NCBI GenBank assembly: GCA_002695025.1
Contig: NZNV01000033.1
Location: 1 to 64,000 of the forward strand
DNA length: 64,000 nt
Direction: 5' to 3'
Origin: Owenweeksia sp.
Lineage (GTDB): Bacteria; Bacteroidota; Bacteroidia; Flavobacteriales; Schleiferiaceae
Made by a program: the position numbers and the translations under genes. A model generated the notes under the pieces. That model was not told the origin of the DNA. It worked only from the letters and a program-made list of their open reading frames with translations, and searched no databases. This document shows positions 1-64,000 of the stretch, piece after piece (position 1 is the first letter of the stretch; each line of letters opens with the position of its first letter).

Positions 1-1
1 T

Positions 2-1975
2 CATGACGTAGTAGAGGATAGCGAGTATACACTGGAAGACATTGACCGCCTGTTTGGAGATGAGATCGCCCGTATCATTGACGGGTTAACCAAAATATCC
101 GGGGTATTTGACCAGAATATTTCCCTGCAAGCGGAAAACTTCCGCAAAATGCTCCTTACTCTTTCGGATGACATCCGCGTGATCCTAATAAAGCTGGCCG
201 ACCGCCTGCACAATATGCGGACCATGGAAAGCATGCCCTCCCATAAGCAAGTTAAGATCGCTTCGGAAACACTTTATCTCTATGCTCCCCTGGCCCACCG
301 CATAGGCCTGTACAATATAAAGACGGAGTTGGAAGACCTTAGCCTGAAGTATACAGAGCCGGAGGTTTACCGTGATATTGTATTGAACATCAAATCATCG
401 GAAGCAGGAGAAATAAAATACCTGAAAAAGTTCTCTTCGGTGATCAAGAAAAGCCTGAAAAAGGAGGGTTTTGATTTTACCATTAAGGAACGTACCAAAT
501 CCATCTACAGCATCCGTAAAAAGATGATCAACCAGGGGGTAACCTTTGATGAGATCTACGATAAGTTTGCTATACGCATTATCCTAAGCTCTACCCCGGA
601 TCATGAAAAGGCTGATTGCTGGCGGGTGTATTCCATAGTAACCGACCATTACCGTCCCAACCCTGAACGCTTACGCGACTGGATATCAGCGCCAAAAGCC
701 AACGGTTACGAATCGCTGCATACTACGGTTATGGGTCCTGAAGGGCATTGGGTGGAAGTACAGATCCGTAGTGAGCGCATGGATGAAGTGGCTGAAAAAG
801 GCTATGCCGCACACTGGAAATACAAGGAAGACGCCAGTGGGGTCAATAAACTGGATATGTGGATATCCCGCATCCGTGAAATGCTGGAAAACAACGATGG
901 TTCGGCCCTGGAATTCGTGGATGAATTCAAGACCGACCTCTTTGCCGATGAGATCTACGTGTTTACCCCTAAGGGAGACCTGAAGATATTACCGGTAAAT
1001 GCCACCCCGCTGGATTTCTCATTTAACATCCATACTGATATAGGCCTCAAGACTTTAGGTGCTAAAGTGAATGGCCGCCTGGTGCCCCTCAACTACAAAT
1101 TGCACAGTGGCGACCAGGTGGAGATCATTACCTCCCTTAAGCAAAAGCCCAAGGAAGAATGGCTCAATTATGTGATCACCTCCAAGGCTAAAGCCAATAT
1201 TAAGTCGGCCCTGAAAAGCGAACAAAAGGAAATTGCCGGTGATGGCCGCGAAATACTGAAGCGTAAGCTCAACTACATCAAGGTTAAGCCCAGTGAGAGC
1301 CTTATCCAGGAAATGGTAAAATATTTCCGGCTGAAGAACTCTACGGAACTGTTTTACAAAGTAGGGATGGGCGTTATTGATAACGCGCAGATCAAGGAAT
1401 TCATGCGGGATCAGTCACAGGGTTTCTACTCCTACCTGAAAAACCGCATTCTCGGTAAATCACGCAAGGCCGAAAAAACTGCCCTTAAACCCCCGAAAGA
1501 GGAGGACGATAAAGGCAAAAAGAAGATCCTTGTATTTGGCAATGAAGAAACTGAACTGGACTATAAACTGGCCAAATGCTGCAACCCCATAGCCGGTGAT
1601 GACGTTTTTGGTTTTATCACCGCCAGTGAAGGCATCAAAGTACACCATAAGAACTGCCCCAATGCTATATACCTGCAGTCCAACTTTGCCCGCAGGGTTA
1701 TCAAAGCCAAATGGATAAGCAGTGAACAGTCTGAATTTGCCATTGTATTGGTTATACGCGGTATAGATACGGTTGGATTAGTGAACAAGGTTACCCAGAT
1801 CATTTCCAATGATCTTAATGTGAACATACGCAGTATCAATATCGCTGGTGACGAAGGCATTTTTGAAGGCCTTATCACCGTGGTGGTGCGCGATAAGACC
1901 CACCTCAGCACCGTTATTGAAAAACTGAAGGTTGTAGAGGGTGTTACCTCCGTGGAGCGGAGATATGCTGAATGA
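2..1975 (+). CDS. RelA/SpoT family (p)ppGpp synthetase/hydrolase, 5'-truncated by window edge
   Basis: The reading frame is open from base 2, so the true start lies before the window. The first visible residues are HDVVED, the catalytic HD motif of the ppGpp hydrolase domain. Then come the synthetase domain (RTKSIYSIRKKM, DKFAIRI), a TGS domain (EIYVFTPKGD) and a C-terminal ACT domain ending in VERRYAE. This is the Rel/SpoT bifunctional layout: it makes and degrades (p)ppGpp in the stringent response, and the C-terminal domains sense ribosome state. Because the HD motif is intact, hydrolase activity is likely retained. A TAACTTTG element lies just after the stop, so the next gene may have its own promoter. 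Confidence 0.95.
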   Translation, partial: HDVVEDSEYTLEDIDRLFGDEIARIIDGLTKISGVFDQNISLQAENFRKMLLTLSDDIRVILIKLADRLHNMRTMESMPSHKQVKIASETLYLYAPLAHRIGLYNIKTELEDLSLKYTEPEVYRDIVLNIKSSEAGEIKYLKKFSSVIKKSLKKEGFDFTIKERTKSIYSIRKKMINQGVTFDEIYDKFAIRIILSSTPDHEKADCWRVYSIVTDHYRPNPERLRDWISAPKANGYESLHTTVMGPEGHWVEVQIRSERMDEVAEKGYAAHWKYKEDASGVNKLDMWISRIREMLENNDGSALEFVDEFKTDLFADEIYVFTPKGDLKILPVNATPLDFSFNIHTDIGLKTLGAKVNGRLVPLNYKLHSGDQVEIITSLKQKPKEEWLNYVITSKAKANIKSALKSEQKEIAGDGREILKRKLNYIKVKPSESLIQEMVKYFRLKNSTELFYKVGMGVIDNAQIKEFMRDQSQGFYSYLKNRILGKSRKAEKTALKPPKEEDDKGKKKILVFGNEETELDYKLAKCCNPIAGDDVFGFITASEGIKVHHKNCPNAIYLQSNFARRVIKAKWISSEQSEFAIVLVIRGIDTVGLVNKVTQIISNDLNVNIRSINIAGDEGIFEGLITVVVRDKTHLSTVIEKLKVVEGVTSVERRYAE

Positions 1976-1983
1976 TTAATTGT

Positions 1984-1991
1984 TAACTTTG
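1984..1991 (+). promoter_or_regulatory. TAnnTTTG -7 element before fur-family gene
   Basis: TAACTTTG matches the Bacteroidota -7 consensus TAnnTTTG and ends 19 nt before the fur-family start codon. No TTG is present at the expected -33 position, so this is a half match only. Confidence 0.4.
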
Positions 1992-2010
1992 CGACCTTGT
2001 TACGATCATC

Positions 2011-2466
2011 ATGACAGATCAGGAATTTGAAACTGTAAAAACCGTGTTCACGGAATACCTGGAAAAAAATGGCCAGCGTAAAACCCCTGAGAGGTACGCT
2101 ATCCTCCGGGAGATCTATGATCATGATGAGCATTTTGATATAGAATCACTCTATATCCTGATGAAAAACAAGAAATATCGCGTGAGTCGCGCTACTCTTT
2201 ACAATACCATTGAACTTCTGCTGGACTCCAAACTGGTGCGTAAACACCAATTCGGGCAAAATCAGTCCTACTATGAAAAGTCGTTCTACAATCAGCAACA
2301 CGATCATATCATTATCACCGATACTGGTGAAGTACTGGAGTTTTGCGATCCCCGTATCCAGCAGATCAAGGATACCGTGGCCGACATTTTCGGTATCAAT
2401 ATTAACTCGCATTCGTTGTATCTCTATGGCACCCGTGCCAAGCAAGATCAAACCAAAAACAACTGA
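2011..2466 (+). CDS. Fur-family metalloregulator
   Basis: 151 aa, usual Fur length. An N-terminal winged helix (roughly residues 10-82, with TLYNTIELL as recognition-helix region) is followed by the dimerisation domain with HDH at 97-99 and EFCDPRI near 110-116. Fur proteins repress iron-uptake or peroxide genes when metal is bound. The cysteines of the structural-zinc CxxC pair that normally follow the HDH motif are replaced by Ile102 and Thr105, and there is no C-terminal CxxC, so this protein must do without the Cys4 zinc site. It lies between the ppGpp synthetase gene and purA on the same strand. Whether it senses iron, manganese, zinc or peroxide cannot be told from sequence. Confidence 0.9.
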
Positions 2467-2498
2467 TTAGCAACAACACACAAACAAAACAGGTATTA

Positions 2499-3788
2499 AT
2501 GGCTGTAGATGTATTATTGGGCCTCCAATGGGGTGATGAAGGAAAAGGTAAAATCGTTGATGTACTTACCCGTAAATACGATATCATTGCCCGTTTTCAG
2601 GGCGGTCCTAATGCCGGGCATACCCTGGAATTTGAAAATATAAAACACGTTTTACATACCATTCCCTCAGGTATCTTTCACAAAGGTTCTAAAAACCTGG
2701 TGGGTAACGGTGTGGTTATTGACCCGATCATTTTTAAGAAGGAAGTTGAAGCCCTTAAAAAATACGGTGTGGACATTCAGGAATCCCTGCTGATCTCCCG
2801 TAAGGCGCATCTTATACTTCCCTCCCACCGTGTGTTGGATGCCGCTTCTGAAGCTTCCAAGGGTAAGAATAAGATCGGTTCTACGCTAAAAGGGATCGGC
2901 CCTACCTACATGGACAAGACCGGACGTAATGGTTTGCGGGTAGGTGATATTGAACTGAACGATTTTAAGCAGCGCTATGACGCCTTGGTGGAAAAACATA
3001 AGCAGATACTCAGCCATTACGAATACACGGATTACAAGCTTTCGGAGATGGAAGCCGAATGGATGGAGGCCGTAGACTTCCTTCGTGGATTAAACCTTAT
3101 CGACTCGGAGCATTTTATCAATAAAGCCATCAAGGAAAATAAAAAGATCCTGGCCGAAGGTGCCCAGGGCTCGCTCCTGGACGTGGATTTTGGAAGCTAC
3201 CCCTTTGTAACCTCCAGTACCACGATGTGTGCCGGTAGCTGTACCGGCCTGGGTATTGCGCCCACCCGCATAAAAGAGGTCTTTGGTATTTTCAAGGCCT
3301 ACTGCACCCGCGTAGGTAGCGGTCCCTTCCCTACCGAGCTGAACGATGCAACTGGTGAAAAACTCCGCGAAAAAGGGCATGAATTCGGAGCTACCACCGG
3401 ACGCCCAAGGCGTTGCGGCTGGCTGGATCTTCCGGCTCTTAAGTATGCCATTGACATCAACGGGGTAACCAGCCTTATCATGATGAAATCAGATGTTTTA
3501 AGCGGATTTGAAACCCTGAAAGTTTGCGTGGGTTATGAGTACAAAGGCACAAAAATTGATCACCTGCCGTACAGCATTGATGATGAGCTGGTAAAACCCA
3601 TCTACAAGGAAATGAAAGGTTGGACTGAAGATCTGACCCAATTGGAAAACTATGATGACGCACCTCAAACGCTTAAAGACTATGTGGAGTTTCTGCAGCA
3701 GGAACTGGGCGTACCCGTTACCATTATTTCCGTGGGACCGAATCGGAACCAAACCATACACATTGAAAACCACCCTGCCACGGCATAG
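2499..3788 (+). CDS. purA: Adenylosuccinate synthetase
   Basis: 429 aa, full length. It catalyses GTP-dependent condensation of IMP with aspartate, the first committed step of AMP synthesis. The N-terminal GTP-binding loop WGDEGKGK (11-18), catalytic His41 within GPNAGHTL, and the TTGRPRRCGWLD segment are all present. It starts 32 nt after the fur-family gene, and its 3' end overlaps the likely TTG start of the OstA-like gene by 26 nt, so the genes are probably co-transcribed. purA next to an OstA-like gene is a common Bacteroidota arrangement. Confidence 0.97.
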   Translation: MAVDVLLGLQWGDEGKGKIVDVLTRKYDIIARFQGGPNAGHTLEFENIKHVLHTIPSGIFHKGSKNLVGNGVVIDPIIFKKEVEALKKYGVDIQESLLISRKAHLILPSHRVLDAASEASKGKNKIGSTLKGIGPTYMDKTGRNGLRVGDIELNDFKQRYDALVEKHKQILSHYEYTDYKLSEMEAEWMEAVDFLRGLNLIDSEHFINKAIKENKKILAEGAQGSLLDVDFGSYPFVTSSTTMCAGSCTGLGIAPTRIKEVFGIFKAYCTRVGSGPFPTELNDATGEKLREKGHEFGATTGRPRRCGWLDLPALKYAIDINGVTSLIMMKSDVLSGFETLKVCVGYEYKGTKIDHLPYSIDDELVKPIYKEMKGWTEDLTQLENYDDAPQTLKDYVEFLQQELGVPVTIISVGPNRNQTIHIENHPATA

Positions 3789-5289
3789 CTTTTTACTATC
3801 CTTATTAGTGCTTCTTGGCTTTTTATTCTCCTCACCCATACAGGCGCAGGAAAAGAAAGGCAAGAAAATACTGATCAAGAACGCAGATAAAGCCATTTTC
3901 CAGAAGTCTACCGGACGTAACCGCCTGCTGGGCAACGTGATCTTTGAACATGACGGAGCCCTGATGTATTGTGACAGCGCGTGGCTATACAATGAAACCA
4001 ACCGGATTAAGGCCTATGAAAATGTTCGCCTGAACCAGGGCGATACCCTTTTTCTGACCGGGGATTACCTGGAATATTCCGGAAACACCAAACTGGCCAA
4101 GGTAACCGGTGAAGAGGTACGCCTTCGCGACCCCCAAATGGAATTGGTTACAACCCGTTTGGACCTGGACCGTAATACGGACCTCGCCTATTATGCCGTT
4201 GGTGGTACCATTACCGATAAAGAGAATATACTCACCAGCAAAAAGGGATTTTACAATACCCAGGCTAAAGTCTTCAACTTTAAGGATAGTGTGGTACTAA
4301 CCAACCCGGATTACGTTATTGAATCGGACACCCTCATTTATCACAGCAATTCCCGTGTATCTTATTTTCATGGCCCAACCACTATTACCAGCGATAGTAG
4401 CTTTATCTACTGTGAGAACGGTATCTATAATACCATAACCGATATAGCCCAGTTTGAGCGCAATGCTTACCTCTACGATGATAATAAATACCTCACCGGG
4501 GATAGCCTGTATTATGAGAAAAAAGATGAATACGGGGAGGTTTACGGCTGTGTATTTATCCATGACACCGTTGACAACTACACCATCACCGGGGATTATG
4601 GGGAATATCTGGGGGTAAAGGACAGCGCCTTTGTTACCATAGAGCCTGTTTACAGTGTGATGCAGGATAACGACACCCTGCACATTCATGGGGACACACT
4701 TCTTTCCTACATCCATAAGGATAGCCTTACGGACTACCGCCAGGTACAGGTTTTTCACGGGGTAAAATTCTTTAAACAAGATTTGCAGGGTTCCTGCGAC
4801 TCACTCACCTATGCCACCCTGGACTCCACCTTTCGCATGTTCCGCGTTCCTATCCTATGGAACGATAGCAGCCAGGTGACCGGAGACACCATTTATCTCA
4901 CCATGAAAAATGATAAGCTGGATAGTATGAAAGTGCTTTCCAACTCGTTCCTACTGAGCCATATTGAATTAAATAAGTACAATCAGGTGAAAGGACGGAA
5001 AATGCTTGGCAAGTTTTATGATAATAAACTGAAACGGGTATTGGTTAATGGGAACGGACAGTCCATCTACTACCCTAGGAATGATGACAAGGAATACATC
5101 GGTATGAATAAAAGTATATCCAGCAAGATACTGATCAAGTTTAAGGAGAGCCAGGTGCACGAGATCAGCTATCTAAATAAGCCAGACTCCAAGTTATACC
5201 CCCTGGATAAACTTCCGGAAACTGAACTGGAAGGCTTTTTCCCCCGCTTTGACCTGCGCCCCAAAAATAAATACGAGATATTGGAATGA
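3763..5289 (+). CDS. OstA-like (LptA/LptD-N domain) outer-membrane biogenesis protein
   Basis: About 508 aa from the TTG at 3763. ATG codons further upstream in this frame lie more than 100 nt inside purA, whereas TTG 3763 directly precedes a clear signal peptide (hydrophobic LLSLLVLLGFLF, cleavage after IQAQ). The mature protein is built of short beta-strand repeats typical of the OstA/LptA jellyroll (NVIFEHDGALMYCDSA, LTGDYLEYSG, SDTLIYHS). Family members carry LPS or form part of LptD; the Bacteroidota long OstA-like proteins are less well studied. The stop overlaps the next start by 4 nt (ATGA). Inference: a periplasmic LPS-transport or envelope scaffold protein. Confidence 0.8.
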   Translation: MKTTLPRHSFLLSLLVLLGFLFSSPIQAQEKKGKKILIKNADKAIFQKSTGRNRLLGNVIFEHDGALMYCDSAWLYNETNRIKAYENVRLNQGDTLFLTGDYLEYSGNTKLAKVTGEEVRLRDPQMELVTTRLDLDRNTDLAYYAVGGTITDKENILTSKKGFYNTQAKVFNFKDSVVLTNPDYVIESDTLIYHSNSRVSYFHGPTTITSDSSFIYCENGIYNTITDIAQFERNAYLYDDNKYLTGDSLYYEKKDEYGEVYGCVFIHDTVDNYTITGDYGEYLGVKDSAFVTIEPVYSVMQDNDTLHIHGDTLLSYIHKDSLTDYRQVQVFHGVKFFKQDLQGSCDSLTYATLDSTFRMFRVPILWNDSSQVTGDTIYLTMKNDKLDSMKVLSNSFLLSHIELNKYNQVKGRKMLGKFYDNKLKRVLVNGNGQSIYYPRNDDKEYIGMNKSISSKILIKFKESQVHEISYLNKPDSKLYPLDKLPETELEGFFPRFDLRPKNKYEILE

Positions 5290-5927
5290 TCCACCTGGTC
5301 ACCATATTGCTGGTAGCTTTACTACCCCAACGGTGGCAGAATAGTGATTATGATCAATACCGTGTCAAGGAATTTTTTGAAAGGGAAGACGTAAATCAAC
5401 CTATTGACCTGGAAAAGCCGGATCGGGAATTACTGGATGCAGCTGTTTTTTATGCCTCCAACGAAGCAAGGAAAAGCCAGGGCAAAGAAACTCTGCTCTT
5501 TGATCCTACTCTTCGGAAAGCCGCTTTACAACATTCCGAAAATATGAGGCAACAAAACTTTATCAGCCATGAAAACCCCCATGACCGGAACCTGCGAACC
5601 CCTATGCTACGCATTGATAAAGCCGGGGGTGAATTTGAGGGTGTGGCTGAAAATATAGCCCGGGTAAATGTATATATACTGGGAAAGCGGATGGAATTTT
5701 TTGTGGATGAGCAAGGCAGGAAGATTGACCAGAGTGGTAATCCTTTGAAGCCTCATACCTACGCTTCTCTGGCGCGTATGGTGGTAGACGGCTGGATGCA
5801 CAGCAAAGGCCACCGGAGAAACCTCCTGGGCGATTACAATTACCTGGGATGTGCCACTTCCGGCATTATCTATTCCTCGCAGGGTATTCCCGAAATATTG
5901 ATTACCCAAAACTTTGGTAAAAAATAA
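5286..5927 (+). CDS. CAP/SCP-domain (PR-1-like) secreted protein
   Basis: 213 aa. A short hydrophobic N-terminus (HLVTILLVALL) suggests export. The CAP domain follows, with the helix AALQHSENMRQQNFISHENP, then GVAENIAR and the C-terminal SKGHRRNLLGDYNYLGCATS signature; the conserved His and Glu residues are present. Bacterial CAP proteins are extracytoplasmic and their activity is mostly unknown. A segment around residues 115-160 (KRMEFFVDEQGRKIDQSGNP) looks like a lineage insertion. The start codon overlaps the OstA-like stop by 4 nt, implying translational coupling. Confidence 0.85.
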   Translation: MIHLVTILLVALLPQRWQNSDYDQYRVKEFFEREDVNQPIDLEKPDRELLDAAVFYASNEARKSQGKETLLFDPTLRKAALQHSENMRQQNFISHENPHDRNLRTPMLRIDKAGGEFEGVAENIARVNVYILGKRMEFFVDEQGRKIDQSGNPLKPHTYASLARMVVDGWMHSKGHRRNLLGDYNYLGCATSGIIYSSQGIPEILITQNFGKK

Positions 5928-5932
5928 AGATT

Positions 5933-7150
5933 ATGAAATACCTTCTTCTCACTTTATCCTTAATGATGGCCCCCTGCATACTTCTGGCCCAGCAAATTGA
6001 TTTTGACGAAGCCGAGGATATTGAAGAATACCAGCAATGGGTGGAAAAAGCGCGTGCTGACTCCAGCATGCTGTTTGTAATGCTTTCTGATGAGAGGAAT
6101 GTAAACCAGCAGCGTATGGAGGCCGATGATGCCCTGAACGATGCAGCTTTTATAGCATCAGTAAGCGGCTATAAGGCCCTGCGCATTCCGGTAAGGTCAG
6201 AAATGGGCGCGCGTTGGGTACAGTTATTTCCGTCTAATCAAATGCCGGCTTTTTACTTTTTACAGGAAGACGAGCTTTTACTGCAAATACGTAGCGGCTA
6301 TCAAACCAGTACTCAGCTGCGTGAAGCCGCGCTGAAGGCCAAAAGCCTGCGGGGCACCTATAGCCAGCTAAGCAGTCAGTACGGTGGCAGCGCTTTAACC
6401 ATAGCCCAGTGGAAGCAATTACTTTACCTGCACGGCCTCAATTTCCCATTCCGTGAAACCCTGGACCTGGCCCTGGAATTTATGAATGGCCTTAAAGAGA
6501 CTCAATTGATGAGCCCGGAAGTATTGCCTGTACTTGTGCAGTACGGAGTTGACCTGGAAACCAAATACCCCGAAATGTTAATTAACAACCGGAAAAACAT
6601 TTCTGCGCAACTACCGGAATTCGATTTCAACAATTTTATTGCTTCGGCTTATAGCTACAACCTTGACCTGGCCGTTGCCAGTGAAGACAGTGTGCTGCTC
6701 GAAAAACTTCTCAATAAGATCATTCCGCTGAGTGACGACTCCCTTACCACTCCCGGGGATATGCGTTTTGAAACACAAAAACTGTATGCCGAGGAAACCG
6801 GACAGTTCTCTGTTCTGAAAGATGGGGTGCTGGAATTCACCGCGGATATGGAAAATGATTCCTTAAAAGCCGAAGCTATTTTTGACCATGCCTTTGATAT
6901 TGCGGATCGCTTCAACACTCAGCCCGCTCTCAAAGCTGCACGGGCTTTAGCAACACGCGCCAATGAATTGAACGAAAATTTCCGTTACCGTATGCTGGAA
7001 GGTTATATGGCCTACTTAATGAAGGATTACGATGATGCCGAGATGCTGGTGCGCAAAGCAGCTACTCTTTCCAGTAATCCCAATAACCAGAGAAAGGCCC
7101 AGGGATTGATGGAGATGATCACGCGGGAGAATAATTCAAAACGTGATTAA
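5933..7150 (+). CDS. Exported protein with cysteine-less thioredoxin fold and helical repeats
   Basis: 405 aa with a signal peptide (LLLTLSLMMAPCILLAQ). Residues about 20-135 have the pattern of thioredoxin-like proteins (KARADSSMLFVMLSDE, ALRIPV, QMPAFYFLQEDELL), but the WCxxC redox motif is absent. The remainder is helical and resembles TPR repeats (YMAYLMKDYDDAEMLVRKAA near the C-terminus). It starts 5 nt after the CAP gene, as the last gene of the plus-strand run. Function unknown; the fold suggests a periplasmic chaperone or scaffold rather than a redox enzyme. Confidence 0.7.
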   Translation: MKYLLLTLSLMMAPCILLAQQIDFDEAEDIEEYQQWVEKARADSSMLFVMLSDERNVNQQRMEADDALNDAAFIASVSGYKALRIPVRSEMGARWVQLFPSNQMPAFYFLQEDELLLQIRSGYQTSTQLREAALKAKSLRGTYSQLSSQYGGSALTIAQWKQLLYLHGLNFPFRETLDLALEFMNGLKETQLMSPEVLPVLVQYGVDLETKYPEMLINNRKNISAQLPEFDFNNFIASAYSYNLDLAVASEDSVLLEKLLNKIIPLSDDSLTTPGDMRFETQKLYAEETGQFSVLKDGVLEFTADMENDSLKAEAIFDHAFDIADRFNTQPALKAARALATRANELNENFRYRMLEGYMAYLMKDYDDAEMLVRKAATLSSNPNNQRKAQGLMEMITRENNSKRD

Positions 7151-7157
7151 CAGCCTC

Positions 7158-7766
7158 TTACCACTTTACCGCCTCCCCAAATCGTTTACCAAACACCAGT
7201 TCATTGAGAGGCTTTCGGCTACGCTCCTTTAATTCGGATTCATGGTACCGTTCTTCCAGTTCCTGCAGGCGCTTTTCATCCTGATAGCCCAACACAAACA
7301 TACTTACCACTTCGTACGCATCCGTATCTACTTCAAACAAGCGTTCCACCTCCTCTGTATGGATACCAGCCATTTGATGCAGGTATAAATTTTCATGCGT
7401 TGCCTGGGCGGAAAGATTGCCCATTGCCAGGCCAAGGTCATGCCAGCTGTGCTTATTGGGCTTATCATTTTTAGTGAAGTTCTTTTTGGCAAGTGTAGCA
7501 ACCAATACCGGAGCGGTCCATGTCCATTTACGGTTCCATTCATTGAGGCACCCGTACAGTTTATCATAATGTTCATCTCCTTTGCTAGCCACTATAAAAC
7601 GCCAGGGTTGTTCATTAGTGCTACTGGGTGCCCAGCGTGCGGCTTCAAAAATGCGTTGCAATTTTTCCACTTCCACTTCCCTATCCGCAAAAGCCCGGGG
7701 ACTCCAGCGGTTCATTATTTCAGGGATGAGTTCATGCTCCGTTTGGGCTTTTTTCTGTTCCAGCAT
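7158..7766 (-). CDS. Nitroreductase-family flavoprotein
   Basis: 202 aa. FMN-binding signatures include RWSPRAFADREV near the N-terminus and AARWAPSSTNEQPWRFIVA, typical of small oxygen-insensitive NAD(P)H nitroreductases. These reduce nitro groups, quinones or flavins; the physiological substrate is unclear. Its ATG shares one base with the nhaA stop (TAATG), so it is the last, translationally coupled gene of a five-gene minus-strand operon. It converges with the gene ending at 7150. Confidence 0.92.
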   Translation of the reverse strand: MLEQKKAQTEHELIPEIMNRWSPRAFADREVEVEKLQRIFEAARWAPSSTNEQPWRFIVASKGDEHYDKLYGCLNEWNRKWTWTAPVLVATLAKKNFTKNDKPNKHSWHDLGLAMGNLSAQATHENLYLHQMAGIHTEEVERLFEVDTDAYEVVSMFVLGYQDEKRLQELEERYHESELKERSRKPLNELVFGKRFGEAVKW

Positions 7767-9094
7767 TACAATAACTGCTTTTTGGGGTTAGTAAGTCGGA
7801 TGACCAAGAGACCGATTATTGCCGCCAATGCTGAAGCTACCAAAATGGCTGATTTGGCGGCCTCCACGTTCTCATTGGCACTAAAGGCCAGCTCAGAGAT
7901 AAACAGAGACATGGTAAAACCTATGCCCGCCAAAATGGCTACCCCATAGATCTGGCGCCAGGAGCCTCCCTGCGGAAGCTTGGCAAAACCCAGTGCCACC
8001 AGTATCCGGCTGAAAAGACTGATCCCGATGAACTTACCCACAATAAGCCCGCAGATCACTCCCAGCCCTACGGGACCCAGCAGCAATTCAAAAAAGTTGG
8101 CTTCAATCTTAAGCCCGGCATTGGCAAAGGCAAAGAGAGGCATAATGATATAATATACCAGCGGGTGCAGGCTCGTCTCTATCTTTTGAAGTGGGGTACG
8201 CGCGTCATCACTGGCACTCCGCATACCTTTCAACAGTTTTTCTTCCCTTCCGGTATTGAAGGCCATCGTATAGGTTTCCGTTTTCAGGTATTTGCGGTAG
8301 AGCCTTTTCAGGCGCTCGGTAAATTGTTCCTTGCTTATCCGTGTTTTGGCCGGTATGGTAAAGGCCAGTAATATACCGGCAATAGTGGGGTGAATACCGG
8401 AATAGAAGAACGATATCCAGATAACGGTTATACCGATAAAAGAATAAAAGAAAACACTACGCACTCCCAAACGGTTAGCACCCATGAGCAGTAGCCAGGC
8501 ACCTCCGGCAATTATAAGCTGGTGCATATCCAGGGAGGACGTATAAAAAAATGCAATTACCAATACAGCTCCAATATCATCCACCACCGCCAGGGAGGTT
8601 ACAAATACCTTCACTGAAGACGGTACTCTTTTACGAACAAAGCTGATAAGCCCGAGGGTAAAGGCAATATCGGTAGCCATGGGAATACCCCATCCATGAG
8701 AAGTGTCAGAATCTGTAAATAAAAGATAGATCAATGCGGGGAAGATCATTCCGCCCAGGGCAGCCCCAATAGGAAGAACTGCCTGTCTCCATTCGCTAAG
8801 CTCACCGGCCAGGAATTCACGTTTGATCTCCAGCCCCACCAAAAAGAAGAAAATGGCCATGAGGCCATCATTGATAAAATGGTGGAGATTAAGGGTAAGC
8901 TCGCGGTCTTCATACTGCAAGGTTAATTCTCGCTCCCAGAGTTCATGGTACCATTCAGCGCCCCAGGAGGAATTGGCTACAATCATGGCCAAAACCGCGG
9001 AAAGAAAAAGGATAATGCCAATGGCCGCCTCATTTTTAACTAAAGCCGTAAAGGGCTTCCGAACGTAGTCAAAGGGTGTTTGGTTTTCCTGCAT
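7766..9094 (-). CDS. nhaA: Na+/H+ antiporter NhaA
   Basis: About 442 aa from the ATG at 9094; a TTG two codons earlier is in frame but less likely. A multi-span membrane protein with the NhaA ion-binding motifs ATDIAFTLG and LAVVDDIGA (adjacent aspartates). It exports Na+ (or Li+) in exchange for protons, giving salt and alkaline-pH tolerance. The long soluble loop around residues 255-300 is larger than in E. coli NhaA. It sits 21 nt after the topoisomerase IB gene and overlaps the nitroreductase start by one base. Confidence 0.97.
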   Translation of the reverse strand: MQENQTPFDYVRKPFTALVKNEAAIGIILFLSAVLAMIVANSSWGAEWYHELWERELTLQYEDRELTLNLHHFINDGLMAIFFFLVGLEIKREFLAGELSEWRQAVLPIGAALGGMIFPALIYLLFTDSDTSHGWGIPMATDIAFTLGLISFVRKRVPSSVKVFVTSLAVVDDIGAVLVIAFFYTSSLDMHQLIIAGGAWLLLMGANRLGVRSVFFYSFIGITVIWISFFYSGIHPTIAGILLAFTIPAKTRISKEQFTERLKRLYRKYLKTETYTMAFNTGREEKLLKGMRSASDDARTPLQKIETSLHPLVYYIIMPLFAFANAGLKIEANFFELLLGPVGLGVICGLIVGKFIGISLFSRILVALGFAKLPQGGSWRQIYGVAILAGIGFTMSLFISELAFSANENVEAAKSAILVASALAAIIGLLVIRLTNPKKQLL

Positions 9095-9115
9095 ATTCAA
9101 ATATGGTGAATGCCT

Positions 9116-10126
9116 TTATAAACCGGATAGTATTTCCATGGTTCGGCACTCATACTTCCGGTATAGATTGTTTTTTAAAAATTGTTGATCACACGGATTT
9201 GGATCAAAGTTACCAGAAACAACTTTTTCCAAAACTCCCGGATGAATATAGTAATCTCTGCAAACTGCAGGGGTATTACCAAGTTTTTCTGCCACCTTCT
9301 CTACCAATATGGCCTTAAGATCTCTACGAGGATTGGCTTTAAGCTCATCCTTGGCCTTTGGATAATACTTCACAGCCAATACCGTTCCCGCCCAGGTACG
9401 GAAAGTACGGGCGGTAAAATCGGACTGGGAAATATCCTGGATATAGTGGTTTACCTTGGTGGAGGAAGCTGACACCGAAGCATTACCCTGACGAAATGAA
9501 AAGAGTTCCCAACCTGGAAACTCTGCCACTTCATGGATAAGGTCTACCAAACGGGAATCCGTCAAATGAACCTCCCGTAATTGTCCGCTCTTACCCTGGT
9601 ATTGAAAGTACATATCGGAATCTTCTTCTTTCAGGTGCTTCTTTCTAAGTGTGGTTAACCCGAATGATTGGTTCTTTTGTGCGTATACACGACTGCCAAT
9701 ACGTAAATGATATTTATCCAGCACCCTTACCAATAAGGCCATCAGCTTTTCTTCGGTCCATTCCTTTGCTTTCAGATCAGCTCTTACCTTACGCCTGATG
9801 CGTGGGAGAGCTTCCCCGAAGTGGTGTAACTCCTCAAATTTTAATTTATTCCTGAAATCGAGGTAATCGGGATGGTAGAGATACTGGAATTTCCCGCTCC
9901 CATCGTAACCGCTGGCCAGAATGTAAGATTGAGGATCCGGACACAAATGAACTTCACTCCAGGTGGCGGGAACAGGTATGGATGAAACCACCTCCAGTTT
10001 TCCTTCATCTTCCAAAGGCATTTCACCACCGTTGTAATAGCGGTAACCTCTTCCCCACTTTTTGCGGGTAATATTTAGTTGGTCCGGCTGAACCCGGACG
10101 AGATGTTCAGGAATACTATCCGTCAT
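9116..10126 (-). CDS. Type IB DNA topoisomerase (poxvirus/bacterial type)
   Basis: 336 aa. The N-terminal domain has IPVPATWSEVHLCPDP and the DGSGKFQYLYHP motif. The catalytic core shows RTFRTWAGT and ends in NTPAVCRDYYIHP, where Tyr293 just before IHP is the expected nucleophile. The enzyme relaxes supercoils by forming a 3'-phosphotyrosine bond. It lies 10 nt after the lipocalin gene, inside the csbD-to-nitroreductase operon, an odd setting for a DNA-topology enzyme. Bacterial IB enzymes are dispensable and patchily distributed, so it may be accessory. Confidence 0.95.
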   Translation of the reverse strand: MTDSIPEHLVRVQPDQLNITRKKWGRGYRYYNGGEMPLEDEGKLEVVSSIPVPATWSEVHLCPDPQSYILASGYDGSGKFQYLYHPDYLDFRNKLKFEELHHFGEALPRIRRKVRADLKAKEWTEEKLMALLVRVLDKYHLRIGSRVYAQKNQSFGLTTLRKKHLKEEDSDMYFQYQGKSGQLREVHLTDSRLVDLIHEVAEFPGWELFSFRQGNASVSASSTKVNHYIQDISQSDFTARTFRTWAGTVLAVKYYPKAKDELKANPRRDLKAILVEKVAEKLGNTPAVCRDYYIHPGVLEKVVSGNFDPNPCDQQFLKNNLYRKYECRTMEILSGL

Positions 10127-10136
10127 GTTGATTTGA

Positions 10137-10661
10137 TCAGGGTTGACAATCCTGGCGGGTAAAGATCAAATTGGAGGTATTAAAGCCCAGTTCTTCGGCA
10201 CGGTTCAAGTAGTTTTTCACAACCTCTGCTGCAGGTTCACGGGTCCGGCTGAGTATCCATAGTGACTTACGATCGGGTACTCCTATCAATGTATAGCCGT
10301 AATCCTCTTCCAGGGCCAGTATGTAGTAATCTCCCTCAAACAGGGGGACAAACTGAACTTTAAGGCGGCTATTCTTGCTTCCCTTCTCAGGGCGGGCCAA
10401 ACCTTCCACACTGGTATATTTTCCTTTTTCAGTATCAAAACAGCGGTTCAATACTTTTAGATGGTCCCCTTCAGGAGTATACTCGGCAGATATACATTCA
10501 CAACCCTCCTGGTAAGCCTTTGGAAGGTGTGCAACTTCATACCAAGTACCTGCGTAGCGTTGCAAATCTACTTCCGCAACGGTGGGCAGCGACCGGCCAC
10601 TGTTACAACCTGATAAAGCCCAAAGACCTGCCAGCAAAGTTGTGAATGTCAGAAACTTCAT
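10137..10661 (-). CDS. Blc-like lipocalin lipoprotein
   Basis: 174 aa. A lipoprotein signal peptide with lipobox LSGC (Cys19) is followed by the lipocalin signature YAGTWYEVAHLP (36-47) and the Blc-family C-terminus (TLIGVPDRKSLWILSRT). Bacterial lipocalins are membrane-anchored, bind fatty acids or lysophospholipids, and in E. coli are induced by osmotic stress. Only 1 nt separates it from the csbD stop, fitting co-expression with a general stress gene. Confidence 0.95.
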   Translation of the reverse strand: MKFLTFTTLLAGLWALSGCNSGRSLPTVAEVDLQRYAGTWYEVAHLPKAYQEGCECISAEYTPEGDHLKVLNRCFDTEKGKYTSVEGLARPEKGSKNSRLKVQFVPLFEGDYYILALEEDYGYTLIGVPDRKSLWILSRTREPAAEVVKNYLNRAEELGFNTSNLIFTRQDCQP

Positions 10662-10662
10662 T

Positions 10663-10848
10663 TTAGAGTGACCGGAGCTCCTTAACTACCTCATCACGGG
10701 TTTTTCCAAGCTTTTCCTGGAGTTTACCGATGAGTTGATCCTCCTTACCTTCTTCATACGTCAGGTCATTATCGGTAAGCTTACCGTATTTTTCCTTGAG
10801 CTTACCTTTTACCTGGTTCCATTTTCCTTTTAATTCCAACTTGTCCAT
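10663..10848 (-). CDS. CsbD-family small stress protein
   Basis: 61 aa, charged and helical. The CsbD pattern is clear: [17 protein letters not shown] followed by [20 protein letters not shown]. CsbD proteins are abundant general-stress proteins of unknown mechanism. This is the first gene of the five-gene operon; its promoter should lie in the 149-nt gap upstream (10849-10997), where I found no convincing TTG/TAnnTTTG pair. Confidence 0.95.
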
Positions 10849-10997
10849 AACTAAAAATTTAAGTGAATTTGATTAGTACGGAACCCTCTCTGGATTCCTG
10901 ATTAAACAACCCCTTAACCTCCGCATAAGTTCAGAGAAAGGAATAAGTAGCTATGCAACAAATGGATAGAGAATAAAACCGGGAGAGTACCGCAGGT

Positions 10998-11216
10998 TTA
11001 ATCTTTGGCACTCTTACTTTTAAAGAAGGTACGGGCATTGATCCAAACGAAGTAGAAAATGGAAAGGCCTCCACCTATCATTTTGAGCCAGGCCACCGTA
11101 TTTCCTTGTTTAATAAGCAGGTAATCAAAGGTCATTATGGTATAGCACGCCAGTATGGCCAACACCAGCAAACGGTAATCATGGGTTATCCTGAAAACAG
11201 GGCGCGCATTTTTCAT
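10998..11216 (-). CDS. Small two-span membrane protein
   Basis: 72 aa, not recognised. Two hydrophobic segments (LLVLAILACYTIMTFDYLLI and WLKMIGGGLSIFYFVWINA) are followed by a Lys-rich tail (FFKSKSAKD). Its ATG overlaps the stop of the DUF4442 gene (ATGA), so it is very likely translated with it as the last gene of the mtfA-like operon. Confidence 0.7.
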   Translation of the reverse strand: MKNARPVFRITHDYRLLVLAILACYTIMTFDYLLIKQGNTVAWLKMIGGGLSIFYFVWINARTFFKSKSAKD

Positions 11217-11716
11217 TTGGTCTTCACCTTTTCCCAGTTCTTGATCTGCCAGTGGGCAGTACCGGTAGCCAGGTGATTTCCAGCGGTATCATGAATGTTT
11301 ACGGAACATGGAATAACTACAGCCTCCTGCTCTTCCAGGGGGCGAAGGACACTGGTATACAGCCAGTCCTGTGTACATTGGAATACAGCCGTTGCGTCCA
11401 TTTTACCCTGATAGTGATAGTCCATTTCCAGCTTCTGCAATATCAGGCGATATTTTTTAGGGTTTAGTTTGGACACCAGTATAAAACCGGAGGTAACTTC
11501 GGCCAAAGTGGCCAGGGCACAGGCATGCAAGCCCTTCAGGTGGTTTAAGTTCCGTTTGCGATAGGGCAACTTTATTTTGAGATGATCCCCACTCACCTCT
11601 TCTATTTTGAAACGATGTGGTTTATTGAAGGGTACCATGCGGTTAAGGCCACGGCTCACCAGCATCCGGTAAAAGGATGAAGTCTCAGCTTTTTTAAGGA
11701 GTTTGCTAATATCCAT
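11213..11716 (-). CDS. DUF4442 hotdog-fold protein (thioesterase-like)
   Basis: 167 aa. It resembles the DUF4442/PaaI-like hotdog group: NHLKGLHACALATLAEVTSG corresponds to the central hotdog helix, and flanking strands contain KIKLPYRKRN and MDYHYQGKMDATAVF. Members are presumed acyl-CoA thioesterases; the substrate is unknown. Its start codon directly abuts the stop of the peptidase gene. Confidence 0.8.
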   Translation of the reverse strand: MDISKLLKKAETSSFYRMLVSRGLNRMVPFNKPHRFKIEEVSGDHLKIKLPYRKRNLNHLKGLHACALATLAEVTSGFILVSKLNPKKYRLILQKLEMDYHYQGKMDATAVFQCTQDWLYTSVLRPLEEQEAVVIPCSVNIHDTAGNHLATGTAHWQIKNWEKVKTK

Positions 11717-12529
11717 TTATACAGGAATTGGATCAATGCGAAGCCACTGCCGTGGATCTTGTTTCAATTTGCGAACCATGCACTTGTAAAGCTCCGGATT
11801 ATAATCGAAAAAGGCATGAGGCCTTTCAAAAAAATTTTCTACCGCCACGGCAAAAAACTCCTGCAGGTTGGTAGCTGCGTACAAACGGAAAAAATTCTCC
11901 CCGGAATGTATCCGCTCCATTTCCTGCATGGCCAATTCGTCAAACTGCCTCAACACAGCCGGGTCTATAAAATCAAACTCTTCATTGGCAATGGCATTCT
12001 CCAGCCTCAGCGCATGGGCCATTTCGTGTAATCCCAGGTTACGTCCGTCATTCTCATCAGCATAACCACGCACAAAATTCCTCCAGCTCAGCACAATGAT
12101 GCCTTTTTTATTTACCTCACCCTGGTGATACCTACGCGTTATTTGGGAGTAATAATTATCCGGATACACCAGGATGCGCCTGAAATGGGAAAAATTCAAA
12201 TGCCGGAAACCGAAAGTAAGTTGTACCGCTGCTGCTGCTATGAGCGCCTTCATACGATCATTTACATGAGTATAACCCCGTGGAATAAACTCCTTTGAAT
12301 GGATGAAAGCCTGAACACGGGCAGCAAAAACCCTTCTGTTTTGTGGGTCCAGCTTTTGAAAATAGGGAAAATGCTCTTCCAGTTCCTTCCGGTAAGCAGG
12401 CGTCAGCTGCTTTAATATTCCGGTGGCCACATGGCGGGTTTGGAGCTGTTTTTTTCGTACCGGGTTTATCCATACACGCAATAATCCCAGCAAGACGGTG
12501 GCTCCGATAACTACCCAAATATCCTGCAC
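11717..12529 (-). CDS. MtfA-like zinc peptidase (family M90)
   Basis: 270 aa starting at GTG. An N-terminal membrane anchor (IWVVIGATVLLGLLRVWI) is followed by the M90 core: zincin motif HEMAH at 168-172 in GLHEMAHAL, and a downstream LQEFFAVAVENFFERP segment, whose Glu in EFFAV aligns with the third zinc ligand of MtfA. In E. coli, MtfA is a peptidase that binds the Mlc repressor. There is no Mlc-type gene here, so its target is unknown. It is the first gene of a three-gene operon and is divergent from the helicase. Confidence 0.9.
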   Translation of the reverse strand: MQDIWVVIGATVLLGLLRVWINPVRKKQLQTRHVATGILKQLTPAYRKELEEHFPYFQKLDPQNRRVFAARVQAFIHSKEFIPRGYTHVNDRMKALIAAAAVQLTFGFRHLNFSHFRRILVYPDNYYSQITRRYHQGEVNKKGIIVLSWRNFVRGYADENDGRNLGLHEMAHALRLENAIANEEFDFIDPAVLRQFDELAMQEMERIHSGENFFRLYAATNLQEFFAVAVENFFERPHAFFDYNPELYKCMVRKLKQDPRQWLRIDPIPV

Positions 12530-12704
12530 TTTAGCTCATTTAAAAGAAAGCGCAATATAACCGGATTCAACGCATGGTTAATAGTGCTGTTAGTAAAAGC
12601 TTAAAGCACTGAACATTTGAAGTTTAGTATGCTTATATTTACCGACCTTATTTACCGCACTAAGAGTACAGTATTCCTGTACATTAATATATCCGAAACA
12701 CTTT

Positions 12705-13958
12705 ATGAAGTTCAAAGAATTCGGCCTTAATGAAAAACTACTGGAAGCCATTGGCTACATGAATTTTGAAAAGGCCACTGAAATACAAGAAAAAGCCATT
12801 CCGGTGATCATGGAAGGGAAAGACCTGATAGGTTGTGCCCAAACCGGTACCGGTAAAACGGCCGCCTTTGTGCTACCCACCTTACATCAGATTGCTGAAG
12901 AAGCCCACAACGGCATCCATACCCTGGTATTGGTGCCCACCCGTGAACTGGCCATTCAGATCGATCAGCAGATACAGGGACTCGCCTATTTTACCAATAC
13001 TGAAAGCCTGGCCGTTTACGGAGGTGGTGATGGGGTGAGCTGGGAACAGGAACGCAGAGCTCTGAGCCATGGTGCTGATATCATTATTGCTACGCCTGGC
13101 CGTTTGATATCCCACCTCAATAATGGTTATGTGCGTTTTGAAAATGTACGCCACCTGATCCTGGATGAAGCAGACCGCATGCTGGACATCGGTTTTTACG
13201 AGGATATCCTGAAAATAATAGGTTACCTGCCCAAGAAACGACAAAGTTTACTTTTCAGCGCTACTATGGCGCCCAAGATCCGTAAGCTGGCCCAGCAGAT
13301 ACTGCACGATCCCCTTGAAATAAGCATTTCTGTTTCCAAACCTGCCGAAGGGGTTACCCAAACGGTGTATATGGCGCATGAGGATCAGAAAACACCGCTT
13401 ACCAAGCACATTCTCAAGGACAAGGATAACTTCAGAAGTATTATCATCTTCTGCTCCACGCGAAGAAAAGTAGAACAGCTCACACGAAACCTGAAACGTT
13501 CTCATTACAATGCCCAGGGTATCTCATCCGACTACGAGCAGGAAGAACGCGAAAAAGTGCTGCTGGATTTTAAATCCCGTAAAACCCGGATACTGGTGGC
13601 CACAGATGTGTTGAGTCGGGGTATTGACATTAAGGACATCAACCTGGTGATCAATTACGATGTACCGGGAGATGCCGAGGATTATGTACACCGTATTGGC
13701 CGTACCGCAAGGGCTGAAACCAAGGGAATGGCCATTACGCTCATCAGCAGTGATGAAATGTATAAGTTCCACCGCATAGAAAAGCTGATTGAACGGGAGT
13801 TGGAAAAACTGCCCCCTCCTGCTGAACTTGGTGAAGGCCCGCAATGGGAAACTCCAAGCCCTAAGGGTAAAAACCGCAGGAGTAAATCCAATTTCCGCAA
13901 GAAGGGAAATTTCAAGGGACGTAAAAAAGGCCCCGGCAAAAAACCTGAGAATACCTAG
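12705..13958 (+). CDS. DEAD-box ATP-dependent RNA helicase
   Basis: 417 aa. It contains the Q motif and FxxFGL N-terminus, Walker A AQTGTGKT (45-52), PTREL, DEAD box (LDEADRMLDIG), SAT, ATDVLSRGID and HRIGRTAR. A short basic tail rich in Lys, Arg and Gly (KGKNRRSKSNFRKKGNFKG) is typical of RhlE-like proteins and binds RNA. The likely roles are ribosome assembly, mRNA decay or cold adaptation. A GTG start for the next gene follows 2 nt after the stop. Confidence 0.95.
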   Translation: MKFKEFGLNEKLLEAIGYMNFEKATEIQEKAIPVIMEGKDLIGCAQTGTGKTAAFVLPTLHQIAEEAHNGIHTLVLVPTRELAIQIDQQIQGLAYFTNTESLAVYGGGDGVSWEQERRALSHGADIIIATPGRLISHLNNGYVRFENVRHLILDEADRMLDIGFYEDILKIIGYLPKKRQSLLFSATMAPKIRKLAQQILHDPLEISISVSKPAEGVTQTVYMAHEDQKTPLTKHILKDKDNFRSIIIFCSTRRKVEQLTRNLKRSHYNAQGISSDYEQEEREKVLLDFKSRKTRILVATDVLSRGIDIKDINLVINYDVPGDAEDYVHRIGRTARAETKGMAITLISSDEMYKFHRIEKLIERELEKLPPPAELGEGPQWETPSPKGKNRRSKSNFRKKGNFKGRKKGPGKKPENT

Positions 13959-13960
13959 TA

Positions 13961-14380
13961 GTGGCCGAACTTAAAACCAAGCCGAATGATGAAGATCCCA
14001 GGGCTTTCCTGGAGGCGCTGGAAGATGAAAACAAGCGCAAGGATGCCTTGGCATTGTTGGAAATGATGCAGGAAATATCGGGTTGTGCTCCTAAAATGTG
14101 GGGTTCCGCCATTATTGGTTTTGGCAGCTACCATTACCAATATGAGAGTGGCCGTGAAGGCGATTGGTTCATCGCTGGTTTTTCACCACGCAAACAGAAT
14201 TTGGCGCTGTACATTATGAGCGGATTTGACCGCTACAACGAACTTCTCCAAAAGCTTGGCAAGCATAAAACCGGTAAGTCCTGCCTATACATTAAACACC
14301 TCAGCGAGGTAAATCCTGAAGTATTGTATAAGCTGGTGGAGACCTCCTACAGACGTATGGAGGAGAAATACAAATCCTAG
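13961..14380 (+). CDS. DUF1801-domain protein
   Basis: 139 aa from a GTG two bases after the helicase stop. The DUF1801 pattern is visible: LEMMQEISGCAPKMWGSAI, GFGSYHYQYESG, FSPRKQNLALYI and GKSCLYIKHLSEVN. The fold is YdhG-like; no biochemical role is established. The stop overlaps that of the convergent decarboxylase gene (shared CTAG). Confidence 0.88.
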   Translation: MAELKTKPNDEDPRAFLEALEDENKRKDALALLEMMQEISGCAPKMWGSAIIGFGSYHYQYESGREGDWFIAGFSPRKQNLALYIMSGFDRYNELLQKLGKHKTGKSCLYIKHLSEVNPEVLYKLVETSYRRMEEKYKS

Positions 14381-15615
14381 TATTTTGAGGCCCTCACCTC
14401 TTCCAGGAATGCATCGATCACGGCTCCTTTGGTATGAGGCATTACCACAATTTTCCACCATTGGGCCTTTCCCTCGTAGGTATCCGCTACCAAACGGTAT
14501 TTACGACTCACCTCCTCCGGAAAGTGGCCGGCCTTTAGGGTAACAATGTTCATATCCGGATTGCGGAAATAAGGCATATCCATATCATCCAGGGCTGCAC
14601 AAAGGCGGTCCGTCTCCTCCATCAATCCGGCCATATTGGCCCTCCATCCTTCCGGACCATAGGTCTGCAGGATCATCCAGATAGAGATGGCCTGTGCCCC
14701 ATTACGACTTCCACACAGGGTATAATCCAGGCCCTGCACATATTGCGCCTCTTCCGTGGCGGCAAAAGGCATCCAGCCCTTGCGGATAAGGAAGATCCCG
14801 GTGCCATAAGGAGCCATCAGCATTTTATGGGCATCCAGGGTTATGGACGTAATCTCCGGATTGGAGAAGTCAAGGTGATTTTTTTCCGTGGTAAACGGGT
14901 ATATAAACCCTCCAAAGGCTCCGTCTGCATGCATTTTATACGGCAAGCCCTTTTCCTTAAAAACCCCTGCCAGCTCATTGGGGTCGTCCACTGAACCGAA
15001 CATGGTGGTGCTCATATTGGCAATTACAATGAAGTACTTAATACCCTGGATGCTGGCGTCATGCAGGCGTTGCCGCAAAGCTTCAGGATTTATCCTGCGG
15101 GTATCCTCATCTACCTTTACCGGTAAGGCTTCAATGCTCAACAGGTTGGCTCCCTTGTAAAAGGAATAGTGACTATCTGTACTGAAAACCACTCCGATCT
15201 CGTGATTTTTAGCACGGAACTGCTTTTTATAGTAATTACGGTAGATCCATAAAGCCTGGATGTTGGCCTCTGTACCCCCGGGTGCCACGTAACCGTCCAC
15301 ACTCCTGGGTTCAGCCTGCATGATCTCTTCTGATACCATCCGTATCAGCTCGATCTCCAGTTTTTGTGTACCCCGGAAAAGGTCTTCTCCCTTATCATCG
15401 GTAAGAGTATGGCAACCTATATGATTGGGGTTGTTGATCAGGGTTTGCAGGTAGGGCGCATTTTTCAGAAAATCAGCATCGCGGTAAAACTGCTGGGTAT
15501 CCAGGTAGGAACCAGGTATTCCTAGTATGTAATCCGAATCATAGTTACGGTTTTCATCCAGCGCACGGAATACGCGCTCCCGGATCTCATCTTTTGATCT
15601 TTTTTTCCAAAGCAT
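14377..15615 (-). CDS. PLP-dependent group II amino-acid decarboxylase
   Basis: About 412 aa from the ATG at 15615. The group II decarboxylase fold is shown by GYVAPGGTEANIQALW, the cofactor Asp in MHADGAFGGF and the Schiff-base lysine in DAHKMLMAPYG. Such enzymes decarboxylate Glu, Asp, Tyr or His. The substrate is not readable, and no antiporter or amine pathway gene is adjacent. A TAccTTTG element ends only 3 nt before the ATG, so the mRNA may be leaderless. The 3' end overlaps the convergent DUF1801 gene. Confidence 0.88.
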   Translation of the reverse strand: MLWKKRSKDEIRERVFRALDENRNYDSDYILGIPGSYLDTQQFYRDADFLKNAPYLQTLINNPNHIGCHTLTDDKGEDLFRGTQKLEIELIRMVSEEIMQAEPRSVDGYVAPGGTEANIQALWIYRNYYKKQFRAKNHEIGVVFSTDSHYSFYKGANLLSIEALPVKVDEDTRRINPEALRQRLHDASIQGIKYFIVIANMSTTMFGSVDDPNELAGVFKEKGLPYKMHADGAFGGFIYPFTTEKNHLDFSNPEITSITLDAHKMLMAPYGTGIFLIRKGWMPFAATEEAQYVQGLDYTLCGSRNGAQAISIWMILQTYGPEGWRANMAGLMEETDRLCAALDDMDMPYFRNPDMNIVTLKAGHFPEEVSRKYRLVADTYEGKAQWWKIVVMPHTKGAVIDAFLEEVRASKY

Positions 15616-15618
15616 GGG

Positions 15619-15626
15619 CAAAGGTA
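15619..15626 (-). promoter_or_regulatory. TAnnTTTG -7 element before decarboxylase
   Basis: On the minus strand TACCTTTG is followed by CCC and then the ATG at 15615. No TTG sits at the expected -33 spacing, so support is partial. If used, transcription would begin at or inside the start codon. Confidence 0.4.
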
Positions 15627-15747
15627 GGATGCCCTTTTTTAAATGCCAGCTTTAAATACCGATGTTATTTTAAAATGATGATCGGTAAGCCCATCCTTGT
15701 AATTTCATTTTCATAGATTTACTTTCGCTGCGGAAGAAGAGAAAATA

Positions 15748-16077
15748 GTGAACGGAACAGGCAAATATCTTTTTAAGAATGGACGGATGCTGCATATAGG
15801 TGCAAGGATCTTGCTGTTGGTATGTGCTACGCTCACCGTAGTTTCCAGTTTCTCTCTGCTGGAAAAAAGTCCGGTGGAAATGGAAATAAACGAATCGGAT
15901 GATTCCAATCCCGAAGAACCGGAAAGCCTGTTAAAAAGTTCCTACCTGTGGCCGGAGCGTGAAAATGTTTTCACCCACAACGGTCATATAGTTCCGGGTT
16001 TTTATCACTTCCACTACACATTGCCGGATCACCTGGCCTCCAACGTTACTACCCCTCCCCCGCAAACGGGCTGTTAA
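15748..16077 (+). CDS. Small membrane-anchored hypothetical protein
   Basis: 109 aa from GTG; an ATG at 15787 would give 96 aa. One membrane segment (ILLLVCATLTVVSSFSLL) is followed by an acidic stretch (EINESDDSNPEEPE), then a His/aromatic-rich tail (GHIVPGFYHFHYTLPDH) ending in a lone Cys. Not recognised. A TACTTTCG element resembling a -7 box lies upstream near 15720-15727. It precedes the SulP gene by about 85 nt and may share its transcript. Confidence 0.55.
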   Translation: MNGTGKYLFKNGRMLHIGARILLLVCATLTVVSSFSLLEKSPVEMEINESDDSNPEEPESLLKSSYLWPERENVFTHNGHIVPGFYHFHYTLPDHLASNVTTPPPQTGC

Positions 16078-16161
16078 ACTTCGCTATAATCCACCTCATT
16101 CTACCGGTTTGCACCTATGCAAGCCGGAGATTTTCATTACACCAAAAAGTACGTTCATTTT

Positions 16162-17772
16162 ATGAAAACCCACAAACAATTCAGCCCTTTTAAAAACTTG
16201 AAATATGACCTCCCGGCTTCCATAGTAGTGTTCCTGGTGGCCATGCCACTGTGCCTGGGTATTGCGCTGGCATCCGGGGCACCGCTCTTTTCCGGGATTA
16301 TTGCCGGTATTGTAGGCGGGCTGGTGGTCTCAGTGGTCAGCGGCTCCCCGCTAGGGGTTAGTGGTCCGGCAGCAGGCCTGGTGGTAATTGTTATTGGTGC
16401 CATACAACAACTCGGTTTTGAAGTCTTCCTGGTAGCCGTGGTCCTGGCCGGGATCATCCAGCTGATATTCGGCTTTATAAAAGCCGGTATTATTGGCTAT
16501 TATTTTCCTAATGTAGTGATCAAGGGTATGTTATCAGCCATCGGTATTACCATTATCCTTAAACAAATACCACATGCACTGGGCTATGACAAAGATTTTG
16601 AAGGCGATTTGTTCTTTTCTCAGAAAGATGGTCATAATACTTTTTCCGAACTGGGTTATATGCTGGACGATATAAGCCTGGGCGCCACCGTAATAACCGC
16701 TATTTCCCTGCTTATCCTATTGCTATGGGAGAGGCCTTTTATCAAAAACAATAAGATCCTGGGCCTGCTTCAGGGGCCACTGGTAGCGGTATTGGCGGGC
16801 ATTGGATTGACCATCGTCTTCAGTAGTTCAGCTGAGCTGCAGATCAGTAAGGACCATATGGTAGCCCTTCCCGTAGCCGGATCATTCAATGAGTTCATGA
16901 ACTTGTTTACCTTCCCGGACTTCTCTGGCCTTTCCAATCCTCAAACCTATATTATTGCCATCACTATTGCAGCAGTAGCCAGTATTGAAACTCTTTTGTG
17001 TGTGGAGGCTACGGATAAAATGGACCCTTACAAGCGTATAACACCCACCAACCGTGAATTGAAGGCCCAGGGTATCGGGAACATTGTTTCCGGCTTAATA
17101 GGTGGTATCCCCATTACCCAGGTAATTGTGCGCAGTTCCGCCAACATACAATCCGGAGGGCGCACCAAGGCCTCTGCTTTTATCCACGGATTGTTCCTCC
17201 TGGTAACGGTGATCTTTATTCCACACCTGCTCAACCTTATCCCCCTGGCCAGCCTTGCAGCTATTCTGTTCCTGGTAGGATATAAACTGGCCAAGCCTTC
17301 CCTCTTTAAGCAGATTTACGCCATGGGGCACGCGCAATTCATCCCCTTTATAGTAACTATTGTGGGCATTATCCTTACTGATCTTCTGACCGGGATCGGG
17401 CTCGGAATGGTGGTAGCCATCTTTTACATCCTGTACAACAATTATAAGGTGCCCTACCACTTCAATAAGGAACAGGTGGGGAACGTCAAGGGGGAACCTA
17501 TACGTATAGAGCTCTCTGAAGACGTAAGCTTCCTGAATAAAGCGGGAATACTTCATACGCTTACCCAATTACCTGATAATGCCAGGGTGATCATTGACGC
17601 CTCACGCACGCGGTCCATGCACCCCGATGTAACCGAGATCATTGAAGACTTTAAAGAAAATGCCAAAACCAGGAACATTGATATTACCGTGGAAGGGATG
17701 GCAGGCAAGAAAGAGGAATCCACCTCGGTAAACCAGTTTGCTGAACTGGTGGGTAACGGAAACCAGCGTTAG
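16162..17772 (+). CDS. SulP-family anion transporter with STAS domain
   Basis: About 536 aa from the ATG at 16162, which directly precedes the conserved N-terminus (FKNLKYDLPASIVVFLVAMP); an ATG at 16117 would add 15 residues of poor quality. Ten or more membrane spans are followed by a C-terminal STAS domain (ELSEDVSFLNKAGILHTL, VIIDASRTRSMH). SulP proteins move sulfate, bicarbonate or other anions. No carbonic anhydrase gene is beside it here, so the substrate stays open. Confidence 0.93.
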   Translation: MKTHKQFSPFKNLKYDLPASIVVFLVAMPLCLGIALASGAPLFSGIIAGIVGGLVVSVVSGSPLGVSGPAAGLVVIVIGAIQQLGFEVFLVAVVLAGIIQLIFGFIKAGIIGYYFPNVVIKGMLSAIGITIILKQIPHALGYDKDFEGDLFFSQKDGHNTFSELGYMLDDISLGATVITAISLLILLLWERPFIKNNKILGLLQGPLVAVLAGIGLTIVFSSSAELQISKDHMVALPVAGSFNEFMNLFTFPDFSGLSNPQTYIIAITIAAVASIETLLCVEATDKMDPYKRITPTNRELKAQGIGNIVSGLIGGIPITQVIVRSSANIQSGGRTKASAFIHGLFLLVTVIFIPHLLNLIPLASLAAILFLVGYKLAKPSLFKQIYAMGHAQFIPFIVTIVGIILTDLLTGIGLGMVVAIFYILYNNYKVPYHFNKEQVGNVKGEPIRIELSEDVSFLNKAGILHTLTQLPDNARVIIDASRTRSMHPDVTEIIEDFKENAKTRNIDITVEGMAGKKEESTSVNQFAELVGNGNQR

Positions 17773-17797
17773 AGAAAAATACTTTTTTGTGGTCAGG

Positions 17798-17829
17798 AGC
17801 CGGAGATCGTGATAACATGACCTCCGGCT
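17798..17829 (+). terminator. Hairpin downstream of SulP gene
   Basis: The 8-bp arms AGCCGGAG (17798-17805) and CTCCGGCT (17822-17829) form a hairpin about 25 nt after the stop. It is followed by a T-rich but broken stretch, so it is a weak terminator candidate. Confidence 0.4.
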
Positions 17830-17924
17830 TACCTTTATACACCCCATTGAAAAAATTGATTTTCACCCTCTCTCCCTGCATTGTACTTTAGAGCCCTCAA
17901 CCCTGTTTACAAATACTACTTATT

Positions 17925-18296
17925 ATGCCTCCTGATTTTGGAAAACTATTACTGCGTATCACTTTTGGTGGGATCATGATCACTCACGGCTGGCCAAAAG
18001 CTCTTAAACTGGTCTCTGATTGGGGTCATATTGAATTTGCAGATCCCATGGGCATTGGCGCCACAGCCTCATTAATACTGGCCGTTTTTGCTGAATTGGT
18101 TTGTGCCGTCCTGGTGGTTATAGGCTATAAAACCCGCCTGGCTACCATACCCCTCATCATCACTATGGTGATAGCTGCTTTTGTGATCCACGCCAAAGAC
18201 CCCTTTGGCAATAAGGAAATGGCCATTTTATACCTGGGAGCTTACCTGGCCATTGCGCTGTTGGGTCCCGGCAAATGGTCAGCCGACAGAAAGTAG
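17925..18296 (+). CDS. DoxX-family membrane protein
   Basis: 123 aa, four predicted spans. DoxX features include an N-terminal GKLLLRITFGGIMITHGWPK and EVxAvL-type helix two (ILAVFAELVCAVLVVIGYKT), then AAFVIHAKDPFGNKEMAILY. DoxX proteins are linked to redox or thiol stress or act as quinone-related membrane subunits; no partner is nearby. A strong hairpin follows the stop at 18317-18339. Confidence 0.9.
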   Translation: MPPDFGKLLLRITFGGIMITHGWPKALKLVSDWGHIEFADPMGIGATASLILAVFAELVCAVLVVIGYKTRLATIPLIITMVIAAFVIHAKDPFGNKEMAILYLGAYLAIALLGPGKWSADRK

Positions 18297-18316
18297 GTCA
18301 TTGCCGAAATAGTACG

Positions 18317-18339
18317 TACTCCCCGTTTTCCGGGGAGTA
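18317..18339 (+). terminator. Hairpin after doxX-like gene
   Basis: A perfect 9-bp stem (TACTCCCCG/CGGGGAGTA) with a 5-nt loop lies 20 nt after the stop. The following T tract is interrupted (GGATTTCTTC), so termination may be partial. Confidence 0.55.
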
Positions 18340-18499
18340 GGATTTCTTCTGATTCCTTGAAAGCCATGGGTGATCCCTTCATACCAGAACGTGGAACTTC
18401 ACCGCAGGATCATCAAAGCCTGACATACGCCAAGCGACTGTTTCTACATGATCTTTCGCGCAGAATTTTCAGTGATCTGGCCCTTTCCAAAAATCTTTG

Positions 18500-18686
18500 A
18501 CGTACTATATAATAGCTAGGCTCAGGTATAAAACATTACCATTTTACCTTACCTGAACCTGGTGAAACGAAACATAAAAGTGAAAAAGGAGCCTGGACAA
18601 CTTCTGAATTGGGTTAAGTAAAATTTGTCTATTTCCCTTGTTAAGTAACGCACGGAGGCCTGGGTCGGCAACCGTGCGTTTTTTTT
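18500..18686 (+). ncRNA. Candidate small RNA A (ends uncertain)
   Basis: This unannotated stretch ends in an intrinsic terminator: 9-bp stem AACGCACGG (18647-18655) with CCGTGCGTT (18672-18680), then a T run to 18686. Upstream is a stable hairpin at 18522-18556. No ORF with coding character fills it. It could be a 6S-like or trans-acting RNA, or the 3' UTR of an unseen short transcript. The 5' end is a guess. Confidence 0.35.
18647..18686 (+). terminator. Intrinsic terminator, plus strand
   Basis: Arms AACGCACGG and CCGTGCGTT pair over 9 bp, with an inner GCC/GGC extension, followed directly by a T run. This is a canonical rho-independent structure, but with no plus-strand gene upstream since 18296. 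Confidence 0.8.
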
Positions 18687-18829
18687 ATAAAGAACTGCTC
18701 AAAAGTCCTATATATAGTACAAAGTTTACCGACCGGAGCCTGTATTGTAAAAGCACAAGCCTTAAAATGCTCCTCCTACTCCCTGGCTTTGGCAAAAAAA
18801 TAATTCAGATCCTACTCTAAAGTCCAGCC

Positions 18830-19107
18830 TACTCAAGTCAGAATGTGGTTTAAATGCATTTTTTTACAAAATGTAATAAGCTGTTTTTCAATCACTAAAG
18901 AACATTCTCTAATTTTTTTTGAAATTTTTATGGGTTTGCTGACCCCTTTGGGCTGCACCTCGCGTAGTATTAAGAAAGAGCGAGGAATAGCTATCCTCAT
19001 ACAACTGGATCTCTTTATAGATAGTCGTTTATCGAAGAAATAATTAGCTAGATTATCTATTTCCCTAAAGTGTGGCGCATGATAACCCTCATGCGCCACT
19101 TTTTTTT
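18830..19107 (+). ncRNA. Candidate small RNA B (ends uncertain)
   Basis: A plus-strand stretch ending in the strong terminator at 19072-19107. It contains CCTCGC/GCGAGG arms (18958-18985) and an overlapping palindrome GAGGA...TCCTC (18982-18998), which could form alternative structures. The minus-strand ORF across it (18833-19099) runs through the terminator hairpin and lacks coding features. The 5' end is unknown. Confidence 0.3.
19072..19107 (+). terminator. Intrinsic terminator, plus strand
   Basis: The 10-bp stem GTGGCGCATG (19072-19081) with CATGCGCCAC (19090-19099) is followed by eight T residues. It ends at the stop codon of the minus-strand ABC exporter. The T tract is on the plus strand, so it mainly serves a plus-strand transcript, though the hairpin may also protect the ABC mRNA 3' end. 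Confidence 0.85.
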
Positions 19108-20944
19108 AGGTATACCCCTGGGCCTGTAAACGGAACAGTGCAGCATAACGACCATTTTGCTGTAGCAGTTCATCATGGCTGCCCAACTCACATAGTCTGC
19201 CGTTTTCCAGGAAAAGAATACGATCCGCCATACGCACGGTGCTGAAACGGTGGCTGATCAATACTGCGGTGCGGCCTTCTATCAATTCTGAAAAGCGTAT
19301 GAATACTTCATTTTCGGCCCTGGCATCCAGGGCACTGGTGGGTTCATCCAGTATAAGCAGCTGGGCTTCTCCCATATAGGCACGGGCCAGGGCAATTTTT
19401 TGCCATTCGCCACCGCTGAGGTCCACCCCTCCTTGAAAACGTTTTCCCAACACTTGTTTATAGCCAGCGGGTAGCTTACGGATAACCGTATCGGCCAGGC
19501 TTTTGCGGGCACTGTTTTCAATCCTGTCCTGTTGCTGCAAATCGCCTATCTGCCCTACGGCAATATTCTCATCGGCCTGCAACTGGAATTTAACGTAATC
19601 CTGGAAAATAATACTAACGTTCTTCCGCAGGTCCGCAAGATCGTATTCACGCATATCCACGCCATCCAGCAGTATCCTTCCTTCCGTGGGTTCATAAAGG
19701 CGGGCCAGGAGTTTCACCAGGGTGGTTTTTCCGGCACCGTTCTCCCCTACCAGGGCCAGTTTTTCTCCGGCCTGGAGATGAAAGCTCAGGTTCTGTATGG
19801 AGTATTTATCGCTGCCCGGGTATTTGAAGCTTACATTCTCAAACGTAAAGCCCCTCTGAACCACCTGGGGAAACTTCAATGCGTTTAAAACCGGTTTTAT
19901 CAGGGGCTTCAATTCAAAAAAATCAAAAAGGTCCTGCAGGTAAAGGGCACTTTCCGCAATCTGGCTGAAACGGTTCATAATGTTCTGCAGCATATTGCGC
20001 ATCTGCAGGAAAGAACCGGCCAGGAAGGTAAGTTTACCTACCGAAATATCCCCTTCTACCGTATCGATTATAATGTATACGTACGCTCCATAATAGGCCA
20101 CCGTGCCGATGGCGGTTAACAGGCTTCCCCAGAAAGCGCGACTGGTAGCCAGTTTTTTATTGGCCTGGTAATACTCATCGGCCAGCTTTTTAAAACGCTG
20201 GGAAATAAAATCCTGCAAGCCAAAGATCTTGATCTCCTTGGCCGTTTCATCACTAGCCCCGATGTAGCGAAGGTAATCCAGCTCCCTGCGTTGGGGTGTC
20301 CAGCTACGGGTAAGGCTGTAAGTACGCTCGCTAAAGGTTGTTTCACCCAGGAAAGACGGGATAATGGCCACAAAAAGGATGAGTATCAGCAGAGGCTTAA
20401 ACGCGATAAGGCCAACGGCAAAAAAGATGATCGTAATGATATCCTGCAGTTGGGTAAGCGTTTGGCTCATCAGTACCGTGCGGCTGGTGGTTTGCCTGCG
20501 GGCCCTTTCCAGTTTATCATAGAATTTACTGTCCTCAAACTGGTACAGGTCCAAAGTGGCCGCATGATGGATGAGCTTTACTGAAGTCTCATTGCTGAAA
20601 AGGTCTCCCAGCAAGCTATCGAGCAAGGTAATAGCCCGGTTCATGATGTCACTCAACAGAGCCAGGGCAAATTCAAGCCCCAGGTACAGCCATATCATGC
20701 GGTAGCTGGCATCCTCCTGGTCCATCTGGAAGATAACCTCATCAATAATGAGTTTTCCCACCCACAGCATCACCACGGGAATGGCGGCCTTGATGATGCG
20801 GAGTACAATATTGCCAAGGGTCATCAGGGGGCTGGTTTGCCAGATCATCCTGAAGAAGCGGGGAAGGTTCTGAAAAGCGCTCATGCGCTGTTTCAGGCTT
20901 ACTTTATCATCACTTGGCTCGGAAGGGTTTCGGAGAATTGCCAT
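19106..20944 (-). CDS. ABC exporter, fused membrane and ATPase domains (MsbA-like)
   Basis: 612 aa. The N-terminal half has six membrane spans (for example ITIIFFAVGLIAFKPLLILI). The C-terminal ATPase has Walker A GENGAGKTTLVK, signature LSGGEWQKIALARAY, Walker B LLILDEPTSALD and the H-loop in LISHRFSTV. Homodimeric half-transporters of this type export lipids, peptides or drugs. It is monocistronic, and no substrate clue is nearby. Confidence 0.93.
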   Translation of the reverse strand: MAILRNPSEPSDDKVSLKQRMSAFQNLPRFFRMIWQTSPLMTLGNIVLRIIKAAIPVVMLWVGKLIIDEVIFQMDQEDASYRMIWLYLGLEFALALLSDIMNRAITLLDSLLGDLFSNETSVKLIHHAATLDLYQFEDSKFYDKLERARRQTTSRTVLMSQTLTQLQDIITIIFFAVGLIAFKPLLILILFVAIIPSFLGETTFSERTYSLTRSWTPQRRELDYLRYIGASDETAKEIKIFGLQDFISQRFKKLADEYYQANKKLATSRAFWGSLLTAIGTVAYYGAYVYIIIDTVEGDISVGKLTFLAGSFLQMRNMLQNIMNRFSQIAESALYLQDLFDFFELKPLIKPVLNALKFPQVVQRGFTFENVSFKYPGSDKYSIQNLSFHLQAGEKLALVGENGAGKTTLVKLLARLYEPTEGRILLDGVDMREYDLADLRKNVSIIFQDYVKFQLQADENIAVGQIGDLQQQDRIENSARKSLADTVIRKLPAGYKQVLGKRFQGGVDLSGGEWQKIALARAYMGEAQLLILDEPTSALDARAENEVFIRFSELIEGRTAVLISHRFSTVRMADRILFLENGRLCELGSHDELLQQNGRYAALFRLQAQGYT

Positions 20945-21023
20945 GCCACAAAGTTAAGGGCAAGCGATGATTGATGGCATTTATAAAACCTATACCCGAA
21001 ATATGTTTATAGATAAGAGGAGC

Positions 21024-21578
21024 TTACTCCACCCGTACTCCCTTGAGCTTACGCCTTTGGGTATCATCCTCAAAGCGAAGGCTCTTATCGATGAGTAATA
21101 TGGCATCCTCACCTTCTACAACGCGCCATTTTTTACCTTCAAAACGTACAAAAACACCGTCCTTCTCGCGGGCAATGGCCAGTTGGTACCGGCCTTTGGT
21201 ATCCCTCCGCTGACTTTCACCGGTGCGGTTGTTCTCTTCAAAAAGCAAATAGGTGTTTTCGCCTTCTTCAAAATACACCTTCAGCACTTCATCATTGTAG
21301 CGCCTGGCTACGCAGGGGGTCATTTTAGGTATCTCTACAAAATAGCGGTAGATGCCGTCCACAAACTCTACTTTACCCGCTTGTATGGAATTATCCTTAC
21401 TGGTGGAACTGTAGGTAATTACAATGGGGATATCGTTATAATACTGCAGGCGCTCCAAATCGCTGGCCTGTTTCTGTTCAATGCGGGTGCGCAGGCTTTG
21501 GGTAAAAACTTCCCGGGAGCAGGAAATGCTCAGGATAGTTGTTACGGTAAGTATAGCAAGTGGTTTCCAGGTTCTCAT
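21024..21578 (-). CDS. Putative lipoprotein, unknown function
   Basis: 184 aa. The signal peptide with lipobox SISC (TVTTILSISCSRE) predicts a lipid-anchored envelope protein. The mature part is mostly beta-strand (YNDIPIVITYSSTSKDNSIQ, VEFVDGIYRYFVEIP) with a charged C-terminus. Not recognised. It lies alone, 79 nt upstream of the ABC exporter start on the same strand, and could be co-transcribed with it. Confidence 0.7.
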   Translation of the reverse strand: MRTWKPLAILTVTTILSISCSREVFTQSLRTRIEQKQASDLERLQYYNDIPIVITYSSTSKDNSIQAGKVEFVDGIYRYFVEIPKMTPCVARRYNDEVLKVYFEEGENTYLLFEENNRTGESQRRDTKGRYQLAIAREKDGVFVRFEGKKWRVVEGEDAILLIDKSLRFEDDTQRRKLKGVRVE

Positions 21579-21833
21579 CGTTATTTATTTTCAGGCTGGT
21601 TGTCAAAAATAAGCCTTCCGAAAACGGATGTTCCCTTCTCCGCAAAAGCTTATCCACAATGAGGTGTTAGATTGAAAAACACGCTTGCAAAGCACCGCAT
21701 ATATCCCAAAAAAAGAATATTAAATACCTCATAACGAAATTAGAAACTGTAATACTTGTCGTTTTTTTATTTTCGACCCCGTAAAATCCGCGGACCGTAC
21801 GGTATGTGATCCGTCTAACCCCAATAAAACCCT

Positions 21834-23579
21834 ATGAAAAACCTGTTTAACCTTAGTATTTGTTTTTCCCTACTACTTTTTTCCTGTTCTAAAAACGAAC
21901 AGCAAGGTTCCGCACCAAACCCTGAGCATGCCCAGCATTTGAATGAACTGACCATTGACCAGAATTTCAACTGGAGCAGTAGCAGCAAAGGCAAATTGAT
22001 CGTTAACCTAAAACCTCTCCAAAGCCTGTATACGGAGGACCAACCGGTTTTACTGACCACGGAAGATGGCACCGTTCTTCAGAAAAAGCACAGCCATGGT
22101 AACCAGGCAGAGTTTTTTTACGCTATGCCTCCAAATAGTGAAAAGCTTTTTATTGAATACCCCAATACCGGTGAACGAATAGCCGTGAATGGGCAAACGC
22201 AACTATCATTTACCGTAGGGGATTTCAAGTTGGGCGAAAAACCTTCCACCAATCCAGGCAAAAAAATGGCTCCTTCAAGCAGGGGAAAAACCACCAGCAA
22301 TCTTTTGGTGAATGGTGATTTTGAGGTAAATGATATTGGCATTGCCAGTTACAGTCAGTCAGCGCCTCCCACCGGTAAATGGCATACCCAGGCCGACCGG
22401 GTAAACTATGCCCACCTGGCTACCGTTAGTGGAAGTCAGGTATGGCAGGCTACCAATGCCAACCAGTGGGGAATGATCTTTCAAACCGCAGCTATTACCC
22501 CCAGTACACCGGTTACATTGGATTTTCAATACCGGATAAACCAGCAAGCCAGCCAATGGAGTTCGGATGACATCTATGCCGATTTTATTTGGTTTGACGC
22601 CAATGGCAACTGGCTGGGTTACGTTCACATGGCCGGCCTGAGTAATACAAACCCCGGGCTATTCTCAGCAAATGATACCCGCACCGCTCCGGCCAATGCC
22701 GCTTATGTGGAGGTATTTATACTGGTACAAGGTACCGTATGGATAGACAATGTGGTACTTACCGGTACCGCTCCATCCAGTGATGATGATGGCGATGGTA
22801 TTCCCAATACCAGTGATGATTACCCCAATGATAATACGAAAGCCTACGCTTCCTACTACCCTACTTCCGGCTACCAGACTTTAGCTTTTGAGGACCTCTG
22901 GCCGGCCAAAGGTGATTTTGACTTTAATGACCTGGTGGTTTCCATGGACGTGGAAATGGCGGCAGATACCGGCAATAAGCTGGTAGACGCCACCTTTACG
23001 ATCTCTGCGGATGCGGTAGGCTCCGGCTTGGGTAACGGCCTGGCCATTGTACTACGCGATGCCAACGGCAATTTCCTCAACCAGGATGTAATCAGCAATG
23101 TATCCGGTGAGGCTACAGCCGACCCGGATGTGACTAACGGCATCATCGTTTTTGAAGACATTTACGATGCCCAGGAATCCTTTTACATGAACAACGGCTT
23201 TGGTCCTTCCGCCCCGGCCGAAGAATTCACTTTTACCGTGACTTTTAATGCCAATGCCGGTACCCAGATCATTGTCCCGGAAATGTACATCTTCCGCAGC
23301 GGTGAGCGCGGCCGTGAGATTCACCAGAAAGGATACTCACCCACTCCTGTGGCTAACCCGGCTTTATTTAACACCCTGGATGATGTAAACGGAACCTACA
23401 GTACCGCCAACGGTTTACCCTGGGTGATTGAACTGGTTACCGCCAACAAATCATTCCAGCACCCATTGGAGAAAGTGGATATCCTACAAGCTTATCCTAC
23501 CTTCCAAACCTGGGCGGAAAGCAACGGGCAGTCCAATACCGATTGGTACCTGAACCCTGATAACATCCGGGTTTTCTAA
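21834..23579 (+). CDS. LruC-domain surface lipoprotein
   Basis: 581 aa. The lipobox LFSC (ICFSLLLFSCSKNE) marks a lipoprotein. A middle jellyroll-like segment (about 155-305, LVNGDFEVNDIG to WIDNVVLTG) resembles a carbohydrate-binding module. A Ca-binding-like linker DDDGDGIPNTSDDYPND leads into the C-terminal LruC domain (LAFEDLWPAKGDFDFNDLVV), found in Bacteroidota and Leptospira surface proteins. Function: probably surface glycan or matrix interaction. A terminator follows at 23611-23640. Confidence 0.88.
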   Translation: MKNLFNLSICFSLLLFSCSKNEQQGSAPNPEHAQHLNELTIDQNFNWSSSSKGKLIVNLKPLQSLYTEDQPVLLTTEDGTVLQKKHSHGNQAEFFYAMPPNSEKLFIEYPNTGERIAVNGQTQLSFTVGDFKLGEKPSTNPGKKMAPSSRGKTTSNLLVNGDFEVNDIGIASYSQSAPPTGKWHTQADRVNYAHLATVSGSQVWQATNANQWGMIFQTAAITPSTPVTLDFQYRINQQASQWSSDDIYADFIWFDANGNWLGYVHMAGLSNTNPGLFSANDTRTAPANAAYVEVFILVQGTVWIDNVVLTGTAPSSDDDGDGIPNTSDDYPNDNTKAYASYYPTSGYQTLAFEDLWPAKGDFDFNDLVVSMDVEMAADTGNKLVDATFTISADAVGSGLGNGLAIVLRDANGNFLNQDVISNVSGEATADPDVTNGIIVFEDIYDAQESFYMNNGFGPSAPAEEFTFTVTFNANAGTQIIVPEMYIFRSGERGREIHQKGYSPTPVANPALFNTLDDVNGTYSTANGLPWVIELVTANKSFQHPLEKVDILQAYPTFQTWAESNGQSNTDWYLNPDNIRVF

Positions 23580-23610
23580 AAATATTCTAACCTGCTAAGT
23601 AAGAATTGGA

Positions 23611-23640
23611 AAAGGGTTCTCTGTACAGAGGCCCTTTTTT
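23611..23640 (+). terminator. Terminator of LruC gene
   Basis: AAAGGG (23611-23616) pairs with CCCTTT, with an inner CTCTGTACAGAG palindrome, followed by a run of T. It lies about 30 nt after the LruC stop. Confidence 0.75.
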
Positions 23641-23727
23641 ATTGGGGTGGGGTTAATTAAAGGCAGCAAGACAATGTCTTATTGGAGATAGGAAGATATG
23701 CATTACAGTATTACTCGTTATAATTTA

Positions 23728-24741
23728 TTATTCTAATAGAACGTCATTTGTATTTGGATAAAACTTATTCATTATCTCATGCCACATTTCTAGGACATCT
23801 TCATTATATTGACTCCCCGTATTGTAAGCACTGGCTAATTCATTTTTAAGTGCCCATTCACCAAAATACTTTCCCTTCTGCCCATTTTTGAAATCAGCAA
23901 TTGAAGATTTATAAGCTGCATTTATTTTTTGAACTCCAAGTTTTACGCTTTTAGAGTCACTAATATATGTATAAGTATAGTATTGCATAATTCCCAAAGT
24001 ATGAGGTTTGCCGGTAATAAAGTATCTCAAGTACTCTATCCACCTTGCTAATCTAGGTCTATTAAAATTTTCAATAATTAATATGGCGTAAATAAGCCCT
24101 TTTATATGCTCATTTGATATTTTCTTATCAATGATAGCTCCATATTTATTCTTGAATCTATTTACCATAGTGATTAAGTATTTTTCCTTTCGTTTAATTG
24201 TTCCATTACTAGAGAAACGAACATTATTAGTTACGTGAAATAGAAAAATCAATATAATAATCCATAATTCATTTGCTAAGGTTGTAAAATCAGGTAATAA
24301 ATTTTCACGGCTTATAATCAGCTTTGTATATGCAAAATAGGATATGACAAGTATTGACACCCAATATAATAGCTGGCGATACCAATTAAGAAGAAGACCT
24401 CTTCCTGTCAATAGATTAAAAGACAATCTAAAGATTATGTAATAAAGACTTACGAGATAATATTGATCTACATATTTGTCAAGTTTTAGAGCATAAAGTA
24501 CTGATGCAGATATTATCAGATAAACCGTGGGTGTTAAAACCCTAATTAAAAAATTAAAAGCTGGGGCTTCTTCAACTTTTGCGAAAACAGATATTGACAT
24601 ATATCCGATTGAATAGGAATGCTTTCCAATCCAATTGATAATGAAGAATAAAACAACCCCAAGTCCAAACTGAATTACTACCGTATATATTTCCATTTTT
24701 AATTGTAACAAAGCGTTCCATAAACGAATATAAACATTCAT
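23728..24741 (-). CDS. AT-rich orphan: multi-span membrane protein with lytic-transglycosylase-like C-terminal domain
   Basis: 337 aa. About five membrane spans occupy residues 20-175 (IQFGLGVVLFFIINWI, LTPTVYLIISASVLYALKL, LYWVSILVISYFAY, ELWIIILIFLFHV). The C-terminal half has the three spaced motifs of GH23 lytic transglycosylases: a glutamate in IIENFNRPRLARW (Glu224), TLGIMQ (248-253, compare GLMQ) and SAYNTGS (304-310, compare AYNAG). These are short matches recognised by eye, so the assignment is tentative. Base composition is clearly more AT-rich than the flanking LruC and sucC genes, and terminators bound the gene on both sides, which suggests horizontal acquisition. It may cut peptidoglycan from a membrane anchor. 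An effector role in defence or competition is speculation. Confidence 0.65.
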   Translation of the reverse strand: MNVYIRLWNALLQLKMEIYTVVIQFGLGVVLFFIINWIGKHSYSIGYMSISVFAKVEEAPAFNFLIRVLTPTVYLIISASVLYALKLDKYVDQYYLVSLYYIIFRLSFNLLTGRGLLLNWYRQLLYWVSILVISYFAYTKLIISRENLLPDFTTLANELWIIILIFLFHVTNNVRFSSNGTIKRKEKYLITMVNRFKNKYGAIIDKKISNEHIKGLIYAILIIENFNRPRLARWIEYLRYFITGKPHTLGIMQYYTYTYISDSKSVKLGVQKINAAYKSSIADFKNGQKGKYFGEWALKNELASAYNTGSQYNEDVLEMWHEIMNKFYPNTNDVLLE

Positions 24742-24802
24742 ACCCTAAAATTTTAATGGCATATGTTATTACAAATACCCAACGAGAAAGTAAACAGAGA
24801 TT

Positions 24803-24841
24803 AAAAAAAAAAAGCCCCCCCGAGTATTCGGGGGGGCTTTT
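24803..24841 (-). terminator. Bidirectional terminator between orphan gene and sucC
   Basis: AAAGCCCCCCCGA and TCGGGGGGGCTTT form a GC-rich stem with a 4-nt loop. A-rich and T-rich flanks on opposite sides allow termination in both directions. It is the natural terminator of sucC, and it insulates the orphan gene beyond it. Confidence 0.9.
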
Positions 24842-24861
24842 GATTATGTATATGACAGGTT

Positions 24862-26052
24862 TTATCCTACCAGCTCTTTTACTTTATCAGCAGCTTCTTT
24901 CAGCAGAATAGCGGAGTGTACTTCCAGGCCGCTTTCGTCAATAATGGTTTTGGCTTCTTCGGCATTGGTACCCTGTAAGCGAACGATGATGGGCACCTTA
25001 ATATCACCGATGTTCTTGTAGGCATCCACAATACCCTGCGCCACACGGTCGCAACGTACAATACCGCCAAAGATGTTCACCAGGATAGCTTCTACCTTGG
25101 GGTCGCGGAGGATGATACGGAAAGCGGTTTCCACGCGCTTGGCATCCGCGGTACCACCCACATCCAGGAAGTTGGCCGGGTTACCCCCCGCCATTTTAAT
25201 GATATCCATGGTAGCCATGGCCAGTCCGGCACCGTTTACCATACAACCTACGTTACCGTCCAGGTTCACAAAGTTCAGTCCGGCTTCACCGGCTTCCACG
25301 TCAATAGGGTCTTCTTCGCGCTTATCACGCATTTCCGCGTAATCCTTATGGCGGAACAGGCCGTTGTCGTCCAGGGTAACCTTGGCATCTACGGCCAGTA
25401 TCTTATCGTCTGAGGTTTTCAGTACCGGGTTGATCTCAAAGAGAGAGGCATCAATACCGTCATACGCCTTGTACAGGTTCATCACGAATTTTACCATTTC
25501 CTTGAAAGCCGTTCCGCTGAGGCCTAGGTTAAAGGCAATCTTGCGCGCCTGGAAGCCCTGAATACCCACTTTAGGATCGATCTCCTCGGTGAAGATCAGG
25601 TGTGGTGTTTGTTCGGCAACCGTTTCAATGTCCATACCGCCTTCAGTAGAATACATGATCATATTGCGGCCGCTGGCGCGATTCAGCAATACCGACATAT
25701 AGATCTCGGACGTTTCCGATTCTCCCGGATAGTATACATCCTCGGCAATCAGCACCTGGTGTACTTTTTTACCTTCCTTGGAAGTTTGCGGGGTTACCAG
25801 GTTCATGCCGATGATCTCGGAAGCTATGTTACGAACATCATCCAGGCTCTTGGCCAGTTTTACACCGCCACCTTTTCCGCGTCCTCCGGCATGCACCTGG
25901 GCCTTTACCACCCACCATTCGGTGCCGGTTTGTTCGCTGAGTTTTTTGGCAGCTTCCACGGCTTCATCCGGTGTGGTGGCAACGATTCCGCGTTGTACGC
26001 CTACTCCGTAAGAGGCCAGTATTTCTTTTCCCTGATATTCGTGTAAGTTCAT
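24862..26052 (-). CDS. sucC: Succinyl-CoA synthetase, ADP-forming, beta subunit
   Basis: 396 aa, full length. It begins MNLHEYQGKEILASYGV and contains the ATP-grasp domain (VHAGGRGKGGGVKLA) and the C-terminal CoA-ligase domain (GNPANFLDVGGTAD, NIFGGIVRCDRVAQG). It forms succinate and ATP from succinyl-CoA in the TCA cycle, with SucD. sucD is not adjacent, which is common in Bacteroidota. A good TTG-N18-TATTTTTG promoter lies upstream. Confidence 0.97.
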   Translation of the reverse strand: MNLHEYQGKEILASYGVGVQRGIVATTPDEAVEAAKKLSEQTGTEWWVVKAQVHAGGRGKGGGVKLAKSLDDVRNIASEIIGMNLVTPQTSKEGKKVHQVLIAEDVYYPGESETSEIYMSVLLNRASGRNMIMYSTEGGMDIETVAEQTPHLIFTEEIDPKVGIQGFQARKIAFNLGLSGTAFKEMVKFVMNLYKAYDGIDASLFEINPVLKTSDDKILAVDAKVTLDDNGLFRHKDYAEMRDKREEDPIDVEAGEAGLNFVNLDGNVGCMVNGAGLAMATMDIIKMAGGNPANFLDVGGTADAKRVETAFRIILRDPKVEAILVNIFGGIVRCDRVAQGIVDAYKNIGDIKVPIIVRLQGTNAEEAKTIIDESGLEVHSAILLKEAADKVKELVG

Positions 26053-26081
26053 TATTTGCTTTTTATAACTGAGAAGTGCCG

Positions 26082-26110
26082 CAAAAATAGAGCTTAGGGT
26101 TTAACCCCAA
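26082..26110 (-). promoter_or_regulatory. sucC promoter, Bacteroidota type
   Basis: On the minus strand, TTG (26108-26110) is followed after exactly 18 nt by TATTTTTG (26082-26089), matching the -33/-7 consensus of Bacteroidota housekeeping sigma. The leader to the sucC ATG would be about 25 nt. Confidence 0.65.
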
Positions 26111-26193
26111 AAATTATTTTGGGCAATCCTTACATTTGTTGCGGATTACCCACTTTACGGCCAGCCCCTGGCTTCAACTCCGTTCACCAAACC

Positions 26194-28614
26194 ATGAAGT
26201 CCAAATACGCCCTGTACTTTATAATGCTCCTTTCAGGCATTACGGAATACTCCCTTGTTGCGCAACAGGAGAAAAAGGTTTTGGCGGCTGAAAAAATAGA
26301 AGCCAAGCTCCTTATTGATGGCAAGCTGGATGATGAGGCATGGCAAAGCGCTCCGGTGGCCCAGGACTTTGTGATGCTGAACCCGGGTAACGGGGAACCG
26401 GAACCCTACGGCCTGCGCAGCCGTGTAAAGATCCTTTACAGTGATGAAGCTATTTACGTGGGGGCCATGTTATACGATAGTAAGCCGGACAGCATCCTTA
26501 CCCAGCTTACCCAGCGTGATGACTACGATCAGAATAACGACTGGTTCGGGGTATTCATCAATCCGTATAATGATGGCCTCAGTGATTTCAACTTTTACGT
26601 AACGGCAGCCGGTGTTCAGGCCGACAGCCGCACTACGGAAGAGGGTGAGGATGCCAACTGGAATACGGTTTGGGAAAGTGCCGTACAGATGCAGGACAGC
26701 GGCTGGGTGTGTGAAATACGCATCCCGTATATGGCTCTGCGCTTTCCTGAGGTACAGCGCAAGGACTGGGGGTTGAACATGGTCCGTAACATCCGTAGGA
26801 ACCGGCAGCAGTATTCGTGGAGCTATATCAATAAAAACTCCGGTTACCGCTGGGAGTACCAATGTGGATTACTCAGCGGCATGAGCAATATTGAGCCGCC
26901 TGTGCGCCTGTCATTCATGCCTTACCTTTCTTCTTATTACGACAATTATGACGGGCAGGAAAGCTATGATCTCAATGCCGGTCTGGACCTTAAATACGGC
27001 ATCAACGAGAGCTTTACGCTGGATATGACGGTAATCCCGGACTTTGGCCAGGTAGCCTATGACCAGCAGTTTGTAAACCTTTCTCCCTTTGAGAACCGCT
27101 TTGATGAGAACCGCCAGTTCTTCACGGAGGGAACTGAACTCTTTACCATTGGTGACCTCTTTTACTCACGCAGGATTGGCGGGGCACCCAAAAATATCAC
27201 CGGTCAGGCCTTACAGGACACAGGCATTGTGGAGATACGGCAACAGTACACCCGTCTCCTCAACGCCACCAAAGTTTCCGGGCGCACCAACGGCAATCTG
27301 GGTATAGGGGTACTCAACGCCATAACGGATAATAACTATACCACCACGGTAGATGCAGACGGGAATGAAAGGCAGATCCTCACCGAACCCCTTACCAATT
27401 ACAACGTACTGGTACTGGACCAACGGTTCAACCGGAATTCTTCCGTCAGTATTATCAATACCAATGTGCTGCGCAACGGCCCGGCCCCGGATGCCAATGT
27501 AGCGGGCTTACTGGCTTCCTTTTACAGCAAGAACGGGGTGTACAAAGTGGATGCTTCCGTAAAGCGCAGTGACCGTATTTTCAAGACCAATTCAGAAAGC
27601 GGCTATGAAGGAGCTCTTCGTTTTGGGGATACGGATGGCAACTGGCGCTGGACGCTCAATGAAAAACTCATTACGGAGGATTACAACATCAACGACCTGG
27701 GCTTTTTGGCGCGCAATAATCAGCTGCGGCATTACGGGGAAGTGGAATACGCCACCTTCCGGCCCAGGGGCAGGTTCAACCAGGTACGGCACAAGCTTTT
27801 TGCGGTATACAGCTCCCTATACGAGCCCTTTTTATACGAGGACTTTTACCTGGGTGGCAGCACCTTTTTCCTGTTGCGCAGCTTTATGGCCTTTGGTGGT
27901 AATTTCAAGATCAACCCGGTGGCTTCCTACGATTATTACGAGCCCCGCACCTTCGGACGCAAATTCCGCAGACCTTCAGCGGTGGAGTTCTCTTCCTTTA
28001 TTTCTACGGATTACCGTAAGGTATTTGCCCTGGATGCCACAGCCACCTACACCCACCAGGATGAATTTGGCCTGGATGCTTATGAGCTTTTACTGGAACC
28101 ACGTCTGCGTTTGGGTGATCATTTCTTTGCCCTGGGAACCATACGACTGGAACAGCTGAATAACGACCGGGGCTATGCCTCAGGCAGCGGAGATGCCATC
28201 TATTTCGGGCAACGTGATATCCGTTCCATTACCAATGCTGTAGATGCCAAATACGTTTTCACCCCTCGCCTTTCGCTCAGTATGGCGCTGCGTCATTTCT
28301 GGACCGGTATTGATTACGAGAATTTTTTCAGCCTGAAGGATGACGGCAGCCTGCAGGGCCATGATGCAAGGGTAGCGAACGATATCAACTTCAATACGTT
28401 CAACCTGGACCTGAAACTATCCTGGTGGTACGCCCCGGGCAGTGAAATGGTGCTGCTGTACCGCAACGTTATTGCCGGTTCGCAAACCGCAATTCAGTAT
28501 AATTATTTGGAAAACCTCAATACTGTGGTAAATTCGCCTATGCAAAACAATATTTCCCTCCGCCTGACCTACTTTCTCGATTATAATTCACTTCGTAAAG
28601 GTTTCAGGCAATGA
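26194..28614 (+). CDS. DUF5916 outer-membrane protein with CBM9-like N-terminal domain
   Basis: About 806 aa from the ATG at 26194, which opens a signal peptide (YALYFIMLLSGITEYSLVAQ); the frame is open further upstream but with no signal-like start. Residues about 30-240 match the CBM9-like fold (LLIDGKLDDEAWQSAPVAQD, DWFGVFINPYNDG). The rest is DUF5916, probably a beta-barrel with many Tyr/Phe strands ending in a C-terminal aromatic pattern. The function is unknown; glycan or metabolite binding at the outer membrane is inferred. A TACATTTG element lies at 26131-26138. The stop overlaps the ABC ATPase start (ATGA). Confidence 0.85.
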   Translation: MKSKYALYFIMLLSGITEYSLVAQQEKKVLAAEKIEAKLLIDGKLDDEAWQSAPVAQDFVMLNPGNGEPEPYGLRSRVKILYSDEAIYVGAMLYDSKPDSILTQLTQRDDYDQNNDWFGVFINPYNDGLSDFNFYVTAAGVQADSRTTEEGEDANWNTVWESAVQMQDSGWVCEIRIPYMALRFPEVQRKDWGLNMVRNIRRNRQQYSWSYINKNSGYRWEYQCGLLSGMSNIEPPVRLSFMPYLSSYYDNYDGQESYDLNAGLDLKYGINESFTLDMTVIPDFGQVAYDQQFVNLSPFENRFDENRQFFTEGTELFTIGDLFYSRRIGGAPKNITGQALQDTGIVEIRQQYTRLLNATKVSGRTNGNLGIGVLNAITDNNYTTTVDADGNERQILTEPLTNYNVLVLDQRFNRNSSVSIINTNVLRNGPAPDANVAGLLASFYSKNGVYKVDASVKRSDRIFKTNSESGYEGALRFGDTDGNWRWTLNEKLITEDYNINDLGFLARNNQLRHYGEVEYATFRPRGRFNQVRHKLFAVYSSLYEPFLYEDFYLGGSTFFLLRSFMAFGGNFKINPVASYDYYEPRTFGRKFRRPSAVEFSSFISTDYRKVFALDATATYTHQDEFGLDAYELLLEPRLRLGDHFFALGTIRLEQLNNDRGYASGSGDAIYFGQRDIRSITNAVDAKYVFTPRLSLSMALRHFWTGIDYENFFSLKDDGSLQGHDARVANDINFNTFNLDLKLSWWYAPGSEMVLLYRNVIAGSQTAIQYNYLENLNTVVNSPMQNNISLRLTYFLDYNSLRKGFRQ

Positions 28615-29264
28615 TCCGGGCACAGGGTATTGAAAAACACTATGGCGATCTGCAGGTGCTTAAAGGTGTGGACTTTGAGGCACAGGCCGCAGAGATCGTT
28701 ACCATTGTAGGAGCCTCGGGAGCAGGAAAGACCACTTTTTTGCAAATACTGGGTACCCTTGAAAACCCGGATAAAGGAACCCTCACGTACCAGGGTGAGA
28801 ATATCTTGCAGCGCAATGCCAAAAAACTGGCACAGTTCCGCAACGAGCATATTGGCTTTATCTTCCAGTTCCACCACCTTTTGCCGGAATTTACCGCCCT
28901 GGAAAACGTTTGCATCCCGGCCTACATCGGTAAAAAGAAAAAAAGTGAAACCGAGAAACGGGCCGCTGAATTGCTGGACTTCCTGGGTCTTTCCGAACGT
29001 ATGGACCACAAGCCTTCGCAAATGTCCGGGGGAGAACAGCAAAGAGTAGCCGTAGCCCGTGCCCTCATCAACAACCCGGATATGATTCTGGCCGATGAGC
29101 CTACCGGGAACCTGGATTCCAAAAATGCCGAAGAGATGCACCGCCTCTTCTTTCAACTCAGGGACGAGTTCAAAAGCACTTTTATTGTGATTACCCACAA
29201 CAAAGAGCTGGCAGAGCTGGGCGACCGACAGCTGACAATGGCAGACGGCATCCTCCTGAGCTGA
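28611..29264 (+). CDS. LolD-like ABC transporter ATP-binding protein
   Basis: 217 aa. Walker [14 protein letters not shown], a Q-loop in [17 protein letters not shown], signature [15 protein letters not shown] and Walker [14 protein letters not shown] are those of the MacB/LolD group, which power lipoprotein release or tripartite export. No permease is next to it; its start is translationally coupled to the DUF5916 gene instead. It may serve a LolCE-type permease encoded elsewhere. Confidence 0.92.
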
Positions 29265-29285
29265 TCGCTTTCCAAAGATTCCCCT

Positions 29286-29293
29286 TATTTTTG
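29286..29293 (+). promoter_or_regulatory. TAnnTTTG -7 element before SIS isomerase gene
   Basis: TATTTTTG ends 18 nt before the ATG at 29312. No clear -33 TTG is seen at 18-nt spacing (TCG instead). It suggests a separate transcription start for the KDO block. Confidence 0.4.
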
Positions 29294-29311
29294 CCGGGCA
29301 AAGACACACCT

Positions 29312-29911
29312 ATGGTAACATCCCGCATTCAAAATATTATTGAACAGGAGATACAGGCCATCCGTAACATACCTATTGACGGTATCATACAGGATGCTAT
29401 TGACCTTATCTACCAACAAGTCCATCAGAAAAATGGCAAAGTGGTAGTGAGCGGTATGGGAAAAGCCGGGCAAATAGGCGTGAATATTGCCACTACCCTG
29501 AGCAGTACCGGCACTCCTGCTATTTTCCTGCACCCGGCTGAAGCCCAACATGGCGACCTGGGGGTAGTACAGTCCAACGATGTGATGTTCCTGATCTCCA
29601 ACTCCGGTAAAACCCGCGAGATCATCGAGATGGAACACCTGGTGAAAAAGCTGCGCCCCGGTATTAAGATCATCGGGCTTACCGGAAACCCGGATGGGGA
29701 GCTGGCCGGTTTCAGCGATGTGGTATTGAACACCGGTAACCCCAAAGAGGTGTGCCCCCTGGGGTTGACCCCTACTACCTCCACTACGGTGATGACCGTG
29801 GTGGGTGATGTATTAGTAGTAATGCTGATGGAAAAGATCGGCTTCAGCAAGGAAGAGTACGCCAAACGCCACCACAGCGGTTACCTGGGGCACCGGGCGC
29901 GGACCGAATAA
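29312..29911 (+). CDS. KpsF/GutQ-type sugar-phosphate isomerase, SIS domain only (KdsD-like)
   Basis: About 199 aa from the ATG at 29312; the in-frame TTG at 29291 overlaps the promoter-like box. The KpsF/KdsD SIS pattern is clear (VVVSGMGKAGQIG, LHPAEAQHGDLG, SNSGKTREI, CPLGLTPTTSTTVM). KdsD converts ribulose-5-phosphate to arabinose-5-phosphate, the first step of KDO synthesis. The two CBS domains of the E. coli enzyme are missing, so this is the short form. The following kdsA and kdsC genes support the KDO role. Confidence 0.9.
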   Translation: MVTSRIQNIIEQEIQAIRNIPIDGIIQDAIDLIYQQVHQKNGKVVVSGMGKAGQIGVNIATTLSSTGTPAIFLHPAEAQHGDLGVVQSNDVMFLISNSGKTREIIEMEHLVKKLRPGIKIIGLTGNPDGELAGFSDVVLNTGNPKEVCPLGLTPTTSTTVMTVVGDVLVVMLMEKIGFSKEEYAKRHHSGYLGHRARTE

Positions 29912-29954
29912 TTAAGCTGCCCGTAATCTTAAATTTCAGAGCTTCGTAAATCCT

Positions 29955-30734
29955 ATGGAAAAATTCACACTTATAGCCGGCCCCTGCGCCATTGAAAACG
30001 ATACTACTCCTTTTGAAATAGCCCGCAGGGTAAAGGAGATCTGCGACAAGCTGGACATCCGCTACATTTTTAAAGGTAGTTACCGCAAGGCCAACCGCTC
30101 CCGCCTGGACAGCTTCACCGGTATTGGCGATGAAAAAGCGCTGGAAATACTGCAAGCTGTGGGTAAAGAGCTGGGCGTAGAAACCATTACCGATGTACAC
30201 GAAAGTCATGAGCCGGCTACGGTAGCGAAATACGTAGATCATATCCAGATACCCGCTTTCCTGTGTCGCCAGACGGAATTGCTGCTGGCAGCCGGAGAAA
30301 CCGGCAAGGGTGTGAATATCAAAAAAGGACAATTCCTTTCCCCGGAAGCCATGAAATTCCCGGTGGAGAAAGTACAGTCCACCGGAAACAATAACGTTTG
30401 GGTGTGCGAGCGCGGGGTGTCCTTCGGCTACTCCGATCTTATTGTAGACGCTACGGCCATTCACCGTTTAAAGCAGCTGGGCGTTCCCGTGATCATGGAT
30501 TGCACCCACTCGGTACAAAAGCCTAATAAAACAGAAGGCGTTACCGGTGGAGATCCCAGCCTGATAGAGACCATAGCCTTATCCGCTATGGCTACCGGTG
30601 CCGATGGTTTTTTTATTGAAACCCATCCTGATCCTAAATCTGCGAAAAGCGATCCTCATACCATGTTGCAGTTGGATAAACTGGAAGGCATACTCACCAA
30701 AGCTATGAACATCCGAAAAGCACTCCATGCATAA
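29955..30734 (+). CDS. kdsA: 3-deoxy-8-phosphooctulonate synthase (KDO-8-P synthase)
   Basis: 259 aa. Typical KdsA sequence: LIAGPCAIEN at the N-terminus, FKGSYRKANRS, ERGVSFGYSDLIVDA and FIETHPDPKSAKSD. It condenses arabinose-5-phosphate with PEP to give KDO-8-phosphate for lipid A-core synthesis. It follows the SIS gene by 43 nt, and its end overlaps kdsC by 8 nt. Confidence 0.96.
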   Translation: MEKFTLIAGPCAIENDTTPFEIARRVKEICDKLDIRYIFKGSYRKANRSRLDSFTGIGDEKALEILQAVGKELGVETITDVHESHEPATVAKYVDHIQIPAFLCRQTELLLAAGETGKGVNIKKGQFLSPEAMKFPVEKVQSTGNNNVWVCERGVSFGYSDLIVDATAIHRLKQLGVPVIMDCTHSVQKPNKTEGVTGGDPSLIETIALSAMATGADGFFIETHPDPKSAKSDPHTMLQLDKLEGILTKAMNIRKALHA

Positions 30735-31362
30735 GCTCATCCCCAACCTGCAAAAGCTCAGGGAGCTGGGTGCCATAGAGACTTACCCGGAAAATCCCGA
30801 CCTGGAGTACGTGGTATCGCTGGCCGAAGACCTGGAAATCACCATAGATCAGCTGATCTACGAAGAAGTGGTGGCCGATGACCTTCCGGAACGTATCAGC
30901 CACATTAAAATGCTGGTGATGGACTGTGACGGAGTTCTTACGGACGGAGGTATGTACTTCACTAAAAACGGGGATGAGATCAAACGCTTTAACGCCAAGG
31001 ATGGCCTGGGCATCAAAACCCTGATGAAAGCAGGCTTTCAAACCGGCATTATCAGTGCGGGGATAAGTACCGGCCTGGTGGAAAAGCGGGCTGAAATGCT
31101 GGGTGTACCTCATGTTTATGTAGGTCAGGATCCTAAAATTGAAGTACTGGAAGGCTGGCTTAAAAAACTGGGTTTAAGCATTGAAGAGATCGCTTACATC
31201 GGTGACGACCTCACCGACCTGCCTGTTCTTGAAAAAGCCGGACTGGCCGCTTGCCCTTCTGATGCAGCGCTGGCGGTGCGGGAACAATGCGATATTGTAT
31301 TGGAAACACCCGGTGGAGCCGGTTGTATCCGTGAACTGGTAGATCTTTATATCCTAAGCTGA
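30727..31362 (+). CDS. kdsC: KDO-8-phosphate phosphatase (HAD) with N-terminal extension
   Basis: 211 aa. The C-terminal ~150 residues are a classic KdsC C0 HAD phosphatase: nucleophile motif DCDGVLTDG (Asp66, Asp68), GIISAG, and YIGDDLTDLPVL. It removes phosphate from KDO-8-P. Standard KdsC begins just before the nucleophile; here about 58 extra residues precede it, ending VSLAEDLEITIDQLIYEE, which looks like the last helices of an Xre-type helix-turn-helix domain. The start lies inside the kdsA end, so the extension appears genuine rather than a mis-start. An internal ATG exists at 30910. Confidence 0.9.
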   Translation: MHKLIPNLQKLRELGAIETYPENPDLEYVVSLAEDLEITIDQLIYEEVVADDLPERISHIKMLVMDCDGVLTDGGMYFTKNGDEIKRFNAKDGLGIKTLMKAGFQTGIISAGISTGLVEKRAEMLGVPHVYVGQDPKIEVLEGWLKKLGLSIEEIAYIGDDLTDLPVLEKAGLAACPSDAALAVREQCDIVLETPGGAGCIRELVDLYILS

Positions 31363-31661
31363 TGGCTGAATATTCTATCTCCGATAATACCGGGGAAAAA
31401 CGTTACGAAATGCACCTTACTGGTGATCAAATGGCCTACATTGAGTACATAAAGGCCCAGAACAAGGTTTATCTTACCCATACTGAAGTCCCTAAAACAT
31501 TGGGAGGTCAGGGTATCGGATCCAAAATAGTGGAGCTGGTGCTTAAGGAAATAGACCAGCAGAAGCTGGAACTGGTTCCCCTCTGCCCTTTTGTGGTTCA
31601 CTTTTTAAAAGAACACCCCAAGTGGCAAAGGCTGGTGATGAAGGGCATTAATCTGGATTAA
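31362..31661 (+). CDS. Small GNAT-family N-acetyltransferase (NATD1/YjdJ-like)
   Basis: 99 aa. Start and kdsC stop share one base (TGATG). The mini-GNAT pattern is visible: YEMHLTGDQMAYIEYI, then VYLTHTEVPKTLGGQGIGSK, where the QGIGSK loop binds acetyl-CoA pyrophosphate, and ELVPLCPFVVHFLKEHP. These compact enzymes have uncertain substrates. Last gene of the KDO-containing run. Confidence 0.9.
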   Translation: MAEYSISDNTGEKRYEMHLTGDQMAYIEYIKAQNKVYLTHTEVPKTLGGQGIGSKIVELVLKEIDQQKLELVPLCPFVVHFLKEHPKWQRLVMKGINLD

Positions 31662-31696
31662 AAAAGCCCCGGCAGCGGGCGCATACCAGGGCTCTT
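31660..31696 (-). terminator. Terminator between convergent genes
   Basis: AGCCC-CGG and CCA-GGGCT form a stem with one mismatch. The A tract at 31659-31665 gives a T run on the minus strand, so it terminates the T9SS propeller gene. Confidence 0.65.
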
Positions 31697-31714
31697 GGGT
31701 CAACAGGGATTCTT

Positions 31715-34204
31715 CTATTCCTTCATTATTTTTTGCACGGAGGTGGTTCCATCTTCAAACTGCAGTTGTACCAGGTAAACCCCGGTTGGCAATTCAGCTA
31801 TATCGATGCTGTACCATTCCCGGGTAATATCCTTAAGCTTTACACCGTTCATGGTGAACATCCGTACTGTTTGGATGGCCAGCTCTTCACCCTCCCGGAT
31901 AAAGAGCCGCGTACGGGCTGGGTTGGGATAGATAAATGCCTGTGGAGACTTTGTTTCTTCCCTCAGGGACACTACGTTCTCCAAACAGCCTTCATTATTT
32001 GCAGCGTAAAAACTACGCAGGTCCGCAGCCCTGGATTTAAGCAGATTCAGTGATGCCATGAAATCCGGAGAGCTTTGATCACGCGCCTGTAAAAAAGCGA
32101 TCTCAAAACAATAACTCTCATTGTCCTGCAAGGTAACCTCAGACCCCACCCCTAAACTTCTCATATCCCCTTCCAGGTAGACCGGCTGGAACCACTGGTC
32201 CTTATCATTAAAATGGAAATTGGTGGCGGGGTAACTGCCCATAGGATCATAACCGTCACCATTACGGTTATTGCTGGGCCCGGAAGGGTTTTCGAGACGT
32301 AATAATGATCCATCTAACCACTTCTGATCCATATAATTTATAAAATTTGCGGCATTCTCAGGAGCATGCATTGCATCTGGTCCGTTAAGCGAATAGGAAA
32401 GGTAATTCAGGGTGCCCCGCAATGAGTCCGAAAGGAAAAGAATACCTGAGGCCGGGGGGAAGGCTCCAAATCCCAAGGGTCCTTCATCATTGCTATCCCC
32501 ATTATAGCTGTACATCAGGTTTAACCGGCTATCACAGCCTACACGGTCATCCCATGGAGCCCCAAGGTCAAAATCACTCCAAAAGCCCGTTTTGAAATTG
32601 GTTAGTGTAGTCCCGGAGCGATTGAAAATGCGGTACCCCAGGAAGATAGTATTAGCCAGGGCTTCATCCGTAGTATCAAAGGCATAAGCCATACAATGTA
32701 TCTCCACCCCAACAGGCACACTTTCCGTTTGTAAGGATAGCCCACGGGTATCATTGATTATAAAATAGATAGCTTCATCTCCTTTGATATAGGGATATTC
32801 GCCCATATAGGGTTCATAAATACCGTTGTTGTTCAGGTCTTCAAAGGGCGCCAGGACGGGAGCCTCTCCTTTCAGCACATCGCCATTGCCCGGCCAGTTT
32901 AAGATTGCCTCGGGAATACTATAACCGGGAGTATTGTAATTAGCTTTGAAATCGGCAATCTGTGCTTTATTTACCTTCCACACACGGTCGTAACGATGGA
33001 TGTAATCAGAATCGTAGAGACCGGATACCGGTCCGGAGTTAAAATCGCGAAGAAGTGCATAGGTAGCTGCGGAAACTTTTTCGTTTCCCCCCGAAGAACC
33101 TTTAACCCATAAATTGGAGGTATAAATATAGCCTGGGCCCCCGGGTACATTGGGACGAATATCACTGAACTCCTCACCTTCCGGGTTCAGGAACAAGTCT
33201 CCACCTTTGTAAAATCCCGCCTTAATTCCATTAACCGCAAGGGTACCATAGGACTCAGCACTACTAATATGTGTCTTTGAAACATAATTGGTATAAGCCA
33301 CTTCTCCCCCCAGCCAGAAAGAACCGGGTTCGCGGCTGCTGTACAGACCCGAGGACTGGCCGGAAAGACATATTTCGGCCTGTAGGGTATCTGTAATTGT
33401 GTCCCTTTTACGGATCAGGTAATTCTGCGTGTTTTTACTTAGAAAATAAAGGTCTGTACCATCAATAGTAAAATCCAAAGCGTTGCCGGGAAGGGTGCTC
33501 CATACCCCATCTTTATATTGGGAGAGTACACCTCCAAGGGCCAGGGTGTACATAGTGCCTGCCGTATCAAACTTTAATTGGTTAACCCTGCGACCAGCAA
33601 TATTGGTAGAATTATCCGGCACCGAATTCCAGGCGGTACCGTCAAAATACATGATCTGGGTAGTTTGTGAACGGCTGGAAGCATAAACATCCGTGCCGTT
33701 GGCACCAATGGCCCACACATCATTATTGGAAAAGGGGGTATATATGTTAAAGTTGACACCTGTGGCGTCCAGCATGGCTATTCCTTTATCCGTGGCCACC
33801 CACAAACGATCGTTCCCATCCACCGTGATATCATTCACATTACTGCTGGGAAGGCCGTTAAAGGGCGCAAAATTCAGCCAGTTAAAACCATCGTAGCGGA
33901 AGATACCGCTTTCTTCTGTGGCAGCCCACATATAACCGTCCGCTTCCACCAGTTTAAAAACGGGCACGGCATTGCCGGCACTGGGTAATATCGGATCGTA
34001 AACCACCGGGCTGTTCAAATCATCCATGCGAAATACGCCCCTGGTAGTAGCCACCCAGATGGTACTGTCTGTCGCTTCGTATACCTGTTGAATATGGCCA
34101 CTTCCGCCAACATATTTATAAAGGCAAGGTTGTGCGTACAAAAAGGGGCCTGTAAGAAGCAGGCTAATAAAGGTGTAAAACCTCCATTGAGTAATCGTTT
34201 TCAT
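31715..34204 (-). CDS. T9SS-exported protein with beta-propeller N-terminal domain
   Basis: 829 aa. A signal peptide (FYTFISLLLTGPFLYAQ) is followed by short repeats with the sensor-propeller pattern of two-component regulators (DSTIWVATTRGVFRMDD, GYMWAATEESGIFRYDG, DRLWVATDKGIAMLD). A long Asn/Gly/Asp-rich middle region follows, and then a T9SS type A sorting domain (YPNPARTRLFIREGEE ... PTGVYLVQLQFEDG). Expected at the cell surface or secreted. Finding a ligand-sensor propeller on a T9SS cargo instead of a histidine kinase is less usual. Function unknown. Confidence 0.88.
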   Translation of the reverse strand: MKTITQWRFYTFISLLLTGPFLYAQPCLYKYVGGSGHIQQVYEATDSTIWVATTRGVFRMDDLNSPVVYDPILPSAGNAVPVFKLVEADGYMWAATEESGIFRYDGFNWLNFAPFNGLPSSNVNDITVDGNDRLWVATDKGIAMLDATGVNFNIYTPFSNNDVWAIGANGTDVYASSRSQTTQIMYFDGTAWNSVPDNSTNIAGRRVNQLKFDTAGTMYTLALGGVLSQYKDGVWSTLPGNALDFTIDGTDLYFLSKNTQNYLIRKRDTITDTLQAEICLSGQSSGLYSSREPGSFWLGGEVAYTNYVSKTHISSAESYGTLAVNGIKAGFYKGGDLFLNPEGEEFSDIRPNVPGGPGYIYTSNLWVKGSSGGNEKVSAATYALLRDFNSGPVSGLYDSDYIHRYDRVWKVNKAQIADFKANYNTPGYSIPEAILNWPGNGDVLKGEAPVLAPFEDLNNNGIYEPYMGEYPYIKGDEAIYFIINDTRGLSLQTESVPVGVEIHCMAYAFDTTDEALANTIFLGYRIFNRSGTTLTNFKTGFWSDFDLGAPWDDRVGCDSRLNLMYSYNGDSNDEGPLGFGAFPPASGILFLSDSLRGTLNYLSYSLNGPDAMHAPENAANFINYMDQKWLDGSLLRLENPSGPSNNRNGDGYDPMGSYPATNFHFNDKDQWFQPVYLEGDMRSLGVGSEVTLQDNESYCFEIAFLQARDQSSPDFMASLNLLKSRAADLRSFYAANNEGCLENVVSLREETKSPQAFIYPNPARTRLFIREGEELAIQTVRMFTMNGVKLKDITREWYSIDIAELPTGVYLVQLQFEDGTTSVQKIMKE

Positions 34205-34325
34205 AGCAGAATTATTGGGTTAATTTTATTGGGTTATCTAATAGACCTATCAGCTTTATAATAGTTGCCTGGTTTTTCCGGAACATTGAGGAGAAATGTC
34301 AGTTAGTTTATGAAAACAAGCACTT

Positions 34326-34760
34326 ATGAACATCTTTGAATCACTGCGTGAAGACCACCAAAAACAACGTACCCTGGTAGATATCCTGGTAAAAACCCAC
34401 GGAGACAGCGAAGGGCGGGATGAGATCTTCCAAAAACTCAAACACGAATTACAGATCCATGCGGATGCGGAAGAACGCTACTTTTACAAGCCCCTTATTG
34501 ATAGTGACCTGACGCAGGAAAAAGCCCGTCACAGTATTGCAGAGCATCATGAAATGGATGAACTGATCGAAGAACTGGAAAATACGGATTATAGTTCGCC
34601 CCACTGGGTGGCGGTAGCCAAAAAGCTGCACGAACGGGTGCATCACCACCTGGATGAAGAGGAGCATGAAGTTTTTCAAATGGCCGGGAAAGCCCTGAAT
34701 GAAACCCAAAAAACTACTTTAGGGCAGAATTACCGTAAAGCCATCGAAGAGAACCGATGA
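34326..34760 (+). CDS. Hemerythrin HHE-domain protein
   Basis: 144 aa. The metal ligands of the HHE fold are in place: LREDHQKQR, HADAEERYFY, EHHEMDELI and HHHLDEEEHEVF. Such four-helix proteins bind a non-haem di-iron site and sense or store oxygen, NO or iron. The stop overlaps the start of the next gene (ATGA), coupling it to a dipeptidase. Confidence 0.93.
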   Translation: MNIFESLREDHQKQRTLVDILVKTHGDSEGRDEIFQKLKHELQIHADAEERYFYKPLIDSDLTQEKARHSIAEHHEMDELIEELENTDYSSPHWVAVAKKLHERVHHHLDEEEHEVFQMAGKALNETQKTTLGQNYRKAIEENR

Positions 34761-35431
34761 AAAAACTGCTTTTTATGGCGCTGGGGAGCCTCCTGGCTTT
34801 TATTCCTGCGCAGCATAAGCTGCCGGAGGGATTTGTATACGTGGAGGACTACATCCCCTCGCTACAGGTAGAGTTGCGTTATACTTCCCAAAACAACTTT
34901 ATGGGACGCCCGGTGAACGGTTACGAATCCCGAAAGTGTATCCTTAGTATGCAAGCTACCAATGCCCTGAAAGCGGTACAGGCTGATCTGGCGCAAAAGA
35001 AGCTTGGACTCAAGGTATTTGACGCCTACCGTCCTCAACGGGCCGTGAACGACTTTGTAGAATGGGCCAAAGACCTCAGCGACACTGCCATGAAATCATC
35101 CTACTATCCTCAGGTGAAGAAATCAGAGCTTTTCGAGAAAGGCTACATCGCAGCACGCTCCAGCCATAGCCGGGGCAGCACGGTAGATGTAACCCTTGTA
35201 TACCTGGAAGACGGTAAAGAGGTAGATATGGGTACGCCTTACGATTACTTCAGCCCGGTATCCTGGCCTACCCACATGGCTTCCATTACCGAAACGCAAT
35301 ACGTGAACCGCATGTTATTACAAAGAAGTATGGAGAAACACGGTTTCCTGCATTTACCTACTGAATGGTGGCATTTTACGCTAGACGGGGAACCTTTTCC
35401 GGATACTTATTTTGACTTTCCCGTACGGTAA
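34757..35431 (+). CDS. D-alanyl-D-alanine dipeptidase (VanX/DdpX family, M15D)
   Basis: 224 aa with a signal peptide (LLFMALGSLLAFIPAQ). VanX-family features: FDAYRPQRAV, zinc motif SSHSRGSTVDVTL and EWWHF. It cleaves D-Ala-D-Ala, here in the periplasm, probably for peptidoglycan recycling or nutrition rather than vancomycin resistance, since vanH/vanA are absent. Translational coupling to a hemerythrin is unexplained. Confidence 0.92.
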   Translation: MKKLLFMALGSLLAFIPAQHKLPEGFVYVEDYIPSLQVELRYTSQNNFMGRPVNGYESRKCILSMQATNALKAVQADLAQKKLGLKVFDAYRPQRAVNDFVEWAKDLSDTAMKSSYYPQVKKSELFEKGYIAARSSHSRGSTVDVTLVYLEDGKEVDMGTPYDYFSPVSWPTHMASITETQYVNRMLLQRSMEKHGFLHLPTEWWHFTLDGEPFPDTYFDFPVR

Positions 35432-35448
35432 CCGGGGCTAAGCTCCTT

Positions 35449-37959
35449 TTAAAGATCCTTACTCCTTAACCGCAAAGCATTGCCAATAACCGAAACGGAA
35501 CTGAAGCTCATGGCCAGGGCTGCAATCATGGGTGACAGCAATATACCGAAGAAAGGAAATAACACCCCAGCGGCAATGGGTACTCCCAGGGTATTGTAGG
35601 CGAGGGCAAAAAACAGGTTTTGCCGGATGTTTTTCATAACGGCATCTCCCAGGTTCCTGGCTTTTACGATACCCTGTAAATCGCCCTTTACCAGGGTTAT
35701 CATGGCACTTTCAATGGCTACGTCCGTCCCGGTTCCCATGGCAATACCTACGTCACTTTTAGCTAAGGCAGGGGCATCATTTATTCCATCACCGGCCATG
35801 GCTACCAGCTCTCCCTCCTGCTGTAGCCTCTCCACTTCCTTAAGCTTATCCTCGGGCAGCATATTGGCTTTAAAATCGGCCAGGTTCAATTCCTGAGCCA
35901 CGGCCTGGGCTGTTTCGTGATTATCACCGGTCAGCATCACCACTTTGACACCTTTTTCCTGGAGCTTTTCAATGGCCCTGGCACTACTTTTCTTGATCTT
36001 ATCTCCTATGACTATATACCCGGCCACTTCTCCTTCTATAGCCAGAAATGATACGGTTTTCCCTTGTTTTTGGTAGGTACGGGCTTCCTGTGCCATTTCC
36101 CCACTCAAGTAAGCCCCGGCATATTCCATCATCTCGGGGTTTCCCAGGGCCAGCTTACTATCGTTAGCCTCGCCTTCCACTCCTTTACCTGTAACCGCTT
36201 TAAAGTCCAGGACTTTATAAGCTTCTATACGTTGCTCCTTACCGTATTGTACAATAGCATCCGCCAGGGGGTGCTCGCTATGGATATTCAGGGAAAGCAT
36301 GTACCGAAGTATTTCCATATCGGTAAAGTCCCTCTTAAACGATGCTACTTTCTCAACCGTAGGTTTACCCTCCGTGAGGGTACCGGTCTTATCCACTATG
36401 AGCGTGGTTACCTTATCCATTTTCTCCAGGGCCTCAGCATTTTTTACCAGCACACCGTTCTGGGCTCCCTTACCTACCCCCACCATTACAGACATGGGGG
36501 TGGCTAAACCCAGGGCGCAGGGGCAGGCAATAATCAACACGGCAATAGCATTCACCAGGGCATATACGTATGCCGGTTGAGGTCCCCAAATAGCCCAGGC
36601 TCCAAAGGTTAGCAGGGCAATAAGCACTACAATCGGCACAAAGTAACCGGAAACCTTATCGGCCAGCTTCTGGATAGGAGCCCGGCTGCGGCTGGCATCA
36701 TTTACCATTTGAATGATCTGCGATAATAGCGTATCACTACCCACCTTCTCCGCCTTCATCAAAAAAGACTGATTGCCGTTGATGGTTCCGCTGCTCACCG
36801 GATCTCCCGCAGTTTTACGCACCGGTATAGGCTCACCACTGATCATGGATTCATCCACACTGGTGTCTCCCTCGGTCAGTACCCCATCCACCGGGATCTT
36901 TTCGCCAGGCTTTACTTTAAGTATATCTCCCGGTACAATCTTATCTATACCCACCCGTACTTCCTGCCCGGCCTCCATTTTAATGGCAGTATTAGGCGCC
37001 AGTTTCAATAGCTCCTTTACAGCTGAATTGGTTTTACTATGGGCACGTGCTTCCAGTAACTGGCCCAACAGTACCAGGGTGAGGATAACCGTGGCGGCTT
37101 CAAAGTACACATGCACGGTACCCGCTTCAGTTTTAAACTGCTCGGGAAATGCCCCGGGAAACAATAAGCCGGAAACGCTGAACAACCAGGCTACTCCGGC
37201 ACCTAAACCGATCAACGTAAACATATTGGGGCTCATCCTGCGCACGCTGCTGTACGCCCGCTGGAAAAACATCCAGGTGGCATAAAACACCACCGGCAGG
37301 GATAGAGCAAATTGTACCCAGTTCCAGTATTTTAAGGGCATAAGCCTGTAGATAGGGTTGCCGGGCACCATCTCGCTCATGGCGATGAGAAATATCGGTA
37401 AAGTGAAAGCTGTAGCTATACGGAATTTCCTGAGCAGTTTGGCATAGGTTTTCTCTTCGGCTGAAAGATCGGGTTCCTTAGGTACCAGCTCCATTCCACA
37501 GATCGGGCAGTCACCCGGCTCATCTTTCACCACTTCCGGGTGCATAGGGCAGGTCCATTCTCCGGTAGAAACGGCTGCCAGACTTTGCTCCTCCACCAGG
37601 TCCATCCCGCATACCGGGCAGTCTCCCGGTTCATCATAGGTTTTATCGCCCTCGCAATGCATAGGGCAATAAAACTTTCCCGTACCCTTCCCTTTGCTTT
37701 GCGGATGGGAATGACTGGCATGTTTATGTTCAGAATGTGTATGCCCACCGGAAGGATGAATGTTATACCTGCCTCCCTCTTTGTGCAGGGCTTCCCGGAA
37801 AACTTCCAGGTCAATAGGAGAATCCATCTCTATTACCGCTTCTTCCTCCTGCAGCTTAACGGTGGCCTGTATGACTCCGGGTACTTTGTTCAAGGCTCCC
37901 TCCACGTGGGTGCGGCAGCCATTGCAGGACATTCCTGATATAGTATAGGTGTGGGTCAT
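35449..37959 (-). CDS. copA: Copper-translocating P1B-type ATPase
   Basis: 836 aa. An N-terminal HMA domain with CxxC (Cys12, Cys15 in GMSCNGC) is followed by a His-rich linker (about 73-90), and then two short zinc-ribbon-like metal-binding domains (FYCPMHCEGDKTYDEPGD and WTCPMHPEVVKDEPGD, each with CPxCGM). The P-type core has the TGE-type actuator (SGEPIPV), the ion path CPC in IACPCALGLATP, phosphorylation site DKTGTLTEG, and GDGINDAPALA. It exports Cu(I) from the cytoplasm. No CsoR/CueR-type regulator is adjacent. Confidence 0.95.
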   Translation of the reverse strand: MTHTYTISGMSCNGCRTHVEGALNKVPGVIQATVKLQEEEAVIEMDSPIDLEVFREALHKEGGRYNIHPSGGHTHSEHKHASHSHPQSKGKGTGKFYCPMHCEGDKTYDEPGDCPVCGMDLVEEQSLAAVSTGEWTCPMHPEVVKDEPGDCPICGMELVPKEPDLSAEEKTYAKLLRKFRIATAFTLPIFLIAMSEMVPGNPIYRLMPLKYWNWVQFALSLPVVFYATWMFFQRAYSSVRRMSPNMFTLIGLGAGVAWLFSVSGLLFPGAFPEQFKTEAGTVHVYFEAATVILTLVLLGQLLEARAHSKTNSAVKELLKLAPNTAIKMEAGQEVRVGIDKIVPGDILKVKPGEKIPVDGVLTEGDTSVDESMISGEPIPVRKTAGDPVSSGTINGNQSFLMKAEKVGSDTLLSQIIQMVNDASRSRAPIQKLADKVSGYFVPIVVLIALLTFGAWAIWGPQPAYVYALVNAIAVLIIACPCALGLATPMSVMVGVGKGAQNGVLVKNAEALEKMDKVTTLIVDKTGTLTEGKPTVEKVASFKRDFTDMEILRYMLSLNIHSEHPLADAIVQYGKEQRIEAYKVLDFKAVTGKGVEGEANDSKLALGNPEMMEYAGAYLSGEMAQEARTYQKQGKTVSFLAIEGEVAGYIVIGDKIKKSSARAIEKLQEKGVKVVMLTGDNHETAQAVAQELNLADFKANMLPEDKLKEVERLQQEGELVAMAGDGINDAPALAKSDVGIAMGTGTDVAIESAMITLVKGDLQGIVKARNLGDAVMKNIRQNLFFALAYNTLGVPIAAGVLFPFFGILLSPMIAALAMSFSSVSVIGNALRLRSKDL

Positions 37960-38101
37960 TATTACCTTAATTTAATTTACAAGGTAAAGTTGATCACAAA
38001 CCAAAATATTCCGCTTACACTATTGTGGAAGAGTATTGTAGAATTTCCAAAAAGCTTCACCGTTTCCCGTGCAAGCCTGCTGTTGATTTTGTTCCGGTAT
38101 C

Positions 38102-38323
38102 CTAATCTGGTTTTTTTCCTTTGAGTAAGGCATAGATAGCCATGGCATGACCGTGTCCCAATTCAAATTCCGCCTTCAGCCAATCGGTGATCTGGGTGGC
38201 TTTTACATCTTTCCTGATCTTCCCGTTCTCGGTAAATCCCTTTTGTTCGGCCAGCTCCTTAAAATCGGACGGACTCTTGCCGGTCTTGCTTTCAATATTA
38301 TCCAGATAGGCTTGAAATGACAT
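38102..38323 (-). CDS. DUF4287-domain protein
   Basis: 73 aa. It matches DUF4287: FQAYLDNIESKTGKSPSDF at the N-terminus and ITDWLKAEFELGHGHAMAIY at the end. Small cytoplasmic protein of unknown role, often paired with DUF5655 domains elsewhere. It stands alone between copA and the REP region. Confidence 0.88.
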   Translation of the reverse strand: MSFQAYLDNIESKTGKSPSDFKELAEQKGFTENGKIRKDVKATQITDWLKAEFELGHGHAMAIYALLKGKKPD

Positions 38324-38712
38324 GGTATTTCTTTAGAAGTTCTATTGCTCAAAATAAGTACAAAGCCGGCATAGTACGGAGGGTGAAATACGACAATTGA
38401 CAGTGTCTGCTGCAACACCCCCTATAAAGTACCAAAGTACCAACCGGGTCCCTGATCAGAGCCATGGCTGACGCACAACTATCACAAAACTTTCGTTCGA
38501 TCACATCGCGCCACCATTATCTGTCAAACTTAAAGCCCCCGTGATTATATCGCGCGACTTTTACCTACCTTCCAACTCCTCGTCCTACTCATGGCTATCG
38601 CGCGAATCTTTCGCGCGGCCATCATTAACCTCTCAAACTGAAAACTCCGATTACATCACGGGCTATTAACGGCTATTTAATTTTATTTATCTCTTCTGAT
38701 TATCTTTCCAGT
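38324..38712. repeat. 389-nt REP-rich region upstream of RAYT
   Basis: No gene. It contains a full REP palindrome (38599-38617), partial copies (ATCGCGCGAC near 38549; ATCGCGCCAC near 38505) and a degenerate repeated unit: CTGTCAAACTTAAAGCCC at 38521 is echoed by CTCTCAAACTGAAAACTCC at 38631. Such degraded repeats upstream of a RAYT are expected at a REP-generating locus. Confidence 0.65.
38599..38617 (+). repeat. REP palindrome 1
   Basis: CGCGCGA-ATCTT-TCGCGCG: 7-bp stem with 5-nt loop, 96 nt before the RAYT start. Same orientation as REP 3, and the exact reverse complement of REP 2. Confidence 0.9.
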
Positions 38713-39267
38713 ATGAGCCGGAATTATAAATTCCATAATCCGGAAGGATTGTACTTTGTAAGTTTTGCGGTAGTGGGTTGGTTGGATGTTTTTACGCAAG
38801 CGGAATACAAAAACATCTTACTAGATAGCTTACGTTTTTGTCAGAAGGAAAAAGGCATGGAGATTTCAGCCTGGGTCATCATGAACAATCATATCCACTT
38901 GATCTTCCGTAGCGTAAAAGATCAAAGGCCGGAGCTATTACTGGGCGATTTTAAACGATTTACAAGCAAGGCCCTGGTAAAAGGCATCCATGAAAATCCA
39001 TTGGAAAACCGCAGAGAATTCCTTCTGAACCGGTTTGCTACAGAAGCGAAAAGAAGTTCCAATGTTCAACAATTCCAATTCTGGCAACACGATAATCATC
39101 CTATTGAGTTATGGAGCCTAAAGGTTACCGCTCAGAAAATAGATTACTTACATAATAACCCGGTTAAAGCGGGCCTTGTCGAAAATCCGGAAGATTACCT
39201 CTACAGCAGTGCGAGAGATTATTCCGGAGAGAAAGATTTACTGGAGGATTTGTTGATCTTGAAGTAA
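38713..39267 (+). CDS. REP-associated tyrosine transposase (RAYT, Y1 HUH family)
   Basis: 184 aa. The HUH metal-binding motif is in WVIMNNHIHLIF, and the catalytic tyrosine is in KIDYLHNNPVKAGLV, both characteristic of IS200/IS605-like RAYT proteins. RAYTs are single-copy, domesticated transposases thought to spread REP sequences by single-strand cutting at the hairpin. The gene is flanked by inverted REPs at 38599 and 39284, which supports a cognate pair. Confidence 0.93.
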   Translation: MSRNYKFHNPEGLYFVSFAVVGWLDVFTQAEYKNILLDSLRFCQKEKGMEISAWVIMNNHIHLIFRSVKDQRPELLLGDFKRFTSKALVKGIHENPLENRREFLLNRFATEAKRSSNVQQFQFWQHDNHPIELWSLKVTAQKIDYLHNNPVKAGLVENPEDYLYSSARDYSGEKDLLEDLLILK

Positions 39268-39283
39268 GTCAGTGGGCCAGATT

Positions 39284-39302
39284 CGCGCGAAAGATTCGCG
39301 CG
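39284..39302 (-). repeat. REP palindrome 2 (inverted)
   Basis: CGCGCGA-AAGAT-TCGCGCG, 16 nt after the RAYT stop, is the exact reverse complement of REP 1. Its outer context (39282-39307) also matches REP 3 in inverted orientation over 25 of 26 nt. Confidence 0.9.
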
Positions 39303-39317
39303 GGAGCATAGGGTGAA

Positions 39318-39758
39318 CTATAATTTGGATCTATCAGCTTTCGCTATATCACTTATATCTGTGGGAGAAAAGCCATTCCAGCTACCATTGTTATCCTTGG
39401 AATAAGTACCAGCCTTTATATATTTATCATACTTAGCATTCATAAACACTAACAACTGCTCGAACGTATCTAAGTTCTCCAATTTATCATCATCTATGCA
39501 AAGTCGTTCAAAGGCTTTACAGTCGTCAAAGTATTTTTTAGGTGCCGAGGGCATCGATAAAACATATTCATCTATTTCTTCACAAAAATTAAGTACTACG
39601 GGATACGGGCGTTGATCGTCTCCAAACCTAATTTCATTAAATATTTCTTCAATATCCTTAGCTTTAATTGCTCCAACCATAAAAGGGATTGTTAAACCAT
39701 AACGCCCTTTTTTGTGGCACCAATAATCCAATAATCTATACCAAGGCTTAAATTCCAT
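39318..39758 (-). CDS. AT-rich hypothetical protein between inverted REPs
   Basis: 146 aa, not recognised. Soluble, acidic, rich in Asp, Lys, Tyr and Phe, with a predicted helical C-terminus (FEQLLVFMNAKYDKYIKAG) and two cysteines at about 14 and 59. Codon use is more AT-rich than that of rocD and copA. It sits between REP 2 and REP 3, which form an inverted pair, suggesting acquired DNA. A real gene is likely but unproven. Confidence 0.6.
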   Translation of the reverse strand: MEFKPWYRLLDYWCHKKGRYGLTIPFMVGAIKAKDIEEIFNEIRFGDDQRPYPVVLNFCEEIDEYVLSMPSAPKKYFDDCKAFERLCIDDDKLENLDTFEQLLVFMNAKYDKYIKAGTYSKDNNGSWNGFSPTDISDIAKADRSKL

Positions 39759-39839
39759 AAGTATCTTAAATAATATAGGCTTGATCTTGAGTTCAGCCCA
39801 TACACCAAACGAAATTACGAGTTAAGCTTTGCCCGCTCC

Positions 39840-39858
39840 CGCGCGAATCCTTCGCGCG
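39840..39858 (+). repeat. REP palindrome 3
   Basis: CGCGCGA-ATCCT-TCGCGCG, 3 nt beyond the rocD stop. One loop base differs from REP 1. Together with REP 2 it forms 26-nt inverted repeats (39282-39307 and 39835-39860) around the AT-rich ORF. Confidence 0.9.
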
Positions 39859-39861
39859 AAA

Positions 39862-41109
39862 CTACCTCCCAAACTCCTCTATCGTTCTTTTGATAATAGC
39901 AATACAATCGTGTAACTGCTCTTCCGTCATCACCAAAGGCGGGGCAAAACGAATGATGTTTCCGTGGGTAGGCTTAGCCAGCAAGCCATTGTCTTTCAGC
40001 TTTACGCAAATATCCCAGGCGGTGGAGCTATCCTCACTGTCGTTGATCACAATAGCGTTGAGCAGACCTTTACCGCGCACCAGCTTGATAAGATCGTTGC
40101 CTTCAATGAATTTCTGCATCTCGCTACGGAAGATCTCACCGAGGCGGTAGGCGTTCTCCGCCAGTTTTTCATCTTTGATCACCTCCAGCGCGGCCATGGC
40201 TACCACGGCTGCCAGCGGGTTACCTCCAAAGGTGGAACCGTGTTGTCCGGGTTTGATCACTTCCATGATATGCTTATCGGCCAGTACTGCTGAAACGGGA
40301 TAAGCGCCTCCACTCAGTGCTTTGCCCAGGGTTACCATATCGGGCTTTACGCCTTCATAATCACAGGCCAGGAGTTTACCCGTGCGGGCAATACCGGTTT
40401 GAATCTCGTCTGCAATAAATAGGGCCTTATGCTCTTTACAGAGGTTGAAGCATGTCTTCAGGTAGCCCTCATTCGGCACCATTACTCCGGCCTCACCCTG
40501 TATAGGCTCCACCAGGAAACCGGCTACATTCTTATTCTCGTTCAGCACCTTTTCCAAAGCAGATACATCATTGTAGGGTATCTTTATAAAGCCGGGTGTA
40601 TACGGACCAAAATGCTTACGGGCATCAGGATCATTACTGAAGGAGATCACCGTAGTGGTACGCCCGTGGAAGTTGTTTTCCGCTACAATGATCACCGCTT
40701 CATTCTCCGGAATACCACGTTTTTCGTAGGCCCATTTACGGCATATCTTGATAGCCGTTTCCACGGCTTCAGCACCGGTATTCATGGGTAATAACTGCTC
40801 ATAACCGAAATATTCCGAAGCGTATTTCTCGTACTCACCCAGGCGGGAATTATAAAAAGCACGGCTGGTAAGCGTAAGCTTTTCAGCCTGATCCTTTAAC
40901 GCTCCTACAATGCGCGGGTGGCAATGCCCCTGGTTTACCGCTGAATAGGCCGAAAGGAAATCGTAGTACTTTTTTCCTTCCACATCCCATACGTAAACAC
41001 CTTCACCACGGTCCAGCACCACGGGTAGCGGGTGGTAATTATGCGCTCCGTAGCGATCTTCCAGTTGCATGGCTTGTTCTGAGGTAAGGGTTTCTTCCAG
41101 TACTGACAT
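39862..41109 (-). CDS. rocD: Ornithine--oxo-acid aminotransferase
   Basis: 415 aa from the ATG at 41109, which precedes the conserved N-terminus ([20 protein letters not shown]); 26 further codons in frame upstream overlap the promoter region and are probably untranslated. PLP fold type [20 protein letters not shown], and the Schiff-base lysine in [15 protein letters not shown]. It converts ornithine and 2-oxoglutarate to glutamate semialdehyde, linking arginine and proline metabolism. Monocistronic, with a REP at its 3' end. Confidence 0.95.
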
Positions 41110-41172
41110 ATCGTGATCTTTTATGTGTTTTAAACCGACATTCTCTATTACTATAAAAAGACGGGAGGCGGT

Positions 41173-41201
41173 TTGTTCGGTGGGCAAATCATGTACCTTT
41201 G
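41173..41201 (+). promoter_or_regulatory. Promoter of RlmD/RumA-like gene, Bacteroidota type
   Basis: TTG (41173-41175), an 18-nt spacer, then TACCTTTG (41194-41201). The -7 box ends 6 nt before the ATG at 41208, implying a very short or absent leader. Confidence 0.65.
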
Positions 41202-41207
41202 CCGGCT

Positions 41208-42650
41208 ATGTCGCAGCAACGCTTATTCCATCGCTACCAGAGGGTTGAACTCACCATAGATGACCTCGCCTTTGAGGGTAAAGGTATTGCGAAAATCCAG
41301 ACCGAAAAAGGGCAATTTGTAGTTTTTGTACCTAATACCATTCCCGGACAAAGAGTTTTGGTGAAGATTACGAAGGCGAAAAGCTCGTACGCAGAATCCA
41401 AATTGCTGAAGGTATTGGAGAAAAGCGCGGTGGAAACGGAAAACCCCTTCCACCCTATTCCGGGCGCACCGTATATCACTCTGCCTATAGACGAGCAACA
41501 CCGCTACAAACGCAAAACCACCATTGAGCTGTTCAGGCGTATCGGTAAAATAGCGGATGCAGAAGATAAGCTGGATGAATTCATTTCGTCACCGGCTTTG
41601 TACCACTATCGCAACAAGATGGAATATTCCTTTTCTGCGGTGGTCTATGATCGTGAAAAAGATGAGGAATACGAAGGCTTTGCGTTGGGATTCAAGAAAC
41701 GCGGGCAATGGCTCTCCGTAGAACCCATGCAAAAGGATTCCGGGCTTTTTGATAAGCAACTGGAAGACCGTATGCCAGACATACAGCGCTTTTTCAGCGA
41801 GGCAGGCCACAGTGGATGGCACGCCAAAAAGCACAGTGGTTTCTGCCGTTTTCTTACGGTAAAAAAGTCCTTTCGGGACGATACTTTGCTGGTAAACCTC
41901 ACCACTTCGGGTAGTGAAGTGAAGCGTTTTGACAAGGCTGGTTTTACGGCTTTGATGCAAAACATCCTGGGCAACCGCCTGGCCGGATTGCTGCATACGG
42001 TGAACGATGACCCGGGAGACCGCCCCAACACCACGGATGGGACCCGCGAAATACTGTTGGGTAAACCGGAGCTCATCGAAAGCATCTGTGGCCTCAAATT
42101 CCGTATCAGCCCGGAAAGCTTTTTCCAGACCAATCCACAAAGCGCTGAGCGACTGTATACCAAAGCCCTGGATTATGTTTTTGAAAAAGACCTGGGTGAA
42201 AAACCAGTGGTGCTGGACCTTTTTTCCGGTACGGGCACCATTACCCAGCTGTTGGCCCAACGTTCTCAGGATAAGACCATCATTGGGGTGGAAATAGTAC
42301 CCGAAGCGGTGGAAGATGCCCGATCTACTGCAGCACTAAACGGTTTGGATAACCTGGATTTTTACGCCAATGATGTGGGTAAGTTCCTTTTGGAAAACCC
42401 ACACTATACCGGCAAGATCGGTACCCTTATCATGGATCCGCCCCGGGCCGGTATAGCGCCCAAAACCCTGCGCAAAGTAATACGACTGGATGCAGAACGT
42501 ATGGTGTATATTTCGTGTAACCCTGCCACCCAGGCGCGGGACATGGTAACGCTGCAGGAGCAAGGCTATCAACTCAAAAAGTACAGCCTCGTGGATCAGT
42601 TTCCGCATACTGCACACATTGAAAGTGTGGCCCTTTTTGAGAAAGCTTAA
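41208..42650 (+). CDS. 23S rRNA (uracil-5-)-methyltransferase, RlmD/RumA (TrmA) family
   Basis: About 480 aa from the ATG at 41208. An N-terminal TRAM domain (ELTIDDLAFEGKGIAKI, VFVPNTIPGQRVLVKI) leads into the Rossmann methyltransferase (VLDLFSGTGTITQLLAQ), DPPRAGIAPK and the catalytic cysteine in VYISCNPATQARD. It makes m5U in 23S rRNA; which of U747 or U1939 cannot be told. The Fe-S cysteine cluster of E. coli RumA is not evident. Divergent from rocD. Confidence 0.93.
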   Translation: MSQQRLFHRYQRVELTIDDLAFEGKGIAKIQTEKGQFVVFVPNTIPGQRVLVKITKAKSSYAESKLLKVLEKSAVETENPFHPIPGAPYITLPIDEQHRYKRKTTIELFRRIGKIADAEDKLDEFISSPALYHYRNKMEYSFSAVVYDREKDEEYEGFALGFKKRGQWLSVEPMQKDSGLFDKQLEDRMPDIQRFFSEAGHSGWHAKKHSGFCRFLTVKKSFRDDTLLVNLTTSGSEVKRFDKAGFTALMQNILGNRLAGLLHTVNDDPGDRPNTTDGTREILLGKPELIESICGLKFRISPESFFQTNPQSAERLYTKALDYVFEKDLGEKPVVLDLFSGTGTITQLLAQRSQDKTIIGVEIVPEAVEDARSTAALNGLDNLDFYANDVGKFLLENPHYTGKIGTLIMDPPRAGIAPKTLRKVIRLDAERMVYISCNPATQARDMVTLQEQGYQLKKYSLVDQFPHTAHIESVALFEKA

Positions 42651-42699
42651 GCTAAAGGATTTTTAGAAATATGCCCTTCAGAGCATTCCAAATAAAATA

Positions 42700-42726
42700 C
42701 CCCCTGAAATTAAAAACTTCAGGGGG
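42700..42726. terminator. Hairpin between convergent genes
   Basis: CCCCCTGAA and TTCAGGGGG form a perfect 9-bp stem with a 9-nt A-rich loop, between the methyltransferase gene and the convergent lipoprotein gene. Flanking T tracts are poor on the plus strand and moderate on the minus strand. Confidence 0.7.
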
Positions 42727-42760
42727 CAGTATAGTATAAATACTTTGTTATTTCAGACCC

Positions 42761-43348
42761 TTAACAGGGTTGAAAACCGTAATCATGATAATTTTCCATC
42801 CAAAACACGTAATGTGTACGGTGGCTTGGCTCCTGCCCGTTTATACAAGGGCCATTAGCCTCCCAATCAGACCAACCCCAGAACCTTCTTCCAGAGATAC
42901 TGCTTTGATTAGCATCGTTTACTACATAAATAAAATCAAACTCATGGGTTGACTTATAATTGGGGTTCCTATCAATGTTCTGATATTGCGTGGTTTGGTT
43001 GGAACCAATCTCCACCGTGGTCATAACGTAATTCTGACGGTCTACATCCACAAAATACAGGAAGGCTCCTGAGGCATCATCCACCGCTACATATCCGCGG
43101 GCGTCTGTACCTACTTTAACCTCCGTTACAGAATAGGTCATATTGTTCTCTTTGGTGATGACCGACTGACCAAACTGGTAGCTCTGGCTGTAATACGAAT
43201 TCAGAAAGGTGATCACATCGCGGCCTAAGGCTTTTTCAGTTTTTTCTACCGTTGGCTTTTCCAGCCTGGAATGGTTATCCTTAGAACAGGATGTAGCCGC
43301 CACAACAAACAAGGTAGCTGCAAAAAATAAATACTTCATTTTTTTCAT
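42761..43348 (-). CDS. Putative lipoprotein, unknown function
   Basis: 195 aa. The signal peptide ends in a lipobox (FVVAATSCSKDN). The mature part contains a region like a secreted-protease propeptide (DVITFLNSYYSQSYQFGQ, VTEVKVGTDARGYVAVDD) and ends in a Trp-rich stretch (RRFWGWSDWEANGPC) and a C-terminal Cys. Not recognised. It stands alone, with a long AT-rich upstream region. Confidence 0.7.
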   Translation of the reverse strand: MKKMKYLFFAATLFVVAATSCSKDNHSRLEKPTVEKTEKALGRDVITFLNSYYSQSYQFGQSVITKENNMTYSVTEVKVGTDARGYVAVDDASGAFLYFVDVDRQNYVMTTVEIGSNQTTQYQNIDRNPNYKSTHEFDFIYVVNDANQSSISGRRFWGWSDWEANGPCINGQEPSHRTHYVFWMENYHDYGFQPC

Positions 43349-43818
43349 AAAGAGTAGAATTTAAATGTTAAGAGTTATTTCAAAAAACGGTCAAACATAG
43401 AAAAAAATAAGTTCCAATCTCACACGGAAAACGAATCAAAGCATTGACTTTTAGTTGTTTAAAATAAATTACAGTAATGTTTATTAATAGCCAATGCATT
43501 GCCTGTATGGATGAAAAAATAGTGTTATATAATTGAGCAAAACGCTGCCGTGTATTCGTAAATTGATCCCTCTGTAAAGAGCTTAGATTAGACAATTTTA
43601 TCGCGTGAATCAACTTTAAAGTCCTTTGCCGGCATAGTAAAAATTCCCCCTGGATTGATGAAGCGGTATGATCACCTGAATTTTCGGGTATAGTCCGATG
43701 ATTGTACAAACCTTCTCATAAAATCATCTTCTTTCAACATATTTCCTTTCCAAGCGTTAAAACCAGACAATCGGGTTACACCGATTGGATTTAAGAATTA
43801 CTTTTGCCGCCCTCTTAT
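43349..43818. other. 470-nt AT-rich intergenic region
   Basis: Between divergent genes. No ORF with coding character, RNA signature or repeat was recognised. Only a TACTTTTG -7-like box at 43799-43806, 12 nt before the plus-strand gene, stands out. Confidence 0.5.
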
Positions 43819-44283
43819 ATGATTATAGAACTTATACATACTTTCCTCATCAGCATTTCCCCTTTCGGGGAGGCGCGCGTGGGCATTCCCTTTGGTATTA
43901 TACAAGGCGTACACCCATTACTGGCCTTTTCGGTAGGGCTGATAGCTAACCTCCTGGTATTTCCCATTTTCATTTTTTTACTGAACCGGTTCAATAAGAA
44001 TCTCTGGCGTTTTCACCTCTATCGCAAACACAGCCTTAAACTGGCCCGCAGGTCTAAAAAATTACTGGGCCACAAAGTGAAAAAGTATGGCTTTTGGGGC
44101 CTTATGATCTTTGTAATGATACCACTACCCGTTACCGGGGCTTACATGGGTACCATTGCCGCCTATATTTTTCGCTTAAAACCCGGCAGGGCATTAGCCG
44201 CTGTCAGCCTTGGGGTGCTCATCTCCTGCTCCTTGGTAGCAGCCGGAGCTTACCTGGGGAAAAAAGGCATTGAATTAATCTGA
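43819..44283 (+). CDS. Small multidrug export (Sm_multidrug_ex) family membrane protein
   Basis: 154 aa from the ATG at 43819. Family features: SISPFGEARVGIPFGI at the N-terminus, then LNRFNKNLWRFH, MIPLPVTGAYMGTIAAYIF and a final glycine-rich span. Four spans. The family name comes from an old drug-export annotation; true function is uncertain. A TACTTTTG box ends 12 nt before the ATG. Confidence 0.88.
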   Translation: MIIELIHTFLISISPFGEARVGIPFGIIQGVHPLLAFSVGLIANLLVFPIFIFLLNRFNKNLWRFHLYRKHSLKLARRSKKLLGHKVKKYGFWGLMIFVMIPLPVTGAYMGTIAAYIFRLKPGRALAAVSLGVLISCSLVAAGAYLGKKGIELI

Positions 44284-44360
44284 CCGGATGGAAACCGGTA
44301 AACCTTGAATCCCGCGGTATATGTACCTTTCGGCCGTATACTGCGAATGAATCAATTGGT

Positions 44361-45251
44361 GTGACGCAAAACTCTGGAAGCACGAAAGGATTAAAGACCA
44401 CTTTGGTGGGTATTATTGCCAGCGCCTTACTGGCCCTGATCAAGGCTTTGGGAGGCATTTTCGGCAACTCCTATGCCCTTATTGCAGATGCTATTGAGTC
44501 AGCTGCCGATGTATTTACCAGTGCCATGTTGTGGATGGGCCTGAAATGGTCTGCCAAGCCGCCAGATGAGAATCACCCCTACGGCCACGGTAAAGCCGAA
44601 GCACTGGTGGCCATTGGTATTTCCGTGGCGCTTATGGTAGCAGCGGGAATTATTATACGAGACAGTATATTTCATATCCAAAGACCGCACAAAACACCGG
44701 CCCCGTTTACACTGGTGATCCTGGTATTGGTGATTCTCACCAAAGAACTATTGTACCGCTACGTGATCAGAACGGGAGCGGAGATCAACAGCGGGGCGGT
44801 AAAAGCGGATGCCTTTCACCATCGTAGTGATGCCATTACCTCCGCAGCGGCCTTTGTAGGTATCAGCATTGCGCTCATCGGTGGAGAAGGTTTTGAAGTA
44901 GCAGATGATTATGCCGCCTTGTTAGCCGGAGCCTTCATCATCTACAATGCTTATGGTATTGCCCGCCCGGCCATTGGTGAGTTGCTGGACGAAGAAATGG
45001 ATCCGGAACTGCACGATCAGATCAAAAGTTATGCTTCTGAAGTAGATGGCGTAAGACGTATCCAACAATTGCGTACACGCAAAATGGGAACCGTCTACCA
45101 TATTGACCTGCACGTTTGGGTGGATGCCCTGCTCACGGTACGTGAAGGCCATATTATAGCCCACCGCGTAAAGGATCACATCCTGGAAAGTGTATCGCAG
45201 GTACAGGATGTGCATATCCATATTGAACCGGATTCCGAGCCCGGTAATTGA
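44361..45251 (+). CDS. Cation diffusion facilitator (CDF) metal transporter
   Basis: 296 aa from GTG. Transmembrane region with CDF metal site pattern (NSYALIADAIESAADVFTS and KADAFHHRSDAITSAA) and a C-terminal cytoplasmic domain (VDGVRRIQQLRTRKMG, IDLHVWVDALLTVREGH). It exports Zn2+, Fe2+ or Mn2+ in exchange for protons. An inverted repeat (45273-45329) follows the stop. Confidence 0.94.
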   Translation: MTQNSGSTKGLKTTLVGIIASALLALIKALGGIFGNSYALIADAIESAADVFTSAMLWMGLKWSAKPPDENHPYGHGKAEALVAIGISVALMVAAGIIIRDSIFHIQRPHKTPAPFTLVILVLVILTKELLYRYVIRTGAEINSGAVKADAFHHRSDAITSAAAFVGISIALIGGEGFEVADDYAALLAGAFIIYNAYGIARPAIGELLDEEMDPELHDQIKSYASEVDGVRRIQQLRTRKMGTVYHIDLHVWVDALLTVREGHIIAHRVKDHILESVSQVQDVHIHIEPDSEPGN

Positions 45252-45272
45252 TCAATTTACAATATTGTCATC

Positions 45273-45329
45273 CTGAGCGGAGTCGAAGGATGATTGTATT
45301 AAGTATGGCCGCACTTCGACTCCGCTCAG
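45273..45329. repeat. CTGAGCGGAGTCGAAG inverted repeat
   Basis: Perfect 16-bp arms, CTGAGCGGAGTCGAAG (45273-45288) and its reverse complement (45314-45329), with imperfect pairing continuing outward, around a 25-nt spacer. It lies between convergent genes. The same motif is, to my knowledge, a frequent intergenic repeat in Bacteroidota genomes; it probably also acts as a bidirectional terminator. Confidence 0.85.
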
Positions 45330-45339
45330 TGTGAACAAT

Positions 45340-46152
45340 TCATTTTGTATAAATTTTCTCAAAAGCGTCCGACACCGCTTCGTGCAGTGCATCCGCATGA
45401 TCACGATTGGGGAAATACTCAAAATATAAACGTACGGGATCCCCGTATTTCCCCTCTAGTTTTCTGTGCAGGGATGCGGCACCTTCCTCCATCACCTTAC
45501 CTTCCTTACCTACCCCAATGTATACGGACTTGGGTGAGGATCCCGTTTCCGGTTCTGTATCCAGTAAAGAACCGGCATCCCACCACAAACTGGGGCTGAT
45601 AATGATGTAATGATCAAACATTTCCGGCTTTTTGAAAAGGATTTCCGTGCTTACCAAACCACCCAAAGATTGCCCGATGAGCGTCCGTTCCCCTTCCTGA
45701 AGGGAATAGCGGTTTTCCACCAGGGCTTGCACTTCCTCTTCCAGGAAACGGATAAAGTCTGCAGAACGCCCGTTGGTTGGGAGTTTCTCCTGATCCTCCG
45801 CTACGGTGGTGGGGAAAGTCATATCCCGCTCCCGGTCCACGTTGGCAATGCCTACCACAATGGAAGGAGGCAGGTTATGGATCCAGCTGAAGGAATGGAA
45901 TTGTACCAATCCACTGATGTGGATCATATCCTCATCCAGCGAACCGTCCAGCAAGTAGATCACCGGATACACCGAATCCTGGGAGTATTCGTGGGGCAGG
46001 TATACATGGAGAATGCGTTTCTCGCCCAATACTTCTGACGAGAATTCCAGTGTTTCCCCTATCAGTAAAGGTGTGCTTTGAACGGAGGGTTCAGCTTCCT
46101 GGGCTAAGCTTTGCAGGGAAACCAGGGAGAAGAGCAAGAAAAGTTTTTTCAT
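45340..46152 (-). CDS. Exported esterase-D-type alpha/beta hydrolase
   Basis: 270 aa with a signal peptide (LFLLFSLVSLQSLAQ). Putative esterase family (esterase D/IroE): YPVIYLLDGSLDED, nucleophile serine in LIGQSLGGLVS, IISPSLWWDAG and a C-terminal NRDHADALHEAV carrying the catalytic His. Likely periplasmic, acting on acyl esters or siderophores; no siderophore genes are near. Confidence 0.9.
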   Translation of the reverse strand: MKKLFLLFSLVSLQSLAQEAEPSVQSTPLLIGETLEFSSEVLGEKRILHVYLPHEYSQDSVYPVIYLLDGSLDEDMIHISGLVQFHSFSWIHNLPPSIVVGIANVDRERDMTFPTTVAEDQEKLPTNGRSADFIRFLEEEVQALVENRYSLQEGERTLIGQSLGGLVSTEILFKKPEMFDHYIIISPSLWWDAGSLLDTEPETGSSPKSVYIGVGKEGKVMEEGAASLHRKLEGKYGDPVRLYFEYFPNRDHADALHEAVSDAFEKIYTK

Positions 46153-46346
46153 GAGCTTAAATTTGGAATGGCAATTTAGGGTTTCCGGGTTCAGCCTGTT
46201 GCCATGGTAATCACAGTTTACATGTTTACAAAGCTTTTAACAGGCCCTGCTAAGGATCAAGGTCCCAAAGCTCGCCTCAAAATCTATATCTTTCCCGGTC
46301 AAATCCAGGTGCTCGATGAAGAGCACTGCAAAAAATTATCCGAAAA

Positions 46347-47198
46347 ATGCATTTAGAAAAGCCCATTGTAATACTCCTTATACTCTACACCGTCATTGAA
46401 GTATTCTTTGGGGTGAGCTACCTTAGTATCCCTTACTGGATACGATACGGAGAGTTTCCCGATGTTTTTGAATTCTCAAATACACTCATGCGGCTATTTA
46501 GGATTTTAGCCCACGTTTTAACCTTCATCGGGATCTTTAAACTCGTGCGGAGCAAAACCATTGAACTGCTCCCTGTTTTTAAGTTTCCGATCTATTTTTT
46601 TGTGGCCGGGAGTATTTTCTGGTTTATAGCCTCTTCATTAAGCTCCAAATACTCCTTCTTCCTGCTTCATGAAAACGCCCGCTGGTACCTGTATATTTAT
46701 AAACTGATCAGCCTGGCCCTGCTGGCCATGATCTTCATTCATTTTTTAAGAACCAGTAAAGTGAAGTCATACCATGAGGGAGAAAATGTAAAAAAAGGAG
46801 CACGACTCTTGAATTGGATAATTGATTCCGCGGTTATTTTAACCTTTGGCTTTACCAATATCCGGATATTGGCAGACGGTTTTATATTTGAGGACATACC
46901 GTTTTTAAACTCCAGCCCGGGCTGGTTTTTCACCCTTAATATATTGGGCTACTATTTCATCCTGGAGCTTCTCTTTCAACAGACTATCGGGAAATTACAC
47001 AACAATGCCACCGTCCGTTATACCGGTACTAAATTGAGATCCATATTTATACGCACCATTTGCCGTTTTATTCCCTTTGAAGCATTTTCATTTTTTGGCA
47101 AGGAAGGCTGGCATGATATGATATCCAATACAGCCGTAAAAAGGAGTGCCAAGCACGGAACCGGAGAAGAAGAAATGCTTGAAAAAACAATGGTATAG
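46347..47198 (+). CDS. RDD-family membrane protein
   Basis: 283 aa. The N-terminal half has four spans not seen in minimal RDD proteins. The C-terminal half carries the RDD pattern: KGARLLNWIIDSAVILTF, a glutamine-threonine motif in LFQQTIGKLHNNATVRY and FEAFSFFGKEGWHDMISNT. Some RDD proteins transport Na+/H+; the function here is unknown. It stands alone. Confidence 0.82.
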   Translation: MHLEKPIVILLILYTVIEVFFGVSYLSIPYWIRYGEFPDVFEFSNTLMRLFRILAHVLTFIGIFKLVRSKTIELLPVFKFPIYFFVAGSIFWFIASSLSSKYSFFLLHENARWYLYIYKLISLALLAMIFIHFLRTSKVKSYHEGENVKKGARLLNWIIDSAVILTFGFTNIRILADGFIFEDIPFLNSSPGWFFTLNILGYYFILELLFQQTIGKLHNNATVRYTGTKLRSIFIRTICRFIPFEAFSFFGKEGWHDMISNTAVKRSAKHGTGEEEMLEKTMV

Positions 47199-47236
47199 GA
47201 AAGTACATCCTTCAAACCGAGATGGAAAGATGGTCA

Positions 47237-49945
47237 TCACAGATCATACTTCACCCCCACCGTTAAATACCTTGGCAGCACATAAAACTGGGTAGTACTG
47301 ATCAGGAAATCTGAAAAACCATCCTGGCGAATAATATTTGTGTTCAGCAAGTTACGGGCTTTCAGAGCCAATTCCCAGGGACTCTTACCCTTGCGGAAAT
47401 ACAGGCTGGCATTCAGAAAATCATAGGTGCTGGCCGTAGTACCGTTCGCATTGCGATAATCGTTATACGTATAGTCAGCCGTAAAAGTAAAATGCTTCAG
47501 GAACACAGCATCCATTTCCAGGGTGGGCGAATGGGTATTGAAGGTGTTCTCCACACCTGAACCGGAATAACGGTTGCTCACAAAATTATAGCGCAGCTCA
47601 AAATTGGGGATCTTCTTGAAATTAGTCTCTAGGATGAGCGTATAGTTCTGGATGAACGACTGGTTCTGGTTGGCATCACTACCAATGCGGTTGTTGGTGT
47701 TGGTAAAGGAAAGGGCCGTACGGAACTGGGCGCTCCACTTGCTGAATTTTTTACTGTAAGCCCCGAAAACGCTGGCTACATCATTAATGTTACCGCTGTT
47801 AATCGGTTGTGCTATGCGGTCCAGCCCCTGGTACACCACCCCGTTGGTGATATCATCTGCCCTGCGGTTGTAGGTAGCTCCCGCAACTACGTTGGTAAAA
47901 TCAAACATATTGAAGTGGAAGTAGCGCAAGGTGAAGTTATGGTTCAGACTGTTGTCCAGGAAACGGTTACCGGTAAACAAGCTGTTATAGGTATTGACGA
48001 TGGTTCCGCCTATCGCATTGTTAATGTCCGTAAAACCCACTTCCATCGCATAGTCGAAAGTAAGCGATTGTGATTTCCGGAAGTCGTAACGGGCAAAGAA
48101 ATCCGGTAACAGGAACGTATAATCTCGTTGGTTGGCAGTGCCCTCCTGCTCATCGCGGATGTTATAAAAATGCAGATTTAAGCCGGGGCTGGTGGTGAAT
48201 TTTCCTTTCTTCCATTTATAATGCACCGAAGTAAAGGCATCCGTAAGCCAGAATTCCACATCATTCTTTCCGTATTCCGGCTGGTCAAAAGTGCGGATCA
48301 CCTCATTCCCATCCCGCTGGTCTAGCGCAGAGGTAAAGCTCTGCCAGGTATGGCTGCCACCTACCGTGAAGTTAATATGATTGGTCTTATTAAAAATGTA
48401 GTAGTGGTTTAAAGTGGCATCGGTTTTATTGGTGGTAATCAGCTTATTCTGACCAATAACAAAGGCATCCACACCATCGGCAAGAGGTAGATAAGTGGGA
48501 AACAATACCTGCTCTGAAGTAATGAGCATAAAAGGATCCTGCTCTTTATACAAATGCTGTGCTTCCAGTGAGATAATGTTCCTGGGGTTCCACTCGTAGA
48601 ACAACTCTAAGTTCTGGTTTACGGAACGGGGCATCTGGCGGTTATAGGTATTAAGAGTATTGGAAGCCACCCCGAAATCGGAGAACTGGTCATTATCATC
48701 GTCCGCTTCAGACACTTTGGCCAGTATGTCGTAACCCAGGTGCAAGGCCGCATTAGGGGCATATTTGGTGGATAACTTGAACATCCCCGAATTATTTTGC
48801 TGGGTGGAATTGGTAGTCAGTATCTCCGCAGCTTCTGCTTGGTCACCACGCAAATACGTACGCATAGTTTGCGAATTAGAGAGGGTTAACGTCTGGGCAC
48901 CAATGGCAAAACCGGAAAAGGTCCAGGCCTTGGTTGGATTATAACTGAAATTAAGGGCTCCCAGTTTGGAGGTAAGCTCGTTGGCACGGTTATTAGCCAC
49001 CATAGCAAACCCCAAATCGTCATTGGCAATGCGCAGGTTAGAACCTACCCGTCCGCCCAGTCCGCGAAAGCCACCGCCAAAGCGGAAATAATCCTGGAAG
49101 GTAAAGGCCGGCTCCCCTAAGTTATTGATATCTCCTATAAAATTGAGGCTGGCCTTGGGTGTATAATAGAACACATTGGGGTGCACCAGGTAGCGCTCAT
49201 CCAGCCCGCCCTCTGCGGTAATATCCCCGAAGGTCATGTTCTTTTTACCATCCTTCAGCTTGATATTCAGAGCAATACGATCATCCGTATCCACCCCTTG
49301 CATAGGGCCTACGTCATTGTAATTACGGAGCACCTGTACTTTATCCACCGCATTGGCCGGTATGTTCTTTGTGGCCAGCTTGGTGTCACCATCAAAAAAG
49401 TCCTTCCCTTCCACCATTACCTTTTCCACGGTCTTCCCTTCCACTTTCACCTGCCCGTCCTCATCCACTTCAAAACCAGGCAGTTTTTCCAGCACCTCAT
49501 CCAGCTTGCGCTCCTGCCCGTCTGTAAAGGCATCTGCCTTATAGCTGATAGTATCACCCGTGATCACGATGGGCATTTCTTCCACCACTTCCACAGCACC
49601 CAGGGCATTCTTCTGTTCCCGCAATTGGATATCACGTATGAGCTTTTCCTCTCCCGCTGAGGGGTTTACCATCACATCCGTTGACTGAAAACCCAGGTAA
49701 CTTACCCTGAGGATAAAAGCCTGGGAGTCTTCCAGTTTTAACCGGTAACGACCATTATTGCCGGAAAAGGCATAGCCCAGCATAGAACTGTCTGCTGCAC
49801 TTAGGGCAATCACATTCGCCATCTCCAGGGGAGTATTGGCCGTATCACGAACGGTGCCCTCTACGGTAATAGTCTGAGCCACGCTGCTCAGGCCGATACC
49901 CGAACAGAGAGTGATCAGGAAAAATTTCAGGAAAGTTTGTTGCAT
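47237..49945 (-). CDS. TonB-dependent receptor-like outer-membrane beta-barrel protein
   Basis: 902 aa. A signal peptide is followed by a carboxypeptidase-like regulatory domain (ITVEGTVRDTANTPLEMANV), a plug-type region (KLDEVLEKLPGFEVDEDGQ, GKDFFDGDTKLATKNIPANA) and a long outer-membrane barrel of the OMP_b-brl_3 type ending YLTVGVKYDL. No TonB box is obvious. It is paired with the GLPGLI gene 24 nt upstream, a recurrent Bacteroidota arrangement. Substrate unknown. Confidence 0.88.
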   Translation of the reverse strand: MQQTFLKFFLITLCSGIGLSSVAQTITVEGTVRDTANTPLEMANVIALSAADSSMLGYAFSGNNGRYRLKLEDSQAFILRVSYLGFQSTDVMVNPSAGEEKLIRDIQLREQKNALGAVEVVEEMPIVITGDTISYKADAFTDGQERKLDEVLEKLPGFEVDEDGQVKVEGKTVEKVMVEGKDFFDGDTKLATKNIPANAVDKVQVLRNYNDVGPMQGVDTDDRIALNIKLKDGKKNMTFGDITAEGGLDERYLVHPNVFYYTPKASLNFIGDINNLGEPAFTFQDYFRFGGGFRGLGGRVGSNLRIANDDLGFAMVANNRANELTSKLGALNFSYNPTKAWTFSGFAIGAQTLTLSNSQTMRTYLRGDQAEAAEILTTNSTQQNNSGMFKLSTKYAPNAALHLGYDILAKVSEADDDNDQFSDFGVASNTLNTYNRQMPRSVNQNLELFYEWNPRNIISLEAQHLYKEQDPFMLITSEQVLFPTYLPLADGVDAFVIGQNKLITTNKTDATLNHYYIFNKTNHINFTVGGSHTWQSFTSALDQRDGNEVIRTFDQPEYGKNDVEFWLTDAFTSVHYKWKKGKFTTSPGLNLHFYNIRDEQEGTANQRDYTFLLPDFFARYDFRKSQSLTFDYAMEVGFTDINNAIGGTIVNTYNSLFTGNRFLDNSLNHNFTLRYFHFNMFDFTNVVAGATYNRRADDITNGVVYQGLDRIAQPINSGNINDVASVFGAYSKKFSKWSAQFRTALSFTNTNNRIGSDANQNQSFIQNYTLILETNFKKIPNFELRYNFVSNRYSGSGVENTFNTHSPTLEMDAVFLKHFTFTADYTYNDYRNANGTTASTYDFLNASLYFRKGKSPWELALKARNLLNTNIIRQDGFSDFLISTTQFYVLPRYLTVGVKYDL

Positions 49946-49969
49946 CCGGTTGAGTTGAGGAGAAGTAAA

Positions 49970-50797
49970 TTAACGGGTTATCTGAATTTTCATGGAGCCT
50001 CCGCCCCGGCCACTCCGACCACCACCATACATCCTTTCCATCTCCTTGATCTTATCGTCCGCAATCTTTTCAAATTCCTCACGGGTAACCTCTTCTCCTT
50101 CGGTAGGCTCTTCAATTTTCAGTTCTTTCTTAGGGTTCAGCACCACTTTGCTACAGAGCATTGCCGTTTTGCCATCCTGTACTTCCATGATCAGGCCCGG
50201 CAAACCCCAAAAACTGGCGGGGCCATGACTTACCGGTATCTGTGGGGTATACCAGGCTACCATTTCCACGGTGTCCACCACTTCTTTGGTGTGGGATCCA
50301 TCCTCGTTTTCTTCACCGGAGAAGATCTTGCTGGTTACCGGCTGTATCACCGTTGCCTTATAGCAGGTATAGGAACCAATCTGTTTAGTCTCCTTACCTA
50401 GTTTCCAGTCTTTCTTCTCCAGGGTATCCCGCACGAGGAAAAGCTTACTGAAAAATTCGGTTTGACGGCTGCTGAGCCCGCTTTGCAGGTTCTTATACAA
50501 TACGCCTTCCACCCCGGAAAGCATACTCATAAAACCCATACCCGGTTGCTTGTCCAGCTGTTCTACTTCTTTATACACCGATTCCGTCTTGTTGAAAGAC
50601 AGCTCGAATTCCTTTTGCATTTGCTTTTTGAGCATCTGCATGATCATTTGCTGCTGTTCCGGGGTCATGCTGGTGGAGTCCAACTTCATATCCAGGCTGG
50701 TAGCGGTTTGATAGGTGGCAATTCCCTGGAAGTTCTGCCCAAAGGAATGCGTACTTACGCCCAGGGCGGTAATGAGGGTAAACAGGATATATTTCAT
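49970..50797 (-). CDS. GLPGLI-family exported protein
   Basis: 275 aa with signal peptide (LFTLITALGVSTHSFGQ). The family hallmark GLPGLIMEVQDGKT is present, along with FLVRDTLEKKDWKLGKETK and the preceding AWYTPQIPVSHGP. The acidic helix (EGEEVTREEFEKIADDK) ends in a Gly/Arg tail (YGGGRSGRGGGSMKIQITR). GLPGLI proteins have unknown function and usually precede a TonB-linked barrel gene, as here. Confidence 0.93.
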   Translation of the reverse strand: MKYILFTLITALGVSTHSFGQNFQGIATYQTATSLDMKLDSTSMTPEQQQMIMQMLKKQMQKEFELSFNKTESVYKEVEQLDKQPGMGFMSMLSGVEGVLYKNLQSGLSSRQTEFFSKLFLVRDTLEKKDWKLGKETKQIGSYTCYKATVIQPVTSKIFSGEENEDGSHTKEVVDTVEMVAWYTPQIPVSHGPASFWGLPGLIMEVQDGKTAMLCSKVVLNPKKELKIEEPTEGEEVTREEFEKIADDKIKEMERMYGGGRSGRGGGSMKIQITR

Positions 50798-50945
50798 CAG
50801 AATAATTTTAGTAGGTGTGGTGCAAAGAAGACAAATATTAGGTTTGTGCCTTGTTAGAGAGTTGTTAAAGTTGCAGGCTCAAAGTTAAAAAGTTCCCAAT
50901 TGAACGTTCCATGTTGAAGGTTTAGGGTTTAGAATTTACAGGAAA

Positions 50946-51536
50946 ATGAATAGTACCAACGAAAAATACTGGGCAGAACATTACGATAAGGGAAATACTC
51001 CCTGGGATATGGGCACTACCTCTCCTCCCCTTACCGCGTACTTTCAAGGCCTGCACGATAAAACCCAGGCTATACTCATTCCTGGTGCCGGCACTTCCCA
51101 CGAGGCGGAGTGGCTATGGCATAACGGCTTTAAAAACGTTTGGGTAGCTGATATTGCCGCGGAACCTTTGCAAAAGATCCGGGAACGCTGTCCTTCCTTT
51201 CCGGAGGAACAACTCATTCATGGTGATTTTTTTGCCCTCAACAGGCAGTTTGACCTGGTGGTGGAGCAAACCTTCTTTTGTGCCCTCCCCCCGGAATGGC
51301 GCCCACGATACGTACAAAAAATGAAGGATATCCTTAAAGAGGGTGGCCACCTGGTAGGAGTTTTATTTGATTTTCCGCTTACCGAACAGGGACCACCCTA
51401 CGGAGGAGGCGTAGAGGAATACCGTGAACTTTTCAGTCCGTATTTTAAAATATGGAAAATGGAAAGATGCTATAATAGTATTAAACCTAGGGCGGGAAAG
51501 GAGATATTCATCAACCTGATACAAAACCTTTCCTAG
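50946..51536 (+). CDS. SAM-dependent methyltransferase, thiopurine methyltransferase (TPMT) type
   Basis: 196 aa. KYWAEHYDKGNTPWDMG at the N-terminus, SAM-binding motif LIPGAGTSHEAEWLW, and EQTFFCALPPEWRPRYV are typical of the bacterial TPMT group, which methylates thiols or chalcogens. Natural substrate unknown. Monocistronic. Confidence 0.9.
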   Translation: MNSTNEKYWAEHYDKGNTPWDMGTTSPPLTAYFQGLHDKTQAILIPGAGTSHEAEWLWHNGFKNVWVADIAAEPLQKIRERCPSFPEEQLIHGDFFALNRQFDLVVEQTFFCALPPEWRPRYVQKMKDILKEGGHLVGVLFDFPLTEQGPPYGGGVEEYRELFSPYFKIWKMERCYNSIKPRAGKEIFINLIQNLS

Positions 51537-51621
51537 CATATACAAGGGCTGTTGCCCATTTTGTCTCAGCCATAGCCAAAACCTTCAGAAATTTCCCCAT
51601 AACTTCCTGCCATACAACTTA

Positions 51622-52740
51622 TTAATCCTGATAACCTGGAGTTTGTGAAACAATAGTAACACCTGAAGGTAACCCAGCCCGCATAGTCCATACTTCTAAT
51701 AATTTTCTGCAAAAAGTATCGGTTGAGTACTTTTCATGGTCCACACATGTAGCTTCACACATACGTTTATAATCCACCTGGCTCATGGAAGCGAAAGCTT
51801 CCAGTGCCATCAATATATCGCTGGATTTATGACACAGAAAACCGTTATACCTATGTTTCACAAAGCGCTTATTCTCACCCACCGCACTGGCTATAACAGG
51901 TACACCCACCGAAAGGTACTGCTTAAGCTTAAACGCTGACTTACAGTGATTAAAGAGGTGGTTATTGAGAATAGAAAGACCAACGTCAAAGTCGGAGATC
52001 TGGCGGTATACCCAATCATCATCCTGCCACTGCCGGTTCAGAGGTATGTGAAGCTCAATATGTGGATACTGACGGAAGTATCGCAACACTTCCTGCCTGT
52101 CTTCTTCGCGGTGTACGCCCAGCAAGCTTAGTTTTACCGGTTTTTGCAGCTTGAGCAACTGTGGAAAAAGATAGGTGAACATGCTGTTACGGTGTGAGTA
52201 GGCTTCAGCCTCGGGGTGCCCCGCTCCCCAATCACCCACCCAACCCAGGTGCAACCTTTGGGAACGTTTCTTTTTGCGGAAGCCATGTTCCCGCAGCGGT
52301 GAAGTAATGAGGTGTGTATTTCCGTTGAAATGACGACAATAATCCGCCAGCCCGGGGCTACCTACTGTAACGAACCCACATTTACGGAGAAAGTACTGCA
52401 GGTTACCAGGCGGATGCCGCAAATACTCTGCATCATCCAGATCGTAATGGCAATCTTCACTGCGCAAGGCTACCAGTACCCGTAACATACGTGCATACCA
52501 ACGATTACTGCATACTTTTTGGATAACGATACGTGAAGAGTTACGTTGATCAAGGATGGCTAAAAAATAGACATTAAAAAACTGAAGTAAACCAGTTATA
52601 TTCCTTTGCGGTACCACAAAATGAACTTTGAGCCCGTAATGGATACTCAGGTGCTGCGAAACATGCCATCCCCGGTAACGGGCACTGGGATTCTCCAGAT
52701 TATAAGGGGCAAACCAATATGCATTTTTTACCGTGTCCAT
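51622..52740 (-). CDS. GT-B glycosyltransferase (GT4-like)
   Basis: 372 aa. The N-terminal domain is Rossmann-like (WFAPYNLENPSARYRGWHV). The C-terminal domain has KLSLLGVHREED and the sugar-nucleotide region FKLKQYLSVGVPVIASAVGE. Such enzymes transfer sugars to polysaccharide or glycolipid. It stands alone, without a surface polysaccharide cluster, and divergent from the PRTase gene. Confidence 0.85.
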   Translation of the reverse strand: MDTVKNAYWFAPYNLENPSARYRGWHVSQHLSIHYGLKVHFVVPQRNITGLLQFFNVYFLAILDQRNSSRIVIQKVCSNRWYARMLRVLVALRSEDCHYDLDDAEYLRHPPGNLQYFLRKCGFVTVGSPGLADYCRHFNGNTHLITSPLREHGFRKKKRSQRLHLGWVGDWGAGHPEAEAYSHRNSMFTYLFPQLLKLQKPVKLSLLGVHREEDRQEVLRYFRQYPHIELHIPLNRQWQDDDWVYRQISDFDVGLSILNNHLFNHCKSAFKLKQYLSVGVPVIASAVGENKRFVKHRYNGFLCHKSSDILMALEAFASMSQVDYKRMCEATCVDHEKYSTDTFCRKLLEVWTMRAGLPSGVTIVSQTPGYQD

Positions 52741-52865
52741 ATTGTTTTTAGATCATTAGATGAAGGTCAGGTATTGGTGCTGAATTTAATTAATTCAGCC
52801 AATATCCTGCGCTATGAACAGGTAACCGCTCCAATTTCTATATTTGACTCTCCTAATAAAAGTAT

Positions 52866-53372
52866 ATGCCGCATACTATAACCGAAGTCCTCAATCACAA
52901 CCAGGTAAGCACCCGCATCAGGCGCATGGCCTGGCAGATCTACGAAAGCAACAGTTCCAATACCGACATTATACTGGCCGGTATTGCAAATGGTGGTTAT
53001 CTGCTGGCGGAAAAAATAGTGGCTGAACTGCGCAAGATCTCTCCCCTGGAGGTGAACCTCCATAAGATCATCATGAATAAGAAAGACCCGTTGGGCAGCG
53101 AGATGCACCTGGAGCCGGAAGCCGGCAACCTGCAAGGGCGCTCTATTACCGTGGTGGATGATGTACTGAACTCCGGCAATACACTTATTTATGGCGTACG
53201 CTATTTTTTACAGTTTCCGGTGCGCGAGATCAAAACCGCAGTACTCGTAGACCGTAACCACAAGCGCTTTCCGGTAAAAGCGGATTTCAAGGGCCTTTCC
53301 CTCTCCACTTCACTGATGGAACATGTGGATGTAAACATTGAAAAAGAACCTTATTCGGTAAAGGTTTCCTGA
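52866..53372 (+). CDS. PyrR-like phosphoribosyltransferase
   Basis: 168 aa. Type I PRTase fold: RIRRMAWQIYESN, the PRPP loop ITVVDDVLNSGNTLIYG, and ILAGIANGGYLLAEKI. It resembles PyrR, the bifunctional UPRTase/pyr attenuator, but assignment within the family is uncertain. The 3' end overlaps the convergent lycopene cyclase gene by 22 nt. Confidence 0.87.
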   Translation: MPHTITEVLNHNQVSTRIRRMAWQIYESNSSNTDIILAGIANGGYLLAEKIVAELRKISPLEVNLHKIIMNKKDPLGSEMHLEPEAGNLQGRSITVVDDVLNSGNTLIYGVRYFLQFPVREIKTAVLVDRNHKRFPVKADFKGLSLSTSLMEHVDVNIEKEPYSVKVS

Positions 53373-54076
53373 GCATAGTCCAGTCCCATTTTGCGGCCAA
53401 AATACTCGTAAAGGGATACTACTCCAAGGATCAGTATCATACCGTAAAAGGCATCCTCAAAGGGAATGGTCAAAATTCGCCTTCCCATATTCTCGGTATC
53501 ATCATACCATACCACCTCTTCTTCTATGCCGAAACCGGTGAGTACACCATTCACTATAAAGAAGGGGATAAGAATAAACAGGTAGGAAAAATAGAAACGT
53601 CCTAACCAGGGTACTTTCCATACGTGGGAGTGTACATAGATGAGTACAGCCAGTATGCTGAAGGTAACTACGGTATACCAGCGGTCATAATGCACTACCG
53701 CCATGGCAGCACAAAAGCCGATGAGGAAATTACTGATCCTGAGCGCTGCTGACGACCAGATGTTACGCTTTACGGTGTAAAGCACCACCCGGTAAATAAA
53801 TACACAGCAAAAGGGGATCACAATAAAGAAAAGCCATTCCCCTAAGGGCAGGTTAGCTATATAGATCCCGCTCAGGTAACGCTCGTTAAAACCCCAAATG
53901 CCCCGGGCGGTAAAGATGATATCCCATATTATAAAGAATGTACCTACAATAGCTATGGCCGGGAACAAGGCTTTAAAGCTCCTGTAATACCGGGCACGTT
54001 TTTCAAAACTCCATAAGAACGGAAGGATCACAGAACAGAACATGATCCATAGATACAGGTATTTCGGATCAAACAA
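53351..54076 (-). CDS. Lycopene cyclase-domain protein (CrtYcd type)
   Basis: 241 aa from TTG at 54076. Seven predicted spans. It resembles the fused heterodimeric-type cyclases of Bacteroidota (YLYLWIMFCSVILPFLWSFE, FFIIWDIIFTARGIWGFN, LPLGEWLFFIVIPFCCVFIY, which recurs in form in the second half). It cyclises lycopene to beta-carotene. It lies directly after crtZ in the same frame, separated only by TGA-GTC, and crtB/crtI are not in the window. Confidence 0.9.
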   Translation of the reverse strand: MFDPKYLYLWIMFCSVILPFLWSFEKRARYYRSFKALFPAIAIVGTFFIIWDIIFTARGIWGFNERYLSGIYIANLPLGEWLFFIVIPFCCVFIYRVVLYTVKRNIWSSAALRISNFLIGFCAAMAVVHYDRWYTVVTFSILAVLIYVHSHVWKVPWLGRFYFSYLFILIPFFIVNGVLTGFGIEEEVVWYDDTENMGRRILTIPFEDAFYGMILILGVVSLYEYFGRKMGLDYAQETFTE

Positions 54077-54079
54077 GAC

Positions 54080-54565
54080 TCAGGAGGTTTGTAGTTTGCG
54101 TTTCCGTTGAGCTTCCATTTCCTGCTTAAAATATTTCCAGCTTACCACCAGCATCCCGAAGCTTTCACCCTCATGTTTACCCAGGTGTTTATGGTGCATT
54201 TTATGAGCCCTGCGTATGGCCTTCAGGTAAAGATTATCCGAATTACGGAACCACTTGAAGCGCTGGTGGATAAATACCTCATGTACCAGGAAATAGGCCA
54301 TACCATATACCGCTATGCCCGCACCAATGCTCACCGCCAGGGTATTGGCATACAAGGTACCTAACATGATGCAAAGCCAGCTGGGAATCGCGAAGATGAG
54401 AAAGAAGGTGTCGTTCTTTTCAAAAAAGCCCGGGGTTTTTACATGATGGTCTTCATGCAGGTTCCAGAGAAAACCGTGCATTACAAATTTATGGGTGGCC
54501 CAGGCCACGAACTCCATGAACCAGAAAGTCAGGAAAACCACTAAAAATATCATCCACCAACTCAT
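54080..54565 (-). CDS. crtZ: Beta-carotene hydroxylase
   Basis: 161 aa. All the di-iron histidine motifs are visible: THKFVMHGF, LHEDHH, HEVFIHQRF and RAHKMHHKH. Four membrane spans. It hydroxylates beta-carotene to zeaxanthin. With the lycopene cyclase downstream it forms the end of the yellow pigment pathway expected of this lineage. Confidence 0.95.
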   Translation of the reverse strand: MSWWMIFLVVFLTFWFMEFVAWATHKFVMHGFLWNLHEDHHVKTPGFFEKNDTFFLIFAIPSWLCIMLGTLYANTLAVSIGAGIAVYGMAYFLVHEVFIHQRFKWFRNSDNLYLKAIRRAHKMHHKHLGKHEGESFGMLVVSWKYFKQEMEAQRKRKLQTS

Positions 54566-54746
54566 GTACAGTATTCGGATTTAAACAGTTTAAGGTATTG
54601 GATATACGAAGATCCTGGTTTTTCAGCCTGATCTTCCGAATCTCTAAACAGGCAAAGCACATTTAAGTTCAGGCTCCTGCCTTCGCCCAAAAGTACGGGT
54701 AAATCCGGTTAAACCGTAAAACCTTTAGAAAGGTGGAAAAGTTGTA

Positions 54747-55337
54747 ATGCTCATGCAATGGTTTAAAAGTATACCCATACTGGGGCGGGCGGTCATTTTA
54801 TTTGTGGTTTGCTTCCTGAGCCTGATCCTCCTGTTTGCACCACGGCCTCATCCGGTGGATATGCATACCGCTTCCTTCGGCATGACTTCATCCGCACGCC
54901 TGTATTTCCATAACGTACGCAGCTATTATTATGACATTAAACCACATGAGGCTTCGCGTTTTGTGCTTTACCACTTAAAACGCAGGGAACGTGATACTAA
55001 CGTAGTTTGTCTTCAGTTCACCATCGTTGAAAACACCTCAGGTGAAGAGGCCTTCATCTATATTGAGTTACAGGATGCTGGCAAACAATATCAAAAACCT
55101 CATGTTCTAATAAGCACTAAGAGTTTGGATTCAACGGTAACAGAACCCTTGTACAATCTCAATAACGAAGGGCATTACCAGCTGGCAGCAGCTATTTGGA
55201 AAGCTTTGCTGGAGGATCAAGACTTTTACCTGCTGGATGATCGCGATACTGTGGGGCCCTTGCTGCAAACGCATCGCGCTCGGAAGAACGCAGAGATAGT
55301 TCTGGAAGATTATTTTAAACTGATCGGAAAACTTTAA
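54747..55337 (+). CDS. Membrane-anchored hypothetical protein
   Basis: 196 aa, not recognised. One N-terminal span (AVILFVVCFLSLILLFA) is followed by a soluble domain with many aromatic residues (ARLYFHNVRSYYYDIKPHEA) and a C-terminus containing RDTVGPLLQTHRARKNAE. It is followed 13 nt later by a multi-span protein, probably a two-gene operon, and is divergent from crtZ. Confidence 0.7.
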   Translation: MLMQWFKSIPILGRAVILFVVCFLSLILLFAPRPHPVDMHTASFGMTSSARLYFHNVRSYYYDIKPHEASRFVLYHLKRRERDTNVVCLQFTIVENTSGEEAFIYIELQDAGKQYQKPHVLISTKSLDSTVTEPLYNLNNEGHYQLAAAIWKALLEDQDFYLLDDRDTVGPLLQTHRARKNAEIVLEDYFKLIGKL

Positions 55338-55350
55338 AAACAACAGACTT

Positions 55351-55857
55351 ATGAGCACCTTTGATAAGAACTGGAGAACGATACCCACCACCCACGGACT
55401 GGCCATGCTCGGCTTGTTGGCGGCCTACTTCCTCATCATGCGCTTTGTAGGACTAGGACATGTTTATTGGCTCCGGGCGCTTAACATTCTCTTCGTCTAT
55501 TTTGTGTTGCGTAGTGCGCTGCGCACCTACCGTCAGCGTTCCCAAGCCAGTTATTATGAAGATTTCAGTGATTACTTCCGCATTGCGGTACGTACGGCTT
55601 TTGTTGGGATCGGGCTATTCTCGGTTTTCCTGGCCATCTACCTGGATCAACTGGATACGACCTTTATGCAGGAGATACTTACCGAAGAAAATATAAGCCC
55701 TTACCTCACCGCAGTGTCTGCAGCCGTGCTGATCTTTATTGAAGGAATGACCTCTGCCCTGGCCTGTGGTTACATTCTTATTCAGGTAATGAAGGCCCGC
55801 ACCGTGGAAAAGCCTTTGGAAGGCCGGAAAGACCTTCATAAAGAGACACACAGTTAG
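55351..55857 (+). CDS. DUF4199-like four-span membrane protein
   Basis: 168 aa. Four hydrophobic helices. The pattern TYRQRSQASYYEDFSDYFRI after helix two and LDTTFMQEILTEE before helix three resembles DUF4199. Function unknown. It shares its 3' four bases (TTAG) with the convergent queE stop, and is likely co-transcribed with the gene 13 nt upstream. Confidence 0.7.
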   Translation: MSTFDKNWRTIPTTHGLAMLGLLAAYFLIMRFVGLGHVYWLRALNILFVYFVLRSALRTYRQRSQASYYEDFSDYFRIAVRTAFVGIGLFSVFLAIYLDQLDTTFMQEILTEENISPYLTAVSAAVLIFIEGMTSALACGYILIQVMKARTVEKPLEGRKDLHKETHS

Positions 55858-56483
55858 GGAATGCCAATGTATTTATGGGTTTGCAGGCTGATTTGCCACT
55901 GCGGGTTTTGCATCACGTAATCCGCTATGGAAGACATCATTTCCTTGCTTCGGCTCCATTCCGGCTGCAGGAATAATTTACAGTGGTCGCCTACACGGGC
56001 GGCATGTTCTTCCGCCCATTTAAAATCGTGTTTATTGTAAATGATGATCTTCAATTCATGGGCCTGAGCATACACTTCATCTACCGGTGGTTTGGTCTTT
56101 TTGGGGGAAAGGCATATCCAGTCCCAGCTACCACTCAATTGGTAGGCACCGGAAGTTTCCAGGTGTATCTGTAAACCGCGCTCCTGTAAGGCGTGGGTAA
56201 GTGGGTCCATGTTCCAGGTAAGGGGCTCTCCCCCCGTTACCACAACGGTTTTAGAATAGTGTGCGGCCGTATCGGCAATTTGCTGTACTTCGGTGGGAGG
56301 ATGCAGATCAGGGTTCCAGCTTTCCTTAACATCACACCAGTGACAGCCCACATCGCAACCACCAATCCGGATAAAATAAGCGGCCTTGCCCGTGTGGAAA
56401 CCCTCCCCCTGTATGGTATAGAATTCTTCCATAAGGGGCACCCAAAGCCCCTGTGCAACCTTTTCCTCGTGCGCATTTACCAT
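55854..56483 (-). CDS. queE: 7-carboxy-7-deazaguanine synthase
   Basis: 209 aa radical-SAM enzyme. The CxxxCxxC motif is in GGCDVGCHWCDVKESW, and the family start (EEFYTIQGEGFHTGKAAYFIR) is clear. It forms the deazapurine ring of queuosine precursors from carboxy-tetrahydropterin. No queC/D/F is adjacent. Confidence 0.95.
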   Translation of the reverse strand: MVNAHEEKVAQGLWVPLMEEFYTIQGEGFHTGKAAYFIRIGGCDVGCHWCDVKESWNPDLHPPTEVQQIADTAAHYSKTVVVTGGEPLTWNMDPLTHALQERGLQIHLETSGAYQLSGSWDWICLSPKKTKPPVDEVYAQAHELKIIIYNKHDFKWAEEHAARVGDHCKLFLQPEWSRSKEMMSSIADYVMQNPQWQISLQTHKYIGIP

Positions 56484-56510
56484 GCGGCAAAGTTAAGGGT
56501 ATGCTTTGGT

Positions 56511-57224
56511 TTAGCGATACTCCGGGTTGGGATGATTAAAGTTCTTCCCTTTATCCCATTCGGTTTTCTGATTGCCGTAGGCCGGAAATCCTCCCTGATC
56601 CTTTAACATGCGTGCAGTATGCATCAGGTTCCAGGTCATGAAGGTCGTATTGCGTTGGGTAAATTCGTTTTCAGGCCCCCTGGAACCTTCATCCGCATAG
56701 GAAGGGCCAGGGCCAGCTTCTCCTATCCAACCGGCATCCGCTTGCGGAGGAATGGTATACCCCAGGTGTTGCAGGCTGTATAAAATACTCATGGAGCAAT
56801 GCTTGATCCCGTCCTCGTTACCGGTAATAATACAGCCCCCCGTTTTTCCGTAGTACAAATACTGGCCTTTATCATTTAATTGGCCGGAAGCAGAGTACAG
56901 GCGCTCGATCAACAAAGAACAGACAGAAGAGCGTTCTCCCAGCCATATCGGGCTACCGATCACCAATATATCTGCCTTTAATACCTTATCCAGGATACGC
57001 GGCCAATCGTCCTTCTCATAGCCATGTTCCGTCATGTCCGGGTATATCCCAAACGCTACATCATATTCCACAAAACGGATAGGTTCCACACTAACTCCGT
57101 TCTTTTTCATGATGTCCATGGAAACCTCCATCAAGGCGTGGGTATGGGAAGGAATGGGCGCCTTTTTAAGGGTACAATTAATGAAAAGGGCTTTGAGATC
57201 ACTGAAATCCTGTGGAGTAGCCAT
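56511..57224 (-). CDS. Flavodoxin-family NAD(P)H-dependent oxidoreductase
   Basis: 237 aa. Flavodoxin-like fold: ALFINCTLKKAPIPSHT at the FMN phosphate loop, ADILVIGSPIWLGERSS, and YGKTGGCIITGNEDGIKH. Probably FMN-dependent quinone or nitro reductase; specificity unknown. It lies 27 nt upstream of queE on the same strand. Confidence 0.88.
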   Translation of the reverse strand: MATPQDFSDLKALFINCTLKKAPIPSHTHALMEVSMDIMKKNGVSVEPIRFVEYDVAFGIYPDMTEHGYEKDDWPRILDKVLKADILVIGSPIWLGERSSVCSLLIERLYSASGQLNDKGQYLYYGKTGGCIITGNEDGIKHCSMSILYSLQHLGYTIPPQADAGWIGEAGPGPSYADEGSRGPENEFTQRNTTFMTWNLMHTARMLKDQGGFPAYGNQKTEWDKGKNFNHPNPEYR

Positions 57225-57276
57225 AAGTACGGGTTTTCAGGATAGAACGGCAAAAGCCAGGGCATTGTTTGCCGTA

Positions 57277-57855
57277 TCAAAGACGGATAAGGTGCCGTAC
57301 CGAACGGTCCGCTCCTTTAATAAGATGAATAAGATAATGTCCTGCTTTCAGATGCGGAATATCCAGTTCCATCAATTCACCTTCTACCGCCCGGCTCAGG
57401 ATTACCTTACCTTGCAGGTCAGTGATCTGTATCTCTTCACCCACCCACTCGCCAAAACGGATCGTCACCTTTTCCCAGGCGGGATTGGGAAATACCTCTG
57501 CGGTGGCCAGCCCTTCCTGCTCCTGCAACCCTATATTGTTGATCTTGATAATTTTCAGCACCCTGCTCTCTCCGTTGATTTGCAATCGTAAAAAATAAAC
57601 GCCTTCCTGCAGGGTATCTCCATCGTACAAAAGGCTGATACCGTTACTGAGTACCAGGCCGTTAACAAACTGTTTGACTGTACGGCCGGTGACATCCAGC
57701 ATATCCAGGGAAACGGTGTCACTATCCAGGCTGTCTATAGCAATATGCAATTGCTGCTGGAAGGGATTGGGATAAGCCGCAAAGTAAACGGAATCATTTT
57801 GAGCATAAACGGATGCTGAAACCAGCATCAGCAGGAAAAAGGTCAGGTTTTTCAT
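57277..57855 (-). CDS. Secreted protein made of two tandem T9SS type A sorting domains
   Basis: 192 aa. A signal peptide (FFLLMLVSASVYAQ) is followed at once by a first sorting-domain-like unit (about 25-106: FAAYPNPFQQQLHI, VTGRTVKQF, LQEGVYFLRLQINGES) and a second (about 117-192: VFPNPAWEKVTIRF, DLQGKVILSR, LKAGHYLIHLI). The second is at the C-terminus as required for T9SS export; the first is in the position of cargo. I see no other domain. Either the cargo domain was lost or the repeated unit has its own role. Confidence 0.85.
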   Translation of the reverse strand: MKNLTFFLLMLVSASVYAQNDSVYFAAYPNPFQQQLHIAIDSLDSDTVSLDMLDVTGRTVKQFVNGLVLSNGISLLYDGDTLQEGVYFLRLQINGESRVLKIIKINNIGLQEQEGLATAEVFPNPAWEKVTIRFGEWVGEEIQITDLQGKVILSRAVEGELMELDIPHLKAGHYLIHLIKGADRSVRHLIRL

Positions 57856-57866
57856 AGCCCCAAACT

Positions 57867-57893
57867 ACAAAAAACCCGGCACAGGGCCGGGTT
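57867..57893 (-). terminator. Terminator of C1 peptidase gene
   Basis: AACCCGGC and GCCGGGTT form an 8-bp stem with a 5-nt loop. The A run before it reads as a T tract on the minus strand. It follows the C1 peptidase stop by about 25 nt. Confidence 0.88.
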
Positions 57894-57916
57894 CAATGGT
57901 ATATTTTAACTTTCTC

Positions 57917-59104
57917 TTAAAGGCTGATCTTCTTTTTGATATCCTTAGATACCACGTCTTTATGCACCAATATGGAGATGGTCTTGTACTTCACAAAGGA
58001 CTTGGAAGCGTAGATATAACCGCTGCGCTTATCATTTTCACGGTCGCCCCAGCTATTCTTTACAATGTAATACTCGGTACCGTTCTGGTCTTTTACCTTT
58101 CCGGTGATCTGCATACCATGATCATCGGTGGTTTCATAATTATCATAATCGTCCTGACGCATTTCCTGGGTAACCACCAGTTCGTCCTTAGGACCATCAA
58201 ACATGGCAGCGCGCTCTTCCTTGCTCATATCGGCATAGGGTGTAAGGGGCGCAATGGCCAGGCCGTTCTTCAGGGAAAAACCTTTTTCACTTACATCCGT
58301 AGCCCAGCTTACGGTATAACCTTTATTCAGGCTTTCATCCAGCACATTCATCATCTCATCCAGGGGAACGTTATAACTCAGGCCCCACGTCCAGTTATCC
58401 GGAACCTCTATCATCATAGGCTGGTAAAAAGGCTTGTGGTTAAAGGAGGTGATCTGAACGTAATCATCCGGGTTAATACCAATATACTCATCCGCAAAGC
58501 TGCGGGGCGTATAGGTTTTACCTTGGTAGGTAAATTCCTCAGGATAGGTTCCCAGGTAGGCATCAAGCGTGGCTACAAAGGCCTTTCTCCAGGACTGGGT
58601 AAGCTTACCATTGGGGTTTTTGATCACCTGGTCCAGTTGAGCTTTCAATAAGCTTTCCAGTTCGTTGTGGTTATTCTCATCGGTGCCATAGTCCAGCCCT
58701 TCGTAAACCTCCTGGGGTACGGCCCCGTATTTACGGATCACATACAGCACATCGGGAAGGGCTCCACCCTGGGCAAAATTCAGGTGCCCGTGCAGGCGAA
58801 CGTATTTCTCGGCTTTATCCAGGTACACCTGGCGCACGGTAAACATTTCGGAAAGATCAACGGGCTCCTTACCGTTTCGGATCATTTCGGTTTCTATAAA
58901 GCTGGTGGTAGCATAGCTCCAGCAGGTACCGCTCTTTCCCTGGTTCTTTACAGGAGTGGTTTCCAGGTCTATCACCGTCTCAAAAAGAAACTCTCCTTCT
59001 ACATCACTTCCATTATCTTTGATCTGGTTGATCAGATCATCCTGAGCCAAAGCGGCCCCTCCAAAGGTGAACATTAGAGCGGCTAAAAATCTTCTTAATA
59101 TCAT
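57917..59104 (-). CDS. C1-family cysteine peptidase (aminopeptidase C-like), exported
   Basis: 395 aa from the ATG at 59104, which opens a signal peptide (FLAALMFTFGGAALAQ); the frame is open 81 codons further upstream but that part lacks coding character and overlaps the divergent gene. Catalytic residues: Gln/Cys in KNQGKSGTCWSYATT, His in TDDHGMQITG, Asn in VKNSWG. Papain/bleomycin-hydrolase type (C1B), periplasmic or exported. A minus-strand terminator follows. Confidence 0.9.
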   Translation of the reverse strand: MILRRFLAALMFTFGGAALAQDDLINQIKDNGSDVEGEFLFETVIDLETTPVKNQGKSGTCWSYATTSFIETEMIRNGKEPVDLSEMFTVRQVYLDKAEKYVRLHGHLNFAQGGALPDVLYVIRKYGAVPQEVYEGLDYGTDENNHNELESLLKAQLDQVIKNPNGKLTQSWRKAFVATLDAYLGTYPEEFTYQGKTYTPRSFADEYIGINPDDYVQITSFNHKPFYQPMMIEVPDNWTWGLSYNVPLDEMMNVLDESLNKGYTVSWATDVSEKGFSLKNGLAIAPLTPYADMSKEERAAMFDGPKDELVVTQEMRQDDYDNYETTDDHGMQITGKVKDQNGTEYYIVKNSWGDRENDKRSGYIYASKSFVKYKTISILVHKDVVSKDIKKKISL

Positions 59105-59158
59105 GTGTATTTCTACTTTTATTTTGAAAAGGGCTAAAATATTAAACCCGGTCTCAAT

Positions 59159-60019
59159 GTGAAAATAGTACGCTTCCTTTTTAGCTTTAAAGGCCTTTTG
59201 CTTATGTTCGGAATATTTATTGGCCTTATTATGGCCACCAACCTGATGTCCTTCTCCGCCAGTGAAGACGAGATCAGGGATGCCTTTGCCAAAGTGCCCT
59301 ATAGTCCTGAGCATCATTTTATACCGAATGAAAAAGGCACCCTGCACTATATCACCACCGGTGACTCTCTGAAGCCTCCTGTTTTATTGATCCACGGTTC
59401 TCCCGGCAGCTGGGACAACTGGCTGGATATACTTACCCAAACTGATTTCCTGAACCACTACTACGCCATTGCGGTAGACCGCCCCGGCTACAACCAAACC
59501 ACTCTTGGGAATGGCTACAGCCTGCAGGAGCAAGCTGAATTTTTAGCACCCCTTATTAAGCGGTATTGCCAGCCCTGTGTGGTAGTGGGGCATTCCTATG
59601 GTGGGGCCCTGGCCGTACAAACCGCCCTGGATAACCCGGAGGCCATAAAAGCCTTTGTGTCCGTAGCCGGAACGGTGGCGGACAGCCTGCAGCACCCACG
59701 CTTCTATAATTACATACTGCGCTACACGCCCCTGCAATGGATTATGGCTCCGGAGTTTATGACCAGCAATAAAGAAATGATGAGCCTGGAGCATGATCTC
59801 CATGCCCTGGCAAATCAACTTTCGGCCTATTCCGGCAAGGCAGCTCTCATCCAGGGTGGTGAAGACATGCTGGTAGATCCCCGCTCTGCACGCTACATCC
59901 AATCCAAACTCACCCAGGCCAATGTACGTCTCTGGACACGGGAAGAAATGAATCACTTTGTGATATGGAGTGATAAGGACCTGGTGCTGGACGCTTTACA
60001 ATGGGCTGAGGCACCATAA
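59159..60019 (+). CDS. Alpha/beta hydrolase with N-terminal anchor
   Basis: 286 aa from GTG. N-terminal hydrophobic segment (LLLMFGIFIGLIMATNLM), then the hydrolase fold: oxyanion HGSPGSWDNW, nucleophile serine in VVVGHSYGGALAV, acid in GGEDMLVDPRSA, and histidine in EMNHFVIWSD. Esterase or lipase-like activity in the envelope is likely; substrate unknown. Divergent from the C1 peptidase. Confidence 0.88.
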   Translation: MKIVRFLFSFKGLLLMFGIFIGLIMATNLMSFSASEDEIRDAFAKVPYSPEHHFIPNEKGTLHYITTGDSLKPPVLLIHGSPGSWDNWLDILTQTDFLNHYYAIAVDRPGYNQTTLGNGYSLQEQAEFLAPLIKRYCQPCVVVGHSYGGALAVQTALDNPEAIKAFVSVAGTVADSLQHPRFYNYILRYTPLQWIMAPEFMTSNKEMMSLEHDLHALANQLSAYSGKAALIQGGEDMLVDPRSARYIQSKLTQANVRLWTREEMNHFVIWSDKDLVLDALQWAEAP

Positions 60020-60191
60020 CAGCTAGCCTGTACTCTCCCTCACTTTTCAAAGGAGATCCATCGTAAAACCCATTTCACATACTGAAAAGCAGGCTTCACA
60101 CATGCCGGTAAAAACATCCATTTCCCCCGTTACTTCAACCGTCTTCAAGGCACCTGATAAAGTTCCCAAATCCAGTGATAAAAACCTTGGC

Positions 60192-60578
60192 TCAGGCTAC
60201 TTTCTGGCTATTCACGGGCGCTATCTCCACGGCATAAAAAGCTTTAGCCAGCTTAATAGCCTTACCGGCAGCATTTATTTCGTGTACAAATATCTTCAGG
60301 GTCTGCTCTTTTTTTCCAGCCGGGTATAATTGAGCTTTAATGAAAAGCTTTTCACCCTTTCCTGGTTTTTGGAGCAGGTCCATATTAACTTCTTTGATGT
60401 GTTCTGTAAAACCGCGCGGTAAAGCAGAAGAAATGCGTTTAAGCATCAGTTGGGCACTGGTTTCTATGAGATTCAGCGCCTGCCATTGGGAGTTGGGGTA
60501 ATCGGCTGCGCTGACAGGCACTGTTTTTTGCCATTGTGCCTTTTGGCTTTTTTCGAGGATCTTGAATACGTCTTTCAT
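60192..60578 (-). CDS. Hotdog-like hypothetical protein
   Basis: 128 aa. The N-terminal half (WQALNLIETSAQLMLKRISS) and the strand-rich second half (VNMDLLQKPGKGEKLFIKAQ) resemble a hotdog thioesterase, but I cannot identify a catalytic residue, so this is tentative. It lies about 130 nt downstream of a minus-strand terminator, which in turn follows a micro-ORF. Confidence 0.6.
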   Translation of the reverse strand: MKDVFKILEKSQKAQWQKTVPVSAADYPNSQWQALNLIETSAQLMLKRISSALPRGFTEHIKEVNMDLLQKPGKGEKLFIKAQLYPAGKKEQTLKIFVHEINAAGKAIKLAKAFYAVEIAPVNSQKVA

Positions 60579-60708
60579 AACAGTGGCGGTAGACTTATAG
60601 GAGTTGGAGGCTTAGTGAATAATTCCATTGTATGGCGTTTGCAATTAGCATTTACGAATGACCACTGATACATGTTGTTGTGATTTTTCATGATTCTGAT
60701 ATTAGGAT

Positions 60709-60740
60709 TAAAAAAAAAGCCCCCGACTTCTCGGGGGCTT
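60709..60740 (-). terminator. Intrinsic terminator, minus strand
   Basis: AAGCCCCCGA and TCGGGGGCTT form a 10-bp stem with a 4-nt loop. Nine A residues before it become a T tract on the minus strand. It must serve a transcript beginning above 60740, where the only candidate is the 30-codon ORF or a non-coding RNA. Confidence 0.9.
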
Positions 60741-60767
60741 CAGCTATTATGTTTATATAATTTAAAT

Positions 60768-60860
60768 TCAGTTGAAGAACCCCCAATATACTGCCCAGCG
60801 CATCATATTATAAGAGCGCTTTGATTGGCAATTCACTATATGGGTTATAGTATTCTTCAT
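60768..60860 (-). CDS. Candidate 30-aa micro-ORF ahead of a terminator
   Basis: ATG to TGA on the minus strand, 31 codons with the stop. The sequence starts MKNTITHIVNCQSKR and ends RWAVYWGFFN, with two Trp, two Tyr and two Phe. Its stop is 28 nt before the terminator stem. The layout (short peptide rich in aromatic residues, then terminator) resembles an attenuation leader, but the next gene (hotdog-like) is not an aromatic amino-acid gene. It may equally be a small protein gene or chance. Confidence 0.35.
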   Translation of the reverse strand: MKNTITHIVNCQSKRSYNMMRWAVYWGFFN

Positions 60861-61139
60861 TGTGATATCAAATGTAATTAAACCGCCTCAACCGTACAAG
60901 TGGTATAACCTTAAACGTTCTCTTTCCGGAATAAAGTATAAGGAGGCATTCCAACTTAAAACCCCGGTACCCTAAAACCTTACACGCCTGTTTTTAGGGG
61001 ATGGACTTCCCTCTCTAAACTTGCGGATGGTGCATATATGGTACGCCTGAAGAGAAAAGGACAACTTCTGGGTCAGTAAGAAATGGTATGATCCATTAAT
61101 CACCGTGCATTAGGCAACTCCTTCCTATTTTAGCACAGC

Positions 61140-61553
61140 ATGAAAAAGTTGCTGTTATTTTATGGTTTGCTGGCCTTTGCCTTGCTGATGCTATTTCAAA
61201 TGAGCAGGCTATGGATCATCAGCAGTGAACTTACCACGGAACTGATCATTATACCGGTAACTATAGTATCCATCATAACCGGTATATATTTTGGTCGTAA
61301 ACCCTCCCCTCCTGCCCAGGAGCCAAACAGGGGGATTGACCCACAAGCTGTTCAGGCAAGTGGCATTTCTCCCCGGGAACTGGAAGTATTGCAATTGATC
61401 GCCCAGGGACTTTCCAACAAGGAAATTGCCAACCGCCTTTTTGTCTCAGAAACCACCGTAAAAAGCCATGTTTCCAGCCTACTGCTAAAGCTGGATGCCA
61501 AAAGGCGCACCCAGGCCGTAAGCAATGCCAGGGAAAAGAGAATAATGGTATAG
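61140..61553 (+). CDS. Membrane-anchored LuxR-type HTH regulator
   Basis: 137 aa. Two spans (about 4-20 and 33-51) are followed by a short linker and a GerE/LuxR helix-turn-helix (76-130: ISPRELEVLQLIAQGLSNKE, VSETTVKSHVSSLLLKLDA). No receiver domain, so the membrane part may itself sense a signal or serve as an anchor. It is followed 105 nt later by a DUF4199 gene, a pairing typical of Bacteroidota. Confidence 0.92.
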   Translation: MKKLLLFYGLLAFALLMLFQMSRLWIISSELTTELIIIPVTIVSIITGIYFGRKPSPPAQEPNRGIDPQAVQASGISPRELEVLQLIAQGLSNKEIANRLFVSETTVKSHVSSLLLKLDAKRRTQAVSNAREKRIMV

Positions 61554-61658
61554 GCCACCTCCTTCTTTAGTAGTAAAACAAGCATTTCCTACTTTAGTAG
61601 GACCTCAGTTTTACCGGGTATCACTTGTTTTGAAGTCAGATTTTAAAATCCATTACAG

Positions 61659-62189
61659 ATGAACAGAACAACTTTTTACTACGCCCTCACAGGCGGATTA
61701 TTTGCCACCGTCTTTTTTCTGGGCCCCATCGTTTTTTCCAGCGACAGCTATATGGACCCGGATTTTTACGATATCGGAGAGGTAATTGGCTACTCCGTAA
61801 TGATACTTTCCATGCTCCCCGTTTATTTTGGCACCCGCGCCTACCGAAGGCAACTGGCCCCGGAACCCCTCACCTTTGGCAAAGGACTGGTAACCGCCTT
61901 GCTGATCACCCTGATAAGTTGTATCGTTTTTTACCTGGGTAATGTGCTGGTTTATGAAGTGTTGGCTCCTGATTTTCTGGACGAGTTTACGGAAGCTTAT
62001 AAAGATAATATGTTGAAAATGGCGGAGACGGAAACCGAGCGTGAGGCGTTCCGGCAACAATTCAAGGCGGAAGCAGGTATGCTTTCCAACTCCTACCTCT
62101 ACGCCCTGGTAATGGCCGGTACCGTATTCTTCATTGGCCTTATCATTTCCCTTATTTCAGCTATGGTATTGCGTACCAAAAAATCCTGA
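61659..62189 (+). CDS. DUF4199-family membrane protein
   Basis: 176 aa, four spans. The DUF4199 pattern includes GEVIGYSVMILSMLPVYFGT, LTFGKGLVTALLITLISCIV and the soluble loop APDFLDEFTEAYKDNML before helix three. Function unknown; likely the partner or target of the adjacent membrane LuxR regulator. Confidence 0.88.
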   Translation: MNRTTFYYALTGGLFATVFFLGPIVFSSDSYMDPDFYDIGEVIGYSVMILSMLPVYFGTRAYRRQLAPEPLTFGKGLVTALLITLISCIVFYLGNVLVYEVLAPDFLDEFTEAYKDNMLKMAETETEREAFRQQFKAEAGMLSNSYLYALVMAGTVFFIGLIISLISAMVLRTKKS

Positions 62190-62266
62190 TCCGCAGAGAG
62201 GGGACCGAACGGTCTTTGTTGGTGGCTCAAGGCTATTTACCTTACCTTTAAGCCAAACTTTGTGCT

Positions 62267-62938
62267 ATGGCTAGTGAAGGTAATAAACCGGTGATCTATT
62301 ATATCTACGATGCACTATGTGGTTGGTGCTATGGGTTCAGTCCCGTCATCAGTGAATTCTTCCGCAAAAATCGGGATAATTATGAATTCCAGGTTTTGAG
62401 TGGTGGTATGGTTACCGGTGAGCAGGAAGGCCCGGTTAACGAGGTGGCAGGATACATCCGCGATGCCTACCGCAATGTGGAACAAACCACTGGTATTGAA
62501 TTCGGAAAGGCTTTTCTGGAAGGTACGCTTGAAGAAGGCACTGCCTACTTTTCATCCGTTCCCGCAGCACTGGCTATGGCTCTTTTTCGCACGCAGCGGC
62601 CCGAAGAAATGATACCCTTTGCCACACGTATTCAAAAAGCCATTTATTACGATGGCCTCCCTCCTGCCGAGGTATCCACCTTCGGGGAGTGTGCCAGGGA
62701 TTTTAATATGGACGCAGAATTGTTCCAGCAACGCATGACTGAACCTGCCGTTCAGAATCTGGTTCAGCAGGAATTTCACGTAGTCGCACGTTGGGGGGTT
62801 AGAGGATTTCCCTCGGTGGTCTACAAGGATGGCGATCAGGCTTTTATGATCTCCCGGGGATACTCTCCCCTGTCCGAGCTGGAACAAACCTTTGCCAACG
62901 TAAGAGCTGAAATTGCCCGGAAAAAAAGTGATTTCTAG
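62267..62938 (+). CDS. DsbA-family thioredoxin-fold protein (FrnE-like)
   Basis: 223 aa. The N-terminal CGWC active site (Cys18, Cys21 in DALCGWCYGFSP) and the helical insert (AYRNVEQTTGIEFGKAF) are like the cytoplasmic FrnE/DsbA-like group, and no signal peptide is seen. RGFPSVVYKDG is the cis-Pro region. Probably a cytoplasmic disulfide oxidoreductase for stress. The stop overlaps the convergent gene (CTAG). Confidence 0.9.
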   Translation: MASEGNKPVIYYIYDALCGWCYGFSPVISEFFRKNRDNYEFQVLSGGMVTGEQEGPVNEVAGYIRDAYRNVEQTTGIEFGKAFLEGTLEEGTAYFSSVPAALAMALFRTQRPEEMIPFATRIQKAIYYDGLPPAEVSTFGECARDFNMDAELFQQRMTEPAVQNLVQQEFHVVARWGVRGFPSVVYKDGDQAFMISRGYSPLSELEQTFANVRAEIARKKSDF

Positions 62939-63300
62939 AAAAGGAGCGGTTCAGAACCCAAAACCACCTGCCAGATAAGCGTAACTGCGGAAAGTATGAG
63001 GTAGATATACCTGCGAACCCAAAGTTTAAGTACACGCTTATTCACCGTAACACCGGCTTTTTCAAATAAGTAGGAATAAAAGGTCGTGTCCTTATCATCT
63101 TTAAGGTCATGTTGTGCATTAAGCAGGCAACGCCCGAAAATGATAAACTGCAACACCACCAGCAGGTAGGCCGGCACCATCAGGTACCACGAAAAAAGGA
63201 ATGGGCCTACCCAGGCCAGGGCAGTTACCAATACATGGAACCAGAATACCAGGTTGTGGCTGCTGGTCACTTCTTCATTAATGGATAATGGCTCTTTCAC
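62935..63300 (-). CDS. Three-span membrane hypothetical protein
   Basis: 121 aa from GTG. Helices at about 17-35, 37-56 and 95-117 (WFHVLVTALAWVGPFLFSWY, LMVPAYLLVVLQFIIFG, IYLILSAVTLIWQVVLG). A conserved-looking polar stretch CLLNAQHDLKDDKDTTFYSY lies in the middle. Not recognised. Its stop shares bases with the DsbA-like gene. Confidence 0.7.
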   Translation of the reverse strand: MKEPLSINEEVTSSHNLVFWFHVLVTALAWVGPFLFSWYLMVPAYLLVVLQFIIFGRCLLNAQHDLKDDKDTTFYSYLFEKAGVTVNKRVLKLWVRRYIYLILSAVTLIWQVVLGSEPLLF

Positions 63301-63426
63301 GCAGGCAATATACTACACATGGAGGGGTTTTGGCAAACATCAGGCTTTGTTCACTGAGAATCAAACCCCTGCAGTTTGAGGTATTCCATAGGACTGTTAA
63401 AATTAGGGTCCTTCTTCTCACAGGCC

Positions 63427-63434
63427 TATATTTG
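63427..63434 (+). promoter_or_regulatory. TAnnTTTG -7 element before secreted protein gene
   Basis: TATATTTG lies 47 nt before the ATG at 63482, a normal leader length. No TTG is present at 18-nt spacing. Confidence 0.4.
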
Positions 63435-63481
63435 CGGCCTTTTCTTAACAAACAATAACGTACAACCCCTGTTTCCCTGAT

Positions 63482-64000
63482 ATGAAAAAACTGATACTAG
63501 CCCTTTTGTTTATTTCCTCTTTATCCCTTAGTGCCCAGGTCTCAACCCCCGGTACCGGAGTAAATTGGGACCTTGATTCACTGGTTGCCAACTTCCCCTC
63601 GGCTTTTAGCCTGGATACCGGCATTTATTATCAAACCGATGACCTGATCGTAGCGAAAAATGACTCGCTGATCCTGGATAATTCACTGGTATGGAAACTG
63701 GATAGCGGAGTGCGTGTTACCGTAGAAGCCCGTGCCACCTTCCGCAGTGAAGGTAATCTTCTGCTGGGTATCCAAATGGATATCAGCGCCTTTGACAGCA
63801 CCAAAACCTTTGATGGTTTCCGTTTTGAGGATTCTTCCAAAGTGTACATCAACAACACCTTCTTTTCCTATGGCGGTGGTTTAAGAGTACTTACCGGTGA
63901 CTTTGAAATGATCAACAGTGAGGTTTCCTATTCCCACTCCAAAGGAACCTCCACCTCAGGAGCCCTTGGCTTTTCACGCGGCAAGCCCAGGGTAATAGGC
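63482..64000 (+). CDS. Secreted protein, 3'-truncated by window end
   Basis: The first 173 codons of a gene running off the window. A signal peptide (LILALLFISSLSLSAQ) is followed by strand-rich sequence with repeated short motifs (FRFEDSSKVYINNTFFSYG, LTGDFEMINSEVSYSHSKGT), suggesting a right-handed beta-helix. A T9SS sorting domain would be expected at the unseen C-terminus. Confidence 0.8.
   Translation, partial: MKKLILALLFISSLSLSAQVSTPGTGVNWDLDSLVANFPSAFSLDTGIYYQTDDLIVAKNDSLILDNSLVWKLDSGVRVTVEARATFRSEGNLLLGIQMDISAFDSTKTFDGFRFEDSSKVYINNTFFSYGGGLRVLTGDFEMINSEVSYSHSKGTSTSGALGFSRGKPRVIG

Follow-up and report, generated by a model that had tools for sequence, protein, structure and literature searches.

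The window, by which we mean the whole 64,000-nucleotide stretch of DNA analyzed here, contains a 192-codon open reading frame with an ATG start, in which a predicted Sec signal peptide is followed by two type A sorting domains of the type IX secretion system (T9SS), called CTD1 and CTD2 below (Table 1). The frame, its strand and ends, and the motifs quoted in an earlier sequence-only reading were all confirmed: YPNP at residues 28 to 31 of the protein (in CTD1), FPNP at residues 122 to 125 (in CTD2), the turns DVTG and DLQG, and the strands GVYFL and GHYLI. That reading had described a protein with two type A sorting domains but without a cargo domain of any other kind, which the family searches bear out. 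Searched separately, both halves, including the first, exceed the curated cut-offs of TIGR04183 (23 bits; CTD1, 40.0 bits, and CTD2, 33.8 bits) and of PF18962 (gathering threshold, 27 bits; 39.9 and 43.2 bits, respectively). With the first half inside the family, the refuting condition named in that reading is not borne out. Only these two families scored above cut-off, and the search revealed no further domain in the 192-aa protein.

Table 1. Features of the two-CTD locus and of the remainder of the window discussed in the text
Feature	Position	Strand	Description and basis
Two-CTD gene	57277..57855	-	Signal peptide and two T9SS type A sorting domains, 192 aa; ORF; TIGR04183/PF18962 matches; orthologue L009:1480-2061:-
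Sec signal peptide (predicted), ~residues 1-18	57802..57855	-	By eye: Lys, hydrophobic core, AxA-like end; MKNLTFFLLMLVSASVYA/Q, orthologue MKNLILFLLLSLGMGHLSA/Q
CTD1 (first sorting domain), residues 27-104	57544..57777	-	LKIIK C-terminal motif kept despite internal place; TIGR04183 38.6-40.0 bits; AlphaFold model; PDB matches
IGLQE junction, residues 108-112	57520..57534	-	Ahead of CTD2; IGLSE in orthologue; loose form common in genome
CTD2 (second, C-terminal sorting domain), residues 121-190	57286..57495	-	Protein end ...HLIRL; PF18962 43.2 bits, TIGR04183 33.8 bits
Terminator-like hairpin and T run	57872..57894	-	Between upstream peptidase gene and two-CTD gene; consensus match; hairpin at same place in congener
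Secreted C1-type cysteine peptidase (putative), upstream neighbour	57917..59086	-	Name recognized from sequence; 88% identical in congener
Flavodoxin/NADPH-FMN-reductase-like gene (putative), downstream neighbour	56511..57224	-	Name recognized from sequence; same order in congener
QueE-like radical SAM gene (putative), after flavodoxin-like gene	55854-56483		Name recognized from sequence; same order in congener
Putative lycopene-cyclase-type membrane protein and beta-carotene hydroxylase genes, adjacent	53351-54565	-	Recognized from sequence; lycopene-cyclase-type gene 83% identical in congener
Type A sorting domain of another protein	31718-31933	-	Ends an 834-aa frame

The source genome (4.46 Mb in 41 contigs, 99.99% complete) encodes the T9SS core, with SprA at 2663 bits and the PorU sortase at 1289 bits. 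Its type A CTD matches that exceed the cut-off number at least 150, and among the matches listed, the gene studied here is the only open frame with two CTDs. The protein resembles ordinary type A cargo in having a Sec signal peptide (predicted by eye) and a C-terminal type A CTD with its motifs and junction, in a genome with SprA and PorU. Unlike such cargo, it has no enzymatic, adhesive, or repeat passenger, as its other domain is a second CTD. CTD1 itself lacks the C-terminal position expected of a type A sorting domain, being followed by a linker and CTD2.

The congener G002 (an uncultured Cryomorphaceae MAG, contig CAKZJV010000007.1) encodes a homologue of the same two-domain layout and nearly the same length (193 aa, 36% identical) between the same genes, the C1-type peptidase gene upstream and the flavodoxin-like and QueE-like genes downstream. 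Synteny with G002 extends from about 47 kb to 63 kb of the window. Since each domain is significant independently and the syntenic orthologue has the same two domains, the tandem arrangement is more than chance. The peptidase gene occurs in 77 of the 88 family genomes, with other genes downstream of it in those inspected, and is a family-wide gene that is not specific to this locus. The flavodoxin-like gene likewise has different neighbours elsewhere in the family. Cotranscription with the peptidase gene was considered and is disfavoured, as a terminator-like hairpin lies between the two genes in both species and the peptidase is found family-wide without the two-CTD gene. A scan for sigma-70-like promoters, which does not cover Bacteroidota promoters, yielded none at the gene.

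A scan of named genomes with a two-row alignment picked up the G002 orthologue; the other frames read out from that scan are single-CTD proteins with other sequence in front, and the same scan with the single protein as the query found nothing. There was no comparable full-length match in the 88 family genomes or in 395 genomes sampled from the order and 395 sampled from the phylum. These searches scored the best-scoring candidates per genome with a query specific to these two orthologues, so that unrelated tandem-CTD proteins could escape them. A plasmid search returned two matches, both single-domain only. Three further candidates were set aside: a protein at contig 29:205115 with 28% identity over residues 8 to 190 has a single CTD preceded by a part that is not a CTD, and frames of 185 aa in G004 and 118 aa in G005 are not two-CTD proteins. 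In the other congener, G001, the contig stops after 450 bp downstream of the peptidase gene that contain no such gene, and a flavodoxin gene is likewise missing from what was found there; loss, rearrangement, or an assembly gap may each account for this. Known members thus number two, in the source genome and G002, and on the strength of these searches the gene is lineage-restricted.

Comparison of the two species provides a measure of whether the gene is maintained. The flanking genes compared are 60 to 89% identical, with synonymous sites near or beyond saturation. When a frame of the same length was evolved neutrally in simulation to 1.3 substitutions per site, it acquired about nine in-frame stops and was open in 0.03% of runs; the synonymous sites of the neighbouring genes have reached or passed this level of divergence. 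The frame, start, signal peptide, length (192 and 193 aa), and both domains are nonetheless intact in both species, which argues from sequence that selection has kept the frame at least until recently and that this is a real, kept gene rather than a recent remnant. The protein changes quickly, with a dN of about 0.73, compared to 0.08 to 0.35 in the flanking genes. Identity to the orthologue is 37% for CTD1 and 28% for CTD2, versus 44 to 81% for five other orthologous cargo CTDs compared over their last 80 residues, a set from which a 24% pair (taken as non-orthologous) and an anomalous 99% pair were left out. A 691-aa T9SS cargo protein on contig 32:13770-15900 (L148) of the source genome is 99% identical to its counterpart on G002 contig 8:10080-12200 (L147). 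Other compared orthologues of these species are far less alike (about 44 to 89%), and the near-identity would stem either from recent transfer or from a misbinned contig.

These data bear on the suggestion, made in the sequence-only reading, that the gene is the remnant of a deleted cargo gene. In its broader form, the gene would be fading, either as what is left of a larger T9SS protein or as two CTD pieces brought together by deletions, and would be heading for loss. The fast evolution of the protein, the lack of an identifiable passenger, and its presence in only two genomes fit such a history. However, the corresponding locus of the congener encodes an intact protein that matches in length and layout, at a divergence that has saturated synonymous sites and that neutral frames would not survive. 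In addition, the signal peptide is joined directly to CTD1 in both species, so any deletion predates their split. We therefore disfavour the remnant and consider a fading gene unlikely.

The AlphaFold model of CTD1 (mean pLDDT, 95.8) is a seven-stranded CTD sandwich; as its alignment was made of 16 other CTDs, the model supports the fold without being independent proof of it. Among solved structures, its highest T9SS match is the CTD of PorU (Z, 11.1; 84 residues; rmsd, 2.3; 21% identity), followed by those of mirolase (10.3), NucA (9.8), and PorZ (9.1). The matched NucA CTD is the one bound in the T9SS complex. Other Ig-like domains match the model at equal Z, so the CTD fold alone is not specific. 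The full-length model is of low confidence (pLDDT, 62.5; pTM, 0.42); it has seven plus seven strands, and what it matches in the PDB are tandem Ig folds of a generic kind.

The PorU match raises the question of whether the protein might escape the processing that ordinary cargo undergoes, keep its CTDs, and influence the T9SS, either as a regulator or as an attachment-complex accessory. PorA relays a signal in this manner, and PorZ and PorU have retained CTDs. The CTD1 model matches the CTD folds of both of the latter, with the retained CTD of PorU at the top. However, both are large proteins of the attachment complex in which the CTD is kept, and the Z gap between PorU and the cleaved CTDs of mirolase and NucA is only about one unit, so that the model shows no preference for retained over cleaved CTDs. 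PorA (PGN_0123 of Porphyromonas gingivalis) is likewise small, being a secreted 246-aa protein of one short domain and a CTD that affects PorXY-SigP signalling and is at the surface even in T9SS mutants (PMC7712824). Its first domain is FimH-like, whereas that of the two-CTD protein belongs to the CTD family, which places the latter outside the PorA type, and nothing observed here points to a role in such signalling. The gene is also absent from nearly all of the T9SS-bearing relatives searched, no T9SS machinery gene was seen adjoining it, and its rate of evolution is high for a component of the machinery. A function in the secretion apparatus thus appears quite unlikely.

The sequence-only reading had also proposed that the only thing exported would be another copy of the sorting domain. 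This is misleading, as CTD1 is not a copy of CTD2. When each half was ranked by similarity in a set that comprised 40 further CTDs from the source genome and the halves of the orthologue, CTD2 was 43rd of 43 for CTD1, and CTD1 was 42nd of 43 for CTD2. As the two are among the least alike of the CTDs compared, and not each other's closest relatives, an internal tandem duplication is rejected. The nearest sequences to CTD1 are its orthologue and then mostly longer CTDs of about 79 residues that end large proteins, while those nearest to CTD2 are its orthologue and ordinary CTDs at almost equal scores. The two domains also differ in what precedes them. Of 39 other proteins checked, 29 have an IGLxE-type junction, in a loose form, ahead of their CTD, and such a junction is found ahead of CTD2 in both species. 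No such junction precedes CTD1, where only QNDSVYFAA separates the signal peptide from YPNP; the signal peptide joins CTD1 directly in both species (QNDS...). Since the junction lies ahead of CTD2 only, the sequence places CTD2 in the position of the signal and CTD1 in that of the passenger.

CTD1 keeps the C-terminal motif of a CTD (LKIIK; LKLIK in the orthologue), and in P. gingivalis the extension of a CTD at its C terminus by His tags is tolerated and does not abolish function (PMC11285876). Taken together, these observations allow that CTD1 might still be a readable signal. If both CTDs were active, one chain could engage the translocon or shuttle twice and modulate secretion as a natural T9SS regulator or plug, which we regard as very improbable. 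The decoy or plug of the sequence-only reading is related: a spare CTD would occupy the translocon or the PorV shuttle and so throttle secretion or seal the pore. A chain bearing two CTDs might in principle bind at two shuttle sites, and there is a solved structure of a translocon-bound CTD (8glk), which the model matches. Nothing observed here points directly to such an action, however, and most relatives with a similar cargo load are without the gene. A throttle would also need to be abundant, as the genome encodes at least 150 other CTD clients. It is highly unlikely that the protein works in this way.

Small T9SS-related proteins need not be secreted by the T9SS, as illustrated by Fjoh_0547 of Flavobacterium johnsoniae. 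This CTD protein, quoted in PMC7712824, is too small at 112 aa to hold a large cargo, and it turns up in the medium when sprA or porV is mutated. On that precedent, and given its small size, the two-CTD protein could be a two-Ig protein that is periplasmic or passively released, outside the T9SS. The resemblance is limited by length, as the 112 aa quoted for Fjoh_0547 fit one CTD only and the protein studied here has two. Moreover, both of its domains exceed the CTD thresholds, the junction and position of CTD2 are canonical, and a T9SS is present. A protein that does not use the T9SS is therefore rather improbable.

The likeliest reading, slightly more probable than not, is that the gene encodes a small, lineage-restricted T9SS surface client, with CTD2 serving as the working signal and CTD1 as its Ig-like passenger. 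The signal peptide would carry the protein through Sec. CTD2 and its IGLxE-type junction would then direct it to SprA and on to the PorU/PorV attachment complex, as its family membership and the presence of SprA and PorU in the genome would suggest. Once PorU had removed CTD2, CTD1 (about 10 kDa) would stay at the surface or enter the medium, and its role there may be a binding or structural one. CTD1 would thus be an Ig-like domain recruited from the CTD superfamily, in the place held by the IgSF domain in the tail of RgpB. In that P. gingivalis gingipain, a flexible linker connects the CTD to another Ig-like domain ahead of it, and the two together govern processing (PMC4804311). Both proteins have two consecutive Ig-like sandwiches of which the last is the CTD. 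In the two-CTD protein nothing precedes the pair, whereas in RgpB a catalytic domain lies ahead of it, and the first Ig domain of RgpB is termed IgSF rather than a CTD. The LKIIK motif speaks against CTD1 as purely a passenger, which would have no need of it, and as the protein evolves fast, no conserved binding surface can be named.

We conclude that the two-CTD protein is an unusual layout of known parts and not a new system, and its more dramatic readings are unsupported. The open-access papers searched contain no report of a protein consisting only of two CTDs. T9SS proteins that are small or that consist only of a CTD have been described before, Fjoh_0547 and PorA being examples of small CTD proteins, so the step beyond them is modest. 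The interest of the protein is that it constitutes a natural minimal substrate, made up of a signal peptide, an Ig-like CTD passenger, and a CTD signal. With it, one can ask whether a CTD can serve as a passenger, whether an internal CTD is recognized, and whether PorU cuts before one CTD or both.

Small, nearly cargo-less CTD proteins are not unique to this gene in the genome; in a 142-aa protein on contig 29 (L069:776-1204, minus strand), a signal peptide and a short stretch rich in Pro and Glu are followed by a single CTD. Contig 36 of the same genome encodes four giant T9SS proteins, in frames of 2388, 2490, 3066, and 4344 aa at about 24.6, 32.3, 41.9, and 55.1 kb. All four lie inside about 31 kb, and their CTDs are very similar.
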